Shown piece after piece: positions 1 to 28,322 of a stretch of 28,322 nucleotides of DNA (position 1 is its first letter; every line of letters starts with the position of its first letter). The notes below the pieces were generated by a model. That model saw only the letters and a program-made list of their open reading frames with translations, searched no databases and was not told the DNA's origin. The position numbers and the translations under genes were made by a program. Origin of the DNA: a virus; IMG/VR virus record IMGVR_UViG_3300032006_000065, positions 1 through 28,322 of that record; one strand, written 5' to 3'.

Positions 1-161
1 GCAACCAATTAACAACATTTACTGAAAAGAAAAAAGAAGTTAATAAAGAAGAACAAATAGAAACTCCAAAGAAAGTACAGAACACACCAGCAGGTTATGA
101 TTCTCCACATCAGCAAGCAATTTCTAGACCAACTGTAGAAGACGATGATATTCCTTTCTAA
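1..161 (+). CDS. ssb: Single-stranded DNA-binding protein, C-terminal fragment
   Basis: Only the last 52 codons are inside the window; the reading frame is open from base 3 and stops at 159-161. The fragment is a lysine-, glutamate- and glutamine-rich linker ending in EDDDIPF. An acidic tip closing with a hydrophobic residue and PF is the hallmark of bacterial and phage SSB, where it docks partner proteins during replication and recombination. The disordered linker fits too. The OB-fold itself lies upstream of the window, so identity rests on the tail. The next gene starts 51 bases downstream on the same strand, which suggests one transcription unit. Confidence 0.7.
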   Translation, partial: NQLTTFTEKKKEVNKEEQIETPKKVQNTPAGYDSPHQQAISRPTVEDDDIPF

Positions 162-212
162 AAAGTAATTTCATCGCTATCCTTTTAACATTCACAACTA
201 ACGACGCTCTCC

Positions 213-1253
213 ATGACGCCATCTAAAGCCGCTGCTCTTTCTACACGCAGCTTTGACTCATTCAACATTTTTAAAGATCCAGAATATATAACTGGTATCC
301 AAGGTTTAGGAACTGTGCAACCTCTCGTAGATGATCGAGAAGAAGGACTTGCATATTTTGGAATTAAAGAAGAAAATTGGAAAACATGTAAATGGACCGC
401 TACTGAAAAAGATTTTGAAAAAGGCTCTGTTCTATTTGATGAGATCCATGTTTTTGGAAGTAGAAAAAAAGAAAGGATGCATAAATTTATATCTCCTCGT
501 ATACAAATTATTCATGCGTCCAACATCTTAGTTGTAGACGATTACATTACAGATCCAAAAACTGGTAATTCAAAAAATATAATTGTCGGTGATTTATCAA
601 TGGAAGGTGTAAAAGAAGCTTTTGAAAAAGATCAAAAAGCTCAACAAAAAGCTTTACTAGATAACAAACCATATAACCGTCAATACTCAACTCGTACAAA
701 ATATCTAGTTAATATCCTGACCAAAGAAAACAAACCAGCTCACGAAGTACCTATGGTTTTAACTTTAAAAGGTCTTGCAAGTGTAGATCTTTCAGACAAA
801 ATTAAAGAATTTCAAGTGAAAATGGATAAATGTCTAAGTGCTGCACAAGGTTTAGGTTCAGGAGTTAAATTTGATAAACGAGTTAAAGCGCTTTATGTAT
901 TTATTCCAACTTTGACAGCACAAATAAAAGGCTCAAGAAAAAATGAAATCTGTGCCGTTGAAAGCGTAAGATTACCTGAATATACCGATCAAGAATCAGC
1001 TCAAGCAGAAATTATCGAATTAACAGTCCCAGATGAAGCTAGAGAAAAAACTTGGGCACAACTTGAAGATAGTTTTTTAGGTGATTACATTAATAGACAC
1101 AGCGCACAAGAGGCAGCAAAACTCCATGGTGCTTATGGAATTGCTGAAGGAGTTCCAGCTTTATTACCACAAGGATCTGTCCAAGTTTTACCAGCAGAAC
1201 TTTCAAATAGAAAAGAAGATACAGGTGAACTAGAAGATGGTTTATTAGCCTAA
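213..1253 (+). CDS. Unidentified 346-aa protein of the replication block (possibly DUF5895-like)
   Basis: A complete soluble protein of mixed alpha/beta character, without signal peptide or membrane segment. Residues about 65-130 contain a strand-rich stretch (PRIQIIHASNILVVDD) that could be an OB-like or nucleic-acid-binding fold, but I see no catalytic motif. The overall look recalls a cyanobacterial and plasmid family named DUF5895; that is from memory and uncertain. It directly follows SSB and precedes the other replication genes, so a role in DNA replication or recombination is inferred from context only. No clear Shine-Dalgarno precedes the ATG. A structured RNA candidate begins 4 bases after the stop. 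Confidence 0.85.
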   Translation: MTPSKAAALSTRSFDSFNIFKDPEYITGIQGLGTVQPLVDDREEGLAYFGIKEENWKTCKWTATEKDFEKGSVLFDEIHVFGSRKKERMHKFISPRIQIIHASNILVVDDYITDPKTGNSKNIIVGDLSMEGVKEAFEKDQKAQQKALLDNKPYNRQYSTRTKYLVNILTKENKPAHEVPMVLTLKGLASVDLSDKIKEFQVKMDKCLSAAQGLGSGVKFDKRVKALYVFIPTLTAQIKGSRKNEICAVESVRLPEYTDQESAQAEIIELTVPDEAREKTWAQLEDSFLGDYINRHSAQEAAKLHGAYGIAEGVPALLPQGSVQVLPAELSNRKEDTGELEDGLLA

Positions 1254-1257
1254 AAAA

Positions 1258-1343
1258 GGGGGCAGTGGATGTGCAGTCTCATGGCTTTCTGTACCGAAAG
1301 GTTTAGGAGATGGGGATCTCCTATCATCCACTTAAGCCCCACC
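1258..1343 (+). ncRNA. Candidate structured RNA with closing helix and two inner hairpins
   Basis: Bases 1259-1263 plus 1264-1271 (GGGGC, AGTGGATG) pair with 1325-1332 plus 1336-1340 (CATCCACT, GCCCC). This gives 13 base pairs with only a three-base TAA bulge at 1333-1335. Inside lie two perfect hairpins: CTTTC/GAAAG at 1285-1300 with a six-base loop, and AGGAGA/TCTCCT at 1305-1322 with a G-rich loop. A single-stranded stretch at 1272-1284 remains, part of which (TCTC) could alternatively pair with GAGA in the second hairpin. It sits between a stop codon and a Rho-independent terminator. It is GC-richer than its surroundings. I could not match it to tRNA, hammerhead or the glutamine riboswitch. 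Strand is inferred from the terminator. Confidence 0.6.
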
Positions 1344-1344
1344 T

Positions 1345-1485
1345 TTAATTAATTTCTTTAGCTGATAGTTTTGAATAAACTCTATCAGCTTTTTTTATTA
1401 TCTTTTGAGCTTTTTCTCTAGAAGTACAATTCTGAGCTTTAGTCGTCAATTTTAATAATTTTCTATGCTTTTTATCTATCCCCAC
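1345..1485 (-). CDS. Possible small basic protein, 46 aa
   Basis: A GTG-initiated frame starts just past the stop of the 82-aa gene on the same strand, with AAAGGA about eight bases before the GTG. The product is lysine-rich and helical (MGIDKKHRKLLKLTTKAQ at the N-terminus) with no recognisable domain. Against it: it is short, it needs a GTG start, and its 3' part lies on the plus-strand terminator hairpin. In its favour: good ribosome-binding site, close coupling to the upstream gene and a coherent amphipathic composition. Confidence 0.4.
   Translation of the reverse strand: MGIDKKHRKLLKLTTKAQNCTSREKAQKIIKKADRVYSKLSAKEIN
1360..1397 (+). terminator. Rho-independent terminator
   Basis: AGCTGATAG at 1360-1368 and CTATCAGCT at 1382-1390 form a perfect nine-pair stem around a 13-base loop, followed at once by a run of T. 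It ends plus-strand transcription from the SSB/346-aa unit and would give the preceding structured RNA a defined 3' end. Confidence 0.8.
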
Positions 1486-1488
1486 AAA

Positions 1489-1737
1489 TCATCCTTTATG
1501 TTCAGTTTTAACTATGTTATTAGTTTCAAGTTTTGCAAGTCTTTTACATAAACTACGTATAATTGCTTGACGCTGCATAGTTACAGAAAGTAAATTTAAA
1601 GCCGCTATTTTTAATCTTTCTGGGTCTTTCATCATCCCTAATTCTCTAGAAATAGCTGTCATTGTAAACTCATCTTCTAATGTTGGAGATGTATCTACTG
1701 AATCAAAAGGAATCTCTGTCACTTGGAATTTTGCCAT
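1489..1737 (-). CDS. Small hypothetical protein, 82 aa
   Basis: A helical soluble protein with an acidic N-terminal half and a basic C-terminal half. Residues about 25-75 form a likely helical bundle. No motif is recognised. It runs divergently from the plus-strand genes beginning at 1826, so the 88-base gap between must hold promoters for both directions. It may be cotranscribed with the tiny basic protein downstream. Its orientation, opposite to the neighbouring replication genes, suggests separate regulation. Confidence 0.65.
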   Translation of the reverse strand: MAKFQVTEIPFDSVDTSPTLEDEFTMTAISRELGMMKDPERLKIAALNLLSVTMQRQAIIRSLCKRLAKLETNNIVKTEHKG

Positions 1738-1774
1738 AAAACAAAGGACTTTATTACTTAGTCTACTACTTGCA

Positions 1775-1802
1775 TTGACATAAGCCGTACAAATACTAAA
1801 AT
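1775..1802 (+). promoter_or_regulatory. Sigma70-type promoter
   Basis: A consensus -35 box TTGACA at 1775-1780 is followed after 16 bases by TAAAAT at 1797-1802, one base from TATAAT. Transcription would start about 17 bases before the ATG at 1826, placing it to drive the 45-aa and Gp157-like genes with the host polymerase. Confidence 0.6.
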
Positions 1803-1825
1803 CGATTAGAAGAAATAGAACGTTA

Positions 1826-1963
1826 ATGGCAAAAACTGTTTGGGTTGATGGGAAAAGATCTAAAGAAACAAACCCTAAAAGAACCTCAATAGGCGAAGGT
1901 AGAAGAAAAAAAGGATCTTATAAATGGAAAAACACAAAAAAATATAGAGGTCAAGGAAAATAA
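1826..1963 (+). CDS. Small strongly basic protein, 45 aa
   Basis: The frame runs from ATG at 1826 to TAA at 1961-1963, whose last base is also the first base of the next gene's ATG (TAATG), a typical sign of translational coupling. About a third of residues are lysine or arginine, with glycine, and there is no hydrophobic core, so binding to nucleic acid is plausible but unproven. It lies directly behind a consensus promoter. Confidence 0.65.
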   Translation: MAKTVWVDGKRSKETNPKRTSIGEGRRKKGSYKWKNTKKYRGQGK

Positions 1964-2568
1964 TGGCTGATCAATCTTCCTATCGACAATTATTAGAAGA
2001 TAGTGTAGAAATTGATTTACTTCTAAAAGATTCAGAAATACCTGATGAAGATAAAGAAGAACTTCGGTATATATGGGGGTCACTTAAGTCCAGAAGAGAA
2101 TCTAAATTTGATGCCATCGTTGGAGTCATAAAAGATTGTGATAAGAGAATTGATCAACTTGATAGAGAAATTAAAGACCTAAAAAGTAATAAAGAACATT
2201 GGAAAAAAAAGAGAAACGATATTATTAACATCATTAAATTTGCATATGAAAATCGATTAATAAGTTCAAAACCTACAGGAAATAAATATCAAGCAACAAT
2301 TAAAGCTGTTCAATCAAAATTAACAGCTAACTTTGAAGAATGGACTGATGAAGAAAAAAAAGAATTTGGATTACAAAAAGTAACTACTATAAAAGCTCTT
2401 AACAATAAAGGAAAGGTTATTCATTATCAAGCTGAAGAATTGCCTGACAAAGAAAAACTTAGAGAAACCTTAGAAAAAGACCCTAAGAATAGTCCAGCTG
2501 CTGCTAAACTAACAAAACGTGTCTCTTTATTATATAGATTAAGAAAAAGAATACATATTGGTATCTAA
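1963..2568 (+). CDS. Gp157-like coiled-coil phage protein
   Basis: At 201 aa it is close to the usual size of the siphovirus Gp157 family, which is found in phage recombination clusters. The N-terminal half is highly charged. A long coiled coil spans residues about 40-100 (KRIDQLDREIKDLKSNKEH). The C-terminal half is strand-rich, with K-x-Q-x-K patterns typical of that family. The start is fixed by TAATG overlap with the 45-aa gene. Neighbours (SSB, exonuclease, primase-helicase) agree with a recombination role. The family assignment is from overall pattern, not from a search. Confidence 0.6.
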   Translation: MADQSSYRQLLEDSVEIDLLLKDSEIPDEDKEELRYIWGSLKSRRESKFDAIVGVIKDCDKRIDQLDREIKDLKSNKEHWKKKRNDIINIIKFAYENRLISSKPTGNKYQATIKAVQSKLTANFEEWTDEEKKEFGLQKVTTIKALNNKGKVIHYQAEELPDKEKLRETLEKDPKNSPAAAKLTKRVSLLYRLRKRIHIGI

Positions 2569-2571
2569 AAA

Positions 2572-2751
2572 ATGCTAACTGACCCCGAAAAACGAAAAAG
2601 AATGCAAGATGTAATTGAAAATGCTGCAAAAGATCATATAGAAAAAGTAAACATATGGCTAAGTGATTTTTTTTCTAAAAAACCTAATGAAGTAGAAGAT
2701 AAAGATGAAACTTCCTCCATTTATTTAGATGAAAATCCATTTGATCGTTAA
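2572..2751 (+). CDS. Small acidic protein, 59 aa
   Basis: The ATG lies three bases after the stop of the Gp157-like gene. The first 30 residues form a charged amphipathic helix (QDVIENAAKDHIEKVNIWL); the rest is acidic and probably disordered, ending in LDENPFDR. The acidic-then-NPF tail faintly resembles an SSB tip but has extra residues after PF, so I do not call it one. No family recognised. Confidence 0.6.
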   Translation: MLTDPEKRKRMQDVIENAAKDHIEKVNIWLSDFFSKKPNEVEDKDETSSIYLDENPFDR

Positions 2752-2797
2752 GTTCTTGGATTAGGGCAGATAATCTAGTCTTACTGTCATAAATAAA

Positions 2798-3061
2798 ATG
2801 AGACAAACACGTAAAATCAAGTATCGGGGTGGTCCATCTGAAATCCTCGAAGCAATTGAATTCAACGGTTACACTATTAAGTCTCTGAAACATGGCAATA
2901 CGGGCCATATTCTTTATCGTTTTCCAAGTAAAACCCACAATTGGGAGCCTTGTTGGTCAATGGATCTAGCGACTGCCAAAAATGGTGTGAATAAATACAA
3001 TCAGCATTTACACGGTAAAGATGCAGAACAAAGTGAGATACCCGTAGAATCAAACACGTAG
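2798..3061 (+). CDS. Hypothetical protein, 87 aa
   Basis: The N-terminus is basic (MRQTRKIKYRGG) and is followed by a small alpha/beta core with two tryptophans around residues 49-54. No catalytic motif, signal or membrane segment is seen. It lies in the same direction as the replication genes, 46 bases after the 59-aa gene and 33 bases before the next candidate start. Function unknown. Confidence 0.65.
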   Translation: MRQTRKIKYRGGPSEILEAIEFNGYTIKSLKHGNTGHILYRFPSKTHNWEPCWSMDLATAKNGVNKYNQHLHGKDAEQSEIPVESNT

Positions 3062-3094
3062 TAAATATGGCTTGACTTAGTGGTAAGACCTTTA

Positions 3095-3334
3095 ATGACA
3101 AATCTAATGGATGATTTAGCCAAAGATATACATAGCTACTTGCTTGATATCTCTACTGAATTTCAAGGAAAGCATTTAGTTTTAATCCCTATAACTGAAG
3201 TAGTTAAAAAATTTGGCCGAAATCATAGAACAATTCAAAGACGTATTCATGCTTTAAAAGATGAAGGTCTATTAGATCCAGTAATTAAAAGGAATACCAT
3301 ATCCTTATATCACATTCACAATTTAATTGAATAG
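3095..3334 (+). CDS. Small winged-helix/HTH-like protein
   Basis: The C-terminal half has the look of a helix-turn-helix with a wing: a first helix (ITEVVKKFG), a recognition-like helix (NHRTIQRRIHALKDEGLL), then a short strand pair. This suggests a small DNA-binding regulator or replication accessory protein. The start is uncertain. A GTG at 3080 would add five residues, the ATG at 3095 is chosen here, and another ATG lies at 3107; none has a strong ribosome-binding site. The stop is one base before the next gene's ATG. Confidence 0.6.
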   Translation: MTNLMDDLAKDIHSYLLDISTEFQGKHLVLIPITEVVKKFGRNHRTIQRRIHALKDEGLLDPVIKRNTISLYHIHNLIE

Positions 3335-3336
3335 CC

Positions 3337-3654
3337 ATGACTGAACATTCAACTCCAGACCCGTATTTAGAGCATTTAAATTTTCTTTTATCATCCTTCA
3401 CCGATAATGGAAAATCTTTAAGAGGGTTTGTACCTAATCCACAAGAATTATCAATCTGTGTTTTAACAGCAGGTCTCTTAGCTAATTCAAAATTAATGAT
3501 TAGCCCAGATGATGCAATTAAATCTGCTTTTGATATTCACGCAAGAATACAAGGGCATGTCGGTCAATTCCAAAACATGCAATTTGTTCAAAAAATCGAC
3601 AATTGTTTCAATGAAGGACAACAAGAGAGACCTCCAGAAATTGAACACGACTAA
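3337..3654 (+). CDS. Hypothetical protein, 105 aa
   Basis: A mostly helical, mildly acidic soluble protein with no recognised motif. It begins two bases after the HTH-like gene stop, consistent with an operon. Nothing in its sequence indicates enzymatic function; it may be a small accessory protein of the replication block. Confidence 0.65.
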   Translation: MTEHSTPDPYLEHLNFLLSSFTDNGKSLRGFVPNPQELSICVLTAGLLANSKLMISPDDAIKSAFDIHARIQGHVGQFQNMQFVQKIDNCFNEGQQERPPEIEHD

Positions 3655-3682
3655 AGATAGAATAGAAATTATCCTTTCTTTA

Positions 3683-3865
3683 ATGATGAAGAAACCAGAA
3701 TTAATCTTAATCACACCACAAGGCGGAACTGTTCATAAGTATCCTTTAACCGGTGGTAAAACAACATTTGAGAGGTATTTAAGTTGCTATACAGGTAGCT
3801 GCAAATTTTTTAACGATATGGACGGAGCTAAAAAACACTTAGTAACTGTAGAACCAAAAAATTAG
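3683..3865 (+). CDS. Hypothetical protein, about 60 aa
   Basis: The convincing part of this frame starts near the double ATG at 3683/3686 (MMKKPELILITPQGG) and reads as a small strand-rich domain. A longer version from ATG 3611 would overlap the previous gene by 44 bases and add a basic low-complexity leader, so I prefer the shorter one, though no good ribosome-binding site distinguishes them. No family recognised. Confidence 0.5.
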   Translation: MMKKPELILITPQGGTVHKYPLTGGKTTFERYLSCYTGSCKFFNDMDGAKKHLVTVEPKN

Positions 3866-3910
3866 CAAGATTTAGTGAGGTTATTCTCCTTAGAACTGTA
3901 ACAAAAGTTC

Positions 3911-4750
3911 TTGGATTATAGATCTAAAGGAGACACCAGACTAACAATTGATGGTTCAAGGCATTATAAGACTCCATACGGTGCTTTTCCTTCAGTAACG
4001 ACAATCTTATCTGCAACACAAGGAAATAAAGCAGCACTAGAAAGATGGGCTAAAAAAAATCCAGGTGGTAGAGAAGCAGCAGCTGCAAGAGGAACGAAAG
4101 TTCATGCCTTAATGGAAAACTTTCTCCTTGGCTCAGATAGAGAACCTGAAATTGAAGATGAAGAAATAGCAGCTTTTTGGGATGGGCTTCCTAAAAATCT
4201 TGAAAAATTAGAAAATGTAGTTTGGGCAGAAAATCCTTCTAATCCAGATGACTTTTCTTGGGTCGTTGGTGGAGATGGAGTTTCAAGAGTTTGGCACCCA
4301 GGAGTAAACAAAAAAGAAAATTGGGGGTGGGCTGGAACACCTGACATTGTTGCAGAATACAAAGGAAAAGTAGTGTTAGGTGATTTAAAAACTAGTAACG
4401 GACCTTACTATGCTCGCTGGCCTAATAAAGATACTCCTAGAAATGTGTATGGGATGCAACGAGCAGGATTTATGAAATACTCAAAATGCCAAATGCAAAT
4501 GGCAGCTTACGCACTAGCTTTAGAACATACAATAAATATAAAACCAGAATTAATAATGACCTTTGTCGCAACAAAAGACAGGTCTCAAGTCTTTGTAATT
4601 CAAGGAAACACAATCAATAAATATAAAGAAAAATGGTTGAATGCTGTAGAAAAATACTATACAGAAATTCTTCCAACTAAGGAAACCTCAAAGGTAGAAA
4701 TGGAAGCTATAGACGAAGATAAAAAGACAAGTGGATGCCCTATAAATTAG
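3911..4750 (+). CDS. PD-(D/E)XK exonuclease, RecB/Cas4-like fold
   Basis: A metal-dependent nuclease of the RecB-type PD-(D/E)XK superfamily, as used by phages to resect DNA ends for recombination. Visible signature: RGTKVHALME at about 60-69 (motif with His65), GTPD at 142-145, DLK at 158-160 (catalytic Asp and Lys), and Q196-x3-Y200 on the following helix, all in the usual order. There is no iron-sulphur cysteine set, so it is not a classic Cas4. The start is odd: an in-frame stop at 3899-3901 leaves TTG 3911 as the first usable codon, and a small hairpin (3892-3911) abuts it. Next to Gp157-like and SSB genes, it is probably part of a recombination module. Confidence 0.82.
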   Translation: MDYRSKGDTRLTIDGSRHYKTPYGAFPSVTTILSATQGNKAALERWAKKNPGGREAAAARGTKVHALMENFLLGSDREPEIEDEEIAAFWDGLPKNLEKLENVVWAENPSNPDDFSWVVGGDGVSRVWHPGVNKKENWGWAGTPDIVAEYKGKVVLGDLKTSNGPYYARWPNKDTPRNVYGMQRAGFMKYSKCQMQMAAYALALEHTINIKPELIMTFVATKDRSQVFVIQGNTINKYKEKWLNAVEKYYTEILPTKETSKVEMEAIDEDKKTSGCPIN

Positions 4751-4777
4751 TAATACAGAAAAAATTTTAAAAATAGG

Positions 4778-4820
4778 GCTGGCGTATTTCTAAAAAAGCG
4801 TTACATTCAAGCTGGCGTTA
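4778..4820 (+). repeat. Short direct repeats ahead of the primase-helicase
   Basis: GCTGGCGT occurs at 4778-4785 and again at 4811-4818, 33 bases apart, with a related AGCGTTA at 4797-4803. They fill the 98-base gap before the primase-helicase and could be operator or iteron-like sites; their function is inferred from position alone. Confidence 0.35.
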
Positions 4821-4848
4821 ATTTTTTTATAGCGAACGAGAAAAAACT

Positions 4849-7425
4849 GTGTCATCTGAATCAACAGAATCAAACAAAAATTTTCCATTAAGTGCTGGGG
4901 AAATAAATTTAAACCTAATCCCTAAAGATTGGGCTTTAACTCCACTACGGGAAAAAAGAGCTTATGTTCCTAACTGGCCTTCTCAACCATACTCTATTGA
5001 GCAGATCAAACACGAGTTGAGTGAGGGAAATGCAACCGGCATAGGTTTAATCACTGGTCAGTGGTCAAATGAAGGTGGACTTTTATGGGTAGATATAGAT
5101 GGTGAAGAAGGAGAAGAAGCTTTAGTTAAAGAACATGGAGTACCTATATCAAAAATATTTCCAAAGACTTTAACTATATCTTCTGGCAAAAAAGGTAGGC
5201 AGAGAATGCTATTTAGTATTCCCGCTACAAAACTTTCTTTATTACCTGATAAAGCGACGATAAAAATAGGAATACCTGCTTTTGAAATCTTATTTAGATC
5301 AAGGCAAGGAGCAATAATGGGTAGCCACCCTGAGACTGAAGGGTACTTCACCACTGATCACGGAGGTTTTGAATATGCAAAAAACCCCCCTGAAATGCCA
5401 GATTGGTTATATAAAAAAATTACGGATGCTTACCCTACTAATAAATACAAAAGAAAAGCTAAAAATGGAATACTTACACAGCATATAAACCTTACCTACG
5501 AGGAAGGTTCTGAGTATTATCACGAAGAACTTTTAAGTGAAGCAAAAGTATATCTTGAATTCTTAAAGGAAGAAAGAGCAGTTGATTATGACGAATGGCT
5601 TACCATTGGTATGGCCTTACATCAAATAGATGATTCATTATTAGAAAACTGGATTGCGTGGTCACAAGAAGCTCCTAATTTTCAAGAAGGTGTATGTGAA
5701 AGAAAATGGAACAGCTTTGAAAGGGTACCTGGTGGCCCTGGGCCTGAAGGACATTGCGGTATTCATACACTAAGAGCTAAAGCTAAAGAAGACGGCTTTA
5801 TAGACCTAGGAGGCTGCGTTGTTGAATCTGCTGAAGCATTAGCCGATAAAGCAAAAACTATGTTTGAAGATGACGAAGAGGAAATTAAAGAAAGAAGTCT
5901 AAACAATGCATTGAAATCAATAATAGGTCAACCTACTGAAGAAGAAAGTGAAGATGTAGGTAGAAGAGTTAAAAGAAAAAATAAACCTAAAACACCTCCG
6001 TCGTCTGAATTAGCTGCCTATATTGCTCCGATGATATTTGAAACAGGTTGGAGATATGACCCTAAATTTGATGTATTTATGTTCTATCGAAGAAGTAAAG
6101 GAACATGGAGGAGAGAGGAATATAAAAATGAATTTAAATTATTTGTACAAGACCTATTTATAAATGAAAACGTACCAACACCAAGCGGCTATACCTCTCA
6201 TCTATTATCTGATGTCGTAAATTTAACTCAAGCGTATATAACTCATACCTACTGGGATGATGATCCAGATAAATTAGCATTTAACAATGGAGTTTTAGAA
6301 ATAAGTACAGGTGAATTTCTAGAACATAACCCAGAACATTACTTAACTTGGGGATTAGATTTTGAATACGAAAAAGACGCAGACCCTGGACCCATTATTG
6401 AATGGCTAACAAGAACACAATATGGAGATACAGAACGTGTACAAGTTTTACGTGCATGGTTAAAGTCCTGTCTTGTAGGTCAAGGTCATGAACTCCAAAG
6501 ATTTTTAGAAGTCATAGGACCAGGAGGTAGAGGTAAATCAACTTTTGCAAATCTCTGTTGTGCATTAGTCGGTAATGGTAACTATGCAAGTACAACATTA
6601 AACCAACTTGAACAAAGTCGTTTTGAAATTGCATCTATTAAAGGTAAACGACTTACTTTAATAAATGATTCAGAACGCTATGGAGGATCAGCTCAAATAT
6701 TTAAAGCCTTAACTGGTGGAGATAATTTACGCTTTGAAGAAAAAAATAAAAATGTTGGTGAACCATTCGTCTACACAGGAATGGTTATGGTCTGTGCTAA
6801 CGAGCCTATACAAACAACTGATAATACCTCTGGCTTAACACGACGACGGTTAACTGTTGAATTTAATCGACCTTTATGGGATAAGAACTCAGAAGCAAAA
6901 GAAATGATAAAACTCGAAAACGGAATAGTAAACGGGTTATGGAAGCATTATTTACCAGGGTTAGTTAACTGGGTTCTCTCCATGAGTACTCAAAGTATGC
7001 GTGAGTATCTCCTAGATACCTATGAAAAAGTACCCTCACTTAAAAAAGTAAGGAATGAGATTTTACTGAATAGCAACAGCATTGTTGAATGGCTCCAATC
7101 AGAAGTTGTCCATGATCCTAAAGCTGTATCGTCTGTAGGTAAAAAAATCCCTGCTGCAAAAGACGCAAAAGAAAGATATTGCAACAGCAATTTTCATCTT
7201 TATGCCAGCTATTGTTCTTATTGTGAAGATACAGGTTCAAAACCAGTAGGTCAGAAAAGATTTATATCTCTTCTTCTAGATTGTTGTCAAAATCAACTTG
7301 GACTAAAAAAAGTCTCTAGCTTTACTAAAAGTGGGAGACCATTTATTAAAGGATTAATAGTCAGGAATTCGGATCAAAAACACACTGCGGCACCTACCAT
7401 ACTGCCAGAAAATAAATTGGCATAG
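4849..7425 (+). CDS. Primase-polymerase fused to SF3 (D5/P4-type) helicase
   Basis: An 858-aa replication initiator of the phage/plasmid type. Residues about 20-190 form an archaeo-eukaryotic primase-like domain: VDID at 81-84 supplies the metal-binding Asp pair. The equivalent of the sugar-binding motif reads SSGKKGRQ at 111-118 and lacks the usual His. Residues about 230-315 resemble PriCT-2 (VDYDEWLTIGMALHQ). About 470-510 is a D5-N-like segment. The helicase core has Walker A GPGGRGKST (557-565), a Walker B-like TLINDSE (603-609), sensor Asn651 in CANEP and the arginine cluster TRRR (664-667). It starts with GTG. It would synthesise primers and unwind DNA, with SSB and the nuclease close by. 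Most lytic cyanophages use DnaG/gp41- or T7-gp4-type enzymes instead. Confidence 0.88.
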   Translation: MSSESTESNKNFPLSAGEINLNLIPKDWALTPLREKRAYVPNWPSQPYSIEQIKHELSEGNATGIGLITGQWSNEGGLLWVDIDGEEGEEALVKEHGVPISKIFPKTLTISSGKKGRQRMLFSIPATKLSLLPDKATIKIGIPAFEILFRSRQGAIMGSHPETEGYFTTDHGGFEYAKNPPEMPDWLYKKITDAYPTNKYKRKAKNGILTQHINLTYEEGSEYYHEELLSEAKVYLEFLKEERAVDYDEWLTIGMALHQIDDSLLENWIAWSQEAPNFQEGVCERKWNSFERVPGGPGPEGHCGIHTLRAKAKEDGFIDLGGCVVESAEALADKAKTMFEDDEEEIKERSLNNALKSIIGQPTEEESEDVGRRVKRKNKPKTPPSSELAAYIAPMIFETGWRYDPKFDVFMFYRRSKGTWRREEYKNEFKLFVQDLFINENVPTPSGYTSHLLSDVVNLTQAYITHTYWDDDPDKLAFNNGVLEISTGEFLEHNPEHYLTWGLDFEYEKDADPGPIIEWLTRTQYGDTERVQVLRAWLKSCLVGQGHELQRFLEVIGPGGRGKSTFANLCCALVGNGNYASTTLNQLEQSRFEIASIKGKRLTLINDSERYGGSAQIFKALTGGDNLRFEEKNKNVGEPFVYTGMVMVCANEPIQTTDNTSGLTRRRLTVEFNRPLWDKNSEAKEMIKLENGIVNGLWKHYLPGLVNWVLSMSTQSMREYLLDTYEKVPSLKKVRNEILLNSNSIVEWLQSEVVHDPKAVSSVGKKIPAAKDAKERYCNSNFHLYASYCSYCEDTGSKPVGQKRFISLLLDCCQNQLGLKKVSSFTKSGRPFIKGLIVRNSDQKHTAAPTILPENKLA

Positions 7426-7427
7426 TC

Positions 7428-7453
7428 AAAACCCTTGCAGTATCTGGGTTTTT
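7428..7453 (+). terminator. Probable Rho-independent terminator after the helicase
   Basis: AAAACCC (7428-7434) and GGGTTTT (7446-7452) form a seven-pair stem with an 11-base loop ending in five T. It lies two bases past the stop codon of the primase-helicase. The stem has only three GC pairs, so efficiency may be modest. Confidence 0.5.
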
Positions 7454-7505
7454 AAGTGTTAGCCTTACTAGGTAATTACTCTCATTCCTGAAATAAGGAA
7501 AACTA

Positions 7506-7868
7506 ATGATTAAAACACTTATTGCTATTGCAGCCACATCTGCATCTGTAGCTACTCCTGCTGCTTTTGCAGGAACTTATTTAAATGTCGAAGCTAACTC
7601 CGGTTTCACAGGCACTGATTATGAAGGCTCTGTAACTGATCTCCATATCGGTTATGAAGGTGGAAATGAAACTCATTCTTTCTATGTACAAGGCGGTCCT
7701 GCTTTTATTGCTCCTGAAGGAGAAGATGGTGAAACACGTTTATCTGGAAAAGTTGGTGGAAACATCGCTGCAACAGAAAAGCTTGACATCTATGGCGAAA
7801 TTGGCGTAGTAACCGACGAAGATGACAACCTTTATGGCACAAAAATCGGAGCAAAATTTAAGTTCTGA
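7506..7868 (+). CDS. Secreted small beta-barrel-like outer-membrane protein, 120 aa
   Basis: The first 22 residues are a clear Sec signal peptide (MIKTLIAIAATSASVATPA, cleavage after AFA). The mature part is about 98 residues of alternating polar/apolar strands separated by acidic glycine-rich turns, ending in KIGAKFKF, whose final aromatic Phe is typical of outer-membrane beta-barrels. At this size it would have only about six to eight strands. AAGGAAAA precedes the ATG. Similar signal-peptide proteins occur in cyanophages and marine cyanobacteria as far as I recall. An adaptive envelope or permeability role is conjecture. It lies immediately upstream of the hli operon. Confidence 0.75.
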   Translation: MIKTLIAIAATSASVATPAAFAGTYLNVEANSGFTGTDYEGSVTDLHIGYEGGNETHSFYVQGGPAFIAPEGEDGETRLSGKVGGNIAATEKLDIYGEIGVVTDEDDNLYGTKIGAKFKF

Positions 7869-7871
7869 TCT

Positions 7872-7898
7872 AGGTTATTAGAATTTCTAATAGTACCT
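7872..7898. repeat. Inverted repeat between beta-barrel gene and hli operon
   Basis: TATTAGAA (7876-7883) and TTCTAATA (7885-7892) are perfect arms around one base, extended by AGGT/ACCT with a two-base bulge. No T-run follows, so it looks more like an operator or RNA-stabilising hairpin than a terminator. Confidence 0.5.
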
Positions 7899-7906
7899 AT
7901 AAATGA

Positions 7907-7935
7907 TTGTAACGTAATATTAAGTTCGGTTACAA
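7907..7935. repeat. Inverted repeat in hli leader
   Basis: TTGTAAC (7907-7913) and GTTACAA (7929-7935) are perfect seven-base arms separated by 15 bases. A TATAAAAT box lies at 7949-7956, so the repeat could overlap a promoter's upstream region and serve as a regulator site. This is inferred from layout only. Confidence 0.4.
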
Positions 7936-7954
7936 AGTGTAAATATGTATAAAA

Positions 7955-8002
7955 TATGAAGAGACAAGCCTCACTTCGGTGGGGTTTCTTCATACCTTTT
8001 TT
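7955..8002 (+). terminator. Strong hairpin terminator abutting the first hli start codon
   Basis: An outer stem TATGAAG/CTTCATA (7955-7961 with 7988-7994) and an inner stem AAGCCTCAC/GTGGGGTTT (7966-7974 with 7979-7987) close on a TTCG tetraloop; only four bases bulge between them. CC and six T follow at 7997-8002. It would end transcription of the beta-barrel gene, but the first hli ATG is at 8009, leaving no room for a promoter or ribosome-binding site in between. Confidence 0.75.
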
Positions 8003-8008
8003 ATACTC

Positions 8009-8113
8009 ATGGAAAACGCTGAATTAACTAATGGTCGAGTGGCCATGATTGGAATCGTTGCTGCTCTAGGAGCTTATTTAACAACTGGAAACATCATTCC
8101 TGGTATTTTTTAA
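8009..8113 (+). CDS. hli: High-light-inducible protein, minimal 34-aa form
   Basis: The product is little more than one chlorophyll-binding transmembrane helix: ELTNGRVAMIG matches the ExxNGRxAMxG motif and is followed by the typical tail TTGNIIPGIF. Hli proteins bind chlorophyll and carotenoid, dissipate excess light and protect photosystem II assembly; cyanophages carry them to keep host photosynthesis running. At 34 residues it lacks the usual N-terminal extension. Its stop overlaps the next gene's start (TAATG). No Shine-Dalgarno is visible because a terminator hairpin ends seven bases upstream. Confidence 0.85.
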   Translation: MENAELTNGRVAMIGIVAALGAYLTTGNIIPGIF

Positions 8114-8310
8114 TGACATCTTCTCACATCGTTACAGAGTATGGTAAGCAAAACATTTTTGCTAAAGAAACTCAACCACGTTTAGTTGAGAACTATACTA
8201 ATCATTTTGAAGAAGCTGAAAAAGCTAATGGACGCTGGGCAATGCTCGGTTTCATTGCACTATTAGGTGCTTACATCACAACAGGTCAAATTATCCCAGG
8301 AGTTTTCTAA
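8113..8310 (+). CDS. hli: High-light-inducible protein, 65 aa
   Basis: A full-length phage-type Hli: a polar N-terminal extension of about 35 residues, then EKANGRWAMLGFIALLGAY carrying the complete chlorophyll-binding motif and transmembrane helix, and the terminal TTGQIIPGVF typical of marine cyanobacterial and cyanophage Hli. It acts in the host thylakoid membrane. It is chained to its neighbours on both sides by TAATG overlaps, so the three hli genes should be translated from one message in fixed proportion. Confidence 0.93.
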   Translation: MTSSHIVTEYGKQNIFAKETQPRLVENYTNHFEEAEKANGRWAMLGFIALLGAYITTGQIIPGVF

Positions 8311-8414
8311 TGTCTACTAATTCTTTAATCTGGCAAAAAGCTAATGGCCGTTTTGCGATGATGGCTTTCTGGGCTATTATTGGAGTATATACATACTCTA
8401 AATACTTCTCATAA
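8310..8414 (+). CDS. hli: Divergent high-light-inducible protein, 34 aa
   Basis: A third single-helix protein: WQKANGRFAMMAFWAIIG aligns with the Hli motif, but the first position of ExxNGR is Gln rather than the chlorophyll-ligating Glu, and the Gly after AM-x is Ala. The TTGQIIPG tail of the other two is missing; it ends in YTYSKYFS. It may still bind pigment as a heterodimer partner, or may have another use. TAATG junctions tie it to the genes on both sides. Confidence 0.8.
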   Translation: MSTNSLIWQKANGRFAMMAFWAIIGVYTYSKYFS

Positions 8415-8632
8415 TGCCTTTTGGTCTTATTAATTTTGTAGAGGCGTGGAATGCTATTAGCTGGGCTGATGCTATTCCATTTTGCCTCTTTCTTTATGGA
8501 GCGTATTGGTTAAAAGTCAAAATTGACACAAACGCTGGGATGGGTAAAAAGAAACGTAATGAATTAAAACGAGTAATAGTAGAAGCATTACAAGAACACT
8601 ACGAAACTCGTACATACGGAGAAAAAGATTAA
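8414..8632 (+). CDS. Small membrane protein of the hli operon, 72 aa
   Basis: One hydrophobic segment at about residues 20-35 (IPFCLFLYGAYWLKV) is followed by a basic, then charged, helical tail. It is the last gene of the TAATG-coupled hli chain and overlaps the convergent 60-aa gene by four bases. No family recognised. Coupling to hli suggests, but does not show, a thylakoid location. Confidence 0.7.
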   Translation: MPFGLINFVEAWNAISWADAIPFCLFLYGAYWLKVKIDTNAGMGKKKRNELKRVIVEALQEHYETRTYGEKD

Positions 8633-8811
8633 TCTTCTAAGACTCTTTCAAAAATATCTGAAACATCAATTAAAGCATCTATTCTTAATAACATGTCAGC
8701 AATATGCTTACTGACATAAGGTTTCTCTGCTCTTGCAGAAAAAGCTAAAGCATTCCGTAAATTATCTTGTGAATCTAATAACGCTTGTTCAACTTGTTTA
8801 GTTAATGCCAC
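8629..8811 (-). CDS. Hypothetical protein, 60 aa
   Basis: A small all-helical soluble protein with heptad-like spacing throughout (ADMLLRIDALIDVSDIFERV). It resembles small cyanophage proteins I have seen, but I cannot name a family. It is the last gene of the minus-strand block and its stop overlaps the convergent hli-operon membrane protein by four bases, with no terminator visible between them. Confidence 0.6.
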   Translation of the reverse strand: MALTKQVEQALLDSQDNLRNALAFSARAEKPYVSKHIADMLLRIDALIDVSDIFERVLED

Positions 8812-8863
8812 TGCTATTTTTTAACACCATATATCTTATTTATACTCGATAATTAACTAATTG

Positions 8864-9094
8864 TCATTTAACAGCATGTAACTGTGGCTTTAAATACTTG
8901 TTAATAATAGAGATTTGATCTTCCCATCTAGCAATCTTGTCTAACTCGTCCTGTATTGCTCCAGTGATATCAGAATGCTCTCCAATACCTGCTGGATTAT
9001 TCAAATAAATTTCTACATTTGCAAGATGTTTTTGTATCTCTCCATTAGCGTGAGCTAATAGAGCTTTAATAATTCTGTCTCGGAGATTGATCAT
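8864..9094 (-). CDS. Conserved-looking cyanophage helical protein, 76 aa
   Basis: A two-helix soluble protein with a central GIGEHSD turn. From memory it looks like a small protein frequent in T4-like cyanophages, with the same NLRDRIIKALLAHA opening, but its role is unknown. It starts two bases after the stop of the PsbN-like gene on the same strand, so the two are probably cotranslated. Confidence 0.65.
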   Translation of the reverse strand: MINLRDRIIKALLAHANGEIQKHLANVEIYLNNPAGIGEHSDITGAIQDELDKIARWEDQISIINKYLKPQLHAVK

Positions 9095-9096
9095 TG

Positions 9097-9267
9097 TTAT
9101 ACATTCTTTCTTCCATTATGACCATGTGCAATCCCTAATTCATGCATTTTTGAATGCTCACTGATGGAATCCCTAAGATTATCTTTCCCAGGACCTACTG
9201 TTAAGTAGAGTCCATAACCTATTAAGAAAGCTAATAAGCCTAAAATAATAGATAAAATAACAATCAT
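9097..9267 (-). CDS. psbN: PsbN-like membrane peptide, 56 aa
   Basis: An N-terminal transmembrane helix (about residues 2-22) leads into GYGLYLTVGPGKDNLRD followed by an EH-containing tail. Host PsbN has the same layout: one helix, GYxLYxxFG, a short linker, LRDPFxxHED. PsbN assists assembly and repair of the photosystem II reaction centre from the thylakoid membrane. This version has Ser in place of the Pro of LRDP and a longer His-rich C-terminus (HELGIAHGH). It begins two bases after the stop of the preceding tail-type gene. The gene symbol marks similarity, not proven function. Confidence 0.6.
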   Translation of the reverse strand: MIVILSIILGLLAFLIGYGLYLTVGPGKDNLRDSISEHSKMHELGIAHGHNGRKNV

Positions 9268-9269
9268 AC

Positions 9270-9986
9270 TTAATGAACGCCTTCACCCATACTATAAACA
9301 GTTATTGCTTCTGAACCACTACCTATATTTGTAACTCTTCCTATAAATTGACGAGTTTTAGTAGCAGCTACGGTATTTGTATTATCACCATCTAGAGTTA
9401 CTCCAGTCCCTCCCACAAGCGTCATTGCATGTGTAGAACCCGCTTGATTACGAAGAATAATTGAAAAAGATGTTCCTACTTTTGCTGTACTTAATTCAGA
9501 AACAATTTGAGCAGCAGTCGCAGTCGTAACATTTCGTGCGGCTCCTGGGGTCATTGTTACGAGGCTGTTAACTGATTGAGCAGCTGTCAAAACCGTTGCA
9601 GCATCTGAAGCGGCAAGAACTACTAAACCAGAAGTTAGCCTAGCTGGGAAAAGAAAATCACCCGTAGGGGCAATCTTACTTGGCGATACCGAAGAGTCAG
9701 AAGGAGCATTTAAATCAACCGAATCACCCTGTACTAAACCCCAAAAAGTTAATCCACTTGCTGGTGCAGTTGTGAAAGTTATAGTGTTTGCTGAAAGAGT
9801 GTAATCCGTTCCTGGTTTCTGAAGTAGTCCACCTAACGATATAAACATTTGATTCACAGTCGCCGGTGAAACTGCTGTTCCTGAAGCAGTTATGCTAAAA
9901 GCAGTGTTACTTCCGTTAAAGCCACTGGATATATCATCCATTACAGTGTTTTGGCCACGTACTAGCTGTTTCCCGATGTAAGCCAT
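9270..9986 (-). CDS. Tail fibre-like or virion structural protein, 238 aa
   Basis: Rich in Ala, Gly, Ser and Thr with repeated short beta strands and no catalytic residues, as expected of a trimeric fibre or decoration protein. The N-terminal part (FISLGGLLQKPGTDYTLS) resembles receptor-binding tail proteins of marine phages, where a repeated 'result with description of expected value' module anchors onto the virion. The C-terminal half from about residue 120 is Thr/Ala/Val rich, then strand-rich. It lies first after a cluster of other tail genes on the minus strand. Confidence 0.7.
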   Translation of the reverse strand: MAYIGKQLVRGQNTVMDDISSGFNGSNTAFSITASGTAVSPATVNQMFISLGGLLQKPGTDYTLSANTITFTTAPASGLTFWGLVQGDSVDLNAPSDSSVSPSKIAPTGDFLFPARLTSGLVVLAASDAATVLTAAQSVNSLVTMTPGAARNVTTATAAQIVSELSTAKVGTSFSIILRNQAGSTHAMTLVGGTGVTLDGDNTNTVAATKTRQFIGRVTNIGSGSEAITVYSMGEGVH

Positions 9987-10042
9987 TTAGTTATACAACT
10001 ACAAAATATTTCTCTTATTCTAAAGTGTGTAATCTGAGTTTA

Positions 10043-10549
10043 TCAACTAGGCTTTGTAGGCCATGTGTGCGTATGAGGCCATCCAGATGCAGATGGTATA
10101 TCTCTTAGTGCTTTACGATAATCTTTTCTAGCATCAGTAAGGGTTACATCAGAACAAGCCCACCAATCTGTCTCTGTTAATTTGTCGTCTCTCTGAGATC
10201 TTGCTACTAGTGCAGCGTTATTATCTATCCCTGCTTTATATGCAGCTTCATTCTGGGCAGCGGTTTTATTAATTGTATTACCGTCCTTATCTGTTTCAGT
10301 AGTGTCTGTAAAAGTAGGGCCGATTTTATATTTCTTCTGCCACTTACCAGAAACCTGCTCAACTCCATCTCTCACTACTGTTTGATATACCGTGACAGAT
10401 GGCTGATTCCCTTCATGAACCATGTCATAACCTAAAGCTTCAATCTCAGTACTTGTAGGAGCTACGGGGAAACTTGTATTAGGGAAAAGAGCTTTTAATT
10501 TAGTAAAAGTAGGCACTATTGTTCCGTCACTTTTTTTCCTGTATTCCAT
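10043..10549 (-). CDS. Tail assembly chaperone-like protein, 168 aa
   Basis: Residues about 118-168 match the pattern of the phage tail assembly chaperone/APC family: R-DDKLTETDWWACSD, then YRKALRDIP, then a terminal WP-x-KP. In that family the segment helps fold or attach tail fibres. The N-terminal part is a less conserved beta-rich domain that could interact with the fibre. It sits between two fibre-like genes, which fits this role. The start follows a short gap with no obvious ribosome-binding site. Confidence 0.7.
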   Translation of the reverse strand: MEYRKKSDGTIVPTFTKLKALFPNTSFPVAPTSTEIEALGYDMVHEGNQPSVTVYQTVVRDGVEQVSGKWQKKYKIGPTFTDTTETDKDGNTINKTAAQNEAAYKAGIDNNAALVARSQRDDKLTETDWWACSDVTLTDARKDYRKALRDIPSASGWPHTHTWPTKPS

Positions 10550-10577
10550 TAGCTTTAGACTTTATTTTGAATCTATT

Positions 10578-11600
10578 TTAAGTTGTGTAATTCTTAAGAA
10601 CAGCTCCTCTATATGTAGTACCAGCATCGGTTGTCTCGAAAATAAATACATGGTTTCTATTAGTTGTAAGACTTGGAGCAGTATTATCGGGCCATTTAAC
10701 AGCTGCAGGCCAAGTGATTGTTCCTGATGTATGAGTCAAACTCAAAACAAATACTGTGGATTGACCACTAGCAGCTGGATTACTAAATGTGAAAGTAGAG
10801 TTAGCGTTTATAGTCTTAGTAAAATAATTTGATGTACTTAAATCTAAATCGAGAGCACCCATAGCAGTAGCATTCTGACTAATACCACCGGTATACCTAA
10901 TTTTTCCAGTCGTATTAATGAATTGCGAGTCGGTACCGTCATGCACAATCCGGAAATCTATGCCTGTCCCAAGTTCTATATAAGCATTATCTTGAAACGC
11001 TAGAGCATCTCTTGATGTATCCCATGCCATATCTCTGCCAGATGTAGCTCCTACAAACGTTATGTCTGATCCGTCGGTTGTTAATGTAGATAAACCAGCG
11101 AATGATCCACTATTGTTGTACTGCAATTGGGTATTAGAACCTGCAGGGTTAGCCGATACAGTTGCAAAAGACAAATTTCCAGAGGCATCGGTAACAATAG
11201 CTTGACCACTACTTCCATCTGCGTTTGGTAGCTTCCAAATAACGGAAGCAGCTATTGTATCTGGTGCTTCAAATCCTACATATTCAGAACCTGCGGAATC
11301 TGGTTCCCCAAGCCGCAACTCCTTTTGGTTGTCAATAAGGAGGTCTCCAGTTAAAGTTCCTCCTGCCAAAGGTAATTTTGTACTATCTGTTGTACTATCA
11401 GCTACCCATGATAAATTTCCCGAACCATCCGTTTTTAAAAGATAATTAGCCGTCCCATCAGCCGAGGGAAGAGTCCAAGTAACATTACTACCTACTGTTG
11501 CAGGTGCTTTAAGAGCAACATAATTACTTGAGTCCGAATCCCCTAAACGTATATCCCCTTGAGCACGAGTTTCGACTAATTCGCATTTTGTTTGTGACAT
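10578..11600 (-). CDS. Tail fibre-like protein with internal duplication, 340 aa
   Basis: A beta-rich structural protein. Two copies of a roughly 50-residue module are visible at about 17-66 and 95-147; each runs RLG-x-x-DS ... Y-V ... W-x-LP-x-ADG ... TDxSGNLS. Between them is the fibre-typical LPLAGGTLTGDL, and the region around 150-190 has NTQLQYNNSGSFAG, a motif common in phage fibres. The C-terminal part, with FTFSNPAASGQS and WPDNTAPSL, is also frequent in marine phage fibres. It probably contacts the host cell or joins fibre segments. Confidence 0.78.
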   Translation of the reverse strand: MSQTKCELVETRAQGDIRLGDSDSSNYVALKAPATVGSNVTWTLPSADGTANYLLKTDGSGNLSWVADSTTDSTKLPLAGGTLTGDLLIDNQKELRLGEPDSAGSEYVGFEAPDTIAASVIWKLPNADGSSGQAIVTDASGNLSFATVSANPAGSNTQLQYNNSGSFAGLSTLTTDGSDITFVGATSGRDMAWDTSRDALAFQDNAYIELGTGIDFRIVHDGTDSQFINTTGKIRYTGGISQNATAMGALDLDLSTSNYFTKTINANSTFTFSNPAASGQSTVFVLSLTHTSGTITWPAAVKWPDNTAPSLTTNRNHVFIFETTDAGTTYRGAVLKNYTT

Positions 11601-11655
11601 CTCTCAACCGAAATTAAATCTTTATACTTAATTTTACGCTCACAAAATCTAGTAA

Positions 11656-11862
11656 TTAAAAGACCTTTTTATGACCTACAAGCCAGGGATCTTCAATATG
11701 ACTATCTCCAGATTGATATGACTCCTGATAACCTCTTGTTGGAATACCAGTACCACTTTCTATATAAGTCGTATCACCCTGAGATCTAGTAAGCCATTCC
11801 TCAGACATATCTTTTGCTCGACCCCAATTAGCCATTACAGCTGGAAAATCATTGTCGCCCAT
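11656..11862 (-). CDS. Hypothetical virion-cluster protein, 68 aa
   Basis: A small polar protein, Gly/Ser/Asp-rich, with no membrane segment. It starts two bases after the stop of the 272-aa gene and precedes the fibre gene, so it is likely a minor structural or assembly component, judged only by position. Confidence 0.6.
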   Translation of the reverse strand: MGDNDFPAVMANWGRAKDMSEEWLTRSQGDTTYIESGTGIPTRGYQESYQSGDSHIEDPWLVGHKKVF

Positions 11863-11864
11863 AA

Positions 11865-12683
11865 TTAAACTTGCATACCAAAGGGAAGATCTCGTATATG
11901 CAATAAAGGATCTTTAGAAGGATGTAAATAATGTAATTTATCTGCTGGTAGCCCAGGCCACTTATCAGGACCTGCTGCTGCTGGATATCTAGAAAATGGT
12001 TTATCGTGACTTGCTATCTCAATTGGATTCTCTCTAAAGAAATTGAGATTATTAAGAAAACTTGTTAAAAAATTACTACCAGAAGATGAAGAATCATCGT
12101 TTCCATAAGAAGAACGCATATCTCCACCATAAACGTTTCTTCCAGCTTCCCCAGCAAAACTAGGATCAGCACCTCTTGCACCTGCCTCATTTAAAGTTTT
12201 TTGACTAAATCCAAAACTTGGATTAGGAGCTAAAGGTTTTCCTTGAACAGCATTTAAACGTGAGTCAACAAAATTACTAACTGCTGTTAAACCAAGGTGA
12301 TCAGCTAAATTTTTATTTGTATAGTTGTTAACATTAGCGTCTGGTGCGCTTCTTCTTGCTTGTCTCTTTGAATCTGCTCTTGCTTTTCTTGCAGCATTAA
12401 CTGCACGACCTCCTGAACCCATCTTATTACCGCCTCCCCATTTTTTCCAATCAGGTGCATTAGTTATTCCTTCAAAAGCCCATTTATATTCCCTATTTTC
12501 TCCAGGGGTCATAGTTTTTGACCAACGAACAGCCTGATCCATACTGTCAATTGCTGATCTACCTTTCCTCTCTCCTTCTTCTATCCTGTTAGCATAAATT
12601 CCTAACCACTTTTCTCTCGCAGCTTGACGAGCTTCAAACTCTTCCTGTTCAGAAAAATAATCTACTTCATGTGCAAAAGGCAT
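11865..12683 (-). CDS. Putative virion protein, 272 aa
   Basis: The N-terminal 60 residues are charged and helical. A basic Arg/Ala/Lys-rich region follows at about 85-115 (RAVNAARKARADSKRQARR), then a disordered Ser/Gly/Asn stretch around 195-205, and a Pro-rich C-terminus. The basic patch might bind DNA inside the head. No catalytic motif is recognised. It is tightly packed (two-base gaps) between minus-strand structural-type genes, so a virion role is inferred. Confidence 0.6.
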   Translation of the reverse strand: MPFAHEVDYFSEQEEFEARQAAREKWLGIYANRIEEGERKGRSAIDSMDQAVRWSKTMTPGENREYKWAFEGITNAPDWKKWGGGNKMGSGGRAVNAARKARADSKRQARRSAPDANVNNYTNKNLADHLGLTAVSNFVDSRLNAVQGKPLAPNPSFGFSQKTLNEAGARGADPSFAGEAGRNVYGGDMRSSYGNDDSSSSGSNFLTSFLNNLNFFRENPIEIASHDKPFSRYPAAAGPDKWPGLPADKLHYLHPSKDPLLHIRDLPFGMQV

Positions 12684-12685
12684 AA

Positions 12686-12919
12686 TTAAGCACCTATTTG
12701 TCTTAGAAAATCGTCAACTCTATCGCTAATCCCAGGCTCCTGTGAAGCTGCATTCATGGGATTAGTTTTTTGTGCCGCCTTCATATTTGCTTCCGCATAA
12801 GGAGCACTTACTGATTGACCTTGTGTTGCATATCCACCTGGTAAACCCTCTTGACGACGAGGATCACCTAAATCGTGAGACATCGCTAAACCAGATGTAT
12901 CAAATCCTGCACCGCCCAT
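12686..12919 (-). CDS. Hypothetical virion-cluster protein, 77 aa
   Basis: A Gly/Ala/Gln-rich, probably disordered protein with a short C-terminal helix (DRVDDFLRQIGA). It lies between the 357-aa and 272-aa genes on the same strand with a two-base gap to the latter. No family recognised; a small structural or internal protein is the simplest guess. Confidence 0.55.
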   Translation of the reverse strand: MGGAGFDTSGLAMSHDLGDPRRQEGLPGGYATQGQSVSAPYAEANMKAAQKTNPMNAASQEPGISDRVDDFLRQIGA

Positions 12920-12962
12920 TAATCTTTACCCTTTTTTATTAATTATAAAGCTATAACTACCT

Positions 12963-14036
12963 TCAACGATTTGCTTTCCATTCTCTATGTTTCTTTTGAA
13001 GTTCCCATAACTCATCATCCGTGAAAGCTCCTGAACTTCTAGCTGGGCTGTTTTGAGTTTTTTGTTCCCATCTATCTCTCTCATCTAACTCAGATAAGAA
13101 ATCAGTAACTTGATCTGCAACGGTTACACCCTCTCCAGAGCTGACACTAGGTTCTAATACACCGTCTTGAGATATTACAGTAGATCCCTCATTTACTGCG
13201 TCTATAGGAACTCTTATTACTCCTCCATCTTCCGTTCTAATTAGCTTTGTACCCAATCCTTCAGTAACAGGAATTCCAGAATCTACATAAGTATCTAAAT
13301 TAGGTAGAGGTCCACCAAGAAATCCTCCTGTAATTGGATCACCAGCTTCCCCTGATCTAAGGGTATCCCAAGCCTGACCTCCCCCATAACTACCTCCTAC
13401 ATACCCACCTGGTACTGCTACTAAAGCACCTGGACCTGTAGGTGACGCAAGAAGACCGGCACCTGTACCACCTAAAATACCTCCTGCTAACTGAAATAAT
13501 GGACGACCAATTGCATCAATGGGGTTCATACCCTCATCTAAATTACTTTTCATCTCAAATCCAGTAAGAGCTGCATTTAAATAAGGAAGAGTACCAGCTG
13601 CTCCTTTTGGTAAAAAACTCCTAACGTTTCCAGCAATCCTTGGCATTTTTACATCTTTTGCTGCACCAAATACGTTTGGTACTTTCACACCTGCCAGTCT
13701 ATTTTTAAACTCACCAGGAACTGATTTTACCCTGCTCAACAAAGACTTAGGAGTACTAGATGCAACATCTACGACTTCACCTCCTAATGTATTTACAACT
13801 GGTTTAGTACCAGATAATGACCCTCCCCAAGGGCTAGGCATTACGTTTGATTTAGGAGTTAATAAATTTGGGATTGACGCCTTTTGATTTACAAAATTTT
13901 TAACAGGAGTACCTACTCGTGAACCAAATCCTCTTCTCAAACGACCTCCTATACTCTTATCCATTACCCTTATAGGTATATCAATCTTATCTAAACCAGC
14001 AAAGCGTAATAAAAATTCTGCTACACGAGGATCCAT
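12963..14036 (-). CDS. Putative internal virion or DNA-ejection protein with glycine-rich hydrophobic core, 357 aa
   Basis: Residues about 1-150 are basic (many Lys/Arg, Pro) and probably disordered. Residues about 175-222 are a glycine-zipper-like hydrophobic stretch (LAGGILGGTGAGLLASP, then GGYVGGSYGGG). Such Gly-x-x-x-Gly segments insert into or cross membranes in several phage internal proteins. The C-terminus is acidic and helical. AAAGGA precedes the ATG. It is the first gene of the minus-strand block and starts from the divergent control region. An ejection role is inference; a tape-measure fragment or host-targeting protein is also possible. Confidence 0.55.
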   Translation of the reverse strand: MDPRVAEFLLRFAGLDKIDIPIRVMDKSIGGRLRRGFGSRVGTPVKNFVNQKASIPNLLTPKSNVMPSPWGGSLSGTKPVVNTLGGEVVDVASSTPKSLLSRVKSVPGEFKNRLAGVKVPNVFGAAKDVKMPRIAGNVRSFLPKGAAGTLPYLNAALTGFEMKSNLDEGMNPIDAIGRPLFQLAGGILGGTGAGLLASPTGPGALVAVPGGYVGGSYGGGQAWDTLRSGEAGDPITGGFLGGPLPNLDTYVDSGIPVTEGLGTKLIRTEDGGVIRVPIDAVNEGSTVISQDGVLEPSVSSGEGVTVADQVTDFLSELDERDRWEQKTQNSPARSSGAFTDDELWELQKKHREWKANR

Positions 14037-14095
14037 CTAATTATCCTTTTTATCAAGGTTTTTATAATATTAACATCGGAAAATTAACTTTTGAA

Positions 14096-14242
14096 ATGAC
14101 TAAATTTCCAAAGGGAACGACGATTGAAAAAATACATGAAAAGCTTCATAGGGTATGTTCACCTAAAGGAGCTATTTGTCATTACTCTCATAGTTCTCAA
14201 GAAGCACAAGACTTTGCACAAATATATGAAACCTATGCATAA
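14096..14242 (+). CDS. Possible small protein, 48 aa
   Basis: Frame from ATG 14096 to TAA 14242 encodes a compact helical peptide (TTIEKIHEKLHRVCSPKG, then SSQEAQDFAQIYETYA) with two cysteines and several histidines. It lies in the divergent control region, reading rightward. The composition looks like a real protein, but there is no strong ribosome-binding site and no family. Confidence 0.45.
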   Translation: MTKFPKGTTIEKIHEKLHRVCSPKGAICHYSHSSQEAQDFAQIYETYA

Positions 14243-14571
14243 ACAAAATGCCAGATAAATATAATAAATCGACTAAAATCTTAAGCGTCAAAAACATAAA
14301 CAATTAGGGGATGACCCTCAAAAAGTTTTAAAACCCTGTATTTACAAGATTTTTTCCTATGAACAGCCAAAACATACGAAAAAAATGGTATTTTACTTAC
14401 CTACGTGCATGTTGAGGATAAGTACATAGGTGTATACATACAGGCATGTAACTAACCTCCCCTCCTATAAAAGTAAATAAATAGATGAAATTTTCATGGG
14501 TTTTGGGTGTTCATATCAGTGACATTGTGCCAGAAAGGGTTTAAGATTCTCCACAGAGATCCCCTAACGTA
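14243..14571. promoter_or_regulatory. Gene-free control region with dyad symmetries
   Basis: These 329 bases contain no convincing gene and lie where transcription diverges. Bases about 14387-14455 carry overlapping imperfect inverted and direct repeats built from ACCTACGTGCATGT, TACATAGG, GTATAC and GGCATGTA. A near-palindrome ATGAAATTTTCAT lies around 14484-14496, and an AT-rich stretch follows a CT-rich run (CCTCCCCTCC). This could be a divergent operator or replication origin; I see no certain promoter. Confidence 0.45.
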
Positions 14572-15693
14572 ATGAGTATCCCTGATTCCTTCCTATATAA
14601 GGAATTAACTCCCTATGACCAGATTGTTTTTGCTCGTTCTATACAAATAGCTTTAAAGCTTTACGGAAAAGATAAATGCTGGTGTATGAAGAAAAATAAA
14701 CATAGTATCTTTTCTGGATTCACTACCTACAAAAAAAATTGGCTTCTTTATAAGGGGAAAGATGCAAGACCATTACTTCTTTCAATGACAGGACGCAATC
14801 CTGATCCTATTAATAAAGTTATTGTTAGAGTCGCTAAATGTGAATCAAAGCATTGTCTAAACCCATCTCACTATTATTGGGGAACAAGAGCAGACGTGGA
14901 AATTGAAAAAAATAAAAGAAAAAAGAATAAATTAAATCCTAACTTAATAACTAAATTAAGACAGGAAAAAGCGCAAGGAGTAAGTAGCTATCAATTAGCG
15001 AAAACTTATAAAATGTCTTACCAAACTGTTAGGAGAATCTGTAATAATGAGACTTATGAAGATGTTTCACAACATATAAGTGAGTGTAATCTAAAAGAAC
15101 TATGGGAAAAAACTAATAGTATATGCAAAAGCTTAATATCAACTAACAACACTGAAAACAACGAATTTAATTTAGATTATTTTATGACTGAACAACTTGA
15201 ATGTCCGTGGCATTTAAAATGTCAAAAAACTCATAAAGGAAATTTCGGTCCAATGGGTGAATGCTTAGATTGCATGGAAGAAATTAAAAAAGGAAGATGT
15301 TTAATAGATGTCAGAAACTTTGAATATTTAAAATGGTATTGGCATATAAAAAGCTTTTGGGACAACGTAGATATAGGTGATGATAATGAATGTTGGGAAT
15401 GGTTAGGAGCAACAAAAAAGAATAATACTGAATCTTGTACTACATTTCCTTCTCCATTCCACTCATATAGAACTCAATCTGCGTCAAGAGTAGCTTTTTG
15501 GATAAGTAGGGGCTATACAGGTAAATACCGAGTTTTCTCTAAAAAAGGATGTAAAAAATTCTGTTGCAATCCATTACACCTTACAATAAAACCACTAGAG
15601 GACTCGCCCCCACCAGAAAAATTAGAGGTAATCAAACTAACTCATGACAACATTTTCAAGCACTACAAAGAAACCAACGCTAAAAAGAAGTGA
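14572..15693 (+). CDS. Double HNH-like zinc protein with central HTH, 373 aa
   Basis: Four segments in order. Residues 30-105 end in C90-x4-C95-LNPSH100, followed by YYWGT: the zinc/HNH signature of homing-type nucleases. Residues about 123-162 form a resolvase-like HTH (QGVSSYQLAKTYKMSYQTV). Residues 211-234 hold a CxxxxxC...CxxC zinc-knuckle candidate. Residues 260-340 repeat the HNH layout with CWEW (274-277), SRVAFW (305-310) and C327-x3-C-C-NPLH336. Neither copy has an obvious complete catalytic His pair, so it may be a regulator derived from nucleases rather than an active endonuclease. It opens the plus-strand block beside the control region, an early-gene-like position. Its last 50 bases overlap the next gene. 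Confidence 0.75.
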   Translation: MSIPDSFLYKELTPYDQIVFARSIQIALKLYGKDKCWCMKKNKHSIFSGFTTYKKNWLLYKGKDARPLLLSMTGRNPDPINKVIVRVAKCESKHCLNPSHYYWGTRADVEIEKNKRKKNKLNPNLITKLRQEKAQGVSSYQLAKTYKMSYQTVRRICNNETYEDVSQHISECNLKELWEKTNSICKSLISTNNTENNEFNLDYFMTEQLECPWHLKCQKTHKGNFGPMGECLDCMEEIKKGRCLIDVRNFEYLKWYWHIKSFWDNVDIGDDNECWEWLGATKKNNTESCTTFPSPFHSYRTQSASRVAFWISRGYTGKYRVFSKKGCKKFCCNPLHLTIKPLEDSPPPEKLEVIKLTHDNIFKHYKETNAKKK

Positions 15694-16027
15694 AGTAGTA
15701 CCTAGTAACTATCATTTAAAAGAAAAATCCTATGCTCCACTTATAATTATTGATGACAATATAATTTGGGGCGCATGGAGTGATACCAAAGAAGGTGCGG
15801 AACTTAGATTGGCTTGCTTAGAAATTGGTTTTGATTATCATAATATTTCAACAAAACAAGATCAAGGTACTGGTAAAAAAGGAGCTAAGATACAATCTGA
15901 ACGAGTTAGAATAATGAATGAGTTATATATAAAGGATGGCAGAGATGATATTAATCATCCCATGCATGCCTTATTTACTGGTTTAGCAGAAAAGTATGTC
16001 GAGGTATCTAACAACGATTCCGAATAG
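15644..16027 (+). CDS. Hypothetical protein, 127 aa
   Basis: A small alpha/beta protein with a basic start and a central strand pair (YAPLIIIDDNIIWGAWSD). No catalytic motif is recognised. Its first 50 bases overlap the end of the HNH-HTH gene and its end overlaps the following gene by 32 bases, so the three appear to be cotranscribed; a shorter start inside the frame cannot be excluded. Confidence 0.6.
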   Translation: MTTFSSTTKKPTLKRSEVVPSNYHLKEKSYAPLIIIDDNIIWGAWSDTKEGAELRLACLEIGFDYHNISTKQDQGTGKKGAKIQSERVRIMNELYIKDGRDDINHPMHALFTGLAEKYVEVSNNDSE

Positions 16028-16667
16028 TTCTGGTTTCTATAACTTAGGAACTGTAGAATCCTATCCAACTGGAGGTGCAGGGCCAACAGCATATGGACCT
16101 ACCTCATATTTCGGATCAGATCCACTACCAGAAAGATCTGGAGATAGTATTTATAATCCAATTCTACTAGAAAATTTTTCTTCTATATTTAGAAGTATTA
16201 CTTTAAAAAACTCCCACGGAGGTTTAACAAGAAGACAATCAACTTTTTATAAAATAAAATTAAATAGACCTAGAACAATACAATTTACACAAGATTATAG
16301 TCAATTCTCATACGAACAAAATACTAACAAAAATACTTTATTAGCATTTTATAAAATAGTTAATGGTAATCAAAGAGAAGAATTACCAATAAATGATGAA
16401 GGCTATGTAACAAAAGAAAGTTCAATAGATTATTTAGATGATGAATCTCTTGAACCATTATCTGATTACCCTTCTAGCACCTTAGATCCTGGAGAGTATC
16501 TATTTTTAATAACTAATGATATTAAGTTTTTAGATACAACGTACGCTATTACAATTAATGTAAATGATCTTGACTGGTCTTCTATAAGCGGTTCAGCAGA
16601 AGAAGAAATTGATTTTGGATCTATTACTGAAAGTGTAGCCTCCTCTTTAGATTTCGGTTCTGTTTAA
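15996..16667 (+). CDS. Putative beta-sandwich virion protein, 223 aa
   Basis: The first 60 residues are Gly/Pro/Ser/Tyr-rich and flexible. Residues about 65-185 form a beta-sandwich-like domain resembling a bacterial pre-peptidase C-terminal fold: RRQSTFYKIKLNRPRTIQFT, then LDPGEYLFLITN. The tail is acidic with repeated DFGS units (IDFGSITESVASSLDFGSV). Such domains decorate tail or capsid proteins in marine phages. It is a structural-looking protein in a block of otherwise early-type plus-strand genes. Its start overlaps the upstream gene by 32 bases; a later start is possible. Confidence 0.55.
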   Translation: MSRYLTTIPNSSGFYNLGTVESYPTGGAGPTAYGPTSYFGSDPLPERSGDSIYNPILLENFSSIFRSITLKNSHGGLTRRQSTFYKIKLNRPRTIQFTQDYSQFSYEQNTNKNTLLAFYKIVNGNQREELPINDEGYVTKESSIDYLDDESLEPLSDYPSSTLDPGEYLFLITNDIKFLDTTYAITINVNDLDWSSISGSAEEEIDFGSITESVASSLDFGSV

Positions 16668-16681
16668 ATACTGCAGGTGAA

Positions 16682-17851
16682 TTAGATAGAAATTGGTTTA
16701 CCAAACTCTTTACCTACTTTTTTCCAATGCTCATCCCAATCGAAATCTTCTGGAAAACCAGAACCACCATGTCTTAAACCACCATCATCGGTCCATTCCC
16801 AATCACCATGAGGTCCAGGACTAGTTAGTGGACCAATGGGTGAAGAAGTAGTATTAGCAGATGAAATAAGATCTCTTGCTGAATCTAAATCTGTCGCTCC
16901 TCCTCCCCATACTCCACCTTCTCCTACATATCTATCTAATTCTTCCTCTGTAGCATCTCTATTAAACAAATCTCTAAAGAGACCTTGAACTCCTTGTCTA
17001 TTTTGGAATTCTTTTCCTCTTAAAATATTTGCCTCAACACTATCCCAATCTTCAATTCCTTGAGTTAAATTTCCAAGCCAATATTGTTCACCACTTTTAT
17101 CAGGATCTCTTCCTAACCATTCATTATAAAAAGCTGTTAAACGATCCTTATCCATATCTTTTGCATGATCAGATCCAGGCATTCTGATATCTGGGTAAAG
17201 ATGGGAAAATCTATCTTTTTCTGGCTCATATTCTGGACGTTCGTAATAAACTCTTTCTGAAGTAGGTTGAGTATTTTCTTCAAAACTTGGTTGAGGAGCT
17301 TGTGAAGCTGTTCTTATTTCGTTGTAAGGATTTGGATTCCCTGGAGCTAAAACTTCACGGAAGTTAGAGGCTTTCCCTGATGGTAATGATGCTTCGTAAT
17401 ACTGTTCTCTATCTCTTACCTGTTCAGTCCTATCCCTTATCTCATTAATAGTTCCGAATAAAGCATCCCTTTTATTATTTTGATCATTTATTTTCTCAGA
17501 ATACCAATTTAATAAACCATCTGGACCTGATAGTGCCTCCATAGCACCTTTAGTCGGTACATTTACATACACAGATGTTGGTTTGTTTTCTGTATATATT
17601 GTTGCCCCAGGTACTTTCTCAACATTCCATCCTGCTTGTTGTTGCCCAGGATTAAAAACGCTGTATTCCTCATTAGAATTAGCTATTGTCTCAAAATTCT
17701 TTGCTATATCTGTCTCAATTTGCTCTTGAGTTAATCCTGCATATAAAGGACTTTCATACCCTCCTTCACCTAACCAATATTCAGTACCTGCTTCATCTTG
17801 AGGAATACCATATCTCTCATAAAGGGAGTTTATATATTCATTCCGTGCCAT
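16682..17851 (-). CDS. Structural-type protein with DUF4214-like repeats, 389 aa
   Basis: Three related segments are visible. Residues 6-50 (LYERYGIPQDEAGTEYWLG), 238-285 (FYNEWLGRDPDKSGEQYWLG ... NILRGKEF) and 289-335 (LFRDLFNRDATEEELDRYVG) share the pattern Y-x-x-x-[LF]-x-R-x-x-[DT]-x-x-[GE]-x-x-Y-[WV]. This is the DUF4214 pattern, found in S-layer, allergen-like and phage virion proteins. The middle (140-230) is charged and Pro-rich, the C-terminus Gly/Asp/Trp-rich. It reads opposite to both neighbours and is probably a virion component expressed late. Confidence 0.7.
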   Translation of the reverse strand: MARNEYINSLYERYGIPQDEAGTEYWLGEGGYESPLYAGLTQEQIETDIAKNFETIANSNEEYSVFNPGQQQAGWNVEKVPGATIYTENKPTSVYVNVPTKGAMEALSGPDGLLNWYSEKINDQNNKRDALFGTINEIRDRTEQVRDREQYYEASLPSGKASNFREVLAPGNPNPYNEIRTASQAPQPSFEENTQPTSERVYYERPEYEPEKDRFSHLYPDIRMPGSDHAKDMDKDRLTAFYNEWLGRDPDKSGEQYWLGNLTQGIEDWDSVEANILRGKEFQNRQGVQGLFRDLFNRDATEEELDRYVGEGGVWGGGATDLDSARDLISSANTTSSPIGPLTSPGPHGDWEWTDDGGLRHGGSGFPEDFDWDEHWKKVGKEFGKPISI

Positions 17852-17906
17852 TTTCTGATTTAAACTGTATGTCTATACTAATTCTATCCGTGACAAACTC
17901 ATGTAA

Positions 17907-18293
17907 ATGCTGGACTCCGACATAGCCAAAGGGAATAAGAAACAAAACAAGAAGAAGCTCTGCCCAAGTAATAGAACGCTTCATGATACACAATATCCTT
18001 TCCTTCAAGAGTTTAGCGAACTTATTGCAAAAGTGTCTATAGAATTACTAGAAACTCGATTAATTACAAGCCAACAAAGAAAATTTGCAACTGAATTATG
18101 GGAAGCTGAAAATTTTGGAGGATCAAAAGAAAAATGCAAAAAAAGAATGCAAGATATTCATGGTGATAATTGGAGAGAAATAACAACAATAAAAAGTGAA
18201 ATGAACGATATTAGACCGTATTATGAACAAGTCCTATTGATAGATCATTGTAAACAATGGGACGTTTTCAAAAAATCGGCTAACATTTCTTAA
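17907..18293 (+). CDS. Hypothetical protein, 128 aa
   Basis: A basic N-terminus (KGNKKQNKKKLCP) is followed by a mainly helical domain. No catalytic motif. It starts the second plus-strand run, 14 bases ahead of the next gene, and diverges from the DUF4214-like gene across a 55-base gap. Possibly an early phage protein; not identified. Confidence 0.6.
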   Translation: MLDSDIAKGNKKQNKKKLCPSNRTLHDTQYPFLQEFSELIAKVSIELLETRLITSQQRKFATELWEAENFGGSKEKCKKRMQDIHGDNWREITTIKSEMNDIRPYYEQVLLIDHCKQWDVFKKSANIS

Positions 18294-18307
18294 GATAACC
18301 ATCTCGA

Positions 18308-18901
18308 ATGACAATAATTAACAGTGAGGAATGGTTACTTGTTTTAGAAAACACAGATTATGAACCTGCTGAAAATAATACAACTGTTTATCAAAGCTAT
18401 AGATTTGTAGATCTAGAAATTGAAAAAGTAACTGTTGATAATTATGAGAAAAAGTTAAATCCTTCTTTAATAAAGCAAGTATCTATGTTCATACCTCCAT
18501 CAGGTAGTTTTAGGACTCCCGATTTACGAAGATATTTAGAACTAATAAGAGGATATGAAACAAGTACAACGGACTTAATGCTAGGTCTATCCTTAGCAGA
18601 TCAAATTCGATTAACATTTAGTGATATGAGGACTAGCACCATATGTGATCGTTATCCAGAAATAAATTTAGCTGAAAAGCGTCGTTATAGATGTGTTGCT
18701 GAATATCTAATTCGACAAGGTGAATTAACAAAGCTAAGAGATGAAAATGGTAAGTTAATTAAAAAGATTGGAAATATGCAGAAAGCAGTAGTTCTATATA
18801 AACCTCTTGAAAAATTATTAGAAACTTTGAAAAAATCTGGTCTAGGTCATTTAATCAAATCTGTACCTAAAGTAAAAACTGTGAAAAAAGAAGAAGTTTG
18901 A
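18308..18901 (+). CDS. Hypothetical protein with winged-helix-like C-terminal half, 197 aa
   Basis: Residues 1-90 form a strand-rich N-terminal domain. Residues about 95-165 look like a winged helix: helix DQIRLTFSDM, then the recognition-like INLAEKRRYRCVAEYLIRQG followed by a strand pair and VVLYKP. The C-terminus is Lys-rich. A DNA-binding regulator or replication accessory role is inferred. It is in the same orientation as its neighbours and spaced like an operon (25 bases to the next gene). Confidence 0.6.
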   Translation: MTIINSEEWLLVLENTDYEPAENNTTVYQSYRFVDLEIEKVTVDNYEKKLNPSLIKQVSMFIPPSGSFRTPDLRRYLELIRGYETSTTDLMLGLSLADQIRLTFSDMRTSTICDRYPEINLAEKRRYRCVAEYLIRQGELTKLRDENGKLIKKIGNMQKAVVLYKPLEKLLETLKKSGLGHLIKSVPKVKTVKKEEV

Positions 18902-18926
18902 TAAACTAAATTAGCCGATTAAGACA

Positions 18927-19328
18927 ATGACTAGTAGAAGACAACAGCTATTAACAAGAATGCTGAAATCAGTCTCTGGAGAGACTGAAGAAAAACTTTT
19001 AAAATTAACAGTTGAACGTATTATTGCAGATCAAGCAGATTATTATCGTAAATTATATGAAAATGAAGGCCCTGGTGTAGTAGTTTTCATGCCTCAAAAA
19101 GATGAAAAAGATAGTATGTTTTATTTAACTGTAGATCGCCTTATTAATGCAGTTAATGATGCTAATAGTAGAGATTTACATGGGGCAGAGCATCTAAAAA
19201 AGGCTATTGCATTAGCAGAATCAGTTAATCCAGAAAAAGAAGCTGTATTTCTACTCCAAGATGAAAAAGATATACAACTTTTCCATTTCAAAACTGACGA
19301 AGAAAATTCCTCTTTATTACAAATGTGA
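18927..19328 (+). CDS. Hypothetical protein, 133 aa
   Basis: A helical N-terminus (RRQQLLTRMLKSVSGETEEK) leads into an alpha/beta domain with a strand VVVFMPQ and later AVFLLQD. No active-site motif is recognised. Its stop overlaps the start of the Dam-like gene by four bases (ATGTGA), so the two are translationally coupled and may act together. Confidence 0.6.
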   Translation: MTSRRQQLLTRMLKSVSGETEEKLLKLTVERIIADQADYYRKLYENEGPGVVVFMPQKDEKDSMFYLTVDRLINAVNDANSRDLHGAEHLKKAIALAESVNPEKEAVFLLQDEKDIQLFHFKTDEENSSLLQM

Positions 19329-19951
19329 AAAGAAAAAATAGATCCTGGGCAGAATATAAGTTTCTTCTAGGTCGTATAGCTCATATAACTGAAGATTGGA
19401 TAACACCAGCTGATTACATTCCCTATATATCTGCATTACTAGGAGAAATTGATTTAGACCCATGCTCTACACATGTTGCTAATGCAGAATTCATAAGGGC
19501 TAAAAAAATTTACACCTTAAAAGAAGATGGATTAAATATACAAGAACCTTGGACAGGAGTTACTTATTTATTCCCACCAACATTTGGTAGATGTTCATTT
19601 AGCAAAGAACGTGGAACATGGAGATGGAGCAAAAAAGCTGGGGCTGCAGCTAAAGCCCCATCTGTAATTTGGTTTCAAAGATTACTTCGAGAATGGAAAT
19701 TAAGAAACATACCCGAAGCCCTATTCTTTACAACGTATCCAGAAATGATGCGGATCTTACCAGAGATGTGGGATTACCCAGTATGTATACCGACAGATAG
19801 AGCAAATACTATTCATGGCAAAGGACTTTTTACTTTAAAAGCACCTCTTTCATGGGGATATTTTATATATTTACCTAAGCTTGAATTTGGGTTTCAACAA
19901 GCAGATAAGTTTCAAGAAATATTCTCTAATATAGGAAAAATAATCTGTTAA
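19325..19951 (+). CDS. Dam-like phage DNA N6-adenine methyltransferase, altered catalytic motif
   Basis: At 208 aa it is close to the phage Dam family (PF05869-type). The opening ITPADYIPYISALLGEIDLD-PCS (26-48) and KEDGL (66-70) with W76 match its cofactor-binding start. The catalytic motif, normally (D/N)PPY, reads FPPT at 83-86. The first-position polar side chain that contacts the adenine amino group is lost, as is the aromatic that stacks on the base. Either the enzyme is inactive, or it uses a different substrate or only binds DNA. The start is a four-base overlap with the preceding gene (RBS inside it). It is convergent with the 113-aa gene, overlapping by four bases. Confidence 0.7.
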   Translation: MKRKNRSWAEYKFLLGRIAHITEDWITPADYIPYISALLGEIDLDPCSTHVANAEFIRAKKIYTLKEDGLNIQEPWTGVTYLFPPTFGRCSFSKERGTWRWSKKAGAAAKAPSVIWFQRLLREWKLRNIPEALFFTTYPEMMRILPEMWDYPVCIPTDRANTIHGKGLFTLKAPLSWGYFIYLPKLEFGFQQADKFQEIFSNIGKIIC

Positions 19952-20289
19952 ATAGATTGCTCATCTATCCAGCTATCATATTCATCTCTTCTTGATTGTT
20001 CAACATTTCGTCTTTCACTTTCTGCTAATGTTTCATCAGAATATTGTCTTATTCTTGCATCTAATTCTCTATCTTTTCTCTTAGGTGAAGCACCAAATGT
20101 ATCTCCTTTTCTTGAAAATTCAGTACTCTTAAGAGGAACAAAATCATTGATATGTCGGATTACATAAGAATCTAAGAACCGACTTGAACTAATGTTATCC
20201 TGGGCTTTACGGCTAGGTGGACTTGTAGGGGCTTCTAAACCTCTATAACGATTATCAACGTTATAACTATGATTGAATTGTTTTCTCAT
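19948..20289 (-). CDS. Hypothetical protein, 113 aa
   Basis: A strongly charged, probably extended helical and disordered protein (KRKDRELDARIRQYSD, then ESERRNVEQSRRDEYDSW). No hydrophobic core, signal or motif. It sits alone on the minus strand between plus-strand genes: its stop overlaps the Dam-like gene by four bases and its start is 15 bases from the divergent Nmad1-like gene. The style resembles the minus-strand virion-cluster proteins near 12000. Confidence 0.55.
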   Translation of the reverse strand: MRKQFNHSYNVDNRYRGLEAPTSPPSRKAQDNISSSRFLDSYVIRHINDFVPLKSTEFSRKGDTFGASPKRKDRELDARIRQYSDETLAESERRNVEQSRRDEYDSWIDEQSI

Positions 20290-20304
20290 AGTTTTATTTT
20301 ATTC

Positions 20305-20598
20305 ATGCTTAATATGACAGAAACACAAAAGGAAATTTCAGAAGTATGTGAAGATATAAAAGAATTGCTTCTATACAAAAATAAAATGTATGGAGATTCT
20401 GCCTTATGTCCAAATCGTATTTTTAGTAGGGCTAGTGGACTTGAGCAGATACTCGTGAGAATTGATGACAAACTAAATAGAATTCAGAAAGGAGCAGGAC
20501 TTGTAGCAAATGATGAAGATGTAATACAAGATTTAATTGGATATTTAATACTGCTTAAAATAGCTTTAAAACGAGATGCTAAAAAACATGAAGTATGA
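20305..20598 (+). CDS. Nucleotide-modification-associated domain 1 (DUF1599-like) protein
   Basis: The core NKMYGDSALCPNRIFS, then VRIDDKLNRIQKG and DVIQDLIGYLILLKIA matches the family often called Nmad1 (formerly DUF1599), a MazG-like all-helical fold found in phages with modified DNA bases or nucleotide-processing clusters. The Glu/Asp residues in the RIDDKL and DLIGY helices correspond to the metal site of MazG-type hydrolases. The start is either ATG 20305 or ATG 20314; the frame remains open upstream, but those residues do not look conserved. It overlaps the next gene by 11 bases. Confidence 0.8.
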   Translation: MLNMTETQKEISEVCEDIKELLLYKNKMYGDSALCPNRIFSRASGLEQILVRIDDKLNRIQKGAGLVANDEDVIQDLIGYLILLKIALKRDAKKHEV

Positions 20599-20956
20599 AG
20601 ACATCATCGAAGGATACACAGACGATTTAAAACTTATGGACGCAATAGACATGCTCAATCGCAATCCTTTTGATGCGGCAAAGATCCTAGAAGACGTGGC
20701 TTTGCAGACCAATAACGAAAAAACTGTTCCAACGACTTTCCAGATGGATCCCACTGTACCAATTTCTTTTCCAGATACTCTATCGCTTTCACTTGATTGG
20801 GAGCACCAGTATAAGTCTCAGCCAGATTTAACAAACATTTCTTTGTCTTGCAACGGTGAGGAACAAACGTTGGAATATCCTTATCAGGTGAATAATACAT
20901 ATCCAGTTCAGTTCGACGTTGATCTATCAGAAGACTTCCACCTGACCTCCAAATAG
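20588..20956 (+). CDS. Possible protein overlapping the lysozyme gene antisense, 122 aa
   Basis: The first 50 residues look genuine (MKYEDIIEGYTDDLKLMDA, then NRNPFDAAKILEDVALQ), and the ATG overlaps the Nmad1-like stop by 11 bases, as expected for coupling. After about residue 60 the sequence becomes low in charge and shadow-like, and 302 bases of it lie opposite the C-terminus of the lysozyme gene. The true protein may be real only in its N-terminal part, or both strands may be coding here. Confidence 0.4.
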   Translation: MKYEDIIEGYTDDLKLMDAIDMLNRNPFDAAKILEDVALQTNNEKTVPTTFQMDPTVPISFPDTLSLSLDWEHQYKSQPDLTNISLSCNGEEQTLEYPYQVNNTYPVQFDVDLSEDFHLTSK

Positions 20957-21398
20957 TATTTATATAAGGACTCCATTCTCTTATTACTTCTGATTTTCTA
21001 GCGTGTTTATTGATTAATTCAAGAAGACGACAAGTTTTTAATGAACTAATTCCAATACTATATGCAAAGCTAAGAATAGCTGCTCTACGGTTCGTATTTA
21101 GAGGTACAAAAACATACTTAGACACAACATCAGAAAATTCCTTTAGATCTTCTTCTAATTGTTCATTAATCTCATCTTCAGTAGCCTTGTCATCTGCACA
21201 TAACCACCTTTTCCCTAACTTTTTACTTCCGTAACCTATTCTCCATATATCCTCTCCATAGTCTTTATATGCTGCATAACGACCCATACCAAGATCTATT
21301 CTTGGAGCTTGATATCTTTTTATTAAATTTATTCCTTTCCTACTAAGAAAAGGATGCTCTCTCCATCTCTCTCTAGGTCTTTTCTTATGGGACGACAA
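20655..21398 (-). CDS. GH24 lysozyme-family protein with altered active site, 247 aa
   Basis: The fold is that of phage T4-type lysozyme: GINLIKRYQAPR, YAAYKD, RIGYGSKKLG, then NTNRRAAILSFAYSIGISSL. In T4 lysozyme the catalytic trio is Glu11, Asp20 and Thr26. By eye the Glu position is Gln30 here, the Asp is kept (YKD, 44-46) and Thr is replaced by Arg53 before IGYG. The C-terminal 80 residues (CLLNLAETYTGAPNQVKA and beyond) are an added domain, perhaps for wall binding. It may bind peptidoglycan without cutting it, or use another residue. Its start overlaps the upstream beta-protein gene by 14 bases. Confidence 0.75.
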   Translation of the reverse strand: MSSHKKRPRERWREHPFLSRKGINLIKRYQAPRIDLGMGRYAAYKDYGEDIWRIGYGSKKLGKRWLCADDKATEDEINEQLEEDLKEFSDVVSKYVFVPLNTNRRAAILSFAYSIGISSLKTCRLLELINKHARKSEVIREWSPYINTIWRSGGSLLIDQRRTELDMYYSPDKDIPTFVPHRCKTKKCLLNLAETYTGAPNQVKAIEYLEKKLVQWDPSGKSLEQFFRYWSAKPRLLGSLPHQKDCD

Positions 21399-21768
21399 CA
21401 GTACCGTTGTAACTTACCTCAGAATAACCATCTAAATTAAGTAGTACAACATAATTTTTTGCTGCATTGGTAACAGTTACGCCAACTACTCCCTTACCTT
21501 TCCCATCTTTAGCTATATTTGCATATTTTGAATAACCTGTTGGAGCACTTCCTGTTCCATATTCATCTTCTTGAAAAATCTCAACAGTATTAACTGCATT
21601 TGTCTTATCTAGAGTCACAGTAATGTCTCCTGTGCTACCTGGGTTAACACGAAAGCCTCTTATAGATTCCCCAGGATTCCCTGCGGCTGTTGCCCCTAGA
21701 TATGTTATTTCAGAGCCTGCATCGACGCTGAATGAGTCTAAAGTTGCTTCAATAGTGCGAGTAGCCAT
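21385..21768 (-). CDS. Beta-rich virion-type protein, 127 aa
   Basis: All-beta sequence, Gly/Thr/Val-rich (STGDITVTLDKTNAVNTVEI, then KGVVGVTVTNAAKNYVVLL). It resembles small capsid-decoration or tail beta-domains, with no catalytic residues or signal peptide. The start ATG is five bases after the NblA-like stop, and its end overlaps the lysozyme start by 14 bases, so the three are probably cotranscribed. Confidence 0.65.
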   Translation of the reverse strand: MATRTIEATLDSFSVDAGSEITYLGATAAGNPGESIRGFRVNPGSTGDITVTLDKTNAVNTVEIFQEDEYGTGSAPTGYSKYANIAKDGKGKGVVGVTVTNAAKNYVVLLNLDGYSEVSYNGTVVVP

Positions 21769-21773
21769 AGCTT

Positions 21774-21989
21774 TTAGGAGATTTGTCCCACCGTGGAGAA
21801 ATTGAATTTAATATCGGCATCAATGCCGTGGTCTTTTAACACGCCAAAAAACATTTGACGATCCATAGCCCTTTGATGGAGTAATTCAACAAAACTTTCT
21901 TCCAGTTCCTCACGATCTAAATTCCTGATCGCTAAACTTGCGGCGTGAATTTGAAATTCAACATCCATTGGAAGCTCTATTGCATCCAT
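21774..21989 (-). CDS. nblA: NblA-like phycobilisome degradation adaptor, 71 aa
   Basis: The protein has the length and two-helix layout of NblA: ELPMDVEFQIHAASLAIRNL corresponds to the N-terminal EL-x-x-EF helix, and EESFVELLHQRAMDRQMF to the conserved (E)FLxxLYKQMMxRExMY segment, followed by the short LKDHGI tail. NblA dimers bind phycobilisome rods and recruit Clp protease so the antenna is dismantled; some cyanophages are known to carry homologues, for example a Microcystis phage. Here the phage may reclaim amino acids or cut light input. Divergence from host NblA (ELLHQ for xLYKQ) makes the function probable, not certain. Confidence 0.65.
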   Translation of the reverse strand: MDAIELPMDVEFQIHAASLAIRNLDREELEESFVELLHQRAMDRQMFFGVLKDHGIDADIKFNFSTVGQIS

Positions 21990-22041
21990 AAATAGCTAAA
22001 ACCTTATGATTATCTTACCAGTGCTGAATTGAACTTCAATA

Positions 22042-22164
22042 TTAACGTAAGTCCCTTCTTACAAGCTTGTTTTCATGTAATTTTGATTCATGATTTAAGA
22101 AGATAGAACCAATACCATAAGTTCCTCCAAATAAAACTATAAAAGTTAGTGCAACAGGTTCCAT
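22042..22164 (-). CDS. Small single-pass membrane peptide, 40 aa
   Basis: ATG at 22164 to TAA at 22042-22044. A hydrophobic helix (ALTFIVLFGGTYGIGSIFL) is followed by a polar, basic tail ending in VRRDLR. The size and layout resemble small photosystem or cytochrome subunits but no specific family match is visible. It lies 52 bases upstream of the NblA-like gene on the same strand; with hli and PsbN-like genes nearby a thylakoid role is tempting but unproven. Confidence 0.5.
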   Translation of the reverse strand: MEPVALTFIVLFGGTYGIGSIFLNHESKLHENKLVRRDLR

Positions 22165-22211
22165 AACAAGACGTACCTTTTCTTATAACTATTCTACTAG
22201 AAATATCTTAA

Positions 22212-22409
22212 CTAAACCCTTAAAACACCTCTCTGGACCTTTCCAAACATATCATTTCGTACTTTACCTTGAGTAGCTCCTTCTCCAGGCCCAGGAATAT
22301 CTTCGGCTATCCTATCCTGTAACCAATTCTCTGGATTTCTTGTGTAATCAAAAAGAAACTGCTCCGCTTCTTTCTCATTAGGATGGGAGCCATTCGACGG
22401 AGAATTCAT
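22212..22409 (-). CDS. Hypothetical protein, 65 aa
   Basis: A polar, Gly/Pro/Asn-rich small protein (NEKEAEQFLFDYTRNPENWL is the only likely helix). The start overlaps the end of the HNH gene by 32 bases. No motif recognised; it is kept because the frame is open and the spacing fits the minus-strand operon. Confidence 0.5.
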   Translation of the reverse strand: MNSPSNGSHPNEKEAEQFLFDYTRNPENWLQDRIAEDIPGPGEGATQGKVRNDMFGKVQRGVLRV

Positions 22410-22788
22410 TAGTACTTCCTGGTTTGAACTGATCTGAAGACAAAATATTTATAGAGCATTTTTCTTGCTCTATCCATCTTTTTAGTTTAACAAATCTTTT
22501 TTCGGAATAAAAAGAAAGATTTGATGTATACCATTCTGATAAATCAGTGGAAGCTTTATCTTTGTTACATAAAGAGCAACAACAGCATAAGTTCGACCTT
22601 ACACTACGACCACTTTTATATTTAGGTATTATGTGATCAATAGTAGCAGTTCTTTCTGTTAACTCTTTATTACAATAAGCACATTTCCAATCCCATTCCT
22701 CAAAAATATGGTGTCTAAATTTACGTCTAGCATTTTGTGGAGATAAAACAATAAGGTTGGATAAAAGATCTTGTTCACAATGAAACAC
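22378..22788 (-). CDS. HNH endonuclease, 136 aa
   Basis: A complete small HNH nuclease: RRKFRHHIFEEWDWKCAYCN (22-41) gives the first zinc CxxC, TIDHIIPKYKSGRS (69-82 region) carries the DH of the first HNH motif, SNLCCCCSLCNKDKAS holds the N and the second CxxC with the closing CN. Such free-standing HNH proteins are frequent in cyanophages as homing-type enzymes or packaging-associated nickases. No intron flank is visible here, so a selfish homing gene or a nicking function are both possible. It lies between virion and lysis-associated genes. Confidence 0.85.
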   Translation of the reverse strand: MFHCEQDLLSNLIVLSPQNARRKFRHHIFEEWDWKCAYCNKELTERTATIDHIIPKYKSGRSVRSNLCCCCSLCNKDKASTDLSEWYTSNLSFYSEKRFVKLKRWIEQEKCSINILSSDQFKPGSTNEFSVEWLPS

Positions 22789-22837
22789 AGATAATATGCA
22801 GACATGAAAAAACTGTAATCTGCATAAACTTATATGT

Positions 22838-23074
22838 TTATTTCTCTATTAAATTGTAATCCTCTGCTATGTCTATCTCTTCAGAAGAATCAAAATCACT
22901 ATCTTCTAAAAGCTTAAGCAAATAATAATGAATCCTATCCGTTACCCATCGTAAATCTTCATCACTAATATCAGAAATTATGGCGTTTATAGATAACTCT
23001 TTGGACGGAGATCTAACATGTTCAGCAAGTAGTTCTAAAGCACGATATCGACTTTTATTTAACTCACTTAGCAT
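22838..23074 (-). CDS. Acidic helical protein, 78 aa
   Basis: An N-terminal helix (NKSRYRALELLAEHVRS) and a second helix around residues 40-60 are followed by a strongly acidic tail (SDFDSSEEIDIAED). No family is recognised. It begins four bases after the coiled-coil gene's stop and is probably in the same operon. Confidence 0.6.
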   Translation of the reverse strand: MLSELNKSRYRALELLAEHVRSPSKELSINAIISDISDEDLRWVTDRIHYYLLKLLEDSDFDSSEEIDIAEDYNLIEK

Positions 23075-23078
23075 GATC

Positions 23079-23285
23079 TTAAGGGTCTATATCCCCTGTA
23101 GAAGTATTTACAGCATCTTCAGCCTGTTGTTTTTGAATTGTAGAAAATTCAAGAGCACCTAAAACTTTTAAATACTGTTCTTTTATTCTAGATAAAGTAG
23201 CTTCAGTTTGTCTAATATCACCTTCTAATTGTTCTTTTTGATCTAATAATTGATCTTCTAAAGACTTAACAGCAGGAGCAGTCAT
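23079..23285 (-). CDS. Small coiled-coil phage protein, 68 aa
   Basis: Residues 8-45 form a coiled coil with clear heptads (LEDQLLDQKEQLEGDIRQTE, then ATLSRIKEQYLKVLGALEF), followed by a short polar tail. Proteins of this size and form are common in cyanophages, often as scaffold or spanin-like accessories, but without a lipobox or membrane helix a spanin is unsupported here. Confidence 0.65.
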   Translation of the reverse strand: MTAPAVKSLEDQLLDQKEQLEGDIRQTEATLSRIKEQYLKVLGALEFSTIQKQQAEDAVNTSTGDIDP

Positions 23286-23329
23286 TGAAATGGAATTTTT
23301 ACTTCATTAGGAGAATAACCCTACTTAAT

Positions 23330-24475
23330 CTAATCCTTCTCACGGAAATTTAACCAGCACCATCCAGTAGCTCCCCCTGTAACACAAAAACGTCTTTCAA
23401 AATTTTCAAAATCATATATAACGTTTCGACCAGCATCTGCACCTCTATCTTCCCAACCACCATTAACTAAATCTAATTTTCCAAAAGGATCTTGCACTAA
23501 CCAACCTTTATCTGAATAACCTGTTACGACTACAAAATGTGTTCCGCCTACTGGCGAAGAGACATGTCGTTTAGAAACTAAACTTACAGCAACTGGTAAA
23601 CCTCGTTCAATAGAATTTTTTAGATCTGTAGAATCAGCAGAGGAATTAAAAGTAGCGTTATAACCTAAGTCATTCATCGCAGCTTTATGAACATATTTAG
23701 AAACAACAGATCCATGCTTATTAACAACATTAAGATAGTCATTAACAGAGTTAATAACAGGAACATCGCTGTATTTTAAGCACATAGCAATGCAACATGC
23801 TTGACTATTTCTCCAATCAGCAGCGTCGTTTGGACCTTGATATAGATAAGGGAAATTTCGTAAATAAAAAAGATCTTTGTCCTTTGCATACGGCATAATT
23901 TCTATCTCAGTTCTAAGTCCTTTCCAATGTCTATCTACTATCCACCAATCTCCTAATCCAAATCCTAATTCTAGATATGTATGACCATCTCTTCGTTCTA
24001 AAACTCTGCATCTTTTAATAGTTCGAGAAATGATAATCTTTGCAAGCTCATCCTGAGCTAAATCAGAATGAGATTTAGGTTGTTTTTTTAAGTACGTATG
24101 ACATCTTGACGTAATAGTCACCCACCCCCATTTATATTCAGGTGGTTTACAACAAAATAAATCTAATTCAGCAGAACGACGACGAGATAAACCTTGGAAA
24201 ACTCGATTACCATCTTTATTCCATTTATATAATTCTTCTCTAGCGACCTCACAAGGATCTTCTAATTTATTGATCCGAAAAAGAAGTTGTGAATCTTTCA
24301 ATACTGAAAGACCCATATTTGAGGCAAAAGAAACTAATGCATCAAATTGATTCTGATTTAAAGGAGCATCTATTAATTCTGCTACCGATTTCTCTAAATT
24401 ATCAACTACTTTATTTGTTAGATTTGCCCCTTCAAAAGTCTTAATAAGATCAAAAAAAGCAGACGATACTTTCAC
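23330..24475 (-). CDS. Two-domain lysin: remnant GH24 plus C39-like cysteine peptidase, 381 aa
   Basis: Residues 1-105 are lysozyme-like: FFDLIKTFEG retains the Glu of FEG (Glu15), but the following Y-x-D and T-I-G-Y-G part is missing, and the sequence passes directly to the helical core NQNQFDALVSFASNMGLSVL. Residues about 112-190 resemble an SH3-type wall-binding module (HTYLELGFGLGDWW). Residues 203-375 look like a C39-type peptidase: Q213, CCIAM (Cys227/228), GTHFVVV (His313) and QDPFG (Asp329) give the usual triad. The peptidase is likely the active part. It lies just downstream of the holin-like genes, as a lysis cassette would. Confidence 0.75.
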   Translation of the reverse strand: MKVSSAFFDLIKTFEGANLTNKVVDNLEKSVAELIDAPLNQNQFDALVSFASNMGLSVLKDSQLLFRINKLEDPCEVAREELYKWNKDGNRVFQGLSRRRSAELDLFCCKPPEYKWGWVTITSRCHTYLKKQPKSHSDLAQDELAKIIISRTIKRCRVLERRDGHTYLELGFGLGDWWIVDRHWKGLRTEIEIMPYAKDKDLFYLRNFPYLYQGPNDAADWRNSQACCIAMCLKYSDVPVINSVNDYLNVVNKHGSVVSKYVHKAAMNDLGYNATFNSSADSTDLKNSIERGLPVAVSLVSKRHVSSPVGGTHFVVVTGYSDKGWLVQDPFGKLDLVNGGWEDRGADAGRNVIYDFENFERRFCVTGGATGWCWLNFREKD

Positions 24476-24484
24476 GTCACTTAC

Positions 24485-25030
24485 TTAACAACCTTCAACA
24501 GCTTTTGCTATATCGCCGCCTAAGTCGGCCCCTTTCCTTTGTCCGAACATTGTGACCCATCCAGAGGCTACCCAGCCGATGATAGGTATGTTTGATAAGG
24601 CTGGTGCCGCTTGAGCGCCTACAGAGGCTCCTAGAAGCCCTCCTGTTGACTCACCAGACCCTTCCGCTTTGATGCAGGCGATTTCCTTAGCAGTAAGTAT
24701 TGCAGCATTATCTCCGCCCTCTAGATGGACTTTGCCATTCATCGTATATTCTTCATAGAGATTTATCTTTCTTTTCTTACTTCCAAAAAGACTACCTGGC
24801 TCTTCAATATCTTTTGTTTTTACCATTACCTTTGGATCATTAGAGTTATATCTAATGCTGTACCCGTCTTTTGATGCTTGTACATCGTATGACGTATAAC
24901 TACCAACTGGTAGATCTAGGTTCGGAAGTCCACTACGACCCGCTAATAAGCCCATTAAGCCTATATTAGAGACACCTAGAAAGGCCCCTAACCCAAGTGC
25001 TGTCCAGTTCACTCCTTCTCTCTTATACAT
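24485..25030 (-). CDS. Membrane-associated protein of the lysis region, 181 aa
   Basis: One transmembrane helix at about 9-31 (TALGLGAFLGVSNIGLMGLL), a beta-rich periplasmic or cytoplasmic middle (40-125), and a hydrophobic Gly/Ala-rich segment at about 130-163 (GLLGASVGAQAAPALSNIP). It lies between the holin-like gene (six bases away) and the lysin. Role unknown; a lysis accessory protein or a virion membrane-interacting component are options. Confidence 0.6.
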   Translation of the reverse strand: MYKREGVNWTALGLGAFLGVSNIGLMGLLAGRSGLPNLDLPVGSYTSYDVQASKDGYSIRYNSNDPKVMVKTKDIEEPGSLFGSKKRKINLYEEYTMNGKVHLEGGDNAAILTAKEIACIKAEGSGESTGGLLGASVGAQAAPALSNIPIIGWVASGWVTMFGQRKGADLGGDIAKAVEGC

Positions 25031-25036
25031 TCAAAT

Positions 25037-25504
25037 TTAAGACTCAATAGAGGTCTTGTTATCCACTGTAGTAATTTTAATAGGCGCTTGCTCGATACGC
25101 AATGTTTGAGTAGGACCAACTTGTGACATCTTTTCAATTAAGCGTTCAAAATCGGCTTTACTAATATCATTTAAAGCACCTCCTTTTTTGTTATCCATCT
25201 TCATTGTTCCATCGCCTTTTTTAGAGGCTGTCTGGAGGCCAAAACTCGCTAAAGCCCCTGTAAATACTGAGGCCACAAAAGTTATATCTTTAGGTGCTTG
25301 TTGCCCAAATGCAGGCAAAGTTATGTAATTTAATGAAATTATAAATCCGCTCCAAACGACAACGCCAAGCCGCACAAAAGTGGACAAGATTACTAATTGT
25401 TCTTCTTTATCATCAATACCCTCCTTTATTTTTGTAAAAACATTCTTCTTTTTTTCATCTTTTGGAGAAGGTGTCTTAGGAGACTCTTTTACATCTTCAG
25501 TCAT
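25037..25504 (-). CDS. Holin-like protein with two membrane helices, 155 aa
   Basis: The N-terminus is charged (KESPKTPSPKDEKKKN). Two hydrophobic segments at about 39-62 (VRLGVVVWSGFIISLNYI) and 74-92 (ITFVASVFTGALASFGLQ) are joined by a short loop with a central proline, followed by a polar tail. This matches class II or small holins that time lysis by opening the cell membrane, and its place next to a lysin supports that. From memory similar proteins occur in T4-like cyanophages. No dual start or regulator is visible. Confidence 0.6.
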   Translation of the reverse strand: MTEDVKESPKTPSPKDEKKKNVFTKIKEGIDDKEEQLVILSTFVRLGVVVWSGFIISLNYITLPAFGQQAPKDITFVASVFTGALASFGLQTASKKGDGTMKMDNKKGGALNDISKADFERLIEKMSQVGPTQTLRIEQAPIKITTVDNKTSIES

Positions 25505-25524
25505 CGTATAGTGGCAGTATCTAC

Positions 25525-25548
25525 TAAGTTTACCCCTTAGTAAACTTA
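25525..25548. promoter_or_regulatory. Inverted repeat between divergent lysis and secreted genes
   Basis: TAAGTTTAC (25525-25533) and GTAAACTTA (25540-25548) are perfect nine-base arms around a six-base spacer. It is the only clear element in the 73-base gap from which the holin-like and secreted genes diverge, so an operator that governs both is plausible. As it lacks a T-run it is not a simple terminator. Confidence 0.5.
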
Positions 25549-25577
25549 TAGAAAAGTAACACTAATCGAGTCCTCAA

Positions 25578-26087
25578 ATGTGGAAACTAATCCCATTATT
25601 AATTATATTTAGTGCTCCATCAGCTCGTGCAGATCTGACCCACTCACTAAGTTCCAGCATCTCCCTAGACGTACATGGGGCAGCAACCGTTTCTGAACGT
25701 GTGGGGAGTTCATATTCTGTCTCTGGAAACAATATAAAAGTAGGTACAGGAAACAGCGACGTATTTGGAGGCTTAACAACTGGATCAGCTACAGCCGCAG
25801 CAACTATGAAGGCTGGTACGTATGAGATAAATACTTCGGGGTCGGCATTTTCGTTCTCGGAAAGTTGGCTCCAAGGGGACGGAATCCCAGCCATAGGAAG
25901 TGGTGTGGACGTCACCAGTGGGGTTGTGGCAGACATGCCGGCATTTGGAGAAACCACGACCCAATCCGGAGGTGTCGCAGGCACTTTAGCCGGTTCCATC
26001 TTAAGCTCTGGCGTTATGAGTTTAACTGCCGGAGGCGCAGGCACAACTGGGACGTCTCAATTTATTAGTACTATTTCCGTGAAATGA
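25578..26087 (+). CDS. Secreted beta-rich protein, 169 aa
   Basis: A signal peptide of about 18 residues (MWKLIPLLIIFSAPSARA, cleavage before D) is followed by a Gly/Ser/Thr/Ala-rich chain of short beta strands without cysteines. It resembles a secreted protein that recurs in T4-like cyanophages (from memory). The export signal indicates the periplasm or envelope of the infected cell rather than the virion interior. It is the first of three consecutive genes with signal peptides; its stop lies one base before the next ATG. Confidence 0.7.
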   Translation: MWKLIPLLIIFSAPSARADLTHSLSSSISLDVHGAATVSERVGSSYSVSGNNIKVGTGNSDVFGGLTTGSATAAATMKAGTYEINTSGSAFSFSESWLQGDGIPAIGSGVDVTSGVVADMPAFGETTTQSGGVAGTLAGSILSSGVMSLTAGGAGTTGTSQFISTISVK

Positions 26088-26088
26088 C

Positions 26089-26526
26089 ATGAGACGCTAT
26101 TTATTAACGTTAATAGCACTCACATTCTTTCCAACGCAAGAGATCTTAGCAGTTCCCGTAGTACCTAATTTTCAATCTGGAAGTATGACCAGTCATACCG
26201 AAACTTCTACGACGGTCACGGAAATTATAAATTCTATAGACTATAGAACAGGGTGGGAATATTCTGCTACTGGGACTAATGTAAAGAGTGATAGTGGTAA
26301 TCTACTTCCACCGACAATTACAACTACCACCACTGTTGATGGGGCTTCTTCTCAATGGTCAAGCTTAGATATAGACAATATGCCAACATTTTCAGTAGTC
26401 AGCCCCGAACAAAGTTGGCAATTTACGCATACAATTCAACAACCAGGGATGGTCAATCAAACCATCATAGAAAGAACCACAGAAGCAACGTCAATAACGG
26501 ATACAATTTCAACATTCAGTCAATAA
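26089..26526 (+). CDS. Secreted Thr/Ser-rich protein, 145 aa
   Basis: A signal peptide (MRRYLLTLIALTFFPTQEIL, cleavage around residue 21) precedes a Thr/Ser-rich, beta-type mature chain with WEYSATGTNVKSDSG and a central WSSLDID. No cysteine or catalytic motif. It starts one base after the upstream gene's stop. Its TAA stop (26524-26526) overlaps the proposed AUA start of the next gene. Role in the envelope is unknown; a paralogous relation to the 169-aa gene is possible but weak. Confidence 0.7.
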   Translation: MRRYLLTLIALTFFPTQEILAVPVVPNFQSGSMTSHTETSTTVTEIINSIDYRTGWEYSATGTNVKSDSGNLLPPTITTTTTVDGASSQWSSLDIDNMPTFSVVSPEQSWQFTHTIQQPGMVNQTIIERTTEATSITDTISTFSQ

Positions 26527-27386
26527 AATACTTATTAGTACTACTTTTAAGCACAAATGCACTATTCCCGAAAGCGTCAAATGCAAATGACGTTGGCGGT
26601 GTCTCTGCTACTGCTAATCCTATCGCTAATTCCAGTGGTAGTGTCACAAACCAGGCGATCCAGGTTCTCCAAGGTCCGTATATTACTAATACCTACGGAA
26701 ATGGAGTCCAATGTCAAGGACCAACTCTAAATATAACGCCATTTTTGACTGGCTTGACGAGTTGGAAAGTGCCATATGAAGAGTATTACAACGACCCTGT
26801 ATATGACACGTCAGTTAATGAAGAAGGTAATCTAAATAACCCAGGGGGAATACTTTATAACGTACCAATAAGAACTGGTCAGAAGGCTAATAACAACGTT
26901 AATCTTGGAATAAGCGCCACTCTCTCTATTCCATTAGATCGACGACTACATAAAGGCTGTATTAGAGCTGCAGAAACAGAAACCGCAATACGTCAACAAA
27001 TTTTAGCAAGTAAAAGATTAGATTTTGAAATGGCAAGACTCAAGCATTGTGGAATTCAAGCAAAGGATGGAGTCACCTTCGCTAAAAATTCACCATATGC
27101 CCCAATTTGTGCCGATATCCGTGTAGAAAACGTCGGAGTTTTACGTGACCATACACATTCTATTTCTTCCCCAAAGCCCGTTGAAGTTCCATTACAGTCC
27201 GATTCCTCTCCCTCTGAGAAAGTAGACGCTCCCGAAAACTCAAAACCTTCTCCTTCTTCCCCCGAATCTTCGCAATCTTCTTCAAAAGAGTCTTCACAAC
27301 AGGCTTTATCACTTTTAGAACAAGATCAGCCAGCGGCTTTGCTAGGACTGCCGATGTCGTTGCCACAACCGCAATGGAAGTGGTAG
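26523..27386 (+). CDS. Secreted cyanophage-type protein with non-standard start, about 287 aa
   Basis: The signal peptide reads KYLLVLLLSTNALFPKASNA, then a mature domain with GVQCQGPTLNITPFLTG, LGISATLSIPLDRRLHKGC, and KRLDFEMARLKHCG-x-SPYAPICAD: a cysteine-containing secreted protein recalled from T4-like cyanophages. No ATG, GTG or TTG stands at the signal peptide; ATA at 26523-26525 overlaps the previous stop (ATAA). An ATG upstream at 26355 would add 56 residues of antisense-like sequence ahead of the signal peptide and is unlikely. The last about 75 residues are Ser/Pro-rich low complexity and lie antisense to the convergent gene. Confidence 0.65.
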   Translation: MKYLLVLLLSTNALFPKASNANDVGGVSATANPIANSSGSVTNQAIQVLQGPYITNTYGNGVQCQGPTLNITPFLTGLTSWKVPYEEYYNDPVYDTSVNEEGNLNNPGGILYNVPIRTGQKANNNVNLGISATLSIPLDRRLHKGCIRAAETETAIRQQILASKRLDFEMARLKHCGIQAKDGVTFAKNSPYAPICADIRVENVGVLRDHTHSISSPKPVEVPLQSDSSPSEKVDAPENSKPSPSSPESSQSSSKESSQQALSLLEQDQPAALLGLPMSLPQPQWKW

Positions 27387-27990
27387 TAGTCACAGCTCCC
27401 GCACTTGGAAGCGCAGCCACAACTTGATTAATAACAGGTACTTCTTCATATAATGTGACGCATCTTTGATTTTGAATTTTATAACCACTAATAGTTTTCT
27501 TTCCTCCATCAACAAGAGAACCTATAACAGGTGCTTCTCTTGGAGGACAAATAATATTTGCAGTAGATAAATTAGCAGCTTCGGTTAAACCAGAAAAATC
27601 ACTATCTGTAGATTCTGTTTCTTTTTCTTCTTTCTCTTCTGTTTTTTCTTCTTTGCGAGAAGGTATTGCTGGAACAAGAGCTGGTCTTGTAGGTACTATT
27701 CTCTCTGGCTCATAGTTAATAGGGTTAAAACTAGGCATTGTGCCGTCGCACAAAATAACGTTTCCTCGTTCATCCTGATCAACTAGATTTTCAGAATCAT
27801 TATTTGCAGGGTTATATTCTACACACCCAGGTAAATCTATTAAAGGTGTACCTATTTGCAAGGTTACTGGAGGTGCAGTAGGTATTGAAGTCTCTGGAGG
27901 AACTAGATATTCAGGAATCCTTCTTATCTGTAAATTAGAGACAATTTTTATTTCTTTGATACCTATACTTATATTAGGTATCTGTTTCAT
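27160..27990 (-). CDS. Cyanophage-type Pro-rich protein with C-terminal hydrophobic/basic region, 276 aa
   Basis: The first 60 residues are Pro/Ile-rich (VPPETSIPTAPPVTLQIGTP) and end in DLPGCVEY. A charged Lys/Glu stretch follows at about 112-127 (EEKTEEKEEKETES). After a second Cys-containing module, residues about 197-225 are hydrophobic (TSIAVVATTSAVLAKPLADL), and the end is strongly basic (LLSQRERNRTVMELQRALGK). This layout recalls a protein of T4-like cyanophages. Location and function are unknown; membrane anchoring is possible. Its start overlaps the next gene's stop by one base. The last 227 bases overlap the convergent secreted gene. Confidence 0.65.
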   Translation of the reverse strand: MKQIPNISIGIKEIKIVSNLQIRRIPEYLVPPETSIPTAPPVTLQIGTPLIDLPGCVEYNPANNDSENLVDQDERGNVILCDGTMPSFNPINYEPERIVPTRPALVPAIPSRKEEKTEEKEEKETESTDSDFSGLTEAANLSTANIICPPREAPVIGSLVDGGKKTISGYKIQNQRCVTLYEEVPVINQVVAALPSAGAVTTTTSIAVVATTSAVLAKPLADLVLKVIKPVVKTLLKKIAKIRGKKEKVLSFRERLLSQRERNRTVMELQRALGKK

Positions 27991-28238
27991 CAGAATCTAG
28001 GAAGGCTAACGTCTCCTCCAGTTAATTTCGCTCCTCCTGTTTTTGTAGGTACCGTTGGGATTGATGGAAGCATTCCTTTTACAGAATCACCAACTGCTCC
28101 AGTAGCTTCACTGATAATCTTTTCTTTAACACCTTCTAGGATTGCGTCCTTATTCGCAAATACATATATACAACCCCCAACAGCGGAAGCAGATATAACG
28201 AAAGCCGAAATAGAAAGTACATTGATTATTTTTTGCAT
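27990..28238 (-). CDS. Small membrane-anchored cyanophage-type protein, 82 aa
   Basis: An N-terminal hydrophobic helix (INVLSISAFVISASAVGGC) anchors the protein; a short amphipathic helix around residues 30-50 and a Pro/Gly-rich tail (MLPSIPTVPTKTGG) follow. A similar protein, with the same helix and PxIPxxP tail, occurs next to the Pro-rich protein in cyanomyoviruses as I recall. The stop overlaps the ATG of the 276-aa gene by one base, so the pair is coupled and may work together in the envelope. Confidence 0.65.
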   Translation of the reverse strand: MQKIINVLSISAFVISASAVGGCIYVFANKDAILEGVKEKIISEATGAVGDSVKGMLPSIPTVPTKTGGAKLTGGDVSLPRF

Positions 28239-28282
28239 AATCAGAAAACGTAGAACTGTCTAATTGTATGAACCCCTAATAC

Positions 28283-28322
28283 TTAAGTAGGATCGTTTGC
28301 AACAGCTAAATAGATATAGTTA
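28283..28322 (-). CDS. C-terminal end of a further gene (partial)
   Basis: The minus-strand frame entering at the window edge gives NYIYLAVANDPT and a stop at 28283-28285. A final strand of the type YIYLA-[IV]-A is common at the C-terminus of phage tail or virion proteins, so this may be the end of such a gene. Twelve residues are too few to be sure. Confidence 0.35.
   Translation of the reverse strand, partial: NYIYLAVANDPT

Follow-up and report, generated by a model that had tools for sequence, protein, structure and literature searches.

What function is served by a compact, strongly folded sequence that lies between the stop codon of a phage gene and the terminator of that gene, and on which strand does it act? 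We examined this question for positions 1258-1343 of an IMG/VR virus record, analysed over its whole length of 28,322 bases (hereafter, the window). Judged by its sequence, the virus of the window is a member of the S-EIV1-like cyanophage lineage. The gene preceding the structure (213-1253, plus strand) encodes a 346-amino acid protein of the DUF5895 family (PF19247; Pfam E-value of 2.5e-7, over the cut-off) and carries the S-EIV1-type allele. This protein shares 40% identity with one of Synechococcus phage S-EIV1 and 51-54% with viral contig proteins (at most ~54%); the primase encoded at 4849-7425 is ~80% identical to viral contigs. A gene for 82 amino acids on the minus strand (1489-1737) converges on it and is conserved in relatives at 31-67% identity (tblastn, more than 50 loci); the convergent pair is kept in ~50 related loci. 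The plus-strand transcript has an intrinsic terminator at 1361-1396 (stem 1361-1389, then T7; -10.3 kcal/mol plus TTTTTTTA), and most relatives have a plus-strand terminator-like site at the corresponding place. The TAA stop of the 346-amino acid gene occupies 1251-1253 and four bases separate it from the structure, which agrees with the first-pass annotation both in this spacing and in the location between a replication-region gene and its terminator.

The claim that the structure exceeds chance held up well. The minimum free energy of 1258-1343 is -37.1 kcal/mol compared to a mean of -26.2 for dinucleotide shuffles (z -3.05), none of 200 shuffles was as low, and inclusion of the terminator gives -49.4 (z -4.56). 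The element is also the lowest-energy stretch among 14,118 86-nt windows taken from both strands, a rank due in part to its 53% G+C content within a window of 36% G+C; the shuffle test controls for base composition. Next in stability within the window is a folding region at 25809-25970, within or opposite ORFs at 25574-26087. Stem P1 consists, as first described, of thirteen nested pairs interrupted by a three-base bulge. Its 5' arm (1259-1271) and 3' arm (1325-1340, including the bulge UAA at 1333-1335) form 13 Watson-Crick pairs with probabilities of 0.88-1.0, in an outer part where 1259-1263 pairs with 1336-1340 (GGGGC/GCCCC) and an inner part where 1264-1271 pairs with 1325-1332 (AGUGGAUG/CAUCCACU). 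An outward extension of the helix by AAAGG/CCUUU enlarges the element to ~1255-1346. Two perfect hairpins had been reported inside P1, of which P3 (1304-1323; 8 perfect pairs, GGGG loop, probabilities 0.76-0.89) was recovered, but the second, CUUUC-UGUACC-GAAAG (1285-1300), reached a pair probability of only ~0.06. The junction region to which it belongs (1272-1302, pair probabilities 0.06-0.9) holds competing small hairpins and favours ACC-GAAA-GGU (1293-1302; 0.7-0.9) and AGUC-UCAU-GGCU (1275-1286; 0.57-0.75), with UGCAG/CUGUA as a third option (~0.3). Likewise, the single-stranded strip thought capable of an alternative pairing can, by reading, reach the 5' arm of P3 through five pairs (GUCUC/GAGAU), but P3 itself holds at ~0.89. 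The element stem is symmetrical and palindromic, and the other strand forms a fold of almost the same stability (-33.6 kcal/mol, z -3.83). Both strands fold because all 13 pairs of P1 and all 8 of P3 are Watson-Crick, and their near-equality means that the fold alone cannot tell the intended strand.

The element matched no known RNA class, as the annotation had supposed. A covariance-model check against Rfam 15 returned no matches in the window at the gathering threshold and only chance-level matches in 1200-1420 at permissive thresholds (none above 20.4 bits, for a threshold of 60), and ARAGORN found no tRNA or tmRNA gene. Searches by blastn gave no relevant match in phage and plasmid collections, and blastn and nhmmer found no homologue in more than 200 fetched viral loci. 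Single-sequence covariance models detected no copy in 40 whole relative records and no homologue in the loci searched with model R1, and a core pattern with two free positions had no matches in viral contigs; one-sequence models and exact patterns have limited reach, and these results do not prove that relatives are absent. A protein-guided locus search returned nothing with the 346-amino acid gene alone and 80 loci with alignment A2, in none of which did blastn or nhmmer find the element. Several candidates were rejected. Both P1 arms at a gap of 40-65 occurred in 54 viral contigs whose sequence was unrelated by eye; the pattern CTGTACCGAAAGGTTT occurred in 17 contigs, chance-like on inspection (one in tRNA-Leu-like sequence), none of which matched model R1 above noise; and a 20-mer of the element had one match among genome contigs, in a Desulfovibrio MAG, which we took as chance. 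Since these searches turned up no relative, the most likely reading is a transcript-end element private to its lineage, rather than an established new class of RNA.

The slot after the DUF5895 gene has a varied content among the fetched related viral loci (designated by L-numbers): some leave it empty, some have a small ORF there, and another clade carries an unrelated structured RNA that is conserved. In the close relatives L003, L005, L006, L025 and L019 the stop codon is followed after ~25 nt by the plus-strand terminator, whereas in the window the terminator stem begins 110 nt past the stop codon; the extra ~85 nt correspond to the size of the element. Short hydrophobic ORFs of ~45 amino acids, by inspection apparently small membrane proteins, occupy the slot in L009, L010, L014-L018 and L070. 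In comparison with the relatives closest in backbone (L003, L006 and L072), DNA similarity sets in no earlier than 1367-1385, within the terminator or the T tail behind it, with L072 matching again from 1367; on the left side, similarity to L072 ends near 180. The gene, the element and the greater part of the terminator stem thus form one segment, 181-1384 with approximate boundaries, that has no blastn match in these relatives. We infer that this segment is an exchanged cassette, with which the data are consistent. A clean replacement of a DUF5895 gene is seen between L070:3182-4270 and L014:3327-4292, where flanks of 97% and 93% identity enclose DUF5895 proteins of 24% identity and the exchange ends less than ~50 nt from the stop codon.

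The structured RNA of the other clade lies in the same genomic slot as the window's element, between the DUF5895 stop codon and the terminator, but differs from it in sequence and architecture. It was located at L033:3580-3668, L034:3584-3672, L038:3615-3703, L041:3552-3640, L043:3598-3686, L055:4042-4130, L063:3634-3721, L076:4033-4123 and, in part, L030:3719-3791, and also in L219, L225 and L228. A hairpin GGAATC...GATTC is followed by the almost invariant TCTCTTACATA and then by a variable stem; the GGAATC-hairpin and CTCTTACATA are almost invariant throughout. Two pairs carry two-sided changes, a level reached by 12 of 500 shuffles, which gives modest support for covariation. It has no match in Rfam and possibly represents a novel small RNA motif of cyanophages. 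Homology of the window's element to this RNA was rejected, as the corresponding model (R2) was unmatched in the window up to E = 10.

Reading the minus strand brings out a feature that the first-pass annotation missed, as it did the palindromic symmetry of the stem and the unmatched segment 181-1384. The A6 at 1252-1257 reads as TTTTTT directly 3' of it, a possible U-tract, so that a GC-rich stem of -32.8 kcal/mol runs immediately into TTTTTT (tail TTTTTTAG). This is the strongest stem-plus-T site of the window, by ~10 kcal/mol, and a scan of this intergenic region showed no other site on the minus strand. The TTTTTT right beyond the stem makes the element a terminator candidate for the gene at 1489-1737. 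A T-tract of such grade starts at ~2.3% of the tested intergenic positions, and the coincidence of stem and T-tract is therefore suggestive rather than proof. The compact, short-loop hairpin of an ordinary terminator is missing on this strand: with an 82-nt branched stem and a ~50-nt junction, the element would be an atypical intrinsic terminator. A consensus terminator scan with loops of 3-8 detected nothing, and the same scan missed the plus-strand terminator, which has a longer loop. No comparable minus-strand terminator occurs at this place in any relative that has the convergent pair, so such a function is not generally required. The plus strand also folds better by 3.5 kcal/mol and has a GAAA tetraloop, features that would favour a plus-strand RNA over the minus-strand reading. 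A promoter scan found no consensus promoter just upstream of the 82-amino acid gene and no plus-strand promoter-like site in 1000-1500. A strong sigma-70-like promoter (TTGACA-16-TAAAAT, 11 of 12 consensus positions) is present at 1775-1802, preceding a plus-strand block that begins with a Gam-like gene (1963-2568).

Our preferred explanation, which we hold tentatively and at somewhat less than even chances, is that the element is private to its lineage and acts in cis at transcript ends, as a terminator or insulator on the minus strand and as 3' end protection on the plus strand. The near-perfect palindromic stem would serve the ends of both convergent transcripts. In minus-strand RNA, the GC-rich stem and U6 would form an intrinsic terminator for the transcript of the 82-amino acid gene, with a stop at the 346-amino acid stop codon that would keep antisense RNA out of that gene. 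In plus-strand RNA, the same sequence would form a compact structured 3' UTR ahead of the ordinary terminator at 1361-1396, which the plus strand retains beside the minus-strand candidate, and could shield the mRNA 3' end from nucleases. We infer transcription through the element in either direction, as well as termination and mRNA protection, from the arrangement of stem, T-tract and genes. To our knowledge, cyanobacteria lack Rho, and convergent genes in such hosts would therefore depend on intrinsic terminators.

Among the alternatives, the one that we consider next in likelihood, although we doubt it, is that the element is a palindromic insertion or recombination-junction sequence with no role of its own, which arrived with the exchange of the DUF5895 cassette or was left by it. 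Its location within 181-1384, the same kind of exchange between L070 and L014, its G+C content well above that of the window and the free variation of the slot all fit an inert insertion. However, neither a REP- or MITE-like repeat nor a mobile family is indicated, as there is a single copy in the window (probably only a genome fragment) and none in the 40 relative records; decaying debris would hardly be expected to fold so strongly, with GC-rich ends set right against a T-tract. We saw no clear target-site duplication, in flanks too short and AT-rich to judge. An ORF of 27 amino acids (ATG at 1269, end near 1352), open by inspection, could also occupy the slot, as small ORFs do in L009, L010 and L015-L018, but it bears no resemblance by eye to the ORFs of relatives, crosses a near-perfect palindrome and has no homologue, making a peptide gene very improbable.

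The remaining alternatives treat the element as a regulatory RNA. The first-pass annotation allowed for an independent or processed sRNA and for a ligand sensor, and nothing in our results shows either. A phage sRNA derived from the 3' UTR, either cut out of the 346-amino acid mRNA by a nuclease or transcribed from a promoter of its own, would end at the 1361-1396 terminator and pair with host or phage mRNAs via the junction strip 1272-1292. The site immediately past a stop codon and ahead of an intrinsic terminator, the strong fold with its slightly better plus strand and the AU-rich segment at 1347-1360 ahead of the terminator are all compatible with this, and the other clade's conserved RNA in the same slot suggests that a structured RNA is tolerated or used there. 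Nevertheless, with no homologue in viral loci, relative records, phages or plasmids and no plus-strand promoter-like site nearby, a trans-acting sRNA is possible but unsupported, and we regard it as unlikely. Less probable again is the broader proposal that the DUF5895 slot of S-EIV1-like phages exchanges structured 3' RNAs together with the gene, the element being one of several unrelated, allele-linked regulatory RNAs (here an sRNA or retroregulator). The sib retroregulator of phage lambda, a hairpin 3' of a phage gene and a potential RNase III substrate, offers another model, in which RNase III would cut the 3' UTR duplex and the ensuing decay of the 346-amino acid mRNA would limit expression. 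A stem of 13-17 bp beside an 8-bp hairpin right after the gene suits this model, and upstream-gene regulation by a 3' structure in a phage is cited in PMC2864571; but P1 is bulged, is shorter than two helical turns and is not conserved, and we consider the retroregulator improbable. A riboswitch-like ligand sensor appears the least probable of all, since a multi-branched fold with an internal junction is offset by the 3' UTR position, the lack of an expression platform, the absence of any Rfam relation even at permissive thresholds and the weakness of all the competing structures.

Finally, we compared the element with known systems. Like lambda sib, it is a phage hairpin 3' of a gene and a potential RNase III substrate, but its stem is shorter and bulged. 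The manA, wcaG and PhotoRC-II RNAs are structured RNAs of marine cyanophages that are included in Rfam, of which manA commonly lies ahead of metabolic genes, in potential 5' UTRs, and wcaG seems to control exopolysaccharide or high-light genes (PMC2864571); the window's element is likewise a cyanophage structured RNA, but without an Rfam match. The L17 downstream element, which comparative genomics revealed across Lactobacillales and Listeria (Weinberg et al. 2010, PMC2864571), resembles it in being a structured RNA immediately 3' of a coding gene and in the uncertainty of its strand, whereas the window's element is without a known relative. That paper describes regulation by a structured 3' UTR as highly unusual in bacteria, with precedents that include one in a phage. 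Should it prove to be a regulatory RNA, the element would be a rare example of an RNA from a 3' UTR within the replication module of a cyanophage, at a site where another clade of the lineage has an unrelated conserved RNA. Should it be a terminator or insulator, it would show how a phage of Rho-less hosts separates convergent transcripts. As it stands, the element is a well-folded orphan whose main use is as a target for transcript-end mapping. The intrinsic terminators of convergent genes that act in both directions differ from it in being short hairpins rather than a branched stem of ~82 nt with a large junction, and its plus-strand tail (ACCUUUAAUUAAUUU) is poor and is followed by a separate terminator. 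The element nevertheless shares with them a GC-rich palindromic stem between convergent genes, with an A-tract on one side that would give U6 on the minus strand.
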